DNA of 58,330 bases from assembly GCA_016781505.1 (NCBI GenBank), contig JADDQF010000141.1:1-58330 (forward strand), read 5' to 3'. Both the position numbers and the translations under genes were made by a program. Below, in pieces: positions 1-58,330 of this stretch. The notes below the pieces were generated by a model, which worked only from the letters and a program-made list of their open reading frames with translations, made no database searches and had not been told where the DNA came from. Every line of letters starts with the position of its first letter. Positions within the stretch are counted from its first letter, which is position 1. Origin of the DNA: a bacterium (GTDB lineage: Bacteria > Chloroflexota > Chloroflexia > Chloroflexales > Kallotenuaceae).

Positions 1-459
1 ATGGGCAAACTGGTCGCGGCTGCGCAGCGCGAGCTGATACTGCTTGGTCGGTGTCTCCAAGATCAGCGTTTGAGCGGCACGACCGCGTCCGAAACGTACC
101 AGGGGCTTGGCTGCCTCTCCGTGGGGGCGTTGGCTTTGCCCATGCACGGCCGTGATTTGGTCGAGCGGAATGGTGTATCGCCAGCCGCGCTGGTATACCG
201 TGATGGCATTCCGGTCGAGCTGATAGCGGAGGCTGACTTGCTGCCGCGCGCGTCCCAGGAGCTGTCCGGCTAGCCCGATTGTCAGCACTATGCCCCAGAC
301 GAGGCCCAACAAGCGGAGTGAGATCGGCCATTCGTCGACCGACAGGCGCACCAATGGTAACAGCTGCACGACCCCGGCGCCGGCTAACCCAAGCAGCGCC
401 ATAGCCGCAACAACATACAGCGTGATTTGAAACCTGTAGGGAGCGCGCCAGCCTTTCAC
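1..459 (-). CDS. PH-domain membrane protein, 3' part missing
   Basis: The reverse strand is open from a GTG at 459 to the window edge (153 codons, no stop). The GTG has an AGGAGG ribosome site seven bases upstream. The product starts MKGWRAPYRFQ, has two hydrophobic helices at about residues 10-35 and 42-62, and then a beta-rich stretch (YQLDRNAITVYQRGWRYTIP) typical of bacterial PH (bPH) domains that follow two membrane helices. Its function is unknown; such proteins are usually small membrane proteins of uncharacterised role. It lies downstream of the foldase gene and is separated from it by a hairpin terminator, so it probably has its own expression signal. The C-terminus lies outside the window. 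Confidence 0.7.
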   Translation of the reverse strand, partial: MKGWRAPYRFQITLYVVAAMALLGLAGAGVVQLLPLVRLSVDEWPISLRLLGLVWGIVLTIGLAGQLLGRARQQVSLRYQLDRNAITVYQRGWRYTIPLDQITAVHGQSQRPHGEAAKPLVRFGRGRAAQTLILETPTKQYQLALRSRDQFAH

Positions 460-483
460 CCGCGTTTCCTCCTGCTGACACAC

Positions 484-512
484 AAAGGAGCGGGAGCAAT
501 GCCCGCTCCTTT
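484..512 (-). terminator. Hairpin terminator behind the foldase gene
   Basis: A perfect 11-bp inverted repeat (AAAGGAGCGGG at 484-494, CCCGCTCCTTT at 502-512) with a 7-base loop lies 20 bases past the foldase stop. Read on the minus strand it ends in TTTGTGTG, a weak U-tract. It probably ends transcription of the rpsF-ssb-rpsR-foldase unit. Confidence 0.6.
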
Positions 513-531
513 GCAGCTCCTAGCTCGCTCA

Positions 532-2067
532 CTAGGGCGTGGTTGTGCCGCTTGGCGCGACGCCGGATTCGGGCGTTTGCTCCGCCGGCTCGACCGGTAC
601 CTCAGTCGGCGTGGGCGTCGGCGCTGGAATGATGGTCGCCTGTTGACGCTGTTGGGCGATCCAATCCTGGTACGCAGCCTGCCGCAGTCGCTCCAGCTTC
701 GTCTCGGGATCTTCTGGCACGCGCTGGATGATATGCCAGCCAAATTCACTGCGGACCGGTTGGCTAATCTCGTTTTCTGCGAGCGCCCAGGCGGCGTCAA
801 CAAACGGCTGGACCAATGTTTGGCCGCTATCGGTCTGGCCCTGCCGGTCGAACGTCCCGACAGCGCCGCCCTGCGCTGCAGACCCTTGATCCTCTGACAG
901 CTCACGCGCTACATCGGCAAACGTTTCGGGATTGGCGATCAGCCGTTGGTAAATTTGGTCGGCCTCGGTTTTGCGCTCGGCGAAAAGCGTTTCAAGCTCT
1001 TCCGGGCTCGGCGTTGGACTTGGCGTTGGCGTTGCTTCCGCTGTCGGCGTTTCAGCAGCCGTAGCCGTTTCGGTAGCATCCGCCGCGGTAGGCTCGGGTG
1101 TTGGCGATGGCTTGGGTACTTGCAACAAGATATGGCGGGCACTGATGCGGTCTGGCTCGGATGCGTCGTCTGCCGGGATTTCCTTGACCAGCGCTTCGCC
1201 AACCCGTTGTTGGATCAGCTGCTGCCGATATTGGGCTCGCAGCGCTGCCGCCATCTCTTCCTTGGCTGCGTGGGGCGTCCGCTGTCGCTCCGGCGCTTCC
1301 TCGGGCAGCGCTCCCAAAATGTTCAAATACTCGTTGTACAGCTCGTCAACAACCTGGTTGGCCAGCGTAGTTGCCTCGGCCGGCAAGGGTGTGGCGGTTG
1401 GTACGGCGGTGGCGGTTGGCGTTGTGGCTGCGGTGCTTGCGGCGCTCGCCTCGGCTGTTGCCGCGACCGATGCTTCAGCCGTAACCGTTTCGGTAATACC
1501 GGCTGTGTCGGTTGGTGTGCCGGTGGCCGGCAGGACGCTGCCAAGCTCGCTCACCAGCAGCTGATCAACTTCGCCACCTTCGGGGTTGATCTGAAACTGT
1601 TGTTGCGCCGCCTGTTCGGCCAGCTGCTGGTCGACCCACTGGGACACCAACGTATCGGCAACGGGCTCCTGCCGTGAACGGGAAGTGCCGATTTCGAGCA
1701 GCTGAAGGTTGGCCTGAACAATTTGCTCGTCGAAACGACCGCCCTGACCGAAGCTTTGGTTGGAGCCGAACAGCTTACTGAATTGGAGGGTGCGGGCCAT
1801 CTGCTGAATAGTCTCTTGGCGAGTCAATCGTTCGTAGTCACCACGAGACAGTGTGGCGTTGTTGACCTGCTTCAAGGTTCGGCTGGGGAGCACCAAACGG
1901 TCATACACAAAGCCGCCGATGATCAGGAGCAGGGCAATGCCCACAGCGCCACTGAGCGCCAGGATGACACGACGCTGCACGTTGGCTTCGCGTTGCTGGG
2001 CCTCCATTTGCCGGCGAGTAAGTTGGCGTCGCTCAGGCGGTTGAGAAGGGCGTGGTCGATTGCTCAT
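532..2067 (-). CDS. Membrane-anchored parvulin-type peptidyl-prolyl isomerase (PrsA/SurA-like)
   Basis: 511 residues. A basic cytoplasmic N-terminus and one membrane helix (about 33-55) anchor the protein, placing the rest outside the membrane. Residues 60-290 form a SurA/PrsA-type chaperone region, and a parvulin domain starts near 307 (ISARHILLQV) and ends near 450 (SEFGWHIIQRV), with the family GGAVGTF-like and FGWHII blocks. Three low-complexity T/A/P-rich stretches are visible: about 181-231, 318-355 and 480-511. The middle one interrupts the parvulin domain just after its first strand, which is unusual. The likely role is folding of exported proteins. Start ATG has AAGGA four bases upstream. 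It lies downstream of rpsR on the same strand, with a 102-bp gap. Confidence 0.8.
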   Translation of the reverse strand: MSNRPRPSQPPERRQLTRRQMEAQQREANVQRRVILALSGAVGIALLLIIGGFVYDRLVLPSRTLKQVNNATLSRGDYERLTRQETIQQMARTLQFSKLFGSNQSFGQGGRFDEQIVQANLQLLEIGTSRSRQEPVADTLVSQWVDQQLAEQAAQQQFQINPEGGEVDQLLVSELGSVLPATGTPTDTAGITETVTAEASVAATAEASAASTAATTPTATAVPTATPLPAEATTLANQVVDELYNEYLNILGALPEEAPERQRTPHAAKEEMAAALRAQYRQQLIQQRVGEALVKEIPADDASEPDRISARHILLQVPKPSPTPEPTAADATETATAAETPTAEATPTPSPTPSPEELETLFAERKTEADQIYQRLIANPETFADVARELSEDQGSAAQGGAVGTFDRQGQTDSGQTLVQPFVDAAWALAENEISQPVRSEFGWHIIQRVPEDPETKLERLRQAAYQDWIAQQRQQATIIPAPTPTPTEVPVEPAEQTPESGVAPSGTTTP

Positions 2068-2169
2068 AATTCCTTACACTCTTGCAATAATAAACGGGCA
2101 CGGGGCCTGTGTGCTCCCGTGCCCGCTCCGTCCTCACATCAACATAGGTACGCGTTTCCAGCCCGACTG

Positions 2170-2511
2170 CTAGCCGCGCGACGGCGCAGCCACGAACGGC
2201 AACAGCGCAATATGCCGCGCCCGCTTGATCGCCGTCGCTAGGCCGCGCTGATGCTTGGCACAGGTGCCGCTGCGACGCCGTGGCAAAATTTTACCTCGGT
2301 CGGAAATAAAGCGCTGCAGGCGCTTGATGTCTTTGTAATCGGGCGTGCCGATTTTGTCGGAGCAAAACTGGCAAACCTTGCGGCGGGGGGTGTAGCGCCG
2401 CCGGGTTGCGCCACCCGAAACGTTGGTTGCAGCCGGGGTGATGCGGCGCCGACCCTGGATCGGCTGCTGCTCCTCAAACTGCTCGTCTTGTGTATTGGTA
2501 TCTTGAGCCAT
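2170..2511 (-). CDS. rpsR: 30S ribosomal protein S18
   Basis: 113 residues from the ATG at 2511 (GGTGAAACA before it); an upstream in-frame GTG at 2529 would add MLIGET and is less likely. S18 binds S6 on the platform of the small subunit. The core [21 protein letters not shown] and [29 protein letters not shown] is clear S18. It keeps a Cys-x2-Cys and Cys-x2-His set, so it is a zinc-binding (C-plus) S18. The N-terminus is about 35 residues longer than usual and acidic/Gln-rich. It is the third gene of the conserved rpsF-ssb-rpsR operon. Confidence 0.95.
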
Positions 2512-2587
2512 TGTTTCACCAATTAGCACGGTGCAGCTCGCGACGTGGACAACGTTCGCTGCTGACTGCTACGTATTCACTGCGCTT

Positions 2588-3070
2588 CTAAAAAGGAATA
2601 TCTTCATCGCTAAAGCCACCCTGGTCGTCGGGCATGCTGCGACTGCCACCACGCGGTCCACCAGCAGAACGCGCGCCGCCGTACTGGTTTCGTTCGTGGC
2701 CAACATCATCGCTTGGTTCGCCGCGACCACCCTGGCGGCTTTCAAGAATGATCATGTCGCTCGCAATAATCTCGGTACGGAAGCGTTTTTCACCGGTTTG
2801 CTGATCATCCCAGGAGCGGTTCTGTAACCGGCCTTCGATGTACACCCGCGCTCCCTTATGCAGATGATCGTTGCAAATTTCGGCGAGACGGTTCCACGAA
2901 ACGATCGTAAACCATTCGGTTTCATCGCGTGTATTGCCTTCGCCATCACGCCATTGCCGTCCGATTGCCATGCGAAACGTCGTAATTGGCACCCCCTGCT
3001 GGGTGTAGCGCAGCTCCGGGTCTGTCCCAAGGCGGCCAATTAACATGACCTTGTTTAAATCCTTCGCCAT
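2588..3070 (-). CDS. ssb: Single-stranded DNA-binding protein
   Basis: 160 residues from the ATG at 3070; a TTG two codons upstream is rejected. An OB fold covers about 1-108 (KDLNKVMLIGRLGTDPELRY, EWFTIVSWNRLAEICNDHL, KGARVYIEGRLQNRSW). A Gly/Arg/Ser-rich flexible tail follows, ending in the acidic tip DEDIPF that recruits replication and repair partners. It sits between rpsF and rpsR, its standard place in bacteria, and would coat single-stranded DNA in replication, repair and recombination. Confidence 0.96.
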   Translation of the reverse strand: MAKDLNKVMLIGRLGTDPELRYTQQGVPITTFRMAIGRQWRDGEGNTRDETEWFTIVSWNRLAEICNDHLHKGARVYIEGRLQNRSWDDQQTGEKRFRTEIIASDMIILESRQGGRGEPSDDVGHERNQYGGARSAGGPRGGSRSMPDDQGGFSDEDIPF

Positions 3071-3142
3071 CGACAATTACCAAAAAGCAAAAAGCAATAA
3101 GCACCACTGGCAGCGTCAAGTATGCCGATTGCTCGTTGTTGA

Positions 3143-3457
3143 TTACTCGTTAACGGTCAGCAGATATCGCATAATGCTTTCAGTCAGCTTGATGTCACGC
3201 TCGATGACCCGAATCTGCTGTGGCTCGGCCTGGAATTGCGAAAAGACGTAAAAGCCTTCCGTCAAATCCTGACTGTTGTGCCGAATGGGATAGGCGAGCT
3301 TGCGGCGGCCAGTGGGAGCCAACGGTTCGCCATCGGCAATGGTCGCTCCAGCACTCGTGATAAAACCATTGACCCGATCAGTGATGGCGGCATACTCTGC
3401 ATCACCGCCGGCCCGGGGGTCGATGATATACATCAACTCGTAGTTGCGTACGCGCAC
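3143..3457 (-). CDS. rpsF: 30S ribosomal protein S6
   Basis: 104 residues. I chose the GTG at 3457 because AAAGGAGGTG lies directly upstream; translation from further upstream would read through that ribosome site. The product VRNYELMYIIDPR...TGRRKLAYPIRH...EGFYVFSQFQ matches S6 over its full length, which pairs with S18 in the small-subunit platform. It is first in the rpsF-ssb-rpsR operon, with an extended -10 promoter about 100 bases upstream. Confidence 0.95.
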   Translation of the reverse strand: MRVRNYELMYIIDPRAGGDAEYAAITDRVNGFITSAGATIADGEPLAPTGRRKLAYPIRHNSQDLTEGFYVFSQFQAEPQQIRVIERDIKLTESIMRYLLTVNE

Positions 3458-3557
3458 GGTTACACCTCCTTTCCATGGGATTTGCCCTGCGAACAAACAA
3501 CCGACGGCGCGTTGTGGTCGCCGTCGCAGAGCAGAAAGGTATTAAGTTGTTGGCGGG

Positions 3558-3563
3558 ATTATA
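3558..3563 (-). promoter_or_regulatory. Extended -10 promoter for rpsF operon
   Basis: On the minus strand TGGTATAAT is a consensus extended -10 element, about 100 bases upstream of the rpsF start. No good -35 is present 16-18 bases further up, which fits an extended -10 promoter. Confidence 0.5.
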
Positions 3564-3658
3564 CCACAAGTTCGGCAGGAGCGGGACAGGGAGGTTGGAC
3601 CGCCAAGCGGCCAGACAATAACACCCGTTGCACAGCCGTGATCTACTCCCCCAAACGG

Positions 3659-4924
3659 CTACTCATGGCGCAGCGCCATCAGCGGATCAAGCTTGGCTGC
3701 CTGGTTCGCCGGATACAAGCCGGCCACGATCCCGATCAGCGTCGCGAATAGGAGGGAATACAGCACGAGTGACGGCGTGACCACAAAAAAGTCGCCCCGT
3801 ACCGGCAACTGCTCACGCTCGATATACCACAGAATGACCCGGTTGAGCAGCTTGCCCAAGCCATAGCCGGCGAGGATCCCGATCACGCCACCCATCAAGC
3901 CGATCAGCCCGGCTTCCAGCATAAACATCAGCCGAATGTCGCCCCGGGATGCGCCGATCGCTTTGAGCGTGCCGATTTCCCGTGTTCGCTCGTAAATCGA
4001 CATAATCATGGTATTGACGATGCCGAGCGAGGCGACCAGCAGGGCCAGACCGCCCACGGACGAGAGCATGACGTTGATCACGGTAAAGACCTGATCGGCC
4101 AAGCTTAAGATCAGCTCAAGCGACTGGACCCGAAAGCCCTCGGCCCGAATTTGGCCAACCAGCGCGCTAGCAGTGTTAACATCGTCCGCCAAGATGGTGA
4201 CCGAGTCGTACCCGTCGCTCTTGAGCAATTCGGGCTTGTTAAACCACCAGCTCTTCATCGCGATGCGGTCCGGCAAGGGCACGCGCACAACCGGAGACTC
4301 GTCTGTTGAAACGCCGACAACGGTGAACGAAAACGCCTGTTGCTCGCCCCGTGGCGCCTGGAGCACGATTTCGACCGATTGCCCAACCAGGCTTGGGGCT
4401 TGATCACGGCCGATATTGAGCTCGCGCAGCGCACCGGCTGTGAGCACCATTGAGCCCGCAGTTGAAGGAAGCTCAATCTGGCCCGCAATCGCGGTAGGTG
4501 GCTGCTGAAACGGAACCTGGTTCAACGCGTTCGCCGGACCTTCGACGCTGATCTGCTGCGTCCGGTCGCCGATTCTCAGCCCACTCGCCACGCCGAGCGG
4601 CAGGTCAACCTCGGCCACAACTTCCTTGACTTTGGGCAGCTGGCGCCAGCGAGCAACCTCGGCGTCGGTAATCGGTTTACTGCGCTGGGGTGGCGCAAAC
4701 TGGGTAAAGAAATTGCGCTCCCCTTCCTGAGGTCGGATAAAAACGCGCTCCAGCCCGATCGCCTTGAATTGTTTGTTGATTTCAAGCCGCACGCCGATGC
4801 CCAACGACACCATGGTCACAATCGTTAAAATACCGACGATCACGCCAATCGAGGTCAACATAGTGCGGACTTTGCGGCGGCCAAGGTTGGACAGCGCATT
4901 GCGGCCAAGATCGCCGAAGGTCAT
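3659..4924 (-). CDS. ABC transporter permease, MacB/FtsX family
   Basis: 421 residues with the MacB-type layout: one N-terminal membrane helix (about 20-45, RTMLTSIGVIVGILTIVTM), a large extracytoplasmic MacB_PCD domain (about 45-280) and three C-terminal helices (about 285-310, 335-365, 385-410) forming the FtsX domain. The SIYERTREIGTLKAIGASRGDI coupling segment between the helices is characteristic. With the overlapping ATPase gene it should form a mechanotransmission-type exporter acting on peptides, antibiotics or lipoproteins; the substrate cannot be read from sequence. The ATG overlaps the stop of the upstream ATPase gene by four bases (ATGA), indicating coupled translation. Confidence 0.88.
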   Translation of the reverse strand: MTFGDLGRNALSNLGRRKVRTMLTSIGVIVGILTIVTMVSLGIGVRLEINKQFKAIGLERVFIRPQEGERNFFTQFAPPQRSKPITDAEVARWRQLPKVKEVVAEVDLPLGVASGLRIGDRTQQISVEGPANALNQVPFQQPPTAIAGQIELPSTAGSMVLTAGALRELNIGRDQAPSLVGQSVEIVLQAPRGEQQAFSFTVVGVSTDESPVVRVPLPDRIAMKSWWFNKPELLKSDGYDSVTILADDVNTASALVGQIRAEGFRVQSLELILSLADQVFTVINVMLSSVGGLALLVASLGIVNTMIMSIYERTREIGTLKAIGASRGDIRLMFMLEAGLIGLMGGVIGILAGYGLGKLLNRVILWYIEREQLPVRGDFFVVTPSLVLYSLLFATLIGIVAGLYPANQAAKLDPLMALRHE

Positions 4925-5661
4925 GGCAGCACCTCTTCCGCCAGCTCGACGCGAGCTGCGCGCTCATCGGCAATCTCGATCTGTGCGACGCGGCCGTCGA
5001 GCATATGCACGATCCGGTCCGCACAGGAGGCTACGTTGAGGTCATGCGTGACCAGCACCAGCGTCAGCCCCTGGGCTTGAATCGTGTCGCGCAGCAGGTT
5101 AAGAATTTCTTTGCCGGTCTTTGAGTCGAGGTTGCCGGTTGGCTCATCCGCCAGCAACAACGCCGGTTGGTTGGCGAGTGCCCGCGCGACCGCGACCCGC
5201 TGCATTTCGCCGCCGGATAGCTCGTTGGGCTTATGGCCGGCACGCTTCGCTAAGCCAACCTGGGCCAGCAGCTGAAGTGCTCGCTCACGCCGCTGCCGAC
5301 GGCCCACGCCAGCCAGCATCAACGGCACCTCAACATTTTCGGCGGCGCTGCGGGTTGGCAGCAGGTTGAAGCTTTGGAAAATAAAGCCGATGCGGTCGCG
5401 CCGGTAATGGACCAAGCGCTTGTCAGTCGCTTTCCCAAGCTCAAGGTCTTCGATCCATATTTCGCCGCTGGTGGGCCGATCCAGGCCGCCGATCAGGTTG
5501 AGCAAGGTCGATTTGCCGGAACCGGATGGACCAATCAAGGCCACGAACTCACCCCGCTGGATTTCTAGATCGACGCCATTCAGCGCCATGACCGCTTCCT
5601 TGCCCATGGCGTAACGCCGGGCCAGTTTGCGTGCGCTAATGATCGGAGCCGCTGTGTGCAT
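4921..5661 (-). CDS. ABC transporter ATPase, MacB/LolD type
   Basis: 246 residues. Walker A GPSGSGKST (about 43-51), Q-loop QSFNLLP, signature LSGGEMQRVAVARAL, Walker B LLLADEPTGNLDS and H-loop VTHD are all present, and the order and the DEPTGNLDS form are those of the LolD/MacB subfamily. It powers the permease encoded directly downstream (4-bp overlap). The ATG at 5661 has AAGGG upstream. A 110-bp gap with a hairpin separates it from the LolA-like lipoprotein gene, which could be functionally linked to a lipoprotein-handling transporter; that link is inference from position only. Confidence 0.9.
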   Translation of the reverse strand: MHTAAPIISARKLARRYAMGKEAVMALNGVDLEIQRGEFVALIGPSGSGKSTLLNLIGGLDRPTSGEIWIEDLELGKATDKRLVHYRRDRIGFIFQSFNLLPTRSAAENVEVPLMLAGVGRRQRRERALQLLAQVGLAKRAGHKPNELSGGEMQRVAVARALANQPALLLADEPTGNLDSKTGKEILNLLRDTIQAQGLTLVLVTHDLNVASCADRIVHMLDGRVAQIEIADERAARVELAEEVLP

Positions 5662-5705
5662 GTCGTATCCCTTGAAGTTCCATCACGCAACCACGTGCTA
5701 CCACG

Positions 5706-5711
5706 ATTCTA
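5706..5711 (-). promoter_or_regulatory. Possible extended -10 for the ABC pair
   Basis: TGCTAGAAT on the minus strand, about 45 bases upstream of the ATPase start and just past the hairpin that ends the preceding gene. No convincing -35. Confidence 0.35.
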
Positions 5712-5722
5712 GCACGAAAGGA

Positions 5723-5751
5723 GGTAGGGGCTGAGACACCTCGCCCCTACC
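5723..5751 (-). terminator. Terminator behind the lipoprotein gene
   Basis: GGTAGGGGC (5723-5731) and GCCCCTACC (5743-5751) form a perfect 9-bp stem 21 bases past the lipoprotein stop; read on the minus strand the 3' flank is TCCTTTCG. Confidence 0.55.
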
Positions 5752-5771
5752 GGTCGATCCAGCAGCGCGCG

Positions 5772-6932
5772 CTACTTGAGCGACTCCGCGATGTTGAGCG
5801 CTTGATCCGGGCTGAGGGTCCCGGCAACCACAAACGTGACGCCGTTTTCTTCCCAGCGCAGCAGCGTACCTTGTTCCGCGCCGGTACCCCCGGTTACCAG
5901 CGTTCCCTGCTGGCCGCGCACCGTCACGGTCTGGGCCTGTGCGCCTGCTGGCGCCTCGCCCGCGCCTGGGAGCCCACCTTTGCCCTGCACCAGGCTAAAC
6001 GTGACTGAGCCGGAATAGTTCTGCACGATGGTCTCACTACGCAGGTTAAGCAGCTGGACTTCGTCGAGCTGCGCCCCGTCTGGCAGCGTTGCCGGCTCAA
6101 GCACCGGGAACGAAACCTGCTGGCGGGCGTCGTCCAGCGTCGTGGTTTGCGGCCGAGCCTGCTTGGCAATTTCAGCCGCGTTGATGACCTCGGCGTTCGC
6201 GGGCGGCGTAAAGGCAAACCTTTCGTCGGCAATCGGTTGATTCAGCTCAAGCGTTGCCGCCGTTGCTTCAACCCGTCCAAGATCTTTGGCATCGATCAAG
6301 GCCTTGACCGGCAAATCGGTCTCCTTGTCGATCCACAAATTGGTGTCGACCACGCTGCCGAGCTGGAGCTGCTCCTGCGTTTCGGCCTTGGGCGTAAGCC
6401 TGATTTTGCGGGTGTCGCGGCCGGCGACCTGCTCGCTCTCGCTTTCGATCGTCACGTCAGAGCCGTCGAGCAGCTGCTGCAGCATTTCCTGCATGCGCAT
6501 CATCTGGGCGGTGGGATCTTGCGCTCCAACACCGCCGTTGTGCAGCTCGCTGAGCTTGCCGGTCACAACCTTGTTTTCCTGCGGGTTGTACAGCCAAAAG
6601 GTCGCGCCGTCGTTGACAAACTCGGTGCCGACTATGTTGGCTGCGCGGTCGTCGCCGCTTGCCTGCAGCACTTTAGCCCGCAGCTGCACGATTGCTTTGC
6701 CGGCGGCATCGGTCTGGTCGGTCTTTTTAGCCCAGCTCTCGATGGAAAAAGAGCCGCTGCGCTCCGGCGAGTTAAGGGTTACTTCGGCCACCGTGTGCGC
6801 TGTTTGGAGCTTATCGCGAGCTGCCTGCATCCGCTGCATAATCTCTTCAGCGGTCAGCGTCTGACCCGGAGCACAGGCCACGAGTACCATACTCACCAGC
6901 ATCAGCACCGTTGCAAAACGAAGGATTCGCAT
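5772..6932 (-). CDS. LolA-like outer lipoprotein-sorting-type lipoprotein with C-terminal DUF4367-like domain
   Basis: 386 residues from the ATG at 6932 (GGCAGGAACAGT before it); longer in-frame starts lack a ribosome site and put the signal peptide inside the protein. MRILRFATVLMLVSMVLVAC is a lipoprotein signal with Cys20 as the lipidated residue. Residues 25-250 (EEIMQRMQAARDKLQTAHTV... FWLYNPQENKVVTGKL) resemble LolA/DUF2092 beta-barrel-like half folds; residues 270-386 (FPVLEPATLPDGAQLDEVQLL... LRWEENGVTFVVAGTLS) resemble DUF4367. In Gram-positive-type or monoderm Chloroflexota such proteins are surface lipoproteins of unknown role. Neighbours are an ABC exporter downstream and a histidine kinase upstream. 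Confidence 0.75.
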   Translation of the reverse strand: MRILRFATVLMLVSMVLVACAPGQTLTAEEIMQRMQAARDKLQTAHTVAEVTLNSPERSGSFSIESWAKKTDQTDAAGKAIVQLRAKVLQASGDDRAANIVGTEFVNDGATFWLYNPQENKVVTGKLSELHNGGVGAQDPTAQMMRMQEMLQQLLDGSDVTIESESEQVAGRDTRKIRLTPKAETQEQLQLGSVVDTNLWIDKETDLPVKALIDAKDLGRVEATAATLELNQPIADERFAFTPPANAEVINAAEIAKQARPQTTTLDDARQQVSFPVLEPATLPDGAQLDEVQLLNLRSETIVQNYSGSVTFSLVQGKGGLPGAGEAPAGAQAQTVTVRGQQGTLVTGGTGAEQGTLLRWEENGVTFVVAGTLSPDQALNIAESLK

Positions 6933-7071
6933 ACTGTTCCTGCCTTTGATCAACATTCGTCTCTGTTTGTAGGATAAGCTAGTTCCGACTCGCCGTGTGT
7001 GAAAAGCTGTGATCATCGTGTTACCAACTGTTACATTCGGAGGTCGGGCGGGGAGATACCCAAAGCTAGGC

Positions 7072-8475
7072 TTATGCCTCGTCCAGCAATGGCAGGCAAA
7101 CCTGGATGCTGCTCCAGGGCTCGTCAAGGACGGTAGCATTGCCGCCATGCGCCGTTACAATTTCGCGAACCAGGGCGAGTCCAAGTCCTTGGCCGGCGGC
7201 AACGCGCGCTGGTTCGACCGCCTGATGGGTGAAGCCTCGCTCCCACACACGCTCACGCAGCGCAGGCTCGATGCCGGGACCACTGTCGCGGACCTGTAGC
7301 TGCGCCATGCCGTCACGCTGGGCTGCAGCCAGCCGAACGAAGCCACCTGGTGGAGTCCAGCTGAGCGCGTTGTCGAGCAAATTGAGCAGCACCTGTTTCA
7401 GCCGGTCGTAGTCGCCCGCGACAACCAGGTTGGGCGCCGACATGCAGCTTAGCGCGATGCCAAGTCGCTCCGCGCGTGGCTGCATGATCCGGCCAACGTC
7501 GGCAACCAGAGCTGCAATATCAACCGGCTGGCGGCGCAGATTGGACACCATACTCGTGTCGCGCGGGCTCAGCAGCGCTTCGACCAAACGCTGCAAGCGC
7601 GCTGCCTCGGATTGAATCGTCATGAGCGCATCATGTTGCTCGGGGCTGGCGTCGTCTTCCAAATTCTCGGCCGTGCCCCGAATCGCCGTGAGCGGGGTGC
7701 GCAGCTCATGCGAGACGGTGCGGTAAAACTCCTGGCGGGCAGCGGCTAAGCGCTCGACTTCGGCCAGTCTGGACTGCAGCTCATCGGCCATACGATTCAG
7801 CTGCGCCGCCACCTTGCCGATCTCGTCGCCGCTGCGGTCCTGTGAACGCGCCGTGGTATCGCCAGCAGCGATCGTTTCGGCCACCTGGCCCAGTCGGCGT
7901 AAAGGCCGCACGAGACTCCGGGCCAGCACATGCCCCACCAGGGCTGCGCCGAGCAAGGCGAGGGCCGCGCTCGGTACCAGGGCGGCCAGCATCTGTTGCA
8001 GCAGCGCCTGTTCACGCGCGGCCGTCTGAGATACCTCGACCACGCCCAACGTTTGAGCGCCGCGGATCACGCGCTCGGCGGCAAAGCGACGTTGGCCTTC
8101 GATGGTTACTGGCTGGATCGGCAGCGGATTCGGCAGCAGCGCGAGCGCCGCGCTGGAAGGAAAGGCGCCAAGATCGTTGCGACTGGCGTACAGCACGGCA
8201 CCATTGGGCGCGAACACCCGCACAGTTGTATCGGCGGGGACACTGAAGCGGCGTCCCAGCGTTGGAGCGATGGCGGCGAGTGTATTGGTATCGGCGGCAA
8301 CTTCTCCGGCGAAGACCGCATACACGCGTGCTTGGGCCGACAAACTCGCCAGCGTTTGGGCGCGCTGACTACGCTGCACAAGGACCAACGTCGCAACGCC
8401 AAGCACGGCCAGGCCGGCGAGCGTTACGAGCACATGCGAAAGCGTAAGCCGGGTTGTCAGCGAGCGACGACGCAT
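7072..8475 (-). CDS. Sensor histidine kinase
   Basis: 467 residues from the ATG at 8475. Membrane helices at about 12-34 and 163-185 flank an extracytoplasmic sensor of some 130 residues. A HAMP linker (about 186-238) is followed by HisKA with the phospho-acceptor His256 (TVSHELRTPL) and a HATPase_c domain with N box (QVLLNLLDNALSW), G1 (DSGPGIEP) and G2 (GQGLGLAL). No response regulator gene is adjacent, so it is an orphan kinase in this window. It lies 45 bases downstream of the small gene at 8520-8864 and may be co-transcribed with it and the CobW-like GTPase, though a functional link is not shown by the sequence. Confidence 0.88.
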   Translation of the reverse strand: MRRRSLTTRLTLSHVLVTLAGLAVLGVATLVLVQRSQRAQTLASLSAQARVYAVFAGEVAADTNTLAAIAPTLGRRFSVPADTTVRVFAPNGAVLYASRNDLGAFPSSAALALLPNPLPIQPVTIEGQRRFAAERVIRGAQTLGVVEVSQTAAREQALLQQMLAALVPSAALALLGAALVGHVLARSLVRPLRRLGQVAETIAAGDTTARSQDRSGDEIGKVAAQLNRMADELQSRLAEVERLAAARQEFYRTVSHELRTPLTAIRGTAENLEDDASPEQHDALMTIQSEAARLQRLVEALLSPRDTSMVSNLRRQPVDIAALVADVGRIMQPRAERLGIALSCMSAPNLVVAGDYDRLKQVLLNLLDNALSWTPPGGFVRLAAAQRDGMAQLQVRDSGPGIEPALRERVWERGFTHQAVEPARVAAGQGLGLALVREIVTAHGGNATVLDEPWSSIQVCLPLLDEA

Positions 8476-8519
8476 TGGTGCACGCTCACGTTTGCCAAGA
8501 GTGTTCGGTCGCTGCGGTG

Positions 8520-8864
8520 TTAACCGCGCAGATCGGCCAGGGCGCTGTCCACAGCTTGGGCAACTTGTGCGTCCGTGAGACTGTAGATGGCGGCATAAAC
8601 CGTCATCTCGGCGTGTGTGAGGGCATGACCCAACGCGCCTGCCCACTGCGGGCGATCGGTTGCCGCGGTCAGCGAGCCGTAGGTAGCTTCAGCGCCGCTG
8701 GTCACCATAACTTTGATATGCCCGATCCACTGCGGATTAACTGACGCGAGTCGACCGCCAATTCCCGCGAGCAGCACCGCAATCTGTTTACGCAGCGCCT
8801 CCGGTGACTGCGGCTCCGGCCAGCTCAGTGTGCGCCGCCGCGCCGCCGTGCCTGCTTTTAGCAT
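8520..8864 (-). CDS. Hypothetical protein, translationally coupled to a CobW-like GTPase
   Basis: 114 residues; I do not recognise the family. The protein is soluble, alpha/beta in composition (KQIAVLLAGIGGRLASVNPQWIGHIKVMV) with a conserved-looking IGHIKV segment and a helical C-terminus. Its ATG sits inside the last codons of the upstream GTPase gene, overlapping by seven bases, so the two proteins are probably made together and may work together. No metal-binding cluster stands out; one His-containing segment (GALGHALTHAEMTVYA) could bind a metal but that is speculation. Confidence 0.65.
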   Translation of the reverse strand: MLKAGTAARRRTLSWPEPQSPEALRKQIAVLLAGIGGRLASVNPQWIGHIKVMVTSGAEATYGSLTAATDRPQWAGALGHALTHAEMTVYAAIYSLTDAQVAQAVDSALADLRG

Positions 8865-9466
8865 GGCGTGATCGCCTCCAGCTCGTGCAGGACCAGTTCG
8901 CCGTCGGCCTCGTTCAGCGCGATCGGCACAATTGGCACATCTTCGCGCACCGCGCGTAAGGTCGCCAAGGTCTGCTCAAGGCTGCTGGGTTCCACAACGT
9001 CGGGCTTGGTCAGCAGCACAAGATCACCGCGCTCAACCTGCCAGCGCAGCAGATAGCCAAGCCCGCCGATATCGGGCCATAGCTGGCCAAAGCGTACGGC
9101 GTCGATCAGGGCCACCATGGACCATTGGGCATCCGGCAAATCCTCGTCTTCGATGGTGTTGGCCAGCTCGTCGGGATGAGCAACGCCGCTGGCCTCGACC
9201 AGCACCCATGTCGGCTGGTACAGGCTGTCGAGCAGCCGGATCGTATGGCCCAGGTTGCTTTGAATATCGCAGCAAATACAGGTATCGCTGATTTCGCGCA
9301 CGCCCAACCCTTGTGACTCAAGGTAGGGCCCGTCAACACCGATCGCGCCGCGCTCATTCTCCACAATCGCCACACGCTCGCCCCGCTGGCCGAGCGCTCG
9401 TGCTACGGCTAGGATAGCCGTCGTTTTACCACTCCCTAAAAATCCGGTAAATGCGATACAGCGCAT
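8858..9466 (-). CDS. CobW/HypB/UreG-family (G3E) GTPase
   Basis: 202 residues. P-loop GFLGSGKTT (8-16), the ENERGAIGVD segment (37-45), and the metal-site motif Cys63-Ile-Cys65-Cys66 place it in the G3E family of metallochaperone GTPases. LVEASGVAHP follows, and LLTKPDVVE takes the place of the usual NKxD guanine-recognition motif. It is short: the roughly 100-residue CobW C-terminal domain is missing. Such short forms often accompany corrinoid or other metallo-enzymes; here the only partner is the overlapping unknown gene downstream. Start ATG has GAGG four bases upstream. It is divergent from plsY. Confidence 0.82.
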   Translation of the reverse strand: MRCIAFTGFLGSGKTTAILAVARALGQRGERVAIVENERGAIGVDGPYLESQGLGVREISDTCICCDIQSNLGHTIRLLDSLYQPTWVLVEASGVAHPDELANTIEDEDLPDAQWSMVALIDAVRFGQLWPDIGGLGYLLRWQVERGDLVLLTKPDVVEPSSLEQTLATLRAVREDVPIVPIALNEADGELVLHELEAITPC

Positions 9467-9550
9467 AAAGCCTCGAAGCGTGGTGGGTAGTCTCGATCAG
9501 CCCAAGTTACATCCCTTGTATCCTACCACAGCTACAGTTGCATTACCTCG

Positions 9551-9556
9551 TATAAT
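9551..9556 (+). promoter_or_regulatory. -10 element for plsY
   Basis: TATAAT lies 29 bases upstream of the plsY start in the divergent gap; the -35 region is poor. Confidence 0.4.
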
Positions 9557-9584
9557 AGCCTCACTGCTGGAGGAGGTGGCATGT

Positions 9585-10193
9585 ATGCTGCTAACGGCGC
9601 TAGGCTTGATGCTTGTTGGATATATGATCGGCTCGCTCCCTTTTAGCTTCTGGGTCGCCAAGACCAAGGGGATTGATCTGCGTAACATCGGCAGCGGCAA
9701 CACCGGTGCGTCAAACGTGTGGCGGGCGTGTGGGTTTCGCTATTTTGTGGTAGCGTTGGTGCTCGACATCTTCAAAGGCTGGCTGCCCACGTTTCTGGCG
9801 CACAGCGTGTTTCATACATCGGCGCTGGTGACGATTGCGGTGGGGCTATGCTCCGTGCTGGGGCATGTGTATCCGATCTTTATGCGCTTTCGGGGCGGCA
9901 AGGCAGTGGCCACCACCGGTGGCGTTATCCTGGGCTTTGCGCCCATTCTGACCTTCGCCGCGATGGTGATCTGGACCATCGTGTACAAGATTTCAAAATA
10001 TCCTTCGGTGGCGTCGATGGTGGATGTGCTGGTGATCGCGGTGTTGGGCACGATCATGGCCTATTTCAACCGTCTTGATCCGGTCTTCGCCGCGTTTATT
10101 TGGGTTGCAGTGTTGTATGTCTTTTACTTGCACCGCGCGAATATCCAACGCTTGCTGCGCGGCCAGGAGATCGGGATCGGCTCCAAACAGTAG
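9585..10193 (+). CDS. plsY: Glycerol-3-phosphate acyltransferase PlsY
   Basis: 202 residues from the ATG at 9585, chosen for the GGAGGAGGTGG ribosome site; longer in-frame reading lacks one. PlsY is a five- to seven-helix membrane enzyme that acylates glycerol-3-phosphate from acyl-phosphate in the first step of phospholipid synthesis. The family motifs are present: GSLPFSFWVAK, SGNTGASNVWR, GHVYPIFMRFRGGKAVATTGG and a C-terminal KYPSVASM segment. It stands alone, divergent from the CobW-like gene and 111 bases ahead of moxR. Confidence 0.93.
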   Translation: MLLTALGLMLVGYMIGSLPFSFWVAKTKGIDLRNIGSGNTGASNVWRACGFRYFVVALVLDIFKGWLPTFLAHSVFHTSALVTIAVGLCSVLGHVYPIFMRFRGGKAVATTGGVILGFAPILTFAAMVIWTIVYKISKYPSVASMVDVLVIAVLGTIMAYFNRLDPVFAAFIWVAVLYVFYLHRANIQRLLRGQEIGIGSKQ

Positions 10194-10304
10194 GACTGCA
10201 CGGGCTAAAAAGCACCACAGCCGCCTGCTTTGCATGTTTGCTGCGCTACGCGACACGTGTCCATTGTTTGAGCGCTTACCCGCTTCGTTGTGAAAGCTGG
10301 TTTC

Positions 10305-11285
10305 ATGGCTGTCCAACAACCAACGTTCCCACCCATTGAGCTCGGCCACGTTGCGCAGTGGGCTGCCGCTATTCACCAAAATATTGCCAACGTGATTGTT
10401 GGTAAGCGTGATGTCACCGATTTGCTGCTGGTTGCGCTGCTGAGCGGCGGCCATGTGCTGCTGGAAGATGTTCCGGGCACGGGTAAGACCATGCTGGCGC
10501 GAGCGATGGCGATCAGTCTTGGTCTCGACTTCAAGCGGGTGCAGTGTACGCCCGATCTGCTGCCGAATGATATTACGGGCGTTTCGATTTACCACCAAGC
10601 TACCGGTGAGTTTCAGTTTCGGCCTGGTCCGATTTTTACCAATGTGCTGCTGGCGGATGAGATCAACCGAGCCACGCCGCGCACTCAGTCGGCGTTGTTG
10701 GAGGCGATGCAGGAGCACACGGCTACGATCGACGGCGTGACCCATCCACTGCCGCAGCCGTTGATCGTGCTGGCTACCCAAAATCCGGTTGAATTTGAAG
10801 GAACGTTTCCGCTGCCCGAAGCGCAGCTCGACCGCTTCTTGATGCAGGTTGCCGTGGGCTATCCCGCCTTGAACGAAGAAGCGCAGATGTTGCGCGCGAT
10901 CGGCAGCCGGCATCCAATCGAAGAGCTGCAAGCAGTGCCGAACGAGGTTTCGATCCTCCAGCTGCAACTGTTGATCGACAACATCTATGTCAGCGATCAG
11001 GTTCTGGACTATCTGCTGCGACTGGTGACGGCTACCCGCCAACACGGTGAGCTGACGCTTGGCGCCAGCCCACGCGCAAGTTTGGCGTTATACCGGGCGT
11101 CGCAAGCGGTTGCGGCATTAGCCGGCCGCAATTTTGTGGTACCGGATGATGTGAAGCGGCTAGCCATGCCGGTGCTGCGCCATCGGCTCGTAGTACGGCC
11201 GGAAAGCGCGCTGCGTGGTCGAACGACGCAGGATGTGCTGGAGGCCATCGTAGCGGCAACCGCCGTTGATGTGGCAACGACGTGA
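10305..11285 (+). CDS. MoxR-family AAA+ ATPase
   Basis: 326 residues from ATG 10305 (a GTG at 10290 is an alternative; neither has a strong ribosome site). Walker A LEDVPGTGKTM, Walker B LLADEINRA, sensor 1 LATQNPVEFEGTFPLPEAQLDRF and the C-terminal lid (SPRASLALYRASQAVAAL) are all typical. MoxR ATPases act as chaperones that mature or activate protein complexes. It starts a three-gene set with a DUF58 protein and a DUF4129 membrane protein, a common bacterial module; the transglutaminase usually found with it is absent. Confidence 0.93.
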   Translation: MAVQQPTFPPIELGHVAQWAAAIHQNIANVIVGKRDVTDLLLVALLSGGHVLLEDVPGTGKTMLARAMAISLGLDFKRVQCTPDLLPNDITGVSIYHQATGEFQFRPGPIFTNVLLADEINRATPRTQSALLEAMQEHTATIDGVTHPLPQPLIVLATQNPVEFEGTFPLPEAQLDRFLMQVAVGYPALNEEAQMLRAIGSRHPIEELQAVPNEVSILQLQLLIDNIYVSDQVLDYLLRLVTATRQHGELTLGASPRASLALYRASQAVAALAGRNFVVPDDVKRLAMPVLRHRLVVRPESALRGRTTQDVLEAIVAATAVDVATT

Positions 11286-11318
11286 CATGGACCCCTATCG
11301 GATGTATGACGAGTCACT

Positions 11319-12491
11319 ATGCTAAAGGTGATTTACCTAGCCGCAATGTTGTTATTGCTCGCGCTCTTTTTCCGGTCGGAAGTCATGAGCGTCGTGGCAA
11401 TTGCGCTGGTTATGGGCGTTTGGCTGAGCAGATTTTGGCTGCGGCGGGTGGAGCGCGGTCTGCGGGTTTCGCGCGAAGTGCCTGAAATGTTGGCGTTTGG
11501 TGAAGAGGCAACGGTAGCGGTGGTGCTTAACAATCGGTCGCTGCTGCGCATACCGTGGTTAGAGATCCGGGAAAGCGTGCCGTTTCCGCTGCGCATGGCC
11601 ACGCCCGCGCCCATGGTGGTGAGCATTGGCGCAGGCGCCGAACACCGCGTTACCTATCCGATCCGTGGATCACGGCGCGGGTGGTATGGTCTTGGTCCAG
11701 CGCGGATGGTTCTCGGCGATGTGCTAGGTTTAGGCGTGGTACGTTTGCAGGGACCAGTTGCCCATCTCACGGTGTACCCGCTGGTGCTGCCGCTCAGCGC
11801 GCTGGGGCTGCCCGCCTCGCTGGCGTACGGTCCACTCCGGCCTTGGGGCATCGCCCAACGGATCGAAGATCCGTCCCGGCCCGCAGGAGTCCGCCAGTAT
11901 GTGCCGGGCGACGATGTGCGGCGGCTGGATTGGAAGTCATCGGCCCGCCGGGACACGCTGTTGGTGCGGCGGGCTGATCCGACGATTGCCCCGGAGACCA
12001 CACTTGCGCTTGCGTTCGGCAAAGGGGATTATCCGCAGCAAGCAGCCCAAGACGCCCTGGAGCGCGCCGCGATCGTGGCAGCGTCGATGGCGACGGCGCT
12101 GCTGCAGCGCAAGTTGCCCGTTGGCCTGGTGACGAACGGCGTTGATCCGCTGTCTGTTCAGCAAGGTGTTAAGGTAGGTTTTGGCAAAGGTGATGCGCAT
12201 CGCCGTGTGCTGTTGGGCACGCTGGGCCGGCTTAGCAGCGGCTCTGAGGGCGAGCTGCTGGCGTTGTTGCAAACGCACCCGCTGCCGTGGGGCGGCACGG
12301 TGATCCTGATCATTGCGGACCTGACGATGGAGCTGTTGCCGCAGATCGTTGCGCTGCGCATGCGGGGGCAGCAGGTAGCGCTGGTGCTGGTTGAAGGCCG
12401 CCCGAGCGGACTCGCCTTGGCGCGCCAACAGCGCTTTCCGGTGTATGTGGTGGACCGCCGCGGCTTGCCGCACGCCGAACGGAGCCGTTGA
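11319..12491 (+). CDS. DUF58 protein
   Basis: 390 residues. Two N-terminal membrane helices (about 3-20 and 22-40) lead to a cytoplasmic region with the DUF58 signature GVRQYVPGDDVRRLDWKSSARRDTLLVRR (about 188-216; split here by reading, key residues PGDD, RRLDWK, SARR) and a von Willebrand A-like C-terminus. Family members partner MoxR ATPases. Its stop overlaps the next gene's ATG (TGATG), indicating coupled translation. Confidence 0.9.
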   Translation: MLKVIYLAAMLLLLALFFRSEVMSVVAIALVMGVWLSRFWLRRVERGLRVSREVPEMLAFGEEATVAVVLNNRSLLRIPWLEIRESVPFPLRMATPAPMVVSIGAGAEHRVTYPIRGSRRGWYGLGPARMVLGDVLGLGVVRLQGPVAHLTVYPLVLPLSALGLPASLAYGPLRPWGIAQRIEDPSRPAGVRQYVPGDDVRRLDWKSSARRDTLLVRRADPTIAPETTLALAFGKGDYPQQAAQDALERAAIVAASMATALLQRKLPVGLVTNGVDPLSVQQGVKVGFGKGDAHRRVLLGTLGRLSSGSEGELLALLQTHPLPWGGTVILIIADLTMELLPQIVALRMRGQQVALVLVEGRPSGLALARQQRFPVYVVDRRGLPHAERSR

Positions 12492-14080
12492 TGCGAACAG
12501 TGCGCTTAAGCCTGTGGCATATGCTCCTGGTAGTGGTGATGGTGGTGGCTACCGTTGTCGCCATCAGCAGCGGCGTGCAAACCTTGTTCCCCGAGTGGCA
12601 CCTGCCCCGCTTCGTGCCTTTGTGTACGCTGATCGCCTTGGACGCCGTGGCAACACAGCGGATTGTAGCGCGGGAGCGGCTTGGTTTGGCGGAACAAGGC
12701 CCGCTGCGGGTCGTGGAACTGTTGCTCGTCGTGATCGTGGTGCGTGTAGCGAGCCTGGCCGCCGAAGATGTTCCGACCGCCGAGCTTGTGCGCACGTGGC
12801 TGCTCGATCCATTGGCCGTCTTTCAAGGCCAGTTTGCAATGTATCTGTTGCTGAGCGCTTTGATTTGGCTCAGTGCTACCCGACTGACGCACGCTGTTTT
12901 GCAGTTTGAAACCGAGCTGCCACGCGCGGGCGTGCGCAGCCTACCGAGCGAAGAGGCGGCGGTGGTGGAGGAGCGGGTGCAAGCCGTGGCGCAATTTGAT
13001 CGTCAATGGCTTATGGCGATGGTGTTGGCGCTGGCGGGCGCGGCGGTTGCCCTGTATCGGGTACCGCTGGTGGATGCGTTTGGACGTTGGGCAACGCTGC
13101 AGCCACTCATCGCCGTGCTGTGCGTGCTTGGCGCAGGGCTGCTGCTCCATAGTCACGGCTATTTTGATCGGTTGGCCTACGGCTGGCAGCTTAGCCAGGT
13201 GGTTGTCGCCCCGGATGTGCGTGGACGGTGGTACCGCGCCACCTCCTTGTTGAGCCTGATCGCCTTGCTGGTTGGTGCACTGCTGGGTACGACGGCGATG
13301 CTTGTGCCGCCGCCGCCGCTGGTGCCGATTGTGAATGCTCTGCTGCTGGTTGGAACCTTGCTGTTGGCGCTGGTGATCGGGCTGTTTAGCTTGTTGTTGC
13401 TGCCGCTGGCGTGGCTGTTATCACAGTTCACGGGACAGGCTCTGCCGCCGCCGGCGCTCCCACAGATTCAGCCCTACCAAATCCCTGAAACAGTCTCTGA
13501 GCGGCCGATCCTGCCGGCGCTGATCTTTTGGGGCTGCATGCTGCTGCTGATTGGCATTGCCGCCCTGCGCTATGTGCAACAGCGCCAGGAACTCCGCGCT
13601 TTGATTGGACGCTGGCGGGGCGTTCGCTGGCTACTGCAAATCCTTGATCGACTGTGGGCGGATGCCAAAGCGTGGAGTACACATGCAGCGTCCATTGTGC
13701 AGCAGCGGCTCCAGCGACGAGGTCGGCCACCGCTGGCGAAGCGCCTGCGGCTGACCGGCACGCAGGCCCAGCTGCGGACGTTGTACCTGCGGCTAACCCG
13801 CGCCGCTATGGAGCAGGGATTGCCGCACCCGCCGTCGCAAACGCCGTATGAATTTCAAGCTGCTGTTCGTGAAGGGCTGCCAGCCGCGGCGGCGGATGTG
13901 GCCGCGCTGACCGAGGTGTATGTTGCCGCTGAATACGGTCCCACGCCACCTGCGCCACCGGAGCTGCAGCGAGCGCGGCGAGCTTGGCGGCGAGCCTTGC
14001 GCAGATTGAGTCGTAAACAGGGCCAGGCGCCGTTGCACAGCACCATGCGGAGCAAAGGAAGAAGCCCGCGGGATAGCTAA
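12491..14080 (+). CDS. Polytopic membrane protein with DUF4129 domain
   Basis: 529 residues; ATG at 12491 overlaps the stop of the DUF58 gene. Roughly nine membrane helices are seen (for instance 12-32, 175-195, 200-222, 255-280, 290-320, 343-365) before a cytoplasmic basic region. The C-terminus (about 425-510: LRTLYLRLTRAAMEQGLPHP...TPYEFQAAVREGLP...LTEVYVAAEYG) is a clear DUF4129 domain, normally found at the end of TgpA-type transglutaminases or next to them. No transglutaminase core (Cys-His-Asp) is present in this protein or nearby. The last four bases overlap the convergent queD gene. Confidence 0.8.
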   Translation: MRTVRLSLWHMLLVVVMVVATVVAISSGVQTLFPEWHLPRFVPLCTLIALDAVATQRIVARERLGLAEQGPLRVVELLLVVIVVRVASLAAEDVPTAELVRTWLLDPLAVFQGQFAMYLLLSALIWLSATRLTHAVLQFETELPRAGVRSLPSEEAAVVEERVQAVAQFDRQWLMAMVLALAGAAVALYRVPLVDAFGRWATLQPLIAVLCVLGAGLLLHSHGYFDRLAYGWQLSQVVVAPDVRGRWYRATSLLSLIALLVGALLGTTAMLVPPPPLVPIVNALLLVGTLLLALVIGLFSLLLLPLAWLLSQFTGQALPPPALPQIQPYQIPETVSERPILPALIFWGCMLLLIGIAALRYVQQRQELRALIGRWRGVRWLLQILDRLWADAKAWSTHAASIVQQRLQRRGRPPLAKRLRLTGTQAQLRTLYLRLTRAAMEQGLPHPPSQTPYEFQAAVREGLPAAAADVAALTEVYVAAEYGPTPPAPPELQRARRAWRRALRRLSRKQGQAPLHSTMRSKGRSPRDS

Positions 14081-14553
14081 AGCTCTTGCCGACAGTAAGC
14101 CCGCTGGCCAGGTCCTTCGGCTACCCACACGCCGATAGCGCGTGCGTTGTGGCTGCTTTGGCCGCGTAAGTGCTGGGCTAGCTGACGCGCCAGATAGGTT
14201 GCAAGCAGCTCGGCGGTGGTGTTGCGGATCGGCAGCAGGGCAACATCATCGGCCGGAAACATGTAGCGCTGGTTCTCATACGTCGCATACACACTGTCGT
14301 TGTCGGCGTGGATGCTGATTTTGGGGTTTTCGGTGGCCAACAGCACGCGGTGGTCGAGGGTAGCACACAAGGCTTTGGCGATCTGCTTGAGCTCGGTGAA
14401 ATCAAAGACGTATCCGTCGTCGGTCAGCTCGCCTTCAACTTCGAACCAGGTCTGGTAATTGTGGCCGTGCAGCCGTTCACACTTGCCCTTCATGGTAATG
14501 AAGTGGGCGGCTGCGAAGCCAAGATATTCTTTGGTGACTTCGATCCGATACAT
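14077..14553 (-). CDS. queD: 6-carboxytetrahydropterin synthase (QueD/PTPS family)
   Basis: 158 residues. Zinc ligands His17 (FAAAHF), His29 and His31 (LHGHNY), the catalytic Cys25 (KGKCERLHGH), the DFTELK and LDHRVLL segments, and a TAELLA motif identify a 6-pyruvoyl-tetrahydropterin synthase homologue. In bacteria without tetrahydrobiopterin the usual job is QueD in queuosine/7-deazaguanine synthesis from dihydroneopterin triphosphate. Other que genes are not in the window. It is last of a three-gene minus-strand group with two small unknown genes at very short spacing (3 bases each). Confidence 0.88.
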   Translation of the reverse strand: MYRIEVTKEYLGFAAAHFITMKGKCERLHGHNYQTWFEVEGELTDDGYVFDFTELKQIAKALCATLDHRVLLATENPKISIHADNDSVYATYENQRYMFPADDVALLPIRNTTAELLATYLARQLAQHLRGQSSHNARAIGVWVAEGPGQRAYCRQEL

Positions 14554-14556
14554 GGG

Positions 14557-14904
14557 TTAGTGGGCTGGCAGCTTTGCAGCGACTTCGTCTGGAAGCGAAG
14601 GTGATGCGACGCTGTGGCAGAGCTGACATATGCGCGATGGTACGCCCGTTCCGCGCTCAACAGTGAGCTCGTCGCGCGAGCCGCAGTAGTGGCACACGCT
14701 AAGATTTTCAAGATCATCGGCTCGCCACAGCTGCGGCACTTGGGTAAAGGCGAGCCGACCCCGCACAGTACACATGACCTGGACTTTAACACACACTGCA
14801 GCCGGAAAGACTTCTTCAACCCGAGCATACATATTCGTGCGGTAGCACATCACTTCGTCGCCGATCAAAATGTCTTTCATGCGCGGATGCTGCTGAATCT
14901 TCAT
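14557..14904 (-). CDS. Small zinc-ribbon protein of unknown function
   Basis: 115 residues. A beta-rich N-terminal half (KDILIGDEVMCYRTNMYARVEEVFP) looks like a small SH3- or KOW-like barrel. The C-terminal half has two Cys-x2-Cys knuckles, CHYCGS and CQLCHS, 23 residues apart, a treble-clef or zinc-ribbon arrangement. I do not recognise a named family. It lies between queD and an acidic small protein with three-base gaps on both sides, so all three are one operon. A nucleic-acid-binding role is plausible but not shown. Confidence 0.65.
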   Translation of the reverse strand: MKIQQHPRMKDILIGDEVMCYRTNMYARVEEVFPAAVCVKVQVMCTVRGRLAFTQVPQLWRADDLENLSVCHYCGSRDELTVERGTGVPSRICQLCHSVASPSLPDEVAAKLPAH

Positions 14905-14907
14905 GAC

Positions 14908-15237
14908 TCAGCCCTGATCGTCCATGTCGGGATCATCATCGTCCTCTTCATCGTCAATGTCATCTGCAGGTTGGGCTTGCTCGAGATGTGCGATCATTTG
15001 GCGCAGGTCATTCGCCGACAGATGAAAGCCAGGCTGATCGGCGAACATAAGGTCGTCGAGTACCGCCGCAATGGCCTGCCGATAGCCAGTCTCGAAGATC
15101 ACCGTCCCAGCTTCCACAGCATAAAATTGGTCAAAGGCCCAACTCGCCATGTGCGACGTAGCGCTCGTCCCCTCGCCTGTTTGTTGACTGGCGAGCTGCA
15201 GCTGATCGATGATGTGTTGGCGCGTCAATACGTTCAT
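14908..15237 (-). CDS. Hypothetical protein with acidic tail
   Basis: 109 residues. Mostly helical (MNVLTRQHIIDQLQLASQQ ... YRQAIAAVLDDLMFADQ ... SANDLRQMIAHLEQAQ) and ending in a run of Asp/Glu (DDIDDEEDDDDPDMDD). No family recognised. It is first of the three-gene group with the zinc-ribbon protein and queD. The acidic tail suggests a protein- or metal-interaction role only in a general way. Confidence 0.6.
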   Translation of the reverse strand: MNVLTRQHIIDQLQLASQQTGEGTSATSHMASWAFDQFYAVEAGTVIFETGYRQAIAAVLDDLMFADQPGFHLSANDLRQMIAHLEQAQPADDIDDEEDDDDPDMDDQG

Positions 15238-15324
15238 GGCTCTGTTGTGGGAGGAATAGTGTATGTTGTACCATACTTAGCCGCTTTTTGCTATTGGCCA
15301 AGCGACCTATTCACGGCTAACCCC

Positions 15325-15828
15325 TTACCCTAACCGATCTTCACACTGCGTATAAAAGCCACATCCCCGACAACGAGCCACCTGCTGATGTGAACGCGCG
15401 ACCTCATCCGCATTACGATCTTGCCGCAGCTCGTCCAGCAGTGCCAGCAGATCTGCTCGCACAGCTGCGGTGTACGGCATCCGAAACGTGTGTGTCGCAT
15501 AGCGAAGCAGCCCGTAAGGTGGGGCCTGCTGGGTTGCGTCTTCAACGAGCAAGCAATAGGCCGCCAGCTGCATCAGATCCCCTGCGTAGGGTGTCTTAGC
15601 CCTGCGACTCGGCTTGAGCTCGACCGGGATCAGGCCTGCTCGGGTTTCCAGCAGGTAGTCGGGCTTGCCGACCAGGCCATATCTGTATGACATCAACGGC
15701 TGATCCGCAGCGCGCCAACTACCGGTATCGGCGATCCTGATGCGGGCCCAGGGTAATCCGCTCGCGCGTCGCAAGCGGAGCGCCGCCACGAGCAACAACA
15801 CGGCGACGATCAGCAAGATCCATGACAT
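15325..15828 (-). CDS. Cas4-like PD-(D/E)XK nuclease, C-terminal half with membrane anchor
   Basis: 167 residues from ATG 15828. An N-terminal membrane helix (MSWILLIVAVLLLVAALRL) precedes the nuclease core: GKPDYLLE (Asp of motif II), LIPVELKPSRR (the E-x-K of motif III), DLMQLAAYCLLVED (QxxxY motif), and a C-terminal Cys set CRGCGFYTQC (C-x2-C-x5-C). In Cas4/RecB-type nucleases those three cysteines hold an Fe-S cluster with a fourth cysteine near the N-terminus. That fourth cysteine is in the preceding ORF (15898-16128), which is in the same reading frame but separated by two TAG codons. No cas genes or CRISPR array are nearby, so a CRISPR role is unlikely. Confidence 0.75.
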   Translation of the reverse strand: MSWILLIVAVLLLVAALRLRRASGLPWARIRIADTGSWRAADQPLMSYRYGLVGKPDYLLETRAGLIPVELKPSRRAKTPYAGDLMQLAAYCLLVEDATQQAPPYGLLRYATHTFRMPYTAAVRADLLALLDELRQDRNADEVARSHQQVARCRGCGFYTQCEDRLG

Positions 15829-15897
15829 GACGGTCAGCAACCTGCTTGGCTCACGAACGTCTATTTCCGTCGACTAGCCCCAAGTCCGGCGGCTGGC

Positions 15898-16128
15898 CTA
15901 GCTCAGTACCAACAGCGCACACGCCAACATGGCCAGCAGCAGGCCAGCCAGCAGCAACAGGTTCGCCGCCCAGACCCGCCGACCATGCCGAGCATGAAGG
16001 GCAATCCCTCGCTCACGGCGTGAACGACCGGCGGGCTCGGCTCCAAGCACATGCTTCAGCCACCAAGCCCGCCGGCAATACACATATTCGCCGAGCTCAC
16101 TCGCTCGAATTAAGCGCCCGCGCTGCAC
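15898..16128 (-). CDS. Cas4-like nuclease, N-terminal half with membrane anchor
   Basis: 76 residues from a GTG that directly abuts the rseP stop (TAG-GTG). RASELGEYVYCRRAWWLKHV matches the Cas4 N-terminus, with Cys18 as the first Fe-S ligand, then RERGIALHARHGRRV (the conserved G..H region) and a terminal membrane helix (ANLLLLAGLLLAMLACALLV). The ORF ends at TAG 15898-15900. A second in-frame TAG is at 15874-15876, and the catalytic half follows in the same frame. Either the enzyme is made as two membrane-bound pieces or one gene has been broken; both ends at the break are membrane helices, which favours a natural split in the outside loop. Confidence 0.65.
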   Translation of the reverse strand: MQRGRLIRASELGEYVYCRRAWWLKHVLGAEPAGRSRRERGIALHARHGRRVWAANLLLLAGLLLAMLACALLVLS

Positions 16129-17265
16129 CTAATCGCCGAACGGGCTGCGGCCCAGGAAGATGTTGCGCACATCCGAGAAAGTGACCAGCAGCATCAGCCC
16201 GAGCAGCGCAATCATGCCGATCGCATGCACCATGGCTTCTTTTTCGGGCGGCACACGCTTACCACGCCGGACCCACTCCACCAGCGCGAACACAATCCGG
16301 CTGCCGTCCAATGCGGGAATCGGCAGCAAATTAAACAGCGCAAGATTAACGCTGATCAGGGCCGTGAGCTCCAGATATTTCATCAGGCCGCCGGTACGCG
16401 CAACCTCGCCGGTCAGTCGTCCAATGCCGACCGGGCCGGCCACACCGCCCTGAATCTGCGTTTCCGACAAGCCGAGCAAAGAGCCGAGCAACACGCCAAG
16501 ACCGGCCAGCATTTGGAAAAAGATGGTGAAGGTATGGCTGATGCCGTACAGCACCGCCTCGAGCGGATTTTGCCGATCCGCGTACCGGACGGCTTCAACC
16601 TTGTCCGCCGGCACCTCGATGGTAATGCCGAGCGGCCCTTCGTTCGGGCCGAGCGCATCGCGGGTACGCGGCGTAACAGTGAAGTCTTTTGCCCGTTGGA
16701 GGCTGCCGCCGTTCTGGGTCTCTTGCCGCTCAATGCCAAGCGTCACGGGCTGGCCCAGCAGCGGCTCTAGCTGCTCTTGCAAGGTGCGCCGTGAGTCAAT
16801 CGCCTTGCCTTGCAGCGTAAGAATGACGTCGCCGGGCCGCAATCCTGCCTCCGCTGCCGGAGAATCGGGGTCGACCTTTTGGATCGTAAGCGGCCCAACT
16901 TCATCGGGCTGGCCCACCATGCCCACGATCGCAAAGATGGCGATGGCTGCGATCAGGTTCATGAAGGCGCCCGCGGCCATGACCGGAATTTTTTTCCAAG
17001 GCGGCGCGGCTGCGAGCGAGCCCTCGGTGTCAAAATTGCCTTCTTCGCCCGCCATCCGCACAAACCCGCCAAGTGGCAGCCAGTTTAAGGTTACTGGAAC
17101 ACCCTTCCAATGAAACAAGGTGGCCATGCGCGGCGGATAACCAAATCCAAATTCCTCAACCTTGATTCCCATCCGCAGCGCAGTCAAAAAATGACCGAGC
17201 TCGTGCACAAAGACCAGAAATCCAAGCGCGGGAATAACGGTGAGGAACCACAACCAATTAGGCAT
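16129..17265 (-). CDS. rseP: Site-2 intramembrane zinc metalloprotease RseP
   Basis: 378 residues from ATG 17265 (CCAGGAG seven bases upstream; a TTG two codons earlier is rejected). HELGH at 21-25 supplies the zinc ligands and catalytic Glu; the third ligand is in NLLPIPALDGSRIV near the C-terminus. One PDZ domain (about 120-200: LTIQKVDPDSPAAEAGLRPGDVI) lies between membrane helices. It cleaves membrane proteins such as anti-sigma factors and signal peptide remnants. It follows cdsA as in many bacteria, but dxr, often between them, is missing. It has its own promoter at 17334-17362. Confidence 0.93.
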   Translation of the reverse strand: MPNWLWFLTVIPALGFLVFVHELGHFLTALRMGIKVEEFGFGYPPRMATLFHWKGVPVTLNWLPLGGFVRMAGEEGNFDTEGSLAAAPPWKKIPVMAAGAFMNLIAAIAIFAIVGMVGQPDEVGPLTIQKVDPDSPAAEAGLRPGDVILTLQGKAIDSRRTLQEQLEPLLGQPVTLGIERQETQNGGSLQRAKDFTVTPRTRDALGPNEGPLGITIEVPADKVEAVRYADRQNPLEAVLYGISHTFTIFFQMLAGLGVLLGSLLGLSETQIQGGVAGPVGIGRLTGEVARTGGLMKYLELTALISVNLALFNLLPIPALDGSRIVFALVEWVRRGKRVPPEKEAMVHAIGMIALLGLMLLVTFSDVRNIFLGRSPFGD

Positions 17266-17333
17266 GTACAAACTCCTGGGGATGCATATGGGACAGTAAC
17301 GCCTTCGTTTCCGCCTGCATCACCGCTGCATGC

Positions 17334-17362
17334 AGTGTACCTAAAAGCATAGGGGTAGTCAA
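17334..17362 (-). promoter_or_regulatory. Sigma-70-type promoter for rseP
   Basis: Minus strand TTGACT (17357-17362), 17-bp spacer, TACACT (17334-17339), about 70 bases upstream of the rseP ATG. This gives rseP and the nuclease halves expression separate from the upstream operon. Confidence 0.65.
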
Positions 17363-17433
17363 TGAACTTGGTTGACCCGCGCAAGCCAGAATGCTCTGTA
17401 CCTTGACTTGATGCGCCCGTCGCGTGGGCATTG

Positions 17434-18342
17434 CTATCGGGTGAGCAGGGCAATCGTAATCATGTAATACAGCACGGGCGCGGTAAACAACAAGCTGTCG
17501 ACGCGATCCAACAGGCCGCCGTGTCCCGGAATAATTTTACCCGAATCCTTAATATCAACTTGGCGCTTGATCAGCGACTCGGCCAGGTCACCGGCTTGGC
17601 CCGCCACGCTGCCGATGGCTCCCAACAGGCCGCCCACCCACGGGTCTATCGGTAGGCCTAGCAGTGGGGTAAATCCAACTCCGGCCAGGGTGGCAAGCAC
17701 AACGCCACCGGCAGCCCCCTCCCAACTTTTTTTCGGAGAAATGTAGGGCGCCATCCGGTGGCGGCCAAACGCTCGTCCCGTAAAATACGCACCGGTGTCG
17801 CTCAAAAAGGTTACGGCCAGCACAAACACAATCCAGGCCGCGCCCGAGTCTAGCCTGAGCAAGCGCAGCGGGCTGCCGGGGAGCAGTGGATGACTGATGT
17901 CGCGGAGCAGAACGAAATGGGCCAGGGTCCAACCGATATACGCGGCGCCCGACAACGTCAGTGACCAGTGGAGCAGCGAGCGGTCGCGGTTATGGCGGGG
18001 GAGTTCAACGCTGAGCGAAGCAATAATCGAGGTGACCAAGGCAAAACCAGTCCAGTCCAGCGGCTCGACGCTCACGCGCACCCGTGCGGCAATCACAAAC
18101 AAGAGCACGCTCAAAAAGCCGGCGCTCCGCCGCGGAGTGTAGCCACCGCCCCGAAACAAGCTAAACAGCTCATGGAGTGCAAGCACCGCCAGCAGCATAA
18201 CGGTAACGGTGACGAGCGGCTCGCCCCACCAAACAATCAGCGTCACGATCGGCAACAGCACGACCGCGCTAAGAATGCGCTCGATCAGATTACGATCGAG
18301 TGGTTTCCGGGAGGGCTCCGAAACGGCGTTCGCGCTGTCCAT
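17434..18342 (-). CDS. cdsA: Phosphatidate cytidylyltransferase
   Basis: 302 residues from ATG 18342; a TTG three codons upstream is possible. A multi-helix membrane enzyme making CDP-diacylglycerol from phosphatidate and CTP. The family signature is complete near the C-terminus: SLIKRQVDIKDSGKIIPGHG then GLLDRVDSLL, preceded by FLSDTGAYFTGRAFG and SPKKSWEGAAGG. The start lies inside the 3' end of uppS (53-bp overlap), a sign of coupled translation. With plsY elsewhere in the window it covers two steps of phospholipid synthesis. Confidence 0.93.
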   Translation of the reverse strand: MDSANAVSEPSRKPLDRNLIERILSAVVLLPIVTLIVWWGEPLVTVTVMLLAVLALHELFSLFRGGGYTPRRSAGFLSVLLFVIAARVRVSVEPLDWTGFALVTSIIASLSVELPRHNRDRSLLHWSLTLSGAAYIGWTLAHFVLLRDISHPLLPGSPLRLLRLDSGAAWIVFVLAVTFLSDTGAYFTGRAFGRHRMAPYISPKKSWEGAAGGVVLATLAGVGFTPLLGLPIDPWVGGLLGAIGSVAGQAGDLAESLIKRQVDIKDSGKIIPGHGGLLDRVDSLLFTAPVLYYMITIALLTR

Positions 18343-18997
18343 AGGCTGCAATCGCTTGCCGCAGCTCTTCGGCGCCGAAGTCGGGCCAGAAGACCGGCGA
18401 ACTATAATATTCGGCGTACGCGGCCTGCCAGATCAAAAAGTTGCTCAGGCGAAACTCGCCGGCGGTGCGCACAATCAGGTCGGGATCGGGCATACCGCGC
18501 GTATATAAGTGAGCGGTTATGAGCTCCTCGGTCACCGCCTCGGCTGGCACGCCGGCCGCGATGATCTGCTGAACGGCTTGGACCACATCGGCGCGTCCAC
18601 CGTAGTTAAACGCAACCGCCAGCGTTAACGCGGTGTTGTGCTGCGTCAGGTCGAGCGCATACCGAACTTTCTGCTGCAGCCGCTCTGATAATCCGGCCAT
18701 GTTGCCCAGGTGCCGGATACGCACGCCTTCACGGTGCAAATCGCGGGTTTCGCGATCGATGAACTCGCCCAGGATCGTCATCAGTGCGTGCACTTCCGGT
18801 CCGGGTCGGTTCCAATTTTCAGTGCTGAACGCGTAGAGCGTGAGGTACAACACGCCGCGGTCTTTGCATTCTTGCACAATCCGGCGAATGTTTTCCGTGC
18901 CAGCGCGATGGCCCATGGCTCGTGGCAGCCCGCGCTGCTTCGCCCAGCGGCCATTGCCGTCCATGATGATCGCGATGTGCTGCGGAACCGAACTCAT
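18290..18997 (-). CDS. uppS: Isoprenyl (undecaprenyl) diphosphate synthase
   Basis: 235 residues from ATG 18997 with GGAG seven bases upstream. Signature blocks HIAIIMDGNGRWAKQRGLPR (catalytic Asp), GHRAGTENIRRI, LYAFSTENWNRP, and DLIVRTAGEFRLSNFLIWQ then YAEYY are all cis-prenyltransferase motifs. It elongates farnesyl diphosphate to the undecaprenyl carrier for cell-wall glycan assembly. It follows frr and overlaps cdsA by 53 bases. Confidence 0.94.
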   Translation of the reverse strand: MSSVPQHIAIIMDGNGRWAKQRGLPRAMGHRAGTENIRRIVQECKDRGVLYLTLYAFSTENWNRPGPEVHALMTILGEFIDRETRDLHREGVRIRHLGNMAGLSERLQQKVRYALDLTQHNTALTLAVAFNYGGRADVVQAVQQIIAAGVPAEAVTEELITAHLYTRGMPDPDLIVRTAGEFRLSNFLIWQAAYAEYYSSPVFWPDFGAEELRQAIAAYGQRERRFGALPETTRS

Positions 18998-19107
18998 CCT
19001 GCGCTCCACTCCCAACGGCTTGCGACGGACACGCTATGATACCAAGCCCTTGCTTGCAAGAAACGTGCGCGCCACCAGTTCGTGGCATTTAGTTAGCTGA
19101 ATCAGAA

Positions 19108-19146
19108 CCGAGAATCACGGTCCATACGGGTCGCTGTGATTCTCGG
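19108..19146 (-). terminator. Intergenic hairpin between frr and uppS
   Basis: CCGAGAATCAC (19108-19118) and GTGATTCTCGG (19136-19146) form a perfect 11-bp stem with a 17-base loop, 20 bases past frr. No proper U-run follows, so it may be a weak terminator or an mRNA processing/stability element. Confidence 0.45.
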
Positions 19147-19165
19147 CTCGACCTTTGCGCTTTTG

Positions 19166-19723
19166 CTAGACTTCCATCACTTCGCGCTCTTTGCTCTGCC
19201 CAAGCTGTTCCAGCTCTTTGGTGTACTGACCTGTGAGCTGCTCCAGCTTTTCCTGCGCGCGCTTCAGCTCATCCTCGCTGATCTGCTTGTCGCTTTCCAG
19301 CTTTTTAAGGTCGCTTTGGGCATCGCGGCGCACATTACGCAGCGAGACCTTTTGCTCTTCGACCTCTTTTTTGACCAGTTTGACCATGTCTTTGCGGCGC
19401 TGTTCGGTAAGCGGCGGGATCGAAAGCCGAATCACTTGGCCGTCGTTGTTGGGATTGAGGCCGAGGTCGGAGGTTTGAATCGCCTTTTCGATCGCCCTCA
19501 TCGCGCCCTTATCCCAGGGCTGGATCACCAACATCCGCGCATCTGGTGCCGATATGTTAGCCAATTGGTTGAGGGGCATCTCCGACCCATAGTATTCGAC
19601 GTGTAAGTGCTCCACAAGGGCGGGTGATGCCCGGCCAGTGCGAATGCTGCCCAGGTGGTGGCCCAGCGCTTCGACGGCCTTCCGCATCTTTGCTTCGGCC
19701 TGGTTGAGGGTATCTTTGACCAT
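19166..19723 (-). CDS. frr: Ribosome recycling factor
   Basis: 185 residues, the usual length. [42 protein letters not shown] and [18 protein letters not shown] are diagnostic. It splits post-termination ribosomes together with EF-G. Start ATG has AAGGAGCAAGGACG upstream. It stands between pyrH and uppS in the conserved order. Confidence 0.96.
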
Positions 19724-19821
19724 CGTCCTTGCTCCTTCGTGTGGATTACGTTGGGTGAACTAACAGGCGACTTTCGGCGAAGCGAGTAGCTTGTGCGAAC
19801 GAACTGATGCCCAGGTGGTAA

Positions 19822-20616
<795 letters not shown>

Positions 20617-20619
20617 TCA

Positions 20620-21153
20620 CTAAGCGCCAATCTCGTAACGCGTGAACCGCCGGACCACGATGTTTTCGCCGGTTTTGGCAATCGTGTTGCGGACCATCTC
20701 CTGGATCGTTTCGCTTGGATTGCGCACAAAGGGCTGCTCCATCAGCACGGTCTTCTGGATGTACTCCTTGGGCGTGCCGGCATCGTAGGCCTCGGCCTCA
20801 CCCGCGGGCACCTCGTCCGTGGTGATGTACTTGGTGTCTGGATTGCTGGCGATATGCAGCGCCAATTCCTTGACCAGCTTGACAAACTCGTCGTTACGCG
20901 CCACGAAGTCCGTCTCGCAGTTCACCTCGACCATCGCCGCCATCTTGTTGCCGGTGTGAATATACACATCGATCCGGCCCTCATTTGCGACGCGGTCCTT
21001 CTTTTTGTCGGCAACTTTGAGCCCTTTTTCGCGTAGCACCGCCAACGCCTGCTTCATATCGCCGTTAGTCTCTTCAAGCACTTTTTTGCAATCAAGAATG
21101 CCAGCGCCCGTGCGCTCGCGTAGCTCTCGCACTTGCTCCATCGACACAGCCAT
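20620..21153 (-). CDS. tsf: Elongation factor Ts (short form)
   Basis: 177 residues. MEQVRELRERTGAGILDCKK and VNCETDFVARNDEFVKLV are the two EF-Ts signatures. It is the nucleotide exchange factor for EF-Tu. The protein is the short type, lacking most of the second core repeat found in the roughly 280-residue E. coli form, as in Thermus and other deep groups. Lies between rpsB and pyrH. Confidence 0.95.
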   Translation of the reverse strand: MAVSMEQVRELRERTGAGILDCKKVLEETNGDMKQALAVLREKGLKVADKKKDRVANEGRIDVYIHTGNKMAAMVEVNCETDFVARNDEFVKLVKELALHIASNPDTKYITTDEVPAGEAEAYDAGTPKEYIQKTVLMEQPFVRNPSETIQEMVRNTIAKTGENIVVRRFTRYEIGA

Positions 21154-21241
21154 GACTCACTGCTCCTTTACAATCACAAGGTACGCTCACATGCTTCGTT
21201 TATTTTAGCATGGAGCGCCGCGCATAAAAATCGGAAGACGC

Positions 21242-21275
21242 GGAAGGCTGGCCCGTACCACAACGCCAGTCTTCC
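21242..21275 (-). repeat. Hairpin between rpsB and tsf
   Basis: GGAAGGCTGGC (21242-21252) pairs with GCCAGTCTTCC (21265-21275) with one G-T wobble. It sits in the rpsB-tsf gap and has no U-run; a processing or attenuation element is possible. Confidence 0.45.
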
Positions 21276-21300
21276 CGTCTTCCACGTTCTCGCACCGCGG

Positions 21301-22053
21301 CTAGACCGCTTCGTTCGTTGTGCCCTCGTACCGCGACTGCCTGCGCTGCTGCCCTTCGATTGCTGCATCGGCTATCTTGGACACGATCACCCGCACGCCG
21401 CGGATGGCGTCGTCATTGGCCGGGATAACGTAGTCGATCAGCTCAGGGTTGCAGTTGGTATCAACCATCGCAACGATCGGAAGCTGAAGCTTGCGCGCCT
21501 CGGCAACCGCCAATTCTTCGCGCGCGGGATCGACAATGAACAGGGCGCCTGCCGGGCGGTCCATCGTTTTGATGCCGCCAAAGGTGCGGTTTAGCTTGGC
21601 GATCTCGTCCTCAAGCCGCAGCCCTTCGGCCTTGGTCAGCTTGGCGAAATCGCCGCGATCCCGCCGCGCCTCAAGGTCGGCCAGATGGTTAAGCCGCTCG
21701 CGGATCGTTTGAAAGTTGGTCAGCGTGCCGCCAAGCCAGCGCGTCGTGACATAATACTGGTTCGCGCGCGAAGCTTCTTCGGCGACGATGTCCTGCGCCT
21801 GCTTCTTGGTGCCGACAAACAACACCTTTTGGCCGCGGGCGGTCAGGTCCGCGATAAACTCGTAGGCCGCCTGCATTGCCGGAATCGTCTGCTGCAGATC
21901 GATGATGTGGATGCCGTTGCGCTCGGTGAAGATATACGGGCGCATCTTGGGGTTCCAGCGTCGGGTCTGATGCCCGAAGTGGACACCTGCTTCCAGCAGC
22001 TCGCGCATCGACACGACGCGCTCGCGCTGCTCCGTTGGTTGTGCCTGTGCCAA
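21301..22053 (-). CDS. rpsB: 30S ribosomal protein S2
   Basis: 250 residues from a TTG start at 22053, chosen for the CAGGAGG site seven bases upstream and the normal N-terminus ([20 protein letters not shown]). Other S2 hallmarks: [36 protein letters not shown], and [24 protein letters not shown] start on such a highly expressed gene is uncommon. First gene of the rpsB-tsf-pyrH-frr-uppS-cdsA unit. Confidence 0.95.
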
Positions 22054-22366
22054 AACAAACCTCCTGAAATTCTTAGCTCCGCCATGCCCGTCATACGGGC
22101 ACGCGACCGGGCGTTCCCGGCAGATGCGTGCTCGTCAGGGCATGTGTGTGCTAGCCTGGGTAGGCCGTGCTGTAGTATAGCACACCCCCATGGCGACAGC
22201 AAAAGGGCGGGAACCGCAGCCGGAGGCCGGTGCTGTGGATTGGGCGCAGGCTGCTGCCGGGTGCTGGTCCAAAGGATGCTGTGTGCTTCGCTGATGAAAC
22301 AAAAGTGCGTGCTTTTTCGTACTCTACATAAGATAAGATGTTTTGCGACCATAATGGAGTCGGTCC
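22054..22366. other. Divergent intergenic region rpsB / DUF4230 gene
   Basis: 313 bases without a gene. It holds the rpsB promoter (22174-22202) and an about 115-base rpsB leader with GC-rich short inverted repeats such as GCCCGT...ACGGGC near 22086-22100, which could be an autoregulatory S2-binding leader; I cannot assign it to a known class. On the plus side no clear promoter is seen before 22367. Confidence 0.5.
22174..22202 (-). promoter_or_regulatory. Promoter of rpsB operon
   Basis: Minus strand TTGCTG (22197-22202), 17-bp spacer, TATACT (22174-22179) with an extended TGC before it, about 120 bases upstream of rpsB. Confidence 0.65.
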
Positions 22367-23077
22367 ATGTATTATGATGACGATCCGCCAGGTGATGGCG
22401 GCTGTGCGCGGATTGTGCTGATTGTTGCTGTTGCGCTCGTCGCGCTGGGTGGCTTGTTCTATTTTGGGATGAATCGTGCCGCCAGCAGCCTTAACCCATT
22501 CACCGGTACGTCGATTACGAATCCGCTCGCGCCCCGGCCTACCACTATTGCGATCGACCGGCCGGCGGTGCTGCGCCAGATCCGGGAGCTTAACCGCTGG
22601 GAAACCGCGACGGCCAACTACGACAAGGTGATTACCGCGGGGCAGGAAGGCAGCCCGATCTATAATTTCTTTCGCGGCGATAAGCTAATCTTGATTGCCA
22701 ACGGCGACGTCATCGCCGGGTTTGATATGGGTAAGCTGCGGCCGGAGGATGTGGTGATCAGCGCCGACGGGATCACGGCTACAGTTACCTTGCCCCCGGC
22801 AGAGATTTTGGTTAGCCGGCTCGACAACGACAAAACGTATGTGTACGATCGCGATACCGGCTTGTTCACCGGCGGCAATCCCGGCCTTGAAAGCGAAGCA
22901 CGGCGGGTCGCCGAGCAGCAGATCGTGCAACGAGCCTGCGAAACAGACCTGCTGCAGCGTGCCGCAAGGGAAGGCCAACGCAACATGGAAAATTTAGTGC
23001 GTGCGTTTGGGATCAAAAATGTGATCGTGAACGTGCCGACTGGTCCGTGCATCGTCCCTAACGCGTCACCGCAATAA
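22367..23077 (+). CDS. DUF4230 membrane-anchored protein
   Basis: 236 residues. A short N-terminus rich in Asp/Gly (MYYDDDPPGDGG), one membrane helix (about 14-35), then a DUF4230 domain: ELNRWETATANYDKVITAG, LILIANGDVIAGFDMGKLR, ITATVTLPPAEIL, and a helical end (EARRVAEQQIVQRACETDLL). The family is widespread and uncharacterised. It runs 20 bases ahead of the era fusion gene on the same strand, so they are likely co-transcribed. Confidence 0.75.
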   Translation: MYYDDDPPGDGGCARIVLIVAVALVALGGLFYFGMNRAASSLNPFTGTSITNPLAPRPTTIAIDRPAVLRQIRELNRWETATANYDKVITAGQEGSPIYNFFRGDKLILIANGDVIAGFDMGKLRPEDVVISADGITATVTLPPAEILVSRLDNDKTYVYDRDTGLFTGGNPGLESEARRVAEQQIVQRACETDLLQRAAREGQRNMENLVRAFGIKNVIVNVPTGPCIVPNASPQ

Positions 23078-23097
23078 GTGAAGACTGAGGACAGAGT

Positions 23098-24576
23098 ATG
23101 GTAGAGCTAACCTACGACCGCGACGCACGCATGTTGTACGCCTACTTCGCCGAGATCGAAGAGGGTGAAGATGCGACGCAGGTGGAGTGCGACGGTTGCT
23201 TTTTGTTGGACGCCGAACAGCTCGTCGGCTTGCAATGGGAGACGGCCGGGGTTCTCTTGCCGGAGGCCCTGCGCTACGCTGTTGGCCACGACGGAGTTAC
23301 GTACGATCAGACGACCGGAATGCTGCGCCTGTTGTTCCGGCCGGGTGGGTCTGCAACCGAGGTGCCATTTCCGTTTCCCGCCATCTTCGACCTTGATCGC
23401 AATGGACGGGCGCTGGGCGTTGAGGTTGTAGCCGAGCCGGAGTTTGAGCTTGGCCGCCGTTTGGAGCACGCCGAAGCGTTCATTGTCGAGGTGTTTGGCG
23501 ATGACGATGACGAGGCAGACGCCGAGGCCGCAGCTGCCGGCCCAGGTACAGCTCAATCCGTGGACGATCGCGAGGCTGAGGCGGGACCGCAAGCCAGATC
23601 TGCGCAGGTACAAGCAGACGGCGAACCTGCGGCGGAAGTGGAGAATGAACAACCGCCAGCTGCTCCGTCCACGGTTATGTCCGCCGAGGTTGTGCGGGCG
23701 GGTTTTGTGGCGCTCCTGGGGCGGCCTAATGTGGGCAAGTCGACCTTGCTGAACGCGTACCTCGGTCAGAAGGTTTCGATCGTGTCGCCAAAGCCGCAGA
23801 CGACGCGCCTGCCGGTGCGGGGCATTCTCAACCGCGACGATGCGCAGGTGGTGTTTGTGGATACGCCCGGTCTGCATACACCGCGCTCCGGATTGGGTGA
23901 GTTCATGGTTCAGGCTGCGCGGCGGGCCATTCCCGACTCCGACGTGCTCTGTTTTGTGGTCGACGCTTCGGAAGCGCCGGGCGCGCTTGATGAGCGGATC
24001 GCGGAGTCGATCAAGGCAGCGCGGAAGCCGACTATTTTGGTGCTAAACAAGGTCGATGTGGCGCGCCAAGCGGATGTGTTTCTGCAGCAGTATCGCGAGC
24101 TGGGGCCGTGGGATCAAGAGGTAGCTGTTTCGGCTAAAACCACCGACGGATTGCCGACGCTGCTGGACGAGATTGTGCAGCGCTTGCCGGAAGGGCCGCG
24201 GCTCTTTCCCACCGACGAAGTTACGGATCTGACGGAGCGCGAGCAGGTAGCCGAGCTGGTTCGCGAAAAGGTGTTGTTGAATACGTCCGAAGAAGTGCCG
24301 CATGGCGTGGCCGTCGAGATCGAAGAATGGGCCGAACGGGGCGAGCGGCTGTATATTCGGGCTACTGTCAACGTGGAGCGTGACAGCCACAAAGGTATCT
24401 TGATCGGCGAGGGCGGCAAGATGCTCAAAAAGATCGGGGCGGCGGCACGCTACGAGATCGAGCGGCTGCTGGGACGCCAGGTGTTTCTGGATGTGTGGAT
24501 CAAGGTGCGTAAAGATTGGCGCCGCGATCCGTCCAGCCTGCGCTGGCTCGGCTACGATGTCAAAAAGCTCAAGTAA
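23098..24576 (+). CDS. era: GTPase Era with N-terminal DUF2283-like repeats
   Basis: 492 residues, about 190 more than a normal Era. The C-terminal 300 residues are standard: G1 GRPNVGKS (208-215), DTPG (255-258), NKVD (317-320), and a KH domain with GILIGEGGKMLKKIG (433-447); Era binds 16S rRNA and assists 30S assembly. The N-terminus has two DUF2283-like units (about 1-50, VELTYDRDARMLYAYF; and 65-112, VTYDQTTGMLRLLF...FDLDRNGRALGVEV) and then an acidic, Ala/Glu-rich linker (130-193). ATG 23098 has GAGGACAG upstream; an internal ATG at 23677 could yield plain Era but has no clear ribosome site. Confidence 0.92.
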   Translation: MVELTYDRDARMLYAYFAEIEEGEDATQVECDGCFLLDAEQLVGLQWETAGVLLPEALRYAVGHDGVTYDQTTGMLRLLFRPGGSATEVPFPFPAIFDLDRNGRALGVEVVAEPEFELGRRLEHAEAFIVEVFGDDDDEADAEAAAAGPGTAQSVDDREAEAGPQARSAQVQADGEPAAEVENEQPPAAPSTVMSAEVVRAGFVALLGRPNVGKSTLLNAYLGQKVSIVSPKPQTTRLPVRGILNRDDAQVVFVDTPGLHTPRSGLGEFMVQAARRAIPDSDVLCFVVDASEAPGALDERIAESIKAARKPTILVLNKVDVARQADVFLQQYRELGPWDQEVAVSAKTTDGLPTLLDEIVQRLPEGPRLFPTDEVTDLTEREQVAELVREKVLLNTSEEVPHGVAVEIEEWAERGERLYIRATVNVERDSHKGILIGEGGKMLKKIGAAARYEIERLLGRQVFLDVWIKVRKDWRRDPSSLRWLGYDVKKLK

Positions 24577-24643
24577 CCTTGGGACACGGCGGTTGAGGAT
24601 GCTTGGGCAGCGAAGTGTAGCTCATCAGCCACAATCGATCCCC

Positions 24644-24672
24644 TTGAAGGGCGGCGCCTGCTCTGGTATGCT
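24644..24672 (+). promoter_or_regulatory. Promoter for hisS leader
   Basis: TTGAAG (24644-24649), 17-bp spacer, TATGCT (24667-24672). It would start a roughly 220-base leader before hisS. Confidence 0.5.
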
Positions 24673-24695
24673 ACCGACAGCGAAAGGTGCAAGTG

Positions 24696-24785
24696 ATGCG
24701 AACAACGGTGTACACACAAACAATCCGCTGCGGCAACGTCTGCACGCATTTTGATGTGTACGCCGTGCAGCCACTGCATCGATAG
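24696..24785 (+). CDS. Candidate His-containing leader peptide upstream of hisS
   Basis: A 29-codon ORF with AAGGTG nine bases before its ATG, some 17 bases after the predicted transcription start. It has two His codons (CAT), at positions 18 (CTHFDV) and 28 (PLHR, next to last). A terminator-like stem follows before hisS. The order promoter, short ORF, terminator, synthetase gene is that of ribosome-mediated attenuation, but two His codons are modest evidence and the ORF could be chance. Confidence 0.35.
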   Translation: MRTTVYTQTIRCGNVCTHFDVYAVQPLHR

Positions 24786-24821
24786 CGGGTGCGGCTGAAA
24801 CGGCAGCTGTGCCCGCGAATC

Positions 24822-24870
24822 AAAGCCTGTGCTACGCTCACACAGTGTGAGACGCGGCCAGGCTTTTCTG
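24822..24870 (+). terminator. Terminator-like stem in the hisS leader
   Basis: AAAGCCTG (24822-24829) pairs with CAGGCTTT (24859-24866), enclosing a perfect inner palindrome CTCACAC-A-GTGTGAG (24837-24851). TTTTCTGTTG follows. It lies 30 bases before the hisS start and could act as an attenuator; the inner palindrome could also be a protein operator. Confidence 0.5.
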
Positions 24871-24899
24871 TTGTCTGCATATCTTCGAGGAGGCGCATC

Positions 24900-26195
24900 A
24901 TGGCAGCTAAAGCCCAAACCTACAAGGGTATGAAGGATTATTTGCCGCGCGAAATGCGGCTGCGGCAGTACATTGTCAGAACGCTTACCGAAGTGGCCGA
25001 GCGCTACGGCTTCGAGCCGATGCAAACGCCGCTTGTTGAGTATGAAGCGACGCTAGCCGGCAAGCTGGGCGACGACGAAAAGCTGATTTACCGCTTGCAG
25101 TACGGCGATGATCGGTTAGCCCTGCGCTATGACCAAACGGTGTCCTTAGCACGGGTTGTGGGGCAGTATCCCAACGAAATCACCTTCCCGTTCCGCCGCT
25201 ACGCGTATGGACCATCGTACCGCGGCGAGCGTCAACAGCGGGGACGTTTCCGCGAGTTCTTCCAGTTCGACCTGGATATCGTGGGCGTTGATTCGCGCGT
25301 GGCGGATGCTGAAGTGGTGGCCGTTATCTCGGAGTCGCTGGCGCGGCTGGGGTTTACCGGCTTTCGGACGTTGCTCAATCATCGCGAGGTGCTCAGTGCG
25401 CTCGCCCGCGTCTCAGGAGTGGCACCCGAGCAGGCTGGCCAAGTGTATCGCGCCATCGACAAGTTCGACAAAGTCGGCGTTGAAGGCGTGCGGGCGGAGC
25501 TGGTCACAAGCGGTCTCGGCGACGACGCGATCACGGCAATTCTGGAGTTTATTGTGCTGGAAGGCACCCCTGAAACCGTGCTGGCTACAATGCGGGAAGC
25601 GTTGCAGCGCGACGAGCAGGGGCTCAAAGCGGTTGAAGACCTCGGCACAGTGGTCCGGCTGTTAGGCGCGCTCGGGGTGTCCCCGACAGCGTTTGCAGTT
25701 GCGCCGCGTTTGGCACGGGGCTTATCCTACTACACCGGCATTGTGTTCGAGGCGGTAATTGAACAGCCGCCGATCGGATCGCTGCTGGGCGGTGGCCGCT
25801 ACGACAAGCTGATTGGGGCCTTTGCCGGGCGCGACGTGCCAACGGTGGGCACTGCGTTTGGCATTGAACGCCTCCAGATCGTGATGACCGAGCTTGGACT
25901 GGCGCCGCAAGAAAGCAGCACTCCTCACGTTTTTGTAACGGTCTTTGCCGCAGAACAGATGGCGGAGTCACTCCGGCTGGCACGTGACCTGCGGGCGGCC
26001 GGTATTCCAACCGTGTCGGCGTTGCAAGCGGACAAGCTGGGCAAGCAGCTCAAGGAAGCGGATGCAAAGGGCGTGCGGTATGCGCTTGTGCTCGGGCCGG
26101 ACGAGCTCGCGCGCGGCGAAGTCGTGGTCAAGGATTTGAAGTCGGGCGAGCAGCAGAGTGTGCCGCGTGCTGCCGTGGTTGAGGCGGTGCGGTAA
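24900..26195 (+). CDS. hisS: Histidine-tRNA ligase
   Basis: 431 residues from the ATG at 24900 with GAGGAGG upstream. Class II synthetase motifs: motif 1 region GMKDYLPREMRLRQYI, motif 2 YAYGPSYRGERQQRGRFREFFQFDLD, the histidine motifs LARGLSYYTGIVFEAV and GGGRYDKLI, motif 3 GTAFGIERL, and a C-terminal anticodon-binding domain (about 330-431). It charges tRNA-His. Its 323-base upstream region carries a promoter, a short ORF with His codons and a terminator-like stem. Confidence 0.95.
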   Translation: MAAKAQTYKGMKDYLPREMRLRQYIVRTLTEVAERYGFEPMQTPLVEYEATLAGKLGDDEKLIYRLQYGDDRLALRYDQTVSLARVVGQYPNEITFPFRRYAYGPSYRGERQQRGRFREFFQFDLDIVGVDSRVADAEVVAVISESLARLGFTGFRTLLNHREVLSALARVSGVAPEQAGQVYRAIDKFDKVGVEGVRAELVTSGLGDDAITAILEFIVLEGTPETVLATMREALQRDEQGLKAVEDLGTVVRLLGALGVSPTAFAVAPRLARGLSYYTGIVFEAVIEQPPIGSLLGGGRYDKLIGAFAGRDVPTVGTAFGIERLQIVMTELGLAPQESSTPHVFVTVFAAEQMAESLRLARDLRAAGIPTVSALQADKLGKQLKEADAKGVRYALVLGPDELARGEVVVKDLKSGEQQSVPRAAVVEAVR

Positions 26196-26268
26196 CGCTT
26201 TCAGGTCTGGGCCAACAGCTATGTTGAGAGCGAGAGGATAACGGGTTGGTTGCTGGATCGGGGCTAGA

Positions 26269-26901
26269 TCACAGATCCAGCAGCGATGGCTGTTGATATC
26301 CGGTAAGCGCAGCCCGGATCTGGCCGACGACCTGTGCTCGGGCCTGGGGATCTCGCACTACATTCAGCGCGTCCGTCGCTACGGTCAGCAGCGGAGTTTC
26401 GGTGTAGCTGGCGAAGAATTGGTCATAGGCATCGCGCAGATCGGCGATGTACTGGCGATCCATGTCGCGCTCGAACGGCCGGTCGCGAAGGGCAATACGG
26501 GCCATCAGCGTGTCGACATCCGCCTGCAGATACACCACCAAATCCGGCTTGGGCACGCGCTCGGCAAGGGTGCGATACAGCTGTTGGAACAGCTCGAGCT
26601 CGTCGTGCGTGAGGTTTTGGCGGGCGAAAATGTCATTTTTGGCGAACAGGTAATCGCTGAGCAGGTTGCCGCGGCCGATGCACTCAGCCACCAGCGTTGT
26701 CTGCTGTTTGAAGCGGCTGAGGGTAAAAAAGGTTTGCGTTTGAAATGCATAGCGCGCGCGGTCGCCGTAGAAGTCGGACAGAAACGGGTTTTCCTCCACG
26801 ACTTCCAGCAGAATGTCCGCGCTGAATGGCCTGGCCAACAGCCGAGTTAGTGTGGTTTTCCCAACGCCGATCACGCCTTCGATCACGATGTAGTGCGGCA
26901 T
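26269..26901 (-). CDS. Deoxynucleoside kinase (dGK/dAK type)
   Basis: 210 residues from ATG 26901. P-loop EGVIGVGKTTL, the EENPFLSDFYGDRARYAFQTQTFF substrate region (split: EENPF and YAFQTQ), a DYLFAKNDIFA segment, and an Arg-rich lid (RIALRDRPFERDMDRQY) identify the deoxynucleoside kinase family that salvages deoxyadenosine or deoxyguanosine. Substrate choice cannot be read with certainty. With tdk at 50519 the organism has purine and pyrimidine deoxynucleoside salvage. Convergent to hisS and 75 bases downstream of hflX. Confidence 0.88.
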   Translation of the reverse strand: MPHYIVIEGVIGVGKTTLTRLLARPFSADILLEVVEENPFLSDFYGDRARYAFQTQTFFTLSRFKQQTTLVAECIGRGNLLSDYLFAKNDIFARQNLTHDELELFQQLYRTLAERVPKPDLVVYLQADVDTLMARIALRDRPFERDMDRQYIADLRDAYDQFFASYTETPLLTVATDALNVVRDPQARAQVVGQIRAALTGYQQPSLLDL

Positions 26902-26976
26902 GGTGGTCGAACTCAACGATCAACGGAGAGCGCCGGCAGCGTGCTGCGTTTCTGTCCGGCCCTGCTCCGTGCGCGC

Positions 26977-28341
<1,365 letters not shown>

Positions 28342-28360
28342 AAGTGGCTCCTTCCGCGCT

Positions 28361-28366
28361 ATTATA
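28361..28366 (-). promoter_or_regulatory. Extended -10 for hflX
   Basis: TGCTATAAT on the minus strand, 20 bases upstream of the hflX ATG; no good -35. Confidence 0.5.
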
Positions 28367-28434
28367 GCATTGACTATCAGCGGTCTTCCACCCGCAGTCT
28401 GCAACAATTTCCGTTCACATCAGGATTGCAGCAA

Positions 28435-28459
28435 GGGTACCTGTTTCACGCAGGTACCC
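28435..28459 (-). terminator. Hairpin behind leuS
   Basis: GGGTACCTG (28435-28443) and CAGGTACCC (28451-28459) form a perfect 9-bp stem 15 bases after the leuS stop. The U-run is weak (TTGC). Confidence 0.5.
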
Positions 28460-28474
28460 ACAGCTTGGAACATG

Positions 28475-30901
28475 TTAGCACACAACATTCACGACTTGGC
28501 CCGGCACGACGATCACCCGTGTCGGTTTTTCTCCCTTCAGCACGACCTGGACCTTGGCGCTGGCAAGCGCTAACTGCTCGATGCTGGCGGGTAGGGCGTC
28601 GGCTTCAACCGTAATTCGGTCGCGCACTTTGCCGTTGATCTGCACGGGCAGCTCAATCGTCGCGTCTGGCATGCCTGTGTCATCCGCTACCGGCCAGGGC
28701 TGCTGGTGGACGCTGCCGACGTCGCCCATACGCGACCATAGTTCCTCGGCCAGGTGGGGTGCTAGCGGTGCCAACAACAGCAGCAACGTGCGGAACGTCC
28801 GCTCCCGCTGCGCCTGCTCCAGCTCTGCCACGTGCTCGCGCAGCCAGCCAACCTCCTCCATCAGCGCCGCAAGCGTGACATGAAAGCGCAGCGCTTCGAT
28901 ACCGGCGGCGACACGCGCAATTAATCGCTGTCGGCGGCGCTCGGCCTCAACGGAGATCGGCTGAGGGGGCGACGACGTGGGGTGTTCGGCGGTGAGCAGC
29001 TCCCAGACTCGGCCGGCAAAGCGCGCCACGCCGCCAATCCCGGCGTCGCTGAAATCGCCGCCCTCTTCCCACGGCCCCAGAAAGAGCATATACATGCGGA
29101 AAATATCCGCCCCATACCTGTCCATGTAGCCGTCCGGGGAAATAACATTGCCGCGGCTCTTGGACATCTTCGCGCCATCCTTGGTGATTATGCCATGGAG
29201 CCGCAGCCGCTTGAATGGCTCATCAAACGGCAAGTGCCCGAGATCGTGCAAAGCCTTGACGATGAAGCGGGCGTATAAGTGGTGCATCGTGGTATGCTCC
29301 GGACCACCCGCGTACTGGTCGACGGGCAGCCAGCGCCGGACACGTGGGGGCTGCCAAGGCCGCGTTTGCTCGTCCGTCGAGGTGTAGCGCAGGAAGTACC
29401 AAGCCGAGTCCAGAAAATTATCACTGACATCCGTCTCCCGGCGGGCCGGCCCGCCACAGGCTGGGCAGCTGGTGTTAACAAATTCCTCGACCGACGCTAG
29501 GGGCGCAACACCCGTTGGCCGAAAATTCTCCAAGGGCGGCAACCTGACGGGTAATTGGTCTTCGGGGACTGGTACAGTGCCGCAAACAGGGCAATGGATC
29601 ATGGGGATGGGCGGCCCCCAATAGCGCTGCCGACTGATCAACCAGTCGCGCAGGCGGTAGTTCACACTCGCCTCGCCGGCACCTTGTGCCGTTAGCCATG
29701 CAGTGATCGCGGGCCGGGCATCGGCACTGGACATCCCACTAAAATGCCCGGACCCAATCAGCATCCCGTCTTCAGTAAAAGGCACTGGCTGAGCATCAGC
29801 ATCGTCGGCGCTCCCTGGTTGAACGACCGGCACAATCGGCAGCTCGTGCTCGGTTGCAAAAGCCCAAGCGCGCTCGTCGTGTGCGGGTACGGCCATGATT
29901 GCGCCGTAGCCGTACCGGTGCAACACATAATCGGCGATCCAGATCGGAACACAGCTCCCGGTAGCGGGATTTTGGGCATATGCTCCGGTCCAAACACCCG
30001 TTTCTGCGGTGCTGATCAGGCGTTCGCGCTCCAGCTTGCGCTGGGTTTGGGCGACGTAGGTGTTGACTGCCACCTGCTGTTCAGGCGTCGTGATGGCAGC
30101 AGCTAGTGGGTGTTCGGGCGCCAGCACCAGCGCGGTCACTCCAAAGATCGTGTCCGGCCGGGTTGTGAAAACGGCGATGGATGTGTTGTGGCCGACGACC
30201 GGAAAGCGCACGGTTGCTCCCTCGCTCCGGCCGATCCACGCTGTTTGCCGCTTGATCGAGGCGTCGGGATAATCGACGCCGCTGAAGTCCAGCAGTCGGT
30301 CGGCATAGTGCGTGATGCCCAAAACCCATTGACGCATCATGCGCTGCTCGATGAGCGAGCTACAGCGTTCGCACCGTCCATTGATAACCTGCTCGTTGGC
30401 CAGCACGGTTTGATCTTGCGGACACCAATTAACCGCTGCTTCGGCCTGATAGGCTAAGCCTGCCTTGAACAGCTGCAAAAAAATCCACTGCGTCCAGCGA
30501 TAATAGTCAGGGCTGGTCGTATCGACCTCCCGCGACCAATCGAACTGGCAGCCCAGCCGTTTCAGCTGCTCTTCCCGGAAGCGCCGAATATTCTCGGGAA
30601 CGACAGCGACCGGGTGACGGCCCAGCTTGATCGCATAATTTTCGGAGTGTATGCCAAACGCGTCGAAGCCGATCGGCTGAAACACATCGTAGCCTTGCAT
30701 CCGGCGCAGTCGGCCAAAGGCATCAGCGCCGCAGTAGGTGTACACATGGCCAACGTGCAGACCTTCGCCCGAGGGATATGGAAATTCCATCAAGTTGTAA
30801 AACGGTCGGGCCGCGTGGTCCAGGTCGATGCGATACTGGGCGGTTTGCTCCCAATGGTGCTGCCACTTTGCCTCAATCTCGTGGACGGCATAGCGTGTCA
30901 T
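28475..30901 (-). CDS. leuS: Leucine-tRNA ligase
   Basis: 808 residues. Class I synthetase with FPYPSGEGLHVGHVYTY (HIGH variant HVGH), KMSKSRGN, the CP1 editing domain with FTTRPDTIFGVTALVLAPEH and MAVPAHDERAWAFA, a zinc pair CPVCG/CPACG region, an anticodon domain, and a C-terminal tail (INGKVRDRITV). It charges tRNA-Leu and edits mischarged products. The leader upstream has a promoter, a Leu-rich 25-codon ORF and an intrinsic terminator, so expression is probably tuned by leucyl-tRNA level. A second short reading frame (start 31031, MRYLLAAYNDQ) runs into the leuS start out of frame. Confidence 0.96.
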   Translation of the reverse strand: MTRYAVHEIEAKWQHHWEQTAQYRIDLDHAARPFYNLMEFPYPSGEGLHVGHVYTYCGADAFGRLRRMQGYDVFQPIGFDAFGIHSENYAIKLGRHPVAVVPENIRRFREEQLKRLGCQFDWSREVDTTSPDYYRWTQWIFLQLFKAGLAYQAEAAVNWCPQDQTVLANEQVINGRCERCSSLIEQRMMRQWVLGITHYADRLLDFSGVDYPDASIKRQTAWIGRSEGATVRFPVVGHNTSIAVFTTRPDTIFGVTALVLAPEHPLAAAITTPEQQVAVNTYVAQTQRKLERERLISTAETGVWTGAYAQNPATGSCVPIWIADYVLHRYGYGAIMAVPAHDERAWAFATEHELPIVPVVQPGSADDADAQPVPFTEDGMLIGSGHFSGMSSADARPAITAWLTAQGAGEASVNYRLRDWLISRQRYWGPPIPMIHCPVCGTVPVPEDQLPVRLPPLENFRPTGVAPLASVEEFVNTSCPACGGPARRETDVSDNFLDSAWYFLRYTSTDEQTRPWQPPRVRRWLPVDQYAGGPEHTTMHHLYARFIVKALHDLGHLPFDEPFKRLRLHGIITKDGAKMSKSRGNVISPDGYMDRYGADIFRMYMLFLGPWEEGGDFSDAGIGGVARFAGRVWELLTAEHPTSSPPQPISVEAERRRQRLIARVAAGIEALRFHVTLAALMEEVGWLREHVAELEQAQRERTFRTLLLLLAPLAPHLAEELWSRMGDVGSVHQQPWPVADDTGMPDATIELPVQINGKVRDRITVEADALPASIEQLALASAKVQVVLKGEKPTRVIVVPGQVVNVVC

Positions 30902-31052
30902 GATCGGTGCTCCTGTTACGTAATCTGGCGCGTACGTGTCGGGCCTTTGAACCTTTATGGGTGTGCCGTCGGTTCACAGTGATTGGGCGGCGGACGAGCT
31001 GATCGTTGTAAGCGGCAAGAAGGTAGCGCATATCGGTTCCTTTGCGTGAATC

Positions 31053-31080
31053 AAAAAGCGCCTCCCGCATGGGGAGGCGC
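31053..31080 (-). terminator. Intrinsic terminator in the leuS leader (attenuator)
   Basis: On the minus strand GCGCCTCCC, a 5-base loop, GGGAGGCGC and then TTTTT. The 9-bp GC-rich stem (31058-31066 with 31072-31080) plus U-run is a strong Rho-independent terminator, placed between the leader peptide stop and leuS, 150 bases before the leuS ATG. A terminator in front of a gene read from the same promoter implies conditional read-through. Confidence 0.85.
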
Positions 31081-31113
31081 CACCTCGGCTAATGCTACAC
31101 GTGCGCTACAGCA

Positions 31114-31191
31114 TCAGACTGCCCATGCCAAGTAGCTCCTCATACGGAGGAGTTCGCGGCCGAGGAGCTGGTTGCTGCACGTTGCGTTCAT
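31114..31191 (-). CDS. Leucine-rich leader peptide of leuS
   Basis: 25 codons from ATG 31191 with AAGGA seven bases upstream, starting about 17 bases after the predicted transcription start. Five of 25 residues are Leu: two CTC CTC pairs (QLLGRELLRM) and one TTG. The first CTC CTC lies in AGCTCCTC (31162-31169), which pairs perfectly with GAGGAGCT (31134-31141); the second CTC CTC (31147-31152) competes for the same GAGGAG. So where a ribosome stalls decides which hairpin forms before the downstream terminator. This is the layout of a leuL-type attenuator. Translation is inferred, not shown. Confidence 0.7.
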   Translation of the reverse strand: MNATCSNQLLGRELLRMRSYLAWAV

Positions 31192-31213
31192 ATCGGTCCT
31201 TACGTCTTGGACA

Positions 31214-31242
31214 AGCGTAGCAAGAATCCAAACCAATGTCAA
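31214..31242 (-). promoter_or_regulatory. Promoter of leuS leader
   Basis: Minus strand TTGACA (31237-31242), exactly 17 bp, then TACGCT (31214-31219). It begins 20 bases after the stop of the copper fusion gene. Confidence 0.8.
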
Positions 31243-31261
31243 TCCCGCAATTGGCGGATGC

Positions 31262-33451
31262 TTAGCGGGCCGCCTGTTGCGCGTCGAGGTAAAACTGACG
31301 GATGTACGTAATCGTCTGCCATATTTGCTCCTCGCTGAGCTGCTCGCCAAATGCTGGCATTGCCGTCCCAGGCTTGCCGCCTTTGATCCAGCCATAAACC
31401 TCGGCGTCGGTGTGGGTCGCGAAGTGTGGCTGGGTGAAATCAGCTGGTAATCCCGGCAACGATTGCGCGGCAGGACCATCTCCTTTGCCGCCAACGCCAT
31501 GGCAGGTCACGCAGCTGCGCTGATACACTGCTTGGCCTGCCGCTAACACCTCCGGCGTTGCGCTCAGAGGGTTGGACGGCTCAGTGGCGCGCGTGAAATA
31601 GTAGGGGCTGACGGCAGCCATAAACGCACCCAGGAGCATGACCACGCTGCCGAGCTGAAAGCGATGCTGCCAGGTATTGCCGAGCGGTAGCTGGCTCAGG
31701 GCCACTCCCAGAAACGCCAGGACCAGAATAAGTGCCCAGACTGGCAGGGTAAATGCTGCCGTACTGGGTGCGCTTGTTGGCGTTGTGTCCACGATAAATG
31801 TGTGACGCACGTCGTTCATGCCAATTGCTCGCACAATCGTCTCGACCTGCCTCGGACCGGGCATAGTGAGCAGCGGCGCGCGCGCTCCCCAGCGGCCGGG
31901 CTCGACCTCACGCAGCTCAAGCTCTTGTTCGCCCATCTGATGCGCTGGCATTGAGACCCTGATCACGACCTCCGGCTGTACATCCGTCGGCAAGCCACGC
32001 GCGGTAACGGCAAAAATGTCGCCAGCCAGATCGTCCCGCGCCACCTGAAGGCTGAGCGCGACATCACGAACGGCGACAGTTTCGGCGAAATCACTGCCTG
32101 TCTGTGCCGCATCACGCGTGGGCGGCGAGGCAGTCAACACACCGACGGCCAGAAGCAGTACCACGCTGAGAGCGACTTCCAGGCCAACGTTAACGCGCAG
32201 CTGCCGCAAACCGGCTCGGCTCAAGGTTGAGGAGGTCACCGATTCGGTTTTGAGCCACCAGCGATTGTACCCGCCGATGAGGAGCAGCGCCCCAAACAGG
32301 AGCAGCTTGATGCTCAGCGCTCGGCCATAGGTTGTTGTCCAGAGCTCGCCGATGCCCACGATATGCCGCAGAGCCGCGATTGTGCCCGTAGCGGCCAAGG
32401 CGATAATGGCGGCGGTTGCCAGGCTGGAGTAGCGTGCCACAAGCAGGGTTACCAACGCGCCATGGAGTTTCCCGCCACGTTTGCGCAGCGCGAGCAACAC
32501 CAGCATCAGGGCGGGCAGCGAGCCGATCCAGGCTGCGGTGGCTACCAGGTGGACGAAGTCGAACGTGACCGCTGCTGCTGTGGCCAATGCGGACAAACTG
32601 GTTGTGCCCGCGGTTTGCGACACGGCACTGTGGCTCAGCAAGCTGATCGTAAGCAACCCGCCCAGGCCAACGAGCAGTGCCCATCGAGAACGGGCAGTGC
32701 CTGCTGTCCTCAGGAGTCCGGCAAGCGCGGCTGCCAGAAGCAGTCGCGCCATCAAGACGAGGCCAATGCGCGAGCCGGTGATCGTGAACAGCAGCGAGCT
32801 TTCAGCAGTGGTGCTGGCCCGCAGCAGCGTTCCCCCTGCTACGATGATGCCGGCTAATGCCGCGCCGAACGCAAGGCGGCGTAGCGCATCGCTCAGCGAC
32901 TCGTACACATCAGCATCTGGTACAAGTTCACTGCGCCAGACTGTTAAACTGAAGATCAGACTGCCGACGGCGAGAACGAGCGACAGGGCCGTGAGCCAAC
33001 GGAGCGCCACGTCTACAGGCGCTGGGGTTGGCAGCGGATCCGGTGGCGGCGGCGGCAAAAGCAATGGTGCGTTGGCTGCGGCTGGATCGCCAACGGCAAA
33101 CGACACCGCGCCCTGCATGGTATGTCCATCGACGGTTGAAAGCGTGCACCATTGGAGTGCATACACACCCTCGGACAGAGCCGGAAGGTCGAGCAGCAGC
33201 ACATACGGGTCGTCGGGCGCTACACGACTCGGATCGGTGCCAACGCTGCCACTTTCCGCACTGCTAAGCACAACGCGGCTGTAGGAGGGGTCCAGCGGCT
33301 CGCTAAACCGTAGTCTAGCCGTCGCCTGAGCCTGGGCAATAACAGAGTTCGCCGCTGGATTTGACTCGACAAGATTGGCGTGCGCCGACGCGCTGCGGGG
33401 CAGCAACGCGAGCAGCACCAAGACACAGCAGAGCAAAAAAGCTTTTTGCAT
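31262..33451 (-). CDS. CopC-CopD-YtkA-cytochrome c fusion
   Basis: 729 residues. A signal peptide (1-23) leaves a mature N-terminal HANLVESNPAANS, whose first His is the CopC copper ligand; the CopC domain ends near 120 with the TVDGHTMQGAVSFAVG motif. A Pro-rich linker leads to a CopD membrane domain of about eight helices (150-450). A YtkA/FixH-like beta domain (about 465-560, VRVSMPAHQMGEQELELREV) follows, then two more helices and a C-terminal class I cytochrome c (CVTCHG, about 645; distal Met in GTAMPAFGEQLSEEQIW). It probably binds or transports copper outside the cell and passes electrons. It is downstream of two other copper-type genes. Confidence 0.85.
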   Translation of the reverse strand: MQKAFLLCCVLVLLALLPRSASAHANLVESNPAANSVIAQAQATARLRFSEPLDPSYSRVVLSSAESGSVGTDPSRVAPDDPYVLLLDLPALSEGVYALQWCTLSTVDGHTMQGAVSFAVGDPAAANAPLLLPPPPPDPLPTPAPVDVALRWLTALSLVLAVGSLIFSLTVWRSELVPDADVYESLSDALRRLAFGAALAGIIVAGGTLLRASTTAESSLLFTITGSRIGLVLMARLLLAAALAGLLRTAGTARSRWALLVGLGGLLTISLLSHSAVSQTAGTTSLSALATAAAVTFDFVHLVATAAWIGSLPALMLVLLALRKRGGKLHGALVTLLVARYSSLATAAIIALAATGTIAALRHIVGIGELWTTTYGRALSIKLLLFGALLLIGGYNRWWLKTESVTSSTLSRAGLRQLRVNVGLEVALSVVLLLAVGVLTASPPTRDAAQTGSDFAETVAVRDVALSLQVARDDLAGDIFAVTARGLPTDVQPEVVIRVSMPAHQMGEQELELREVEPGRWGARAPLLTMPGPRQVETIVRAIGMNDVRHTFIVDTTPTSAPSTAAFTLPVWALILVLAFLGVALSQLPLGNTWQHRFQLGSVVMLLGAFMAAVSPYYFTRATEPSNPLSATPEVLAAGQAVYQRSCVTCHGVGGKGDGPAAQSLPGLPADFTQPHFATHTDAEVYGWIKGGKPGTAMPAFGEQLSEEQIWQTITYIRQFYLDAQQAAR

Positions 33452-33534
33452 GATGATTTGTTAGGGTGCGGCGTGAGCAGGCTCGATCCATTGATCGACC
33501 TGCTCACGTACTTTGAAGACTTGCAGAGCAGATG

Positions 33535-34161
33535 TTATGTGCGCGCGGCCGAGCGTTCGTCAAGGGCAGCAGGCGTTCGCCGTCCACGGAGCGCGCCGAG
33601 TGCTGCCAATAGGCTGATCAGGCCAAAGGCTAAGCTGGCGCCGCCCAATATTGTTGCCGTCAGGGCCATGCTTCTGGCCGCCGCGAGCTCAGCGCTTAGC
33701 TCCGTTGCAGCGGGCACTTTTGCGGGAAATTGGAGTGCGGTCATGGGCTGAACCCTGCTAAAACCCTCTGGGCTGGAGGTGAATGTTTCGTCGATAGCTG
33801 TACCGTTAATATCGCCAAAGAAGCGGAACGTGTAATCGCCCGCGGCCGTGGGATAAAAATCAGCGGTGTAGACACCCTTCTCGTTCCAGGCCGGCTCCAG
33901 CGCGAGGTCGAGCTGCTGCTCGCCGTAGATCACTTGAGCCTTGAGCGTCTCGGCCAGGTTTTCCATGGGCGTTTGGGTGGTCTTGTCGGTGATGCTGACC
34001 CAGATGCCGTTTTGCTCGCCTTCAAAGGCCGGCTCGTTGATAAAGCCAACCACAAACTTATATTGACCGACATCACGGTGTTCGTGCGCAGACGCCGCAA
34101 CCGGCAGCAGCAAGGCGCTAAGCAGCGCAACAACAAACAGCGTGCGAAGTGAACGTTTCAT
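33535..34161 (-). CDS. Exported, membrane-anchored protein of copper cluster
   Basis: 208 residues from ATG 34161. Signal peptide MKRSLRTLFVVALLSALLLP with cleavage near AASA-HEH, so the mature protein begins HEHRDVGQYKFVVGF with two His near the N-terminus. A beta-rich domain (about 30-150: GIWVSITDKTTQ, QVIYGEQQLDLAL, AGDYTFRFFGDINGTAIDE) is followed by a C-terminal membrane helix (about 168-192) and a basic end. The fold resembles copper-handling cupredoxin/YtkA-like proteins. Its place upstream of the CopC-CopD fusion, 83 bases away, supports a copper role; I cannot name the family. Confidence 0.7.
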   Translation of the reverse strand: MKRSLRTLFVVALLSALLLPVAASAHEHRDVGQYKFVVGFINEPAFEGEQNGIWVSITDKTTQTPMENLAETLKAQVIYGEQQLDLALEPAWNEKGVYTADFYPTAAGDYTFRFFGDINGTAIDETFTSSPEGFSRVQPMTALQFPAKVPAATELSAELAAARSMALTATILGGASLAFGLISLLAALGALRGRRTPAALDERSAART

Positions 34162-34282
34162 GGTGATGAACTCCATTAGCAATGCATAGCAACAGCTGCG
34201 TGGCGCAGCCGAGCTGACAACACGACGACAGATACCGAGGCAACACAAATGTGCAGCCAGGCGATAGACCGACTGTGATGGT

Positions 34283-34681
34283 TTATGCAGGGCTAATGGT
34301 GAAACGGGGTGGCGTACGAGGCGGAGGATGAATGATCGATAAATTAGCGAGGTGGTTATGGCCGAATTGCAACGCCACCACCCGCAACAGCGGAAGCAAA
34401 AGCAACGGGAGGATTACGGCGAAAGTGAGTGCGCTCGGCGGCTCGACCGCGGAATGATGCGTGTTATACAGGTCACTGCCGCAGTCCGCTTGGTCGCTGC
34501 TCACCACCATGCCATCATGCGCAGCATGGTGGTGATGATGGGCATGATCCTGGCTTTCCAAGATCATGCAGTGGGCGAGGCATGCACATGGACCGCTAAG
34601 CATGACAAAGCCGATGAGCAGTACGCAGCTGGCCGACCTCGGAGGATGGTCTGCCCAGTGCTTTAGCACACGCACGATCAT
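34283..34681 (-). CDS. Small His-rich membrane protein
   Basis: 132 residues from ATG 34681 (a longer in-frame start exists). Two hydrophobic segments (about 16-36, SCVLLIGFVMLSGPCACLAH; and about 87-105, LTFAVILPLLLLPLLRVVAL) flank an outside loop with a His cluster (DHAHHHHHAAHDGM) and several Cys. Such His/Met/Cys-rich loops bind metal, and the next genes are copper-type, so a copper- or zinc-sensing or buffering role is plausible. No family recognised. Confidence 0.5.
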   Translation of the reverse strand: MIVRVLKHWADHPPRSASCVLLIGFVMLSGPCACLAHCMILESQDHAHHHHHAAHDGMVVSSDQADCGSDLYNTHHSAVEPPSALTFAVILPLLLLPLLRVVALQFGHNHLANLSIIHPPPRTPPRFTISPA

Positions 34682-35143
34682 TCTTGGAACGAGGTACCAC
34701 ACGTCAGTTGCTTGCTTCCAATGTATCGGTGAAGGGCTGGGCCAGCCGTGTATAACCAATTGCAGCAGTGATCAAGACGGGCGTTTGTTGTATCACAATC
34801 TACGTTGCCGAAACCACGTTGGATGGGTTATACCACAAACCATGCTGGGTAATGATCCTTCTTTAGACCAACGTCTTGCGCGAAATCGGGCATGTTCCAG
34901 AGTTGCACTAGCTCAGCCTCGTACGCTCTGCTGCTTCACACTCGCGAATTCGGCGACAACCAGCAGCATACCTGATGCAGGGAGGTTGAGGGTGGAGAAA
35001 TTTTCACCGGGCATAGTGATTTATCAACCGGTGACGGCAGACGCCAAACCTACCCCCAGAACCACATGTTGCTGGAATAGGTGAGGCTCGTAGTGAGCGG
35101 TGAATGTTATCTTCCATGAGTCACAACCCCTAACGTCTGCCTA
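34682..35143. other. Gene-free stretch upstream of copper cluster
   Basis: About 460 bases between the His-rich gene and the rlmB stop. Only weak promoter-like boxes are seen on the minus strand, such as TGGTATAAC at about 34818-34826. The open frame on the plus strand here has no ribosome site or family resemblance. I see no RNA gene or repeat. Confidence 0.4.
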
Positions 35144-36019
35144 TCAGGCTTTGCCCTGCGCTCGTCGACGCCACAATGAGTACAAGGCGATTGAGCCAGC
35201 GGTGGCCGCATTTAACGAGGCGACATGGCCGGCCATGGGCAGTTTCAACAGAAAGTCGCAGCGGTCGCGTACCAGCCGTGACAGTCCTGGTCCTTCAGCG
35301 CCGACTACCAACGCCAGCGGCAAGTCCGAGCGCTGCTGATCAAACAGCTGAGCGCGGGGATCGTCCTCCAGCCCGGCGATCCAAACGTTGTGCTCCTTTA
35401 GCTCCTCGATGGCCTGTACCAGATTTGTGACCTGCGCAATCAGCAGATGCTCAACCGCGCCCGCCGATGCGTTAACAACCGCCGGCGTAACACCGGCCGC
35501 CCGCCGGTCGGGCAATACCACGCCGTGCGCGCCCACGACATCGGCAGTCCGCAGCAGCGTCCCCACGTTTTGTGGGTCTTGCACATGATCCAGCAGCAGC
35601 AGCAGCGGCAATTCACCCCGTGATTGTGCCAGCGCCAACATGTCGTCGAGCTGGGCATAACGATACAAGCCAGCTTCAAGCGCCACACCCTGATGGTTCG
35701 CGCCCTCGGTCAGCTCGTCCAACGCGCGCCGCTCGACCTCCACCACCGGCACTTCGGCGACGTGAGCCAGCTCGGTGAGCTCGGCAACGGGACCACCCTC
35801 GCGCACGCCCGTCGCAATCAACAGGCGGCGCAGATTGCGGCGTCGCGCTCGCAGTGCTTCGCGAATCGCATTCCGTCCGTACAACAGCTCATGGGTTGGT
35901 GTACGCTGTGGCCGCTCGTCCCACCGCCGCTCCGGCCCTTGCCTCAGGGATGCTCGTGGAGGTCCGCCTTGCGCCGGGGCCGACGAACGCTGTGGCCGAC
36001 GATCATTTTTGTGTTTCAT
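35144..36019 (-). CDS. rlmB: 23S rRNA (guanosine-2'-O-)-methyltransferase, RlmB/TrmH family
   Basis: 291 residues from ATG 36019. An Arg/Pro-rich N-terminal extension (about 1-40) precedes a substrate-binding domain (LLYGRNAIREALRARRRNLRRL) and a SPOUT knot with the three family motifs: LLLDHVQDPQNVGTLLRTA, LVVGAEGPGLSRLV and LPMAGHVASLNAATAGSIALY. The enzyme 2'-O-methylates a guanosine in 23S rRNA. It follows dnaJ by 80 bases on the same strand and may be the last gene of the heat-shock operon. Confidence 0.9.
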   Translation of the reverse strand: MKHKNDRRPQRSSAPAQGGPPRASLRQGPERRWDERPQRTPTHELLYGRNAIREALRARRRNLRRLLIATGVREGGPVAELTELAHVAEVPVVEVERRALDELTEGANHQGVALEAGLYRYAQLDDMLALAQSRGELPLLLLLDHVQDPQNVGTLLRTADVVGAHGVVLPDRRAAGVTPAVVNASAGAVEHLLIAQVTNLVQAIEELKEHNVWIAGLEDDPRAQLFDQQRSDLPLALVVGAEGPGLSRLVRDRCDFLLKLPMAGHVASLNAATAGSIALYSLWRRRAQGKA

Positions 36020-36099
36020 ACAGGTGTCCAACGCGAAAGGCCGAAGATCAAAGGTCCGCCTATCTGACCTTCAACCTTCGACCTGTGATCTGCACCTTG

Positions 36100-37233
36100 T
36101 TACATGCCGAATGCGTCTTTAAGTTTGGAGAAGAAGCCGCCATCACGCTTGTCGATCGGCTCGCTGCCCCATTCTTCGGCCAGCTCGCCCAGCAGCTCCC
36201 GTTGGCGCTCCGACAGCTTGGTCGGCACAACAATCCGCGTCACGATTAGTTGGTCGCCACGCCCTTGCCCACGGAGCGATGGCGCGCCTTTGCCGCGCAG
36301 CCGAAAGATCGTCTCGTGCTGGGTGCCGGGCGGGATTTCCAGCATTTCTTCGCCACCAACGGTTGGTACCTTGAGCTCCGTCCCCAGCGCCGCCTGAGCG
36401 ACGTTGAGCGGCAGCTCAAGAATAATGTCGTTGCCGTTGCGTTGGAAGAGCTCATGCTCGCGAACGGAGATGGCGACCAGCAGGTCACCCGCGGAACCAC
36501 CGCGCATACCCGCCTCACCCTCGCCGCGCAGCCGCAGCTGAAGGCCGGTATCCACTCCCGGCGGCACGTTCACCTTGACCTTGCGCGTATTGCGCACCCG
36601 GCCCTCGCCTTTACACGTGTGGCAGGGTACGGCGACCATTTTGCCGCTGCCGCCGCACTGATCGCAGGTGACCACCGTCAGCATGTTGAAGATCGGCGCA
36701 CGGGTACGGATCTCGCCCTGGCCGTTACACTTAGAGCACTTAACCAGGTCGGTGCCGGGCTCGGCGCCATCGCCATGACACGTGCCGCACGGCTCGGGTC
36801 GCTGGAACGAGATCTCCTTTTCCGTGCCGAAGATCGCTTCTTCAAAGCTGACTTGCAGATGGTAGCGCAAGTCGGAGCCACGGAGCGCGCTCTGGCTCGT
36901 CCCGCCAGTCCGGCCGCCCTGGTTCATAAAAGCGTCAAAGATCGACGAGAAAATATCGCCGCCAAATCCCGCGCCGCCGAAAGGATCGTAGCCGCCCGCG
37001 CCGCCAACCGCCTGGTGCCCGAAGCGATCATACATTGTCCGCTTATCGTTGTCCGACAGCACCTCGTAGGCTTCGTTGATCTCCTTAAACCGGGTCTCGG
37101 CGTCAGCCTCTTTGTTGAGGTCCGGGTGGTATTGGCGCGCAAGCTTGCGGTACGCTTTTTTGATATCGTCCGCGCTCGCGCTGCGGGCTACGCCCAGCAC
37201 TTCATAATAATCACGTTTCGATGAGGTTGCCAT
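36100..37233 (-). CDS. dnaJ: Chaperone protein DnaJ
   Basis: 377 residues. J domain (1-70) with the HPD triplet (ARQYHPDLN), a Gly/Phe region ([17 protein letters not shown]), four zinc-finger repeats CxxCxGxG ([32 protein letters not shown]) and the C-terminal substrate domains. It stimulates DnaK ATPase and delivers unfolded proteins. Last of hrcA-grpE-dnaK-dnaJ. Confidence 0.97.
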
Positions 37234-37245
37234 CGTTTACTCCGT

Positions 37246-37319
37246 AGGCTTCAGGCAACAGGCATCAGGTAACAGCCATGGCCTAACTCCTGAAGCCTGT
37301 AACCTGAAGCCTGAAGCCT
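37246..37319. repeat. Inverted repeat cluster between dnaK and dnaJ
   Basis: One AGGCTTCAGG (37246-37255) faces three copies of its complement CCTGAAGCCT (37289-37298, 37303-37312, 37310-37319). An mRNA hairpin of 10 bp is possible with any of the three. It may be a dispersed intergenic repeat or an RNA processing site separating dnaK and dnaJ. Confidence 0.55.
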
Positions 37320-37322
37320 TAT

Positions 37323-39203
37323 TTACACTCCAACTTGATCTTCGGTTACGTCTTCGGGCTTGTCGCTACCATCGGCGTCGTCCGCACCGTCGGCACTGCT
37401 CGCTTGCGGCGCTGGTTCTTTGATCTGATCGACCGCTGCCGCGAGCTCGCCAATGCGCGTCCGAATGGTGTTAACGTCGTCTGCATCCAGCGCGCGGCGG
37501 AGACCAGCAATATGAAACTCGACCTCGTCACGCAGCTGGGTGTCGATCTGGTCAGCCTGCTCACGCAGCCGCCGCTCGGCACTGTACAAAATACCGTCCG
37601 CCTGATTCTGCACCTCGATCCGCTCGCGCCGTTCGACGTCCTCGGTCCGATTTTGCTCGGCCTGGGCGATCATTTCGGCGATCTCGTCGTCGTTTAGACC
37701 GGATGATGGCCGAATCGTCACGCTCTGCTGCCGGTTCGTGCCTTTGTCGATCGCCGACACGTTCAGCAGACCATCCGCGTCGATGTCGAAGGTGACTTCA
37801 ATCTGCGGTACCGCGCGCGGCGCCGGGGGAATGCCCGACAGCTCAAATGTGCCCAGCAGCTTGTTGTCGGTCGCCAGCGGCCGCTCGCCCTGATACACCT
37901 TGATCTCCACCGCGGACTGGTTGTCGGTCGCCGTCGAAAAGACCTGCGAGCGCTTGGTGGGAATGGTGGTGTTGCGCTCGATCAGCGCCGCCATGACGCC
38001 ACCGCGCGTGGCGATGCCCAGCGTCAGCGGCGTCACGTCCAGCAGCAGCACGTCCTTGACCTCGCCGGCCAGCACCGCGCCCTGGATCGCTGCCCCGATC
38101 GCCACCACTTCATCAGGATTAACGCCTTTGTGCGGCTCGCGTCCGAAGAACTTCTTGACCGCATTTTGCACTGCCGGCATCCGCGTCTGGCCGCCGACCA
38201 GAATCACCTGCTGAATATCGTTGGCGCGCAGCCCGGCATCCTTGAGCGCTTGCCGCACCGGATCGAGCGTTCGCTCCACTAAATCGCCGGTCAGCTGCTC
38301 CAGCTTGGCCCGCGACACCGTCACCTGCAGATGCTTTGGTCCGTTGGCGTCGGCCGAGATAAACGGCAAGTTGATCTCGCTCTGCATCACGGTCGACAGC
38401 TCTTGCTTGGCCTTTTCTGCCGCCTCTTTGAGCCGCTGCAGCGCCACGCGGTCGGTCCGTAGGTCGACGCCTTCGGATGTCTTGAACTCGGCGACCAGCC
38501 ACTCGATAATACGCTGGTCGAAATCGTCGCCGCCGAGATGGGTATCGCCGTTGGTCGCCTTGACCTCGAAAACGCCCTCGCCCAGCTCCAGGATCGAAAC
38601 GTCGAAGGTGCCGCCGCCCAGGTCGTAGACGACGATCGTTTCGTTGGTGCTGCCCTCGCCAAAGCCATAGGCTAGCGCCGAGGCGGTCGGCTCGTTGATG
38701 ATCCGCAGCACGTCCAGCCCGGCAATCTTGCCGGCGTCCTTGGTGGCTTGCCGCTGCGACTCGTTAAAATAGGCCGGGACGGTGATCACTGCTTCGGTAA
38801 CCGGCTGGCCCAGATACGCTTCGGCATCGGCCTTCAGCTTTTGCAGGATCATCGCCGAAATTTCCTGCGGCGCGAACTCGCTGCCGCCCATCAGCACCCG
38901 CACATCGCCGTTGGGCGCGGATGTCAGCTTGTAGGGCACGAGCGCCTTGTCGCGCTGCACGCTCTCGTCGTCCAGCTTGCGGCCCATGAAGCGCTTGACC
39001 GAGAAGATAGTGTTTTCGGCGTTGGTAATGGCCTGGCGCTTGGCAACCTGTCCGACCGTGCGCTCTCCGCCTTTGCTCACGGCAACCACCGAAGGCGTGG
39101 TGCGGGTGCCCTCCGCGCTGGTGATGACCTGCGGATCGCCGCCTTCCATCACGGCGACCACCGAGTTCGTTGTGCCTAGGTCAATTCCGATAACTTTACT
39201 CAT
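37323..39203 (-). CDS. dnaK: Chaperone protein DnaK (Hsp70)
   Basis: 626 residues. Hsp70 signatures: [36 protein letters not shown], and [22 protein letters not shown]. The substrate domain (about 380-530) is followed by a helical lid and an acidic tail ([19 protein letters not shown]). An ATP-driven folding chaperone served by DnaJ and GrpE from the same operon. The ORF is complete and of normal length. Confidence 0.98.
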
Positions 39204-39273
39204 GCACGTACCAATGCTCGATCAGCAATGAACAGCCGGTTTTGGGCAGCGCTCATTGCCGACCATGAATTGC

Positions 39274-39846
39274 TCATTCCTGGCCGACCTTAACCATCGA
39301 CGGGCGGATTACTTTGTCGTGCAGCGTATAGCCCTTGCGCAGATCGGCAGTAACCTTGCCGGCCTGCTCCGGCCCGGCATCCTCGTGCATCACTGCGTCG
39401 TGGAAGTTCGGGTCGAAGGTCTGGCCTAGCGCCTCGATTGGCTTGACGCCCTCGCCTTCCAGCACAGTTTGCAGCTTGCGCTGCACGCCTTGCAAGCCGT
39501 TGAACCAGGCGGTGCCCACGACTTCGGCGGGCACATGCTGCATCGCTAGGTCAAAATCGTCCAAGATCGGCAGTATTTTCATAATTAAGCCGGCGGTCGC
39601 GTTCCGGATCAGCGTGCCGCGCTCTTCTTCGGTCCGGCGCTTAAAGTTCTTAAGGTCGGCCGCGGTGCGCAGATATTGGTCGCGGAAGCTGCTGGCTTCT
39701 TGTTCCAACTGCTGCACGCGGGATTGCATGGTATCTGACGTCGTTTGTGTATCATTGGTTGCTGGCGTCTGTCCATTGGTCGCCTCGGGCGCCTGCTGTT
39801 CCTGTGGACTCTGCTGTTCTTCCATAATGTGTGACAAACTCCCCAT
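39274..39846 (-). CDS. grpE: Nucleotide exchange factor GrpE
   Basis: 190 residues from ATG 39846, or from ATG 39825 (MEEQQSPQ); neither has a good ribosome site. A Gln/Glu/Thr-rich N-terminus leads to the long coiled coil (RVQQLEQEASSFRDQYLRTA) and the beta domain with EGVKPIEALGQTFDPNFHDAV and VTADLRKGYTLHDKVIRPSMVKV. It releases ADP from DnaK. Lies 14 bases past hrcA. Confidence 0.95.
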   Translation of the reverse strand: MGSLSHIMEEQQSPQEQQAPEATNGQTPATNDTQTTSDTMQSRVQQLEQEASSFRDQYLRTAADLKNFKRRTEEERGTLIRNATAGLIMKILPILDDFDLAMQHVPAEVVGTAWFNGLQGVQRKLQTVLEGEGVKPIEALGQTFDPNFHDAVMHEDAGPEQAGKVTADLRKGYTLHDKVIRPSMVKVGQE

Positions 39847-39860
39847 GTTGTAATCTATGT

Positions 39861-40928
39861 TTATGAAGCTGGCCGATCGCCATACAGCTCGGCGAGCAGC
39901 TCGCTCATCACCGTCGAGATATACCGGACACTTGAAATCGAGCGGGGATAGGGCATGCGGGTGGGGCCAAATAACCCTACCACGCCCGCAACCTCACCGC
40001 TGCGACCGTAGCGCGACAAAATCACGCTATATTCGCGCATAGTATCTTGGCCATGCTCGCCGCCGATCACAACTTGCACGCCATCGCTGTTGAGCGCCTG
40101 CGGGATCAGTGGGCCGATGCCTTTGCCTTCTTCTAAAATCTGCAGCACCTGCCGCACGCGCTCGACCTCGGCAAACTCGTCGCGCCGCAGCATCTCGAGC
40201 AGGCCATCATGATGCACTTTGTCGTCGATCTGCCCTTCGATCTGCTGCATTGCCCGCATAATCACCTCAAGCACAGTTGTCTCAAAGGGCGATAACGGCG
40301 GCTCGCCCGGATCAGCCACGAATTGCTGCACTTTATCAACGGTGACCCCGTGCAGGCGCTCGTTAAAGCGCTGCGCAATGCGCCGCAGCTCGTCTTGCTG
40401 CTGCGGCACGTCGGTCGTCAAAGACTGTTGCTTGATCGTGCCATCGTGCAGCACCAGCACCAGCAGCACAACGGTCTCATAGATCGCGATCAGCTCGATA
40501 TGCTTGACCCGTACATGATATGCGCGCGGCGGCGTTACCACAGCCGTGTTGTGCGTGGGCGGCGTGTGGGCTAACACGGCCGCGGCCAGGTGAATCCATT
40601 GGTCTAGCTCGCCGCGCACCTGATAAAACTGGTGCTGAATGGTGCGCTGCTCCTGCGCGGTGAGCGCCTGCCGATCCATCAAGTTTTCAACAAAATAACG
40701 GTAGCCGGCGTCGGTAGGAATACGCCCAGCCGACGTGTGAAGATGCGTTAACAGTCCGAGCTCTTCCAGCGCGGCCAGCTCGTTGCGAATCGTTGCCGAG
40801 CTGAACTGAAGCTTATACTTCTTGAGCAGCGTTTCCGATGCAACCGCAACTGGTTTGGGCGACTCGATATACTCTTGAATCACGAGCTTCAGAATAAGTT
40901 GACGACGTTCTGTCATGTCTGGCGCCAT
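39861..40928 (-). CDS. hrcA: Heat-inducible transcription repressor HrcA
   Basis: 355 residues from ATG 40928 (GAGGACTGCT upstream). An N-terminal winged helix (ERRQLILKLVIQEYIESPKPVAVASETL ... LGLLTHLHTSAGRIPTDAGYRYFV; split here) binds the CIRCE operator, which lies 45 bases upstream; a GAF-like and C-terminal region (LSRYGRSGEVAGVVGLFGPTRMPYPR) completes the protein. It represses the operon until heat titrates its folding by chaperones. First gene of the operon. Confidence 0.95.
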   Translation of the reverse strand: MAPDMTERRQLILKLVIQEYIESPKPVAVASETLLKKYKLQFSSATIRNELAALEELGLLTHLHTSAGRIPTDAGYRYFVENLMDRQALTAQEQRTIQHQFYQVRGELDQWIHLAAAVLAHTPPTHNTAVVTPPRAYHVRVKHIELIAIYETVVLLVLVLHDGTIKQQSLTTDVPQQQDELRRIAQRFNERLHGVTVDKVQQFVADPGEPPLSPFETTVLEVIMRAMQQIEGQIDDKVHHDGLLEMLRRDEFAEVERVRQVLQILEEGKGIGPLIPQALNSDGVQVVIGGEHGQDTMREYSVILSRYGRSGEVAGVVGLFGPTRMPYPRSISSVRYISTVMSELLAELYGDRPAS

Positions 40929-40972
40929 AGCAGTCCTCACTCGTCGCTCGACAACTCCACCCGGCCATCCTT

Positions 40973-40999
40973 TTAGCACTCGTGACCCTTGAGTGCTAA
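40973..40999 (-). promoter_or_regulatory. CIRCE operator for HrcA
   Basis: TTAGCACTC (40973-40981), nine bases, GAGTGCTAA (40991-40999): a perfect match to the CIRCE consensus, 45 bases upstream of hrcA. Confidence 0.97.
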
Positions 41000-41009
41000 A
41001 CCGTTTCGG

Positions 41010-41060
41010 TATAGGAAAGGCGTGCGCTCAACCCTGTGGCGTACGCGCACGCCTCCTATA
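41010..41060. repeat. Long inverted repeat next to CIRCE
   Basis: TATAGGAAAGGCGTGCGC (41010-41027) pairs with GCGCACGCCTCCTATA (41045-41060), with a two-base bulge. The arms bracket the space between the predicted hrcA promoter and CIRCE. Read on the plus strand it ends TATATTTTACC, like a terminator, though no plus-strand gene precedes it. On the minus strand it would lie at the 5' end of the hrcA transcript. Confidence 0.6.
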
Positions 41061-41089
41061 TTTTACCACACGCCGGATCAGCAGATCAA
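41060..41089 (-). promoter_or_regulatory. Candidate promoter of the heat-shock operon
   Basis: Minus strand TTGATC (41084-41089), 18 bp, TAAAAT (41060-41065) with an extended TGG. CIRCE lies some 55-80 bases downstream, in the transcribed leader. The remaining stretch from about 41090 to the DUF1786 gene end at 41270 shows no gene or clear signal. Confidence 0.45.
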
Positions 41090-41269
41090 CGGCCGCTAAA
41101 GCTGGCGGGTCCTGGTCTAGCCTGCCCTAAACACCCATTGGTTGACCCTTATCAGCCACAGCAGCCTTGGTCGTCCCTGGACCTGTCCGCGAGCGGCAAT
41201 GCTTGAGCACTTTCACCGACCATATAGCGCCCGGAAACCGATTACATCTCCTGCTTGAGGTGTCGGCCC

Positions 41270-42391
41270 CTACTGGCCGAGACTCCGCTGGATCGCCTGA
41301 CGATGCTCGGGTAGCTTGGCTGCCACCGCCCGCAGCAAGCCATAACAGCCGGCAAGCATCATGTCGCCGTGAGGCACAGCACGGTACGGTGGAGCCCCGT
41401 TAAGCCCGTGCTGGAGAAATGCCTGGCGCGGACCCGTGGTAGCCACGAGGACATCTTTGGCGGCCGCGGGATCGAGAATCAGTGCCCCATGGCCCTGCGA
41501 GCCGAAAATTTCGGCGTTGGTGAGCGTGCCCCTGCTGAGCCGTTCAATAAATGCGAGCAGTTGCTCCGGCTGCAGCTCCCCCGTGTGATGCTCAAACAGG
41601 CCGCGAATAGTGTGGTGGCCGTTGGATTGTTGCGCGCCTGAACCGAGGTGGAACGCAAGCGCGTGGAAGTTGCCGATGTTGGCGATGATCACCTGCTCGT
41701 GCTGGCTGACAAACGGATCGTCAAGCGCGCCCAGCACAGCCGCCGGCGCGGTATCCATCACGACCAGGGGTGCATGCGGAGGCGCAGTTGCGGCAACCGC
41801 TTGGAGGCGGGTCATGGCTGCGGGTATTTCACTGCGCGTGAAGGCCAGGTCGGTCAGCCAGCCCTGGTTGTGCAGCCGCTCGGCCAGGTAGTCGAACCGA
41901 AATTTGCGGTCGCTGACGTCGGGCGGCGCGTGGCCGTGGTCAAAGACCGCCACGGCCAGCACGTCCCAGTCGGGCTCGACGCCGAAGGCGCGCAGAGCTA
42001 TGTTTATCGCCGGCAGATCAAGGTCACGCAGCTCGATTTCCGTGGCGGCTTGGGCATAATCGGCGCGGGCTTCGTCGTCGATCAGGGTAATGCCGGAAGC
42101 TTGAACCTTTTCCAAATCGTCGTCAAAGGTTCGTGCTGCCGCGGAGGTTGCGTACACCGGGAGGCCAGCCTGCAGATGATCGTTGATCGCCCAATGGCAG
42201 GGACCTCCGCCCATCAACACGCCGTGCAGCACGACCGCCTGGCCAGCGGCGGTGGCAGCGCGAACCTGCTGGGCGATGCGCAGCGTGGGCGATGGCATGA
42301 TCAGCTGGACACTGTTTTCCACCGGCCCGTCGCTGTCGAAGAGCAACATATCCTGCGTACCGGTGCCGACGTCGATGGCCAGAACGCGCAT
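41270..42391 (-). CDS. DUF1786 protein (ASKHA-like)
   Basis: 373 residues. Starts MRVLAIDVGTGTQDMLLFD, a phosphate-binding loop of the actin/hexokinase type, and has the DUF1786 features HGVLMGGGPCHWAINDHL, VAVFDHGHAPPDVSDRKFRFDYL, VVMDTAPAAVLGALDD and NIGNFHALAFHL. The family occurs in archaea and some bacteria and is sometimes labelled as related to pyruvate formate-lyase activation, without good evidence. It lies 29 bases downstream of the ndh gene, so the two may be co-transcribed. Function unknown. Confidence 0.8.
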   Translation of the reverse strand: MRVLAIDVGTGTQDMLLFDSDGPVENSVQLIMPSPTLRIAQQVRAATAAGQAVVLHGVLMGGGPCHWAINDHLQAGLPVYATSAAARTFDDDLEKVQASGITLIDDEARADYAQAATEIELRDLDLPAINIALRAFGVEPDWDVLAVAVFDHGHAPPDVSDRKFRFDYLAERLHNQGWLTDLAFTRSEIPAAMTRLQAVAATAPPHAPLVVMDTAPAAVLGALDDPFVSQHEQVIIANIGNFHALAFHLGSGAQQSNGHHTIRGLFEHHTGELQPEQLLAFIERLSRGTLTNAEIFGSQGHGALILDPAAAKDVLVATTGPRQAFLQHGLNGAPPYRAVPHGDMMLAGCYGLLRAVAAKLPEHRQAIQRSLGQ

Positions 42392-42420
42392 AATCAGACC
42401 CCAAAAAGCGCCGAAGGAGC

Positions 42421-43767
42421 TTACGCGCCCCAGTCGCGCTCAGTAAGTGATGCTGGCTCAGCAGCTCCCGTGATGCTCGGCTTGTTAACTGCGGGTAGCG
42501 GGGCGCCGCCGATCAGGGCGCGCGAGCCGCGGTCGTAGGTGAAGTAGTTATATGCCCAGTTGATCAACACGAGCACCCGGTTACGGAAGCCAATCACGTA
42601 AAACAGATGAACCGCCAGCCACAGGAACCAGGCGATCGGGCCACTCCAGTTAAGGCCCCAGATGCGGGCGACGGCGGATCGCCTGCCCACGGTAGCCATC
42701 GAGCCTTTATCGATGTAGCGGAACCGTTGGAGCGGCAGATTTTGCAGTTGGCGCAGCACATTTTTGGCGACCAACCGGCCCTGCTGCATCGCAACCGTCG
42801 CCAGCTGCGGATACGGCTTGCCGTCTGCTCCAGTTAGATAAGCCAGATCGCCAATCACCCACACCTGCGGATCGTCCGGCAGATGCAGCTCCGGCGTCAC
42901 CGCGACCCGCCCGCCGCGCTGTAAAGATGGCGTGAGCGTGGCCCCAAGCGGTGCGCCTTGAATACCGGCGGCCCAAATCAACGTTTGGGTCGCCAGGCTC
43001 GTGCCATCCTTCAACAGCAGAGCTTCATCGACATAATCGACAACGCTGGTATTGAGGCGGACGTCAACGCCAAATTTTTCGAGCTTGCGCTGGGCGCGGC
43101 GGGAAAGCGTCGGCGGGAAGGCGAGCAAGATGCGATCTGCTGCTTCCACCAGCACGATCCGCATCGCGCGCGGATCAAGCGTCGGATAATCTTTGCGCAA
43201 CACATACCCGATCAGCTCAGCGATCGCACCGGACAGCTCTACCCCCGTAGGCCCACCGCCCACCACCACAAACGTCAATAATTGTTGTCGCCGGTCCGGA
43301 TCGGGCTCGCTGACCGCCTGCTCAAACTTGGCAATAATATGGTTACGCAGCGCAAGCGCGTCCGGCAGATCCTTGAGCTCAATGCTCTGCTCCTGCACAT
43401 TATGCAGCCCAAAAAAATTCGTCGCGCTGCCCGGCGCTACGATAAGCTGGTCATACGGGAAAACGCCGCGATCAGTGTGCACCTCGCGTCGTTGCCGGTC
43501 AACCGATTCCACAACCGCCATCATGAATTTGATGTTGGGCATGCGTCGGATGATGGCCCGAATTGGCGCCGCAATTTGCTCAGGCTCGATGCCGGCGGTT
43601 GCGACTTGGTACAGCAGCGGCCAGAAGCCATGATAGTTGTTGCGGTCGATCAGCAGCACGTCGACGGGTGCGCGTGCTAAACTGCGCGCGGCTTGCAAGC
43701 CGCCAAAGCCCCCGCCGATAATAATAACGCGTGGTCTATGTTCGGGTGTCGGACCGTTATTTGTCAT
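42421..43767 (-). CDS. ndh: Type II NADH dehydrogenase
   Basis: 448 residues from ATG 43767 (AAAGG eight bases upstream; upstream in-frame starts lack a site). FAD site RVIIIGGGFGGLQAARSL, NAD site VVVGGGPTGVELSGAIAEL, IWAAGIQGAPL, and the second FAD segment VWVIGDLAYLTGADGKPYPQLA followed by AMQQGRLVAKN. The C-terminus (about 370-420, WSGPIAWFLWLAVHLFYVIGF) forms the membrane-binding amphipathic helices. It oxidises NADH and reduces quinone without pumping protons, feeding the respiratory chain. Confidence 0.92.
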   Translation of the reverse strand: MTNNGPTPEHRPRVIIIGGGFGGLQAARSLARAPVDVLLIDRNNYHGFWPLLYQVATAGIEPEQIAAPIRAIIRRMPNIKFMMAVVESVDRQRREVHTDRGVFPYDQLIVAPGSATNFFGLHNVQEQSIELKDLPDALALRNHIIAKFEQAVSEPDPDRRQQLLTFVVVGGGPTGVELSGAIAELIGYVLRKDYPTLDPRAMRIVLVEAADRILLAFPPTLSRRAQRKLEKFGVDVRLNTSVVDYVDEALLLKDGTSLATQTLIWAAGIQGAPLGATLTPSLQRGGRVAVTPELHLPDDPQVWVIGDLAYLTGADGKPYPQLATVAMQQGRLVAKNVLRQLQNLPLQRFRYIDKGSMATVGRRSAVARIWGLNWSGPIAWFLWLAVHLFYVIGFRNRVLVLINWAYNYFTYDRGSRALIGGAPLPAVNKPSITGAAEPASLTERDWGA

Positions 43768-43996
43768 ATCCAAGCCTTTGCTTGACACCACGTTACGCTG
43801 CCCAACTGTTCCGTCGACGGCGTCATCTTGTACGAAAAGTCGCCGCCGGATGTTGCCGTAGTGGTGTGCAGCTGTTATTGCCTGGAGGGTTCGTTGCAGC
43901 AGGATCACGGCCACGACCCGGTCATTCGCAGCGCCACGATCTGGCAGGCCAAGCAGCGGGGCGCACAGTTGTCGTCTATCCGTTGTCCATCCGAGC

Positions 43997-44002
43997 TATA
44001 CT
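43997..44002 (+). promoter_or_regulatory. -10 candidate for the YbaK-type gene
   Basis: TATACT 27 bases upstream of the ATG at 44030; the -35 is poor. Confidence 0.35.
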
Positions 44003-44029
44003 TAGATTCGGGAGCTGAGCCGCAAGACG

Positions 44030-44512
44030 ATGCAAAAAACAAATGCTATGCGCGTGCTTGATGCGCGGCGTGTTGCTTACCAGGTGTTTCCCTTCGACGC
44101 ATCGATCCATTCGGGTAGCGGCGTTGCGGCTGCGTTGGGCGTGCCCATCGAGCAAGTTTTCAAGACGCTGGTCGTGCTCCGCGAGCGGGGGCGGCTGATC
44201 CTGGCGATCATTCCGAGCGATCGCGAGCTTGATCTCAAGCGGATGGCCGCTGCTGCGCATGAAAAACGGGTGCGCATGGCGACCCAGCGCGAGGCGGAAG
44301 CGAAGACTGGCCTGCTGGTGGGCGGCATCTCTGCGCTGGCTCTGTTGGATAAAGGCTTTGAGGTCTTCGTCGACATGGCGGCACAGGCATATGCCGAGGT
44401 GTATGTCAGCGCAGGTCAGCGCGGCCTTAATCTACGTCTCCCTGTAGCCGACCTTGTTGCCGTGACGGGGGCAAACGTCGCCGAGCTAGCGGGAGCGCAG
44501 CCAGCTCGCTGA
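44030..44512 (+). CDS. ybaK: Cys-tRNA(Pro)/Cys-tRNA(Cys) deacylase, YbaK/EbsC type
   Basis: 160 residues. YbaK fold: MRVLDARRVAYQVFPFDAS, GVPIEQVFKTLVVLRERGRLILAIIP (FKTLV with the catalytic Lys), KRVRMATQREAEAKTGLLVGGISAL, and ADLVAVTGANVAEL. These proteins hydrolyse misacylated Cys-tRNA(Pro). Full normal length, single gene divergent from ndh. Confidence 0.9.
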   Translation: MQKTNAMRVLDARRVAYQVFPFDASIHSGSGVAAALGVPIEQVFKTLVVLRERGRLILAIIPSDRELDLKRMAAAAHEKRVRMATQREAEAKTGLLVGGISALALLDKGFEVFVDMAAQAYAEVYVSAGQRGLNLRLPVADLVAVTGANVAELAGAQPAR

Positions 44513-44762
44513 TCACCGTGTAACCTGCCTTCGGTGCTTACACTGCCTGATGGCTGAAGCTAGCTTTGGCTATCCGCAGTGCTGCGCGCCATCGAACCGC
44601 CGCCGAAATGGTTGATTGGGGACTAGACAAGTCCCATCCCGAATGCTAGCATGGTTGAACAGCATGATCGTTACCGTGGTCGTGTTCCCACATCGATGGC
44701 CAGCCATTACCCCTCGCGCCATTGGTGCACTGTTGTTCCTGCGTAGCTTAAGGAGGTTCATC

Positions 44763-44861
44763 ATGGGTGACAAGAGTCCCAAGAACGTCAGCAAGCAGAA
44801 GAAAGTCCAGGACACCAAGAAGCAAAATGCCAAGAAGCAGCCGGCGGTAAGCAAAAAATAG
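44763..44861 (+). CDS. Small conserved Lys-rich protein (MGDKSPK family)
   Basis: 32 residues: MGDKSPKNVSKQKKVQDTKK and then a further Lys/Gln-rich dozen residues. The start is set by a strong AAGGAGG seven bases upstream. Very short proteins beginning MGDKSPK occur in many bacterial phyla and have no known function; I recognise the start motif. Longer in-frame reading to 44616 has no support. A strong terminator follows at 44880, so it is a monocistronic, probably well-expressed gene. A basic, likely disordered peptide could bind nucleic acid. Confidence 0.8.
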   Translation: MGDKSPKNVSKQKKVQDTKKQNAKKQPAVSKK

Positions 44862-44879
44862 CTACTTGGCGACGAAGTG

Positions 44880-44918
44880 ACGGCGGCCTGTGTACCTTGT
44901 ACATCGGTCGCCGTTTTG
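44880..44918 (+). terminator. Terminator of the MGDKSPK gene
   Basis: ACGGCGGCC (44880-44888) pairs with GGTCGCCGT (44906-44914), followed by TTTTG; 19 bases past the stop. Confidence 0.7.
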
Positions 44919-45039
44919 TGTTGCTGGCGCCTGGATTTGCGTTGTTCTGCTAGGGCGTGCTCTTTCGCGTAGCTCCGAAGCCGCATAGCAGAACCATGCC
45001 CCTGCATCCCTGGGCCTACGACGGGAACCTTAACGCCCT

Positions 45040-45176
45040 TGCCGTTCCGTTTATGAGTCGCTTAGGCTCGTCCGCGCGGTGACCTAAACCTTGACGCCCT
45101 GGCAACGCTTCCCTATACTTCCTTTGGTCGCCCGCATGCCATGTTCCCGCCGTTGCGTCCATACATAACGGTGGTG
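45040..45176 (+). ncRNA. Possible SAM-I/SAM-IV-like riboswitch
   Basis: In the 300-base leader of the methionine gene, CCGTTTATG (about 45047-45055) can pair with CATAACGG (45164-45171), enclosing about 110 bases. Inside are TATGAGTCGC, a TTAGG/CCTAA stem (45062-45087), TGGCAACGCTTCC (45100-45112) and GGTCGCC, recalling the ATGAGT and GGCAAC segments of SAM-IV/SAM-I aptamers. The gene regulated would be homocysteine methylation. Several core bases differ, so this is a lead only; covariance-model scoring is needed. Confidence 0.35.
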
Positions 45177-45217
45177 ACGCTACGCGCGGGCGTTGGGCTA
45201 GTCAATCAGGAAACCAT

Positions 45218-47062
45218 ATGACGCATCCGTTCATGACGCGCTTGCAGCGAGCGCCTCTGCTTGCCGACGGCGCGATGGGAACGCAGCTGTACAACCACGG
45301 TATCGACTTCGACCAGTGCTTCGACGCGCTCAACCTGACGCAGCCGCGTGTGGTTGCTGCGATCCATCGCGCCTATATTGACTCTGGTGCCGAGCTGATC
45401 GAGACCAATACATACGGCGCGAACCGCTTCAAGCTTGAGCCCTATGGCCTCCAAGACCGCGTGCGGGAGATAAACTTTCGCGCGATGAAGATCGCACGCG
45501 ATGTGCGCGAAATTGCGGGCGCCACAACCTTTATTGCGGGTGCGGTTGGCCCGCTCGGCAAGCTCCTCGAGCCATACGGTCAGGTGACCGCGGAGCAGGC
45601 GCGGGACGCGTTCGGCGAGCAGATCGGGGCATTGTACGAGCAGGGTGCGGATCTGCTGCTCTTTGAAACATTCAGCGATCTGCGTGAAATCCTGCTGGCG
45701 ATCGAGGTTGCCCGTGGGATCTGCGATCTGCCAATCGTCGCCCAGATGACCTTTGCCGAGGATGGTCGTACCGCGCTGGGTCATACTCCCGCCGAGGTGG
45801 TTACCAAGCTGCGCGCGGCCGGTGTTGAGGTTGTGGGCGTGAACTGTTCGGTCGGCTCCCAACGTGTGTTCAACGTGGTGGAAGCGATGCATGTGGCCGC
45901 TCCCGATATGCGTTTAGCGGCGCAGCCCAATGCGGGCTTTCCCACCGAGCGGCACAATCGTGTGTTTTATCCCTCTTCCCCGGAGTATATGGCCCGCTAC
46001 GCCAAGCGGATGGTTGAAGAGCTAGGCGTGAGCCTTGTTGGCGGCTGCTGTGGGACCACGCCCGAGCATACAGCCGCCATGCAAGCCGCGCTGCGGGAGC
46101 TGCGGCCCGACGCTCCGGCCCGCCACAGTCATGATGCGCCAGTAACGAGCGGTCCAAAGCCCGCCGTAGTTGCAGCTAAAGCGGCGCCGACAAAACTAGC
46201 GGAGCAGCTACAAGCGCGTAAGTTTGTGGTGAGTGTCGAGATCGATCCACCGCGTGGCCATAATCCCCAAAAGTGCATCGACGGCGCCCGGATGTTGCAA
46301 GAGGCGGGCGTGCAGTTTATCAACGTGGCGGACTCGCCCATGTCGCGCGTACGCATGGCCGCCCTGGCGATGTGCACCATGATTCAAGATCGTACCGGCC
46401 TGGAGACTATCCTGCATTTCACAACCCGCGACCGCTCCTTAATGGGGCTGCAAAGCGATCTGCTAGGCGCTCATGCCATGAATGTGCGCAACATTCTGGC
46501 ACTGAAGGGCGATCCGCCGTCGCTGGCCAACTATCCCGGCACCAAAGGAGTCTTTGACGTCGACACCATTGGTCTGGTCAAGGTGATCAGTGGTATGAAC
46601 CGCGGTGTTGATACGGCCGGCGACGATATTGGTGTGCCGACGGTGTTCAACATTGGCGTGGCGCTTGACGTAAACGCTGCCGATCCCCACTACGAAATCG
46701 AGCGCTTACATCAAAAAGTGGCGGCCGGGGCGCAATTCGCGATGACCCAGATTGCGTATGATGCCGTAGCGCTGCGCAGCTTTTTGGAGCAGCTTGGTCC
46801 ACCGCCGATTCCGCTGCTGCTGGGCGTGTTGCCGCTGCAAAGCTTTCGGCAGGCCGAGTTCCTGAAAAACGAGGTGCCGGGTATTGCGCCGACCGATGAG
46901 GCGCTGCATCGGATGAAGCTGGCCGGACCCGAAGGCCGCAAAGAAGGCGTCAAGATGGCGCAAGAGCTGCTGCAAGAGGTCAAAAGCCTGGTCAACGGGG
47001 TGTATATCATGCCATCCTTCGGCCGGTACGAGGTTGCCGCCGAGGTTCTGAAGGTGCTTTAA
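45218..47062 (+). CDS. Bifunctional homocysteine S-methyltransferase / methylenetetrahydrofolate reductase
   Basis: 614 residues. The N-terminal half (1-300) is a homocysteine methyltransferase TIM barrel: ADGAMGTQLYNHGIDFD, ETNTYGANRFKL, with zinc ligands in GVNCSVGSQ and GGCCGTTPEH. The C-terminal half (about 320-614: KFVVSVEIDPPRGHNPQKCI, NVRNILALKGDPPSLANYPG, AGAQFAMTQIAYD) is a MetF-type 5,10-methylene-THF reductase. One protein thus makes 5-methyl-THF and uses a methyl donor to form methionine. There is no cobalamin-binding domain. A known fusion in Gram-positives and Chloroflexota. Start ATG with AGGA upstream; strong terminator after. Confidence 0.93.
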   Translation: MTHPFMTRLQRAPLLADGAMGTQLYNHGIDFDQCFDALNLTQPRVVAAIHRAYIDSGAELIETNTYGANRFKLEPYGLQDRVREINFRAMKIARDVREIAGATTFIAGAVGPLGKLLEPYGQVTAEQARDAFGEQIGALYEQGADLLLFETFSDLREILLAIEVARGICDLPIVAQMTFAEDGRTALGHTPAEVVTKLRAAGVEVVGVNCSVGSQRVFNVVEAMHVAAPDMRLAAQPNAGFPTERHNRVFYPSSPEYMARYAKRMVEELGVSLVGGCCGTTPEHTAAMQAALRELRPDAPARHSHDAPVTSGPKPAVVAAKAAPTKLAEQLQARKFVVSVEIDPPRGHNPQKCIDGARMLQEAGVQFINVADSPMSRVRMAALAMCTMIQDRTGLETILHFTTRDRSLMGLQSDLLGAHAMNVRNILALKGDPPSLANYPGTKGVFDVDTIGLVKVISGMNRGVDTAGDDIGVPTVFNIGVALDVNAADPHYEIERLHQKVAAGAQFAMTQIAYDAVALRSFLEQLGPPPIPLLLGVLPLQSFRQAEFLKNEVPGIAPTDEALHRMKLAGPEGRKEGVKMAQELLQEVKSLVNGVYIMPSFGRYEVAAEVLKVL

Positions 47063-47105
47063 CCCTCATGGCCTAGGTACTCACCGAGGTGCCTGCAAGT
47101 GGGAG

Positions 47106-47149
47106 GGCGTTGCCTGGAACAATGGGTTCAGGCAACGCCTTTGATTTTG
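47106..47149 (+). terminator. Terminator behind the methionine gene
   Basis: GGCGTTGCCTG (47106-47116) and CAGGCAACGCC (47129-47139), perfect 11-bp stem, then TTTGATTTTG. Confidence 0.85.
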
Positions 47150-47159
47150 CACGTGACTG

Positions 47160-47639
47160 CTAGTCCCAGCGGCGGAGCTCGAAGTTGCCGGAAGCAATGC
47201 TGATCGCGCCATCCTCACCGATATACTTGTCGGCGTCGGCCGGGAAACCGATCAGCTCTACGGGTGCTGTTCGGTGGTTGGTGGGCAGCGCTTTTTGAAT
47301 CAAGTCGGCGAACGGGTCGAGCCGTGTCGCCCATTTCGAGAAAACGAAGTGGGTTTGGCGATACCTATTCAGCAAAAAGCGGAGCTTGTCCAGCGCGACA
47401 ACGCCACACTCGCCCCAAAACACGGGGTCATCCTGTCGATCAAGGGCCAGCAGATCCGGTTTGTAACGGCTTGGCTGCGGCAACTCGACTTCGACGCGTA
47501 GGTTAGGATAGCGCGGCAGATACAGCGCCCAAAGCAGTGCCTTTTGCAGCACATGCTCCCCGCTCTCGATCGGACGCTTAATCAGCACCAGTGACTGTCC
47601 CTGTGCCCGAACCGTAAGCTTGCGTCGTAAATAGTCCAT
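47160..47639 (-). CDS. YaeQ-like/PD-(D/E)XK-like protein
   Basis: 159 residues. The segment RYKPDLLALDRQDDPVFWGEC then GVVALDKLRFLLNRY and THFVFSKW has the order Asp ... Glu-x-Gly ... Lys seen in restriction-endonuclease-like folds and in YaeQ proteins, which also have a Glu-x-Gly step. The N-terminus (MDYLRRKLTVRAQGQSLVLI) is beta-rich. Function unknown; a nuclease remnant or tRNA/transcription-linked YaeQ role is possible. Convergent with the methionine gene. Confidence 0.5.
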   Translation of the reverse strand: MDYLRRKLTVRAQGQSLVLIKRPIESGEHVLQKALLWALYLPRYPNLRVEVELPQPSRYKPDLLALDRQDDPVFWGECGVVALDKLRFLLNRYRQTHFVFSKWATRLDPFADLIQKALPTNHRTAPVELIGFPADADKYIGEDGAISIASGNFELRRWD

Positions 47640-47713
47640 GCAGTCAACGTTGCAGCTAGATGAATATAGGTGGCTTGGTTGTCGCCGATGATACCGACCT
47701 TGCGCAGCCCATG

Positions 47714-48292
47714 TTAGTTTTTCCGTCCGCTGATCCGCCCGGATCGACGTATGTTCGCACCATTGACCGAAACCACACGGTATTGTCCGCGGCTTGCCAG
47801 CTGCTGCACATCCCGCGCAAGTGAACTGAGTGCTTCGGTATAACGGTCTAACTCACGCTGCTTGTCGCCGGCAAGATAGAAGATGCCCTCGTTGGCCAGT
47901 CGTGCCACGCCCAGCTCAATCTGTGCGATCACCGTGTCGCGGCCAAGATGGTACGGCGCGATGCAGCTCACGATATCGAACGGCGGCTCGTCCTCGTCCA
48001 AATCTTCCAGATCATTAATCACATGCACATTGCCCAAACCCGCCAGTGCAGCCCGCGTCTCTTCCAGCTCATCATAGGTGTACACACAGATCACGAGCTC
48101 GCCGGTTGTGAGGCGGGTAGCCAGCTGCTCGCCCAACTGGGTCGCGCCGGGACTACCCAGATGCAGAATGCGCTCCGCTCCATTCGTCCGCATCTGAGCT
48201 TGCAACAGCTGAGCCAGAGCCGTGCTGTACTGCTCAAAAATTTCGTCTCGTTTGCTTTCACGGCCAGCTCGGCCCCGCACAACTTTCCCCAT
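47714..48292 (-). CDS. Methyltransferase-like protein (Rossmann fold)
   Basis: 192 residues. ERILHLGSPGATQLGEQLA replaces the usual GxGxG SAM loop; CVYTYDELEETRAAL and VHVINDLEDL occupy the positions of motifs II-III, and FDIVSCIAPYHLG that of motif IV; EGIFYLAG follows like motif V. The fold is thus class I methyltransferase, possibly inactive or with a changed cofactor site. A basic start and end (GKVVRGRAGRESKRDE; RRSGRISGRKN) suggest RNA or DNA contact. Lies 48 bases downstream of the AlbA-type regulator. Confidence 0.5.
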   Translation of the reverse strand: MGKVVRGRAGRESKRDEIFEQYSTALAQLLQAQMRTNGAERILHLGSPGATQLGEQLATRLTTGELVICVYTYDELEETRAALAGLGNVHVINDLEDLDEDEPPFDIVSCIAPYHLGRDTVIAQIELGVARLANEGIFYLAGDKQRELDRYTEALSSLARDVQQLASRGQYRVVSVNGANIRRSGRISGRKN

Positions 48293-48340
48293 AATCTCCT
48301 CGATGGCCCGCAGTCGAAGCAGCTGCTCACACGACTACGC

Positions 48341-49750
48341 TTACCGTAAAATATAATAGGTGCCACGGCGATCACCTACCCGTAGCAGCAAACCGCGCTC
48401 CACAAGGTCGGCCAGATCCCGCCGCACGGTCTCGTCCGAAATGTCCGGTGTGATTTCACGATACTCGCGATTGGTGATCCGCCGGTGTTCGGCGAGCCAC
48501 AGCAGCGCCGCAATCTGGCGTTCGTTGATGCCTTGCCGGAGCCATTCGCCGGTGTCGATCCCACCTGCGACGGCTTCCGCAACTGTCCGCCCTTGCAGTG
48601 TAACCAAAAATCCGGCCGCGGTTTCGCGAAACGCTGGCGGCGGCAGACCTTCGTGGGCCATCTGCTTCAACATCCGATCGATGCCGTAGCCGAGCCGCTC
48701 GATCAAGCCAATATCGCTGAGTACCTGGACCAATACCTCGTTGCGCGAGTAGCGCTCATCGCGCAGGTTGTCCAGGGTGACGTGTCCGGGTAAGCGTCCG
48801 GGCGAGTAGCACTCCAACCGATCCGCAAACAACGCGAGACGCACGCCCTCGCCACGGACAGCGTAATCCCGATGGGCAATCGCGTTGACCAGTGCCTCAC
48901 GCACGACGGCCATCGGATACTCGCTCCAATCTTGACGTTGGAGCCCGACCATCTTCGAGCCTTTGCGCATGTTGTCGAGCAGCCAGCGCTCGGCGCGGCG
49001 CGCTTGCTCCGGCAGCGTGTCCCGAATGTCGGCGCGCTCAAACTCATCGCTCATTTCGACGCCCCGGTAGCGTACCAGGGTGATCTCGCATTGAGGAACG
49101 TGCCGCTCGATATCACGGGCAAAAAGCAGGATGCCGGCATTGGTCGGGGCGAAATCGCGGGCGCGGTTGCCCGGCTCAGCTGCGGCGCCGGCAAGCTTGG
49201 TCAAACAGCCGCGGCGGTACAACCAGCCAAGGGGATCTTCCTGCGCGGCCGGCCCGACCCGGTCGATATACTGCTGGATTTTGGTGCGATCCAGATCGGC
49301 GAGCGTTGCCTCGGCCTGCAGTCGCTCCCACCCAACGCTGCCCCGGTCCAGGAGCAGCTGCCGAAGTGTATGGGGTGGGATGGGAACGTTGGCCACGCCC
49401 TCGCGCATCAGATATTTGCCATGCACGCTGTACACATGCGGCAGGCCGGGCGGTACCTCGACCTGGAGCAGCAGGCGCTCGCCGTGCTGAACACGCTGCG
49501 GGATCGGCAACAACAGCGGAGGCGTACACAGCAAGGCCGCGTCCAGCACCAGCTCCTCGGCGTTAGCCGGCTCGTCCACCCCGTCGACTTTAGGGCGGAG
49601 CCGGCCACCGACCCCCAGGAGCACAACTCCCCCACTGCGATTTGCCAGCGCGGCCAGCGTTTCGGCGAGCTCTTCCAGCCGAACGCGGTCCTTAACAAAC
49701 GCCGTTCGCTCGTTCTCGCCGGCGGCCAGCAGCTGCGCTAGATCGTCCAT
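48341..49750 (-). CDS. AlbA_2/Schlafen-type ATP-binding transcriptional regulator
   Basis: 469 residues. N-terminal AlbA_2 domain (about 1-125: GENERTAFVKDRVRLEELAETLAALANRSGGVVLLGV split; HGKYLMREGVANVPIP), a GHKL-like ATP-binding domain (about 230-390: ADIRDTLPEQARRAE, YPMAVVREALVNAIAHRDYAV with the N-box Asn, DRLECYSPGRLPGHVTLDNL, LGYGIDRMLKQM), and a C-terminal winged helix (RITNREYREITPDISDETVRRDLADL). Such proteins are predicted transcription or stress regulators. May control the methyltransferase-like gene downstream. Confidence 0.85.
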   Translation of the reverse strand: MDDLAQLLAAGENERTAFVKDRVRLEELAETLAALANRSGGVVLLGVGGRLRPKVDGVDEPANAEELVLDAALLCTPPLLLPIPQRVQHGERLLLQVEVPPGLPHVYSVHGKYLMREGVANVPIPPHTLRQLLLDRGSVGWERLQAEATLADLDRTKIQQYIDRVGPAAQEDPLGWLYRRGCLTKLAGAAAEPGNRARDFAPTNAGILLFARDIERHVPQCEITLVRYRGVEMSDEFERADIRDTLPEQARRAERWLLDNMRKGSKMVGLQRQDWSEYPMAVVREALVNAIAHRDYAVRGEGVRLALFADRLECYSPGRLPGHVTLDNLRDERYSRNEVLVQVLSDIGLIERLGYGIDRMLKQMAHEGLPPPAFRETAAGFLVTLQGRTVAEAVAGGIDTGEWLRQGINERQIAALLWLAEHRRITNREYREITPDISDETVRRDLADLVERGLLLRVGDRRGTYYILR

Positions 49751-49812
49751 AGGCCGCCACCATGTGGTGAAACGCTTTCGCTCATACCCCGCCCATCAAT
49801 TCATTTTCAGCT

Positions 49813-50325
49813 TTACAGCTTGGACCATTGATTCCACGTTCGTTTTGTGCCGGTGGTGATCCAGTCGGGAATCGAATGGGCCGCGCCGCCTAGCACAAAT
49901 CCAAGCAAAAACGCATAGCTTTGGCCGGAATTTTCGCGCAGTGTCGCGGCGGCAACGCGTCCTAATGATCGCCACAGATCAGCGCGATCAACGGCGTGCA
50001 AGATCAGCCACAGCAGCGCGTACATAATCACGCCAAAATAGGCGAGTCGCAATAATGGCCCGACAATCAGGCCATGACTGATCCAGGAGCGATGCGGGAC
50101 GGCTTCTTTATATGGCCACCAGATAATGCGCAGCGGACCCCAGCGTTTGTACTCCAGCGAGTCGATGTCGAGGTCACACGAGAAGAGCAGGCCGGAGACG
50201 AGATGGGCTCCCGTGATGGTGAAGGCGGTTACGAGCGAATGATCCGGCGAGATAAGCCACGCAGCCGGAGCCAAAACGACAGCAGTGACGACGGTGATCA
50301 TGTCATGGGTGTGTCCACCAGGCAT
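49813..50325 (-). CDS. DUF2227 metal-binding membrane protein
   Basis: 170 residues from ATG 50325. MPGGHTHDMITVVTA at the N-terminus, LFSCDLDIDS, VPHRSWISHGLIVGPLLRL and GGAAHSIPDWI carry spaced His/Asp residues in and between about four membrane helices, matching DUF2227 (YdjM-like hydrolase superfamily). Role unknown; membrane-bound metal hydrolase is a guess from the motifs. The ATG lies about where transcription should begin (see promoter), so the mRNA may be leaderless. Confidence 0.8.
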   Translation of the reverse strand: MPGGHTHDMITVVTAVVLAPAAWLISPDHSLVTAFTITGAHLVSGLLFSCDLDIDSLEYKRWGPLRIIWWPYKEAVPHRSWISHGLIVGPLLRLAYFGVIMYALLWLILHAVDRADLWRSLGRVAAATLRENSGQSYAFLLGFVLGGAAHSIPDWITTGTKRTWNQWSKL

Positions 50326-50331
50326 GTACGC

Positions 50332-50337
50332 AGTATA
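50332..50337 (-). promoter_or_regulatory. -10 of a possibly leaderless promoter
   Basis: TGCTATACT on the minus strand ends seven bases before the DUF2227 ATG, and there is no ribosome site. Transcription starting at the usual distance would begin at or next to the ATG. Confidence 0.5.
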
Positions 50338-50408
50338 GCACATCTATTCGATTCACCGGCGATACAACGCAGGCTTGAGCTGCAAGGGCCAAGCTCGTGC
50401 GCGGCCAG

Positions 50409-50437
50409 GCCGGGGGTTCGGGGGTGTCCCCCGAAGA
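50409..50437 (-). repeat. GC-rich hairpin behind tdk
   Basis: TTCGGGGG-TGT-CCCCCGAA (around 50418-50436) is a perfect 8-bp stem about 80 bases past tdk, flanked by another G/C run (CCGGGGGTTCGGGGG). It has no U-run; it may be a dispersed intergenic repeat. Confidence 0.4.
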
Positions 50438-50518
50438 TTTGCCTTCCTCCAGCCCCCAACACCTTGGCACAACCGAACAGGGTTGTTGCGTATGCACTAG
50501 CAACGTGGCTGGCAGAGG

Positions 50519-51097
50519 CTAACGGTCCCGCGGCACCTCGTGATGCTGCCGGCAGCGCGCCTCGTACGCTTCCTGGGCTCCCACCAGAATAATCGGGTCG
50601 TGATACGAGGCCGGCCGGCCGTCGATCAGGCGCTGCGTCCGACTGGCAGCAGCGCCACAAACAACACAGATCGCGTGCAATTTATCGACCGCCTCGGCTT
50701 TGGCCATCAGCGCGGGAATCGGCCCGAAGGGTTCGCCGCGAAAATCTTGGTCCAGGCCAGCCACAATCACCCTGTGGCCGTCGCCTGCCAGCCGCTCACA
50801 CAGATCGACGATGGCGGCGTCAAAAAACTGGACTTCATCAATCGCAACAACCTCAACGTTGGGCTGCAACAAATCGGCAATTTCGGCAGCGGTTGCCACC
50901 GGAATCGCCTGGGCGCGTACACCATCGTGCGAGGCAACTTCTTCGCTGCTGTAGCGTGTATCAATCTGTGGCTTAAAAACTTGTACGCGTTTGCGGGCGA
51001 TCTGCGCCCGCTTGATCCGGCGGATCAGCTCCTCGGTTTTGCCGCTAAACATCGAGCCGCAGACTACTTCAATCGTGCCGGTTGAACCTTCGAGCAT
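50519..51097 (-). CDS. tdk: Thymidine kinase
   Basis: 192 residues. P-loop [18 protein letters not shown], Walker [23 protein letters not shown], and zinc ligands [14 protein letters not shown] with C...H near the end (EARCRQHH). A type II thymidine kinase for pyrimidine salvage. ATG 51097 has AGGAG seven bases upstream. Separated from rpmE by a strong terminator. Confidence 0.95.
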
Positions 51098-51147
51098 GGA
51101 AGACTCCTGGGGAGGCTAGCTGATAGCTGCATTATGCCTGAGGCAAA

Positions 51148-51179
51148 TAAAAAGGGCAACGCGACGGCGCGCTGCCCTT
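51148..51179 (-). terminator. Terminator of rplU-rpmA-rpmE
   Basis: Minus strand: AAGGGCAGCGCG, short loop, CGCGTTGCCCTT with one bulge, then TTTTTATTTG. A strong intrinsic terminator 20 bases past rpmE. Confidence 0.85.
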
Positions 51180-51198
51180 CTCTCCAACATGCCGATTG

Positions 51199-51504
51199 TT
51201 ACTGCGCGGTCTGCTCGTCGTCGCCGTACACTTCCTGATACAGGGAGCGCTTCTTCGGCTCGGCCTTGGGCGTGCGGCGTGCGACATCCTGGGCCTGCCG
51301 GCTTTGGGCGGTCTGCAGTCGGCGCATAAACCGATCAACCTGACCAGCGGTGTCAACGATGCGCTGCTCGCCGGTGTAGAACGGGTGGCAGTTCGAGCAC
51401 ACGTCGACGCGCAGGTTCTGCCGAGTCGAACGGGTGGTGAACGTGTTGCCACACGCGCAGGTTACCGTTGTTTCTTCGTATTTCGGGTGAATGGTCTGCT
51501 TCAT
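51199..51504 (-). CDS. rpmE: 50S ribosomal protein L31
   Basis: 101 residues from ATG 51504 (AGGAGGACTTTG upstream). [20 protein letters not shown] and [20 protein letters not shown] are L31; the Cys-x-Cys and Cys-x2-Cys pairs make it the zinc-binding form. The C-terminal 30 residues ([20 protein letters not shown]) are a longer basic tail than usual. Third gene of the rplU-rpmA-rpmE unit. Confidence 0.94.
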
Positions 51505-51576
51505 CAAAGTCCTCCTCGCAGCGGTTAATTAACTATACGTACCGCTTTGAGATTGAGATGTACTCTCAATAACGAG

Positions 51577-51858
51577 TTATGCGACCTCGACGGCCACGCT
51601 CTCGGTCACGGGATATACGCTAACCTTTTTCTGGGTCTGCGAGTGGGGCTCAAACGTGACCTGGCCGTCGATCAACGAGTACAGGGTGTAATCGCGACCC
51701 ATGCCCACGTTGTTGCCTGGGCGAATTTTGGTGCCAACCTGGCGCACAATAATCGTGCCGGGTTTCACCGTCTCGCCACCATAGCGCTTAACGCCACGCA
51801 TTTTCGGCTTGCTGTCGCGGCCGTTGCGTGAGCTACCCACGCCTTTCTTATGTGCCAT
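51577..51858 (-). CDS. rpmA: 50S ribosomal protein L27
   Basis: 93 residues. [40 protein letters not shown] and [19 protein letters not shown] are L27. The N-terminus begins directly with MAHKKG, so no leader is cleaved as it is in Firmicutes. L27 touches the peptidyl-transferase centre. AAAGGA precedes the ATG. Confidence 0.96.
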
Positions 51859-51929
51859 GATGTTGTCCTTTCAACCTCGCAAGCGATCAGTGCTCAACCA
51901 AGCAATTGGTGCTGATCGCGTATCAAAAA

Positions 51930-52241
51930 CTAGGCCCTGATTTCTTTGATCTGCAACCGCGTATAATCTTGGCGGTGACCGGTGCGCCGGCGATAGCGCT
52001 TTTTGCGCTTGTATTTAAACACCACAATCTTTTCGCCGCGCGCTTCGCCAACAACTTCAGCGATCACGCTTACATTCGCAAGCAGCGGCGCGCCGATTTT
52101 GACATCATCGGTGCCGCCGACCATGAGTACCTCGTTCAGAGTCACTTGCTCGCCGGGCTCGGCCATCATCAAGGCCACGTCCAGCGTCATGCCCTCTTCT
52201 ACGCGATACTGCGCGCCGCGGTCTCGAATCACTGCGTACAC
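51930..52241 (-). CDS. rplU: 50S ribosomal protein L21
   Basis: 103 residues from a GTG at 52241 (AGGAG nine bases upstream); upstream in-frame reading has no support. MYAVIRDRGAQYRVEEGMTL, LNEVLMVGGTDDVKIGAPLL and KIVVFKYKRKKRYRRRTGHR then QDYTRLQIKEI match L21. It binds 23S rRNA. First gene after a consensus promoter. Confidence 0.95.
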   Translation of the reverse strand: MYAVIRDRGAQYRVEEGMTLDVALMMAEPGEQVTLNEVLMVGGTDDVKIGAPLLANVSVIAEVVGEARGEKIVVFKYKRKKRYRRRTGHRQDYTRLQIKEIRA

Positions 52242-52334
52242 GCCTAAACTCCTTTTATCGACAAACTTAAGACAACAAGAATGGAGAGTGGCGTCCACCC
52301 TCCCTCCATGTCGGAACAGCGTTGCTAGGGGGCA

Positions 52335-52363
52335 ATTATAGTCGCTAGGGCTGGATCTGTCAA
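52335..52363 (-). promoter_or_regulatory. Consensus promoter of rplU operon
   Basis: Minus strand TTGACA (52358-52363), exactly 17 bp, TATAAT (52335-52340): a full sigma-70 consensus. Confidence 0.9.
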
Positions 52364-52418
52364 CCTTTTCAACCTGCTTTGTCACCGATAAGACCGTTTG
52401 ATGGGCAGCGTTGGCAGC

Positions 52419-52886
52419 CTAAAACCGACTGCTGGCAGTTACAATATACAGGTCAATGCCGCCACCGCTTTGCAAAACGAGGCGCTGAATGCGGTTGATC
52501 ACAGTGCCACGCGTCACTTCCCGCCACCGGCTGACATCGGATTGGCCCAGGACGAGATGAGTCACTCGGCGGCGCTGCGCATGATTAACCAGGGCCACGG
52601 CGATGTCTTTGCCTTCGACGGTCTCCACCTGCGCGCCAAGCTCGTGCGCAAGGTCAACGTGGCGTTGTAGGTTGGCTGCATACAAACTTGTGGCATTGCC
52701 CGGCGGCGCAATATGCAAGGCCAACAATTCGCCGTTGAGGCTGCCCGCCAGCCGCGCGGCAGTTTGCAGCAGCCGCGCGCTGTACGGGTTGATCCCGAGC
52801 GCAACCAACACGCGAACTTGGCCCTGCTGTTTGCCGGACTGTGGGTCAGCGACAGCACTGTTCAATAGTGGATATTCCTGCGTCAT
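52419..52886 (-). CDS. Universal stress (KdpD-type Usp) protein
   Basis: 155 residues from ATG 52886 (AAGGGTGG upstream); ATG 52910 is an alternative. After a short polar N-terminus, QVRVLVALGINPYSARLLQT, ARLAGSLNGELLALHIAPP and THLVLGQSDVSRWREV fit the Usp domain found in KdpD sensor kinases, here as a free-standing protein. It follows ribY by 36 bases and may be co-transcribed under the FMN riboswitch; a link to riboflavin is not known. Confidence 0.75.
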   Translation of the reverse strand: MTQEYPLLNSAVADPQSGKQQGQVRVLVALGINPYSARLLQTAARLAGSLNGELLALHIAPPGNATSLYAANLQRHVDLAHELGAQVETVEGKDIAVALVNHAQRRRVTHLVLGQSDVSRWREVTRGTVINRIQRLVLQSGGGIDLYIVTASSRF

Positions 52887-52921
52887 TGCGGGGCCACCCT
52901 TCGTTGCCATGGTGCAAGCGT

Positions 52922-53968
52922 TTACTTGCGCAGATCGTTGGTAAATGCTTGTTGCACGTCTACATCCGTTTGGAGCAAGCCGCTTTCGCGGAGAAACTGA
53001 TGCGTGGTCTGCCACATAGCTGGGTCGGAATAGCCCAAACCGTTGGCCTTTGTCGCCGCCGACTCCCAAAGTGCAGTTGTCTGCTTTAGCTTGGCCAGCT
53101 CCTGCGGGTGACGCTCAGCTGGGAGCTCAGGGATAAATTGCAGCGCCAGCTCAAAAGCCGCCTCCGGATCGTCCAATGTATCTTGCAGCTCACGGGCTGT
53201 CGCGCGCGTAAATTTGCGCACGGTTTCTGGATCGGATTGCGCAAGTGCTTCAGAGGTGACAATGCCGTTGCTGACAAGGGCAATATAATCCGATACACGC
53301 AGTACGTCTACTGGAACGCCCTGTTGTTGGAGCACCAGCGGCTCATTGTTGAAGTAGCCCACGGCCGCAGCGACTTTGTCGGTCCGCACTGCTTCGGCCT
53401 GCGTGAAGTTGATCTCAGCAATGTTAACATCCTGCTCCGACAGCTTTGCGGCGTACAGCACACCTTTAAGGCCAACATATGTCGCCCCTGCCCGCACCGG
53501 CACGCCAATGGTCTTGCCTTTGAGGTCAGCAGGCTGCTTAATCCCAGTACTCTGTTTCGCAAAGATGGCGACCGGGTACTGCTGGTAGGTCTGGAAGACC
53601 AGCTTGACCGGAATTTTGTTGGCGCGCGCGAGCAGAATTTCATCACCGGCCGCATTGGCAAAGGTTAGCCGGCCTTGTGCTACCTGCACGATCGCGTCCG
53701 TCACAAAGCCATGATTAATGGTAACGTCCAAGCCTTCGTCACGATAATAGCCTTTGGCTTGCGCGACATAAAACATGGCGAACTGCACATCTGGAATGTA
53801 GCCCATCGAAATCGAGACAGGTTGAAGACCGCTAGCGGTAGCCGCTGTGTCCGCTGCGCTGCCCACAGCTGCGGTGCTGTTGGTTGGGGTGCTTGGTGCC
53901 GCCGGGCTGCCGCACGCGCTCAGCAAAGTAATGAGCGTCATGGCTAACAGCGAAAGTGTACGATGCAC
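52922..53968 (-). CDS. ribY: Riboflavin ABC transporter substrate-binding lipoprotein RibY (NMT1/THI5-like)
   Basis: 348 residues; GTG 53968 (AAAGG nine bases upstream) is my choice, a TTG three codons earlier is possible. Signal with lipobox LITLLSAC, then NMT1/THI5-type domain: VSISMGYIPDVQFAMFYVAQ, GYYRDEGLDVTI, FANAAGDEILLARANKIPVK, DLKGKTIGVPVRAGATYVGL, FNNEPLVLQQQGV. The general family binds thiamine precursors, sulfonates or riboflavin. The upstream FMN riboswitch and the order permease-binding protein point to the RibXY riboflavin system known from Chloroflexota. No ATPase gene is nearby. Confidence 0.82.
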   Translation of the reverse strand: MHRTLSLLAMTLITLLSACGSPAAPSTPTNSTAAVGSAADTAATASGLQPVSISMGYIPDVQFAMFYVAQAKGYYRDEGLDVTINHGFVTDAIVQVAQGRLTFANAAGDEILLARANKIPVKLVFQTYQQYPVAIFAKQSTGIKQPADLKGKTIGVPVRAGATYVGLKGVLYAAKLSEQDVNIAEINFTQAEAVRTDKVAAAVGYFNNEPLVLQQQGVPVDVLRVSDYIALVSNGIVTSEALAQSDPETVRKFTRATARELQDTLDDPEAAFELALQFIPELPAERHPQELAKLKQTTALWESAATKANGLGYSDPAMWQTTHQFLRESGLLQTDVDVQQAFTNDLRK

Positions 53969-54035
53969 AAGCAATAGCCTTTCATTACATCTGTCAAGCA
54001 CCACGCTTGACAGGTACCACGCTGCGTGAGCCGAA

Positions 54036-54861
54036 TTAATCTTGCCAGCTCACAAGCAGCCGCTCCAAGCTGAGTACCACCGTGCTGAAAAGCAACGTCA
54101 TCAAGCCGAGACACACCAGCGCGACAAAGATCAGCGGCGTGTCTAAGAAGCCGCGCGCCACATTGATCATTGCGCCGAGGCCAAACCGCGAGCCGATAAA
54201 TTCGCCTACGACCGCGCCGGTGGTTGCGTAGGCTAAACTGGTGCGAAAGCCGCTGAACAAAATCGGCAGCGCTAGCGGCACTTCGATGTAGCGCAGCCGT
54301 TGCCACCATGTTGCTCCTTCCACCAGCCCCACCTCGCGCAGCTCGCGCGAAACGCCGCGCACGCCGGCAACGGTGCTGCTGAAAATGGGAAAGACAACCA
54401 CAATCGCCGCAATCAGGATGTTGCGCGTTATGTCCGAGCTGTAGCCGAGCCAGATTAATGATTAATGGTGCAACCGCAATAACCGGAATCGCTTGGGCCG
54501 CGGCAAGGTACGGTGCGATCCAGCGCTCCAACCGGCGAGAGTGGGCCACCAGGTAGCCGACAAGTGAACCAACCAACAGGGCTAGCCCAAAGCCGCCCAG
54601 CGACTCGATCAACGTCGGAACAACATGCTGCACCAATGTGCCATCACCTATGGCTTGCCCAAACCGGTTCAGCACATCGACCGGACCAGGCAGCAACCAA
54701 GGCGGCGTGCCAAGCAGCAGCACCAGTGCTTGCCAGGCGGCAAGCAGAACTGCGCCTGAGAGCAACAAGGTTGTGCTTTGGGCGCGCGGGCTAGTAGCGG
54801 TTGTGGACGCGGACGATGAGAAGAGCCAACGCAAGGCCTGTGTGCGCTCAGGCTGCTTCAT
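54036..54861 (-). pseudogene. ribX: Riboflavin ABC transporter permease RibX, frameshifted
   Basis: A SsuC/BPD-type permease read in two frames. Frame A from ATG 54861 (MKQPERTQALRWLF) gives membrane helices and IAPYLAAAQAIPVIAVAPLII, then goes out of frame. Frame B resumes as LGYSSDITRNILIAAIVVVF then SSTVAGVRGVSRELREVGLV, with the EAA-like loop and the end LERLLVSWQD (stop 54036). At the junction (54453-54466) a tandem duplication GATTAAT GATTAAT is visible, a likely cause of the +1 shift. The gene is either inactive, phase-variable, or this is a sequence error. It lies directly after an FMN riboswitch and before ribY. Confidence 0.8.
54453..54466. repeat. 7-bp tandem duplication at the ribX frameshift
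   Basis: GATTAAT occurs twice in direct succession, at the point where the permease changes frame. Removing one copy, or one base, restores a single ORF (APLIW- or APLIIIWLG-type reading). Confidence 0.85.
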
Positions 54862-54920
54862 GCTGGTCGGGCGTATGCCTGCCCGCGGCCGATGCATCCA
54901 TGAGAAAGCTTTCGGCATCA

Positions 54921-54957
54921 TACACAACAAAACCCCGAAGGTACAGTACCTTCGGGG
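54921..54957 (-). terminator. FMN riboswitch expression-platform terminator
   Basis: CCCCGAAGGTAC (54933-54944), one base, GTACCTTCGGGG (54946-54957): a perfect 12-bp stem, followed on the minus strand by TTTTGTTG. It ends 60 bases before the permease ATG and should form when FMN is bound. Confidence 0.9.
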
Positions 54958-55028
54958 CAACGTAGCATAGCGCAAACACGCTACGCCTACAGGTGCGCGC
55001 ACCTATAGGGAAGCGGCAATAACGCTAC

Positions 55029-55194
55029 GCGATCTTCTATCATCCGGACTATACCGTCGGCTCTGGCTTTGTACCAGATCCACCGCTCACAACAGGTGAG
55101 ACGGGTCGCGGGCTAAGGCCAAGCTTATCAACCGTTGTGTCAAAGCTTTGCACATCACCGCCGGTCGGGAATCGCACCCTGCCCCGAAAATCGC
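55029..55194 (-). ncRNA. FMN riboswitch (RFN element)
   Basis: Minus strand contains the conserved blocks in order: TTCGGGGCAGGGTG, GATTCCCGACCGGCGGT, AGCCCGCGA, GCGGTGGAT, AGAGCCGACGGTATAG and AGTCCGGATG. Closing stem GCGATTTTC (55194-55186) pairs with GAAGATCGC (55037-55029). The aptamer binds FMN and lies upstream of ribX-ribY with a terminator between, so FMN should switch transport off. Confidence 0.95.
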
Positions 55195-55204
55195 TTATCC
55201 TGAT

Positions 55205-55233
55205 AGCGTACCACGGCTCAATTCACTCGTCAA
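55205..55233 (-). promoter_or_regulatory. Promoter of the riboflavin transport locus
   Basis: Minus strand TTGACG (55228-55233), 17 bp, TACGCT (55205-55210), 11 bases before the aptamer. Confidence 0.8.
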
Positions 55234-55358
55234 AACGTCCGGACGTTGGGGCAGGGCGTGCAGCCGCTTGGCTCTCCCCGCAAACAACACGCGCCGAAGT
55301 GCTCCATAACAGAGCTCCGGCGCATGCAAACACTTGGCGAAAAGAGACGAGCTAAGGA

Positions 55359-56381
55359 CTATACCATCTCGTGCAACTGTTTCTCCGACTGCACTGCTGC
55401 CTCGGCACGCTGCCGCGCGCTTACGACGAGCGCATTCGGCCGTTTAGCAAATGACGAATCTTCGGTGCAATCGGCAATCCCCACGCCGATTTCGAGCACA
55501 AGCTCACGAGTGGTATGAACCCGGTTCCACGCGTCTACGGCCGCATCAATGCGCTTGCGCCACGCTGCAGCGCCACTGGCATTTGTTTCGGTAAACAAAA
55601 CGGCGAATACATCAGCGTCGATGCGGGCGCAGCAGTCTACCAACCGCGATGTGCGCATGATAATGTCGGCAAGTGCTTGCCGCAGTGTATCACCGGCGTA
55701 TTCACCATAGCGCTCTTTCGCACTTTCGCAGGCCTCAATGGTGAGAACTGCAACCGCGTAAACGCTGCCGGAGTGGTTATGACGCGTTGCTTCACGCTGG
55801 AGCACAGCTTCAAAGCTGTCCGCGGCGAACAGACCGGTAGACGGATCGATATTTGGATGGATTGCCTGGGTCTGTTCGATCCGCTCGGAGTGCCGGGATA
55901 GCTCGGCCTGCGCGAGTTCCGGCATCAACAGCCGGGCGAAAAGCTGTAACGACGCGACGTCCCCATCCGAAAAGTGCCGTGGCGTAGAATTGGCGACCCA
56001 GAGCGAGCCAAACACGCGCCCATCTTCCATAAACAGGGGCACCCCTAGATAGGACTGAATATTCAGCTCAAGCTTTTGGGCAACGGTTCGCAATGTTGCA
56101 GGCGCTTGTGCAATGTCGTTGATGCGCAGCGGCTGCCCGGTTTCGAGCATATGCACGCAAAAGGTGTCTAACACGTTATAAAGTTGTCCCGGACGGATGG
56201 CATGATGTTGATCGACGACGGACATCAGTGTGTATGTCGTACTTTCAATCCGCGCAACCACTGCCAAGCGTGTGTTCAGCAATCGGGCAACCATATCGGG
56301 GATGGCCTCGACGATGTCGCTAAGGCTCGTGCTCGCTCCAGATTCGGGCGAGCCATTGGCGAGGGAAGCCGGTTTAAGCAT
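55359..56381 (-). CDS. GAF-GGDEF protein with degenerate GGDEF site
   Basis: 340 residues from ATG 56381 (AAGGAG upstream). A GAF sensor (about 20-155: NTRLAVVARIESTTYTLMSV, LRINDIAQAP, YLGVPLFMEDGRVFGSLWVA) precedes a GGDEF-like domain (DPSTGLFAADSFEAVLQREA from 179). The active-site GG(D/E)EF is replaced by RIDADVF (253-259), so cyclic-di-GMP synthesis is unlikely; it may bind nucleotides as a sensor or act by partner contact. Monocistronic, upstream of the riboflavin locus on the same strand. Confidence 0.8.
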   Translation of the reverse strand: MLKPASLANGSPESGASTSLSDIVEAIPDMVARLLNTRLAVVARIESTTYTLMSVVDQHHAIRPGQLYNVLDTFCVHMLETGQPLRINDIAQAPATLRTVAQKLELNIQSYLGVPLFMEDGRVFGSLWVANSTPRHFSDGDVASLQLFARLLMPELAQAELSRHSERIEQTQAIHPNIDPSTGLFAADSFEAVLQREATRHNHSGSVYAVAVLTIEACESAKERYGEYAGDTLRQALADIIMRTSRLVDCCARIDADVFAVLFTETNASGAAAWRKRIDAAVDAWNRVHTTRELVLEIGVGIADCTEDSSFAKRPNALVVSARQRAEAAVQSEKQLHEMV

Positions 56382-56716
56382 TGCTTCCGAACTCCTTAGA
56401 TAAAACGTAAAACAAAATGACGGGTTCGGTCTGGCCATCACGGGCCTGTCTGCTACGATCACGGTAGCGAACATTACGATACGCCATCGCAGGGCTGTGC
56501 AGCAAGATACCGAAGTCCTGCACCGATAGCACCAGTTATGTCATGGGGGTTTGCGCTGTTAGGAGCGGGCTGTGCGACCAGACATGCTGCGCCGTGTCAG
56601 GGCGGATGGAAACAGTGGCCAGGGGAAGGTGGCCACTGCGAGCGGTGCATGGACTAGCGCGTGAACCGGGGAGCGCAGTGGCGTTTGGGACACACTTCGA
56701 CCCATGCATAACTCCT

Positions 56717-57562
56717 TCAAGCACTCGGGGTTACGGGAATGTCGCGTCCCAAGCTGCCCAACACTTCATCGCGAATCACAAGCATGTCGCGGGCAACCGC
56801 CTCGAGGTGACGACGCTGTGCTTGATCGGCTAGTGCTTCCAGGATTGTCGGCACTTCCGGCGTTACATCGTGTGGCCGCGCTGCCAACAAGGCTCGCCGC
56901 GCTTCCGGCGACTCAGCATCCAGCAGGGTTTGAATAAATTGGAGCGTTGGATGCGGCTGCACTAAGGGCAGTGCCTCGATCCTTTGCTCCAACGCCACCG
57001 CAAGGTCGGGGTGTTCTGCGGCTTGGAGCTGTTGAACATAGTCCCGTAAATGGTTCAGCGCTTCCTGCGTCAGCAGCACGGGATGGGCTTCGGCAACTCT
57101 GCGCACTGCGCCGGGCGTGGGCGCTTCCATCAGCGCCCGCAGGCCGGCCGAAAGTTCATCCCCTGCGGCGAGCATCTCGCCCATGACGGCGCGTCGCAGG
57201 TCGTCCATTCCTACCACGGTATGCGCGGTAGTCAGGTACGTTGCGCGCTCAGCCAGCGGGATCGAGGCGATCAGCTGCTGGCCAAGCTGGCGGGCGATCT
57301 GCTGATCCTGTTGGGGCGTGCTCTGCTCCTGGGCAGCAAACACCAACAACTGGTTGCTTTGGTCGTGAAAGAGCAGCGGGACATCTAGCGGATGCGCCGT
57401 GCCACAATGCGGGCAGTGCGCCAGATGCATGGTGCTTTCCTGGATCTGCGCCACAAGCTCTGGACGCTCAGCAGCATCAACGATCAGCCATACCTCCGCG
57501 TTGAATTGTTGCTTACAGCTCCCGCAGGCGACTTCGACGGTTTGTGCGAATGATCGGCTCAT
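56717..57562 (-). CDS. CpXC-domain protein
   Basis: 281 residues from ATG 57562 (GGGGAGCAGGTT upstream). The N-terminus has two zinc knuckles: VACGSCKQQF and HCPHCGTAHPLDVPLLFHD, the CpXC motif pair, with a beta-rich domain to about 80. The long helical C-terminus (about 90-281) with repeated LxxLLxA-type segments (VVGMDDLRRAVMGEM, HLRDYVQQLQAAEHPDLAVA) is extra to the core family. Function unknown; predicted zinc-binding. Confidence 0.8.
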   Translation of the reverse strand: MSRSFAQTVEVACGSCKQQFNAEVWLIVDAAERPELVAQIQESTMHLAHCPHCGTAHPLDVPLLFHDQSNQLLVFAAQEQSTPQQDQQIARQLGQQLIASIPLAERATYLTTAHTVVGMDDLRRAVMGEMLAAGDELSAGLRALMEAPTPGAVRRVAEAHPVLLTQEALNHLRDYVQQLQAAEHPDLAVALEQRIEALPLVQPHPTLQFIQTLLDAESPEARRALLAARPHDVTPEVPTILEALADQAQRRHLEAVARDMLVIRDEVLGSLGRDIPVTPSA

Positions 57563-57586
57563 AACCTGCTCCCCTCTGCCGCTTTA

Positions 57587-57592
57587 AGTATA
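57587..57592 (-). promoter_or_regulatory. Extended -10 for the CpXC gene
   Basis: Minus strand TGCTATACT, 25 bases upstream of the ATG at 57562; no good -35. Confidence 0.45.
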
Positions 57593-57807
57593 GCATAATG
57601 ACTGGTTGGCCCCTGGCGGGTGTTGGGGTTAGCTCCCGAAGCGCCATCCATACGTATGCGCAGATGATTGTGTACAACCACCCCAAAATAATTTACACTA
57701 CAACAGTCGGCAAGAAGGTCAAAACCCGCGCTACACTGTGGACTATCGGGTCGTGAGCCGAGGGTGTCTCGAGTAGTGGTTGTAGCATATTCCGTGGTGC
57801 GTGTGGA

Positions 57808-57835
57808 TTGACGGTTATCTTGACTTGCGTATAAT
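57808..57835 (+). promoter_or_regulatory. Promoter of coxB
   Basis: TTGACG (57808-57813), 16 bp, TATAAT (57830-57835), about 157 bases upstream of the ATG. Confidence 0.6.
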
Positions 57836-57992
57836 GAACCACGAGCCTCTTAACCGGCGTGTGGCCAAAATTCCCGTGTCTGGCTCGCGTGGATCGTTGT
57901 GATCGTGCCGCTTAGAAAGTGGGTAACAGAGGAAAGTGCGGCCATGGCAAAACGCTGTGGACCACAATGGACATTAGTGGTGGGGAGAAAGA

Positions 57993-58330
57993 ATGCCGCC
58001 CTTTCGTAAGCGAACTTTTCGAACAACAAGCTTTGTAACCTTGATCATCGCTTCCGTGCTGTTGGCCGGCTGTGGCGTAGCCGAATTACCGATGAGTACC
58101 TTTTCAAACGATGGGTTTGAAAGCCAACAGATTCAGAAGTTGTTTTGGCCAATTTTCTGGATGGGCATGGCTGTTTTTGTGGTGGTCAATGGTATTTTGT
58201 TGATTTCGATTGTCCGTTACCGCCGTCGGCCCGAGGACGGTATTCCCGTCCAACTCCATGGCAACACGCGCGTTGAGCTGGCGTGGACAATTGCGCCGGC
58301 CATCCTGGTGCTGGGTATTGCGGTGATGAC
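57993..58330 (+). CDS. coxB: Cytochrome c oxidase subunit II, 5' part
   Basis: 112 codons, then the window ends. MPPFRKRTFRTTSFVTLIIA leads to LLAGC, a lipoprotein signal; then two membrane helices (LFWPIFWMGMAVFVVVNGIL and WTIAPAILVLGIAVM) with the hairpin RYRRRPEDGIPVQLHGNTRVE between them, the standard CoxB N-terminus (HGNTRVELAWTIAPA). The CuA domain is outside the window. The enzyme is the terminal oxidase of aerobic respiration. GGGGAG precedes the ATG. Confidence 0.9.
   Translation, partial: MPPFRKRTFRTTSFVTLIIASVLLAGCGVAELPMSTFSNDGFESQQIQKLFWPIFWMGMAVFVVVNGILLISIVRYRRRPEDGIPVQLHGNTRVELAWTIAPAILVLGIAVM

Follow-up and report, generated by a model that had tools for sequence, protein, structure and literature searches.

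The closest described relatives of the genes analysed here are the Cas4 and solo-Cas4 nucleases (PF01930, TIGR00372), among them SSO0001 and Pcal_0546. In SSO0001, the metal is bound by His62, Asp99 and Glu113, and the Fe-S cluster is held by Cys32 together with Cys188, Cys191 and Cys197 (PMC4176176). Two studied Cas4s retained DNA cleavage after loss of the cluster, which is therefore perhaps dispensable for activity (PMC4176176). A 2017 phylogenomic survey of Cas4 excluded short fragments and reported that many Chloroflexi have a solo-Cas4, which is monophyletic; the words 'transmembrane' and 'split' do not occur in its main text (PMC5704561). Our own literature search found no description of a split, membrane-bound or transmembrane Cas4, but it covered open-licence papers only and is weak evidence. 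A cluster that spans two chains is known from the dark-operative protochlorophyllide reductase, in which a [4Fe-4S] cluster is held by three cysteines of one polypeptide and an aspartate of another in BchN/BchB (PMC7948495).

Whereas known Cas4 proteins are one chain, the Cas4-like sequence studied here is carried by two genes. The window (the whole stretch of DNA that was analysed, 58,330 nucleotides from a Chloroflexota genome) contains both open reading frames on the minus strand within 15325-16128. The first gene, here the N-half (15898..16128, 76 aa), encodes the Cas4 N-terminal part followed by a C-terminal membrane helix, and begins with a GTG at 16128, immediately adjoining the stop codon of rseP (16129-16131). 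The second gene, here the C-half (15325..15828, 167 aa), encodes a membrane helix, the Cas4 catalytic core and three cysteines, and runs from an ATG (15826-15828) to a TAA (15325-15327); translation could also begin at a TTG (15838-15840), and the start codon in the window is uncertain. The N-half ends at a TAG (15898-15900), and a stop is found at the same junction in all close relatives. The C-half ATG lies 69 bases past this stop in the common frame, and a second in-frame TAG (15874-15876), which shows no functional sign, lies inside the 69-base intergenic gap. Immediately upstream of the pair is rseP (16129..17271, minus strand; NCBIfam TIGR00054, 5e-71), a neighbour conserved in Chloroflexia. 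Two small minus-strand ORFs downstream (14908-15237 and 14557-14904; 109 and 115 aa) have no Pfam match.

All motifs of the Cas4 family (the motif I His, motif II Asp, motif III Glu-x-Lys and QhXXY) are present in the same order as in Cas4, and the pattern of one N-terminal and three C-terminal cysteines is met as well, but both sets are divided between two polypeptides. The N-half contains Cys18 (YVYCRRAWW, 16075-16077), the presumed first Fe-S ligand and positional equivalent of Cys32 of SSO0001, and His45 of the RecB/Cas4 motif I (GxxxH, 15994-15996), a presumed metal ligand at the position of His62. The C-half contains motif II (GKPDY, 15655-15669) with the catalytic Asp57 at 15658-15660. 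Motif III (VELKP, with Glu70 and Lys72, 15613-15621) and the QxxxY motif (QLAAY, 15556-15570) were assigned from the C-half sequence and its conservation in relatives. Cys153, Cys156 and Cys162 (CRGCGFYTQC, a CxxCx5C arrangement, 15343-15372) are the presumed remaining three Fe-S ligands. All of these features are encoded on the minus strand. The original prediction had the Fe-S cysteines divided between the two proteins, and this stands; the division is wider than was noted, as it also runs through the active site, leaving the motif I histidine in the N-half. Both the metal and the Fe-S ligand sets of SSO0001 (PMC4176176) are divided by the split position.

The C-half scored above the Pfam cut-offs for PF12705 PDDEXK_1 (6.9e-7; 29.9 bits against a cut-off of 22) and PF01930 Cas_Cas4 (3.7e-6; 27.6 bits), and the N-half alone stayed under the Pfam gathering threshold (13.3 bits). 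A PADLOC Cas4 model matched the C-half at 7e-16, and a PADLOC Cas4 model matched 19 of 20 N-halves, the best at 3.5e-7; per-sequence homology of the N-half to Cas4 is weak (E about 1e-2 to 1e-7). On the 180 positions of NCBIfam TIGR00372, the N-half occupies 2-44 and the C-half 59-179 without overlap, and neither half meets the curated cut-off of 65 bits (16.6 and 56.8 bits, respectively). Profiles of the two halves were also compared with one built from eight intact Cas4-type proteins of Chloroflexota and Gemmatimonadota genomes: the N-half aligned with columns 5-48 (E 1.7e-5, probability 79%), the C-half with columns 61-191 (E 3e-29). These profile alignments place the split and both membrane helices between RecB motif I and motif II. 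A PDB sequence search with the N-half as query returned chance matches only, such as antibody chains. The PDDEXK_1 proteins, which include AddB/RecB-type and UvrD-Cas4 nuclease domains, resemble the pair in the C-half score and in the iron-staple-type arrangement of cysteines; the pair differs from them in having no helicase domain, in being membrane anchored and in being split over two genes. BchN/BchB is an unrelated reductase and not a nuclease, and its fourth ligand is Asp instead of Cys.

Each half carries one strongly hydrophobic helix, and the pair therefore does not fit the description of Cas4 as a single helix-free polypeptide. The helix at the C-terminus of the N-half (15901-15966, minus strand) was identified by sequence and hydropathy; that at the N-terminus of the C-half (15778-15825, minus strand) is followed by basic residues, as expected of the cytoplasmic side. 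The 19-residue hydropathy maximum was at least 2.01 in the N-halves (n=92) versus at most 1.43 in intact Cas4-type proteins, which are encoded by single ORFs in related genomes and have no helix of this kind. Net charge of the N-halves was +2.96 in the 15 residues preceding the helix, against +0.40 following it; in the C-halves the corresponding values were -0.06 and +2.65. Under the positive-inside rule, this charge bias puts the catalytic portions of both halves in the cytoplasm, a membrane topology that is inferred for each.

The distribution of the halves was assessed in 401 Chloroflexota genomes (400 plus the window's own genome), with thresholds of 1e-15 or better for the C-half profile and 1e-3 or better for the N-half profile. 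The C-half was found in 126 genomes and the N-half in 105; 103 had both, two had the N-half only (these genomes are 82% and 77% complete) and 23 had the C-half only. Seventeen of the 23 belong to one family (f24, Ktedonobacteria-like) in which the N-half has diverged, and each of seven such genomes that were examined has an adjacent or fused N-half, recognised by YxYCPLxWW. Among the C-only loci, L112 (G190), L113 (G160) and L116 (G077) encode Cas4-type proteins of the ordinary single-ORF kind, and L110 (G068) has a weak N-half adjacent; the six C-only genomes outside f24 include two (G266 and G270) that were not resolved. The labels Ktedonobacteria and Anaerolineae are inferred for these relatives from named tree neighbours and gene context. 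Within the order, the pair is near-core (53/60 genomes); in one genus (g5), six of ten genomes match neither half and four have both. Outside the phylum, the C-half profile matched in 8 of 200 Gemmatimonadota genomes, where six loci are adjacent pairs, four of them with 4-base overlaps. One genome (G267) carries two copies of the pair (L105, G267:C30; L106, G267:C27), one of which looks broken in both halves. The N-halves of f24 and its neighbours (L098-L104, L117-L127) are 125-144 aa long and have an acidic stretch inserted between cysteine motif and helix.

Conservation of the two halves is complementary. Cys18 is invariant in 93/93 N-halves, as are Cys153, Cys156 and Cys162 in 96/96 C-halves. 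Outside the Ktedonobacteria-like genomes, His45, Glu70, Lys72 and Gln87 are each kept in 81/81 and Asp57 in 80/81. We infer from this complementarity that the halves pair, share a cluster and cleave DNA, and we put at roughly 80% the probability that the products of the two genes are membrane proteins with one helix each, which jointly form one Cas4-like nuclease of the RecB-type, iron-staple class. No protein data are available, and the assembly, shared cluster, nuclease activity, topology and role are all inferred. As proposed, the N-half would lie in the cytoplasm with its helix at the C-terminus (N-in, C-out), and the C-half would begin with its helix (N-out) and place the nuclease core in the cytoplasm, so that the pair would restore the topology of a Cas4 with a two-helix hairpin inserted between motif I and motif II. 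The N-half would supply one cluster cysteine and the motif I histidine of the metal site; the other three cysteines and the Asp, Glu, Lys, Gln and Tyr would come from the C-half. Since neither half has a complete ligand set, activity should require pairing, at the inner membrane face. A stricter form of this proposal, an obligate two-component membrane nuclease in which the cluster and metal site exist only at the subunit interface and pairing in the membrane turns on DNA cutting, is one that we favour only slightly; it includes the possibility that the Ktedonobacteria-like assembly keeps the cluster and has lost catalysis.

The Ktedonobacteria-like genomes also bear on whether the pair is a nuclease at all. 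In these genomes, His45 is present in about half and Asp57 in 10/15, and some other catalytic residues vary. The loss of His and of some Asp and Glu residues, while the four cysteines are invariant everywhere, would be expected if the halves paired around an Fe-S cluster and served mainly as a membrane Fe-S sensor or DNA-binding anchor. However, the near-complete retention of RecB-type catalytic residues in all other genomes speaks against this possibility, and we regard it as unlikely, though not without support.

The neighbours of the pair differ between lineages. In Chloroflexia, the pair comes after rseP, in the window at the end of a pyrH-frr-uppS-cdsA-rseP run. The rseP and lipid-gene neighbours given in the original prediction thus hold for Chloroflexia but not elsewhere, where translin-like, NAD kinase and recN genes are found; the composite order in Anaerolineae-type genomes is translin-like gene, N-half, (YkuD), C-half, NAD kinase, small protein, recN. 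The translin-like gene (PF01997; the two that were tested scored weakly to moderately) immediately precedes the N-half in many genomes of the Anaerolineae type (L009, L074, L079, L083, L089, L092, L095, L128, L130 and L162), and in L162 it adjoins the N-half although the C-half is elsewhere. NAD kinase, the small protein and recN follow the C-half in several families (L136, L137, L141, L142 and L009). RecN is a double-strand-break repair protein, and the NAD kinase/recN context of the C-half suggests a repair-linked operon. This neighbourhood favours a membrane-linked role in DNA processing or repair with low confidence. With the same low confidence, we infer that the pair is likely a chromosomal DNA-processing or repair nuclease at the membrane and not a CRISPR component.

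The Cas4 models of PADLOC and NCBIfam do match the halves, and solo Cas4s have been reported from many Chloroflexi (PMC5704561), as would fit an antiviral or CRISPR-adaptation module in which a solo Cas4 is used in defence. The housekeeping neighbours of the pair and its near-core occurrence in the order argue against such a module. A CRISPR-associated Cas4 would also be expected beside cas1/cas2, or at the least in a genome that has an adaptation module, but no Cas1 was found in the host assembly, which leaves a role in CRISPR adaptation unsupported. No relative was found in the phage records searched, viral contigs gave a single weak partial match, and plasmid matches were confined to an ordinary Dna2/Cas4 protein on three Bacillus plasmids, over 42% of the query. 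We consider a defence module improbable. A mobile or phage origin was rejected after these searches of phage, plasmid and viral-contig sequences.

The two-gene architecture of the Cas4-like pair was established by comparison with relatives. In the first set of loci, all 40 of the 40 having both halves are split. Three relatives from the same genus are split with junctions that differ from that of the window and from each other (a TGA followed by a 67-base gap, a TGATG and a 4-base overlap). Relative to the N-half, the C-half of 81 adjacent pairs from relatives is in frame 0 in 16 cases, frame 1 in 15 and frame 2 in 50, and the distance between the halves ranges from -16 to +153 bases. The halves overlap in 37 of these pairs, by exactly 4 bases in 22 and exactly 1 base in eight; in the others the gap is 0-30 bases (24 pairs) or 40-153 bases (20 pairs). 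Judging from these stop/start overlaps, translation of an adjacent C-half is probably coupled to the N-half stop; Shine-Dalgarno sequences upstream of C-half starts were not above background (7% vs 9%). Nine genomes without an N-half beside the C-half have it elsewhere, in one copy each. For example, the halves are at 244.7 kb and 3,051.9 kb of one 3.3 Mb contig in G248 and at 188.7 kb and 1,076.0 kb of a single contig in G319. In such genomes, the proteins would be produced from separate loci. The two halves of L074 and L092 are separated by an entire gene, which encodes a YkuD L,D-transpeptidase. Both halves are under purifying selection: over 17 pairs, Nei-Gojobori dN/dS ranged from 0.02 to 0.36 in the N-half and from 0.06 to 0.21 in the C-half, and comparisons of the window with its relatives gave 0.14-0.23. 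The mirror-tree correlation between the halves (r 0.87) is expected of any vertically inherited pair and is not evidence.

These junctions also decide what the two TAG codons mean. The original prediction, of a Cas4-like nuclease made as two membrane-anchored halves that have one and three of its Fe-S cysteines, has strong support from conservation, the geometry of the junctions, the unlinked pairs and selection, with physical sharing of the cluster remaining an inference. All close relatives having the gene are split, so the single ORF in relatives that would have refuted it was not encountered. The in-frame arrangement with two TAGs is present in the window as described, but the scatter of frames in relatives makes the frame agreement and the second TAG look fortuitous, unlike the division into two ORFs itself. 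Readthrough of the two TAGs had also been raised. Production of one fused protein by stop-codon readthrough or programmed frameshift could draw on the common frame in the window and in 16/81 adjacent pairs of relatives, and on the continuous ORF of three Ktedonobacteria-like genomes; it is very unlikely given that junctions use all three frames over the whole range of gaps and that other genomes have the halves at unlinked loci or with a gene in between. Decay or mis-sequencing of a single-ORF nuclease, with the TAGs as mutations or errors, is suggested only by the common frame and two TAGs in the window genome and by the broken-looking second copy in one distant genome (L105), and can be set aside because the same-genus junctions differ and use other frames (L013, L015, L027), the split is found phylum-wide, both halves are under purifying selection and unlinked halves are separately conserved in other genomes.

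In a tree of 96 C-halves and eight intact Cas4-type proteins, a 97/97 branch separates the family from the intact proteins. Both halves are joined in one ORF with two helices in L119, L124 and L126, and these rows are scattered among split rows in the tree. Because the one-ORF rows need three separate changes and sit among split rows, the split is most simply ancestral and these three loci are re-fusions, which apparently arose independently.

Some members of the split family may have been counted as solo-Cas4 in the 2017 survey (PMC5704561). This is a widespread gene pair that has likely been overlooked by automated annotation, because both halves fall short of the curated cas4 model and no family matches the 76-aa half above its cut-off. 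If our reading is true, the pair would be a natural split enzyme, with two different membrane proteins completing both its cluster and its catalytic site, and a rare case of an Fe-S cluster common to two different polypeptides. The many natural junction, unlinking and re-fusion events provide material for studying how one enzyme becomes two genes, and the pair opens a way to study membrane-associated DNA processing in this phylum, the Chloroflexota.

Follow-up and report, generated by a model that had tools for sequence, protein, structure and literature searches.

The second leuS gene and its leader

The window, by which we mean the whole stretch of 58,330 nucleotides analysed here, carries on its minus strand a leucyl-tRNA synthetase gene that is preceded by a short Leu-rich open reading frame (ORF) and an intrinsic terminator. 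This gene is a second copy, a point missed in the preliminary description of the locus: leuS1 lies on another contig of the same genome (G000) and is 48% identical to the gene in the window, termed leuS2. The features are as follows.

26977-28407, minus strand: hflX, encoding the GTPase HflX (TIGR03156), 67 nt after leuS2
28475-30901, minus strand: leuS2, second leucyl-tRNA synthetase gene (TIGR00396, 880 bits against a cut-off of 548)
30873-31031, minus strand: uORF2 (MRYLLAAYND..., 52 residues), with an upstream AAAGGA ribosome site and an early CTT CTT pair, overlapping the leuS2 start
31053-31081, minus strand: intrinsic terminator with a GC-rich 10-bp stem, a loop of 5 and a T run, conserved in five leaders
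31067-31076, minus strand: region 4, CTCCCCATGC, terminator 5' arm and loop, partner of region 3 by co-variation and own-terminator test
31114-31191, minus strand: uORF1, 25 codons, leader peptide MNATCSNQLLGRELLRMRSYLAWAV, assigned from the sequence and from Leu-run leaders in four orthologs
31116-31114, minus strand: stop codon of uORF1
31119-31128, minus strand: region 3, GCATGGGCAG, antiterminator 5' arm within the last uORF1 codons, assigned by complementarity, co-variation and own-terminator test
31147-31152, minus strand: second Leu pair CTC CTC (codons 14-15), forming the inner hairpin with GAGGAG (31141-31136)
31162-31167, minus strand: first Leu pair CTC CTC (codons 9-10), region 1, paired with region 3 in the four-leader consensus fold
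31201-31197, minus strand: AAGGA ribosome site of uORF1, from the sequence
31214-31242, minus strand: predicted promoter-like TTGACA-N17-TACGCT (TTGACA 31242-31237, 17-nt spacer, TACGCT 31219-31214)
31262-33451, minus strand: upstream gene, ending about 180 nt before the terminator
55028-55195, minus strand: FMN riboswitch; nothing else in the window matches Rfam at the curated threshold

The elements named in the preliminary description, namely the promoter, the 25-codon ORF with five Leu codons and its own ribosome site, two mutually exclusive hairpins and a strong terminator before leuS, are all present in the minus-strand sequence. The Leu codons of uORF1 comprise two CTC CTC pairs and one TTG, and GAGGAGC (31141-31135) is common to the two alternative hairpins, its partner being either Leu run. 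The terminator stem (31081-31057), behind which a T run extends to 31053, is the top terminator-like site between 28000 and 35000. Because TACGCT is a poor -10 box (three of six matches), a promoter scan gave no entry at 31242-31214; relatives display at the same place TTGACA-N17-TATGCT (G003) and TTGACA-N17-TATACT (G030).

Only one leader-type ORF in the 58-kb window combines a ribosome site with clustered Leu codons and a terminator no more than 110 nt away, and ten shuffled versions of the window contain none. Among 125 kb of sequence from other loci, drawn from related genomes and from other contigs of G000, the sole match is the orthologous leader of G030. Single-sequence folding of the window leader is unremarkable (z of -1.1), and the case for the leader therefore rests on its conservation.

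The hflX gene possibly belongs to the same transcript as leuS2. An ORF with the same sequence start follows leuS2 in G002, not in G003 or G030, and hence the leader may in this genus also control the ribosome-rescue factor HflX.

Conservation of the leader among leuS2 orthologs

The leuS2 orthologs share 73% (G001), 72% (G003 and G030), about 66% (G043) and 57% (G064) identity with the window protein. The contig of G001 ends before the leader and the ortholog of G002 is partial; both are outside the leader comparison, which comprises the five leuS2 genes with upstream sequence (G000, G003, G030, G043 and G064, all Chloroflexales-like). The leuS2 gene of G043 (L042) is split into two pieces in different frames, which points either to a faulty assembly or to decay of the gene.

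All five leaders consist of an ORF of 25-31 codons with CTC or CTT Leu runs, an intrinsic terminator and a region 3 complementarity. Besides the peptide of the window, the ORFs encode MNRLSHSQLLLVRRLLLVRGFVAWGAATA (G003), MIDKRYNTLLLSLRLLLARGSLAWGA (G030), MPAAHHNQLLLALLLGLAPGSFAWEEA (G043) and MITAQFTTSHNCMLLLTNSEEPFYAGRWQMC (G064). The four other orthologs thus keep both ORF and terminator, the opposite of the outcome that had been named as contradicting attenuation, that is, relatives retaining neither. CTC or CTT accounts for 27 of the 30 Leu codons in the five leaders, compared with 26% of the Leu codons in the window's genes, a bias to which RNA pairing may contribute. The genes neighbouring leuS2 differ among the window, G003, G030 and G064, and therefore the leader travels with leuS2. 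A search of the named genomes yielded no convincing further leader-bearing leuS.

Co-variation and folding of the antiterminator

Region 3 (31128-31119) is complementary to 31076-31067, with one mismatch in the window copy. In the alignment of the five leaders, this ten-bp helix has 90% of its cells paired, versus 49-62% when the partner is slid by one to three columns; in five of the pairs both sides have changed, and none of 500 shuffles reaches the observed covariation score. One co-varying pair is A-U in G000 and G003 and G-C in G030 and G043; as one of its bases sits in the terminator loop, terminator pairing cannot explain it. Two positions of the helix are unpaired in G043.

Tested against shuffled sequences, the region 3 duplex reached significance in G030 and G064 alone; in place of these tests, we relied on the co-variation analysis and on a comparison of each leader with its own and with other terminators, one mismatch being allowed. 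Matching ORF 3' ends to terminators in 25 leuS2 and ilv leaders (the latter described below) gives a mean score of 22.3 for the leader's own terminator, against 18.5 for the terminators of others (permutation p about 5e-5; 1e-4 for the ilv leaders alone). Since the species are kin, this test is conservative; several single leaders score no better with their own terminator than in cross-comparisons.

A consensus fold computed from four leaders joins region 3 to the first Leu run, with the inner hairpin of the second Leu run enclosed between them. Region 3 is separated from the second Leu pair by 18 nt and ends 3 nt before the stop codon. Given the usual footprint of a ribosome, the antiterminator arm is covered when the ribosome has reached the stop and exposed when it is at the Leu codons. 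When folding is modelled with a ribosome on the Leu codons, the antiterminator is the predicted state for G030 and, for G003, at a single stall position. For the window sequence the terminator stays the predicted equilibrium minimum, so that the antiterminator would need to be favoured while the RNA is still being transcribed.

Proposed switch

The conserved ORF, the terminator and the co-varying antiterminator support ribosome-mediated attenuation, as initially suggested for this site. On the basis of the anatomy, its conservation and the co-variation between regions 3 and 4, we propose, with a probability of roughly 0.9, that the leader is a transcription attenuator that senses leucyl-tRNA through the translating ribosome and controls the second leuS gene; promoter use, stalling, read-through and the leucine signal are what we infer from this arrangement. 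When leucyl-tRNA is plentiful, the ribosome would reach the uORF1 stop codon and cover region 3, the terminator would form and transcription would end before leuS2. Under a shortage of leucyl-tRNA, stalling of the ribosome on the CTC pairs at codons 9-10 or 14-15 would leave region 3 free to pair with the 5' arm and loop of the terminator; the terminator would then not form and leuS2 would be transcribed. If the leader is not translated, the first Leu run is predicted from the consensus fold to hold region 3, making termination the default.

Related leaders before ilvB and ilvD

A covariance model built from four leuS2 leaders and searched in 82 genomes of the order found its training leaders strongly; the G064 leader, too diverged, was not retrieved in this order-wide search. 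Weaker matches include Leu/Ile/Val-rich leaders before ilvB and, in a Herpetosiphon-like family, before ilvD (dihydroxyacid dehydratase, recognised by eye); others are plain hairpins. The leaders found by the model are L165, L167, L168, L170-L173, L175, L176 and L179. In none of the weak matches L164, L166, L169, L174 and L177 does a Leu-rich leader precede a branched-chain gene; they were not counted. Inspection of 50 ilvB upstream regions (L180-L229) revealed Leu/Ile/Val-rich leaders in most, many with a terminator. The window's own genome encodes the ilvB leader MKHLFSNLVSLVLLVLLITEDNLACGRH, which contains, close to its end, the segment TGCGGAAGG, the pairing partner of CCTTCCGCA in the terminator. 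This family of ilv attenuators is not recognised by Rfam 15.

A second small ORF of 32-36 codons lies about 85-110 bases after the leader stop in the ilv attenuators L181, L188, L198, L165 and L173. Its start is hydrophobic and its end is rich in Pro and Val and in Arg, for example MDAIIRKIKELIERLRGPQPLPAPVPVPVRRRR.

The leuS2 and ilvB leaders have a common architecture and can end alike (GSLAWGA in G030, GSLAFGG in G066), as would be expected if leuS2 had borrowed from ilvB a sensor of branched-chain amino acids (Leu, Ile and Val) instead of possessing a leucine sensor. The composition of the peptides makes this highly improbable: the runs in the leuS2 leaders consist of Leu only, and Ile and Val are rare (30 Leu, 2 Ile and 4 Val in total), versus 121 Leu, 43 Ile and 49 Val in 17 ilvB leaders.

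The leucyl-tRNA attenuator also has to be weighed against a reading in which the hairpin does no more than terminate the gene at 31262-33451 at its 3' end, the leuS2 promoter lies downstream and the small ORF is accidental. The strand of that gene and its short distance to the hairpin would suit such a role; however, G003 and G030 keep leader and terminator despite different upstream genes, and Leu-run ORFs together with the co-varying antiterminator occur in all five orthologs, which renders this explanation scarcely credible.

A T-box before leuS1 and the history of leuS2

A different leucyl-tRNA sensor is predicted at the other synthetase gene of the genome.

L044:10103-10343, minus strand: T-box before the operon ending in leuS1 of G000 (Rfam, 99.2 bits against a threshold of 93)

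Its specifier reads GAA-CUC, CUC being a Leu codon, and the operon consists of genes reading as a methyltransferase and an ADP-ribosylglycohydrolase, followed by leuS1. G005 likewise has such a T-box, and the Herpetosiphon-like leuS1 has an upstream T-box sequence by motif that is below the Rfam threshold.

At the site before leuS2, neither a T-box (RF00230) nor any Rfam match above chance was detected, in line with the earlier remark that T-box signatures are missing there, and the Rfam Leu_leader (RF00512) matches neither this site nor the related leaders. A T-box or other metabolite-binding RNA at leuS2, to which the predicted T-boxes of leuS1 here and of leuS2-like genes in other Chloroflexota might point, therefore has virtually no chance of being correct, the more so as promoter and terminator are about 150 nt apart and enclose mostly ORF, compared with T-boxes of 240-270 nt in these genomes. 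The two leuS paralogs of one genome are thus probably, as judged from their leaders, under two different leucyl-tRNA sensors, a T-box for leuS1 and a leader peptide for leuS2.

In a tree of leucyl-tRNA synthetases, the leader-bearing leuS2 genes form one clade (SH-aLRT 99), nested in a larger one that also takes in leuS2-like genes from other Chloroflexota and from Gemmatimonadota. Among these leuS2-like genes, those in families f24 and f43 carry T-boxes. In f6, the closest sister, neither leader nor T-box was detected; a T-box at the sister gene of G354 was a loose text match that Rfam did not confirm, and no T-box is therefore claimed for this lineage. Taken from these sequences, a single leuS2 gene lineage appears with different sensors in different groups. 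In several other Chloroflexota, tRNA-Ala genes are located directly upstream of leuS (L158, L159 and L131).

A second small ORF between terminator and leuS2

The preliminary description had also missed uORF2. All five leuS2 genes have a counterpart of it with an early run of Leu codons, the peptides starting with MRYLL, MSCLL, MFCLL or MDWLL and, in G064, having LLL at codon 13. The ORF overlaps the leuS2 start in three of the five and ends 80-104 bases before it in the other two. In folds restricted to nested structures, the C/U-rich Leu codons of uORF2 pair with the leuS2 ribosome site in G003 and G064; elsewhere this pairing is weak or absent. Tentatively, and as a possibility that we regard as rather unlikely, leuS2 may be subject to a two-level leucine gate, with uORF1 acting on transcription via the terminator and uORF2 on translation. 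Such a gate would release the spare synthetase only under a real shortage of leucyl-tRNA, beside a leuS1 controlled by a CUC-reading T-box.

Discussion

The preliminary description placed the leader against the leuL and trpL attenuators of Proteobacteria and expected synthetase genes of Chloroflexota to use T-boxes. The leuS1 operon of the same genome does have a T-box, and leader-controlled leuS has precedents in Streptomyces (PMC1262725, PMC8079986). A survey of 2010 knew leader-peptide attenuation only from Proteobacteria and Actinobacteria, to which it added Firmicutes (PMC2965389). We found no report of such attenuation in Chloroflexota in the open-access literature, outside which most subscription papers lie. 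Leader-controlled leuS and exchanges between T-box and leader peptide (hisS) are already known; what is unusual is the context of two paralogs with two sensors. The proposed leuS2 attenuator extends leader-peptide attenuation to Chloroflexota, where it is apparently a common form of branched-chain gene control across the order.

The closest known counterparts are the candidate attenuators predicted before leuS in Streptomyces (PMC1262725) and leuL2 of S. lividans, MRAVRLLLSEPR, a leader before leuS seen by RNA-seq (PMC8079986). They resemble the leuS2 leader in combining a Leu-run leader peptide with a terminator before leuS; they belong, however, to another phylum, are unrelated in sequence and, in S. 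lividans, comprise a leaderless ORF of 12 codons. The leader described here, unlike those of Streptomyces, stands before a second leuS, and its terminator is followed by another small ORF. Control of a synthetase operon by a leader peptide rich in its own amino acid is also represented by the pheST attenuator of gamma-proteobacteria, which, as far as its citation in PMC1262725 goes, is similar to leuS2 in this principle and differs in amino acid (phenylalanine) and phylum. The LEU element before leuA of Actinobacteria, described as a pseudoknot with no obvious terminator (PMC1262725), has a run of Leu codons that can pair with a downstream ribosome site, as uORF2 might.

In bacilli, a His leader peptide can take over from the T-box at the synthetase paralogs hisS and hisZ (PMC2965389), so that, as here, a leader peptide is found where related genes have a T-box. 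That case concerns histidine and Firmicutes, whereas here the other paralog of the same genome keeps its T-box; the leuS family likewise illustrates how the sensor changes while the gene family stays. T-box leaders (RF00230) respond to the same input, the charging state of tRNA-Leu, and the specifier CUC of leuS1 is the very codon repeated in the leuS2 leader. The T-box binds tRNA directly, whereas the leuS2 leader is devoid of T-box parts and appears to need translation. Two leuS paralogs that are both set to CUC, one by a T-box and one by a leader peptide, thus offer a natural comparison of two sensors of charged tRNA.
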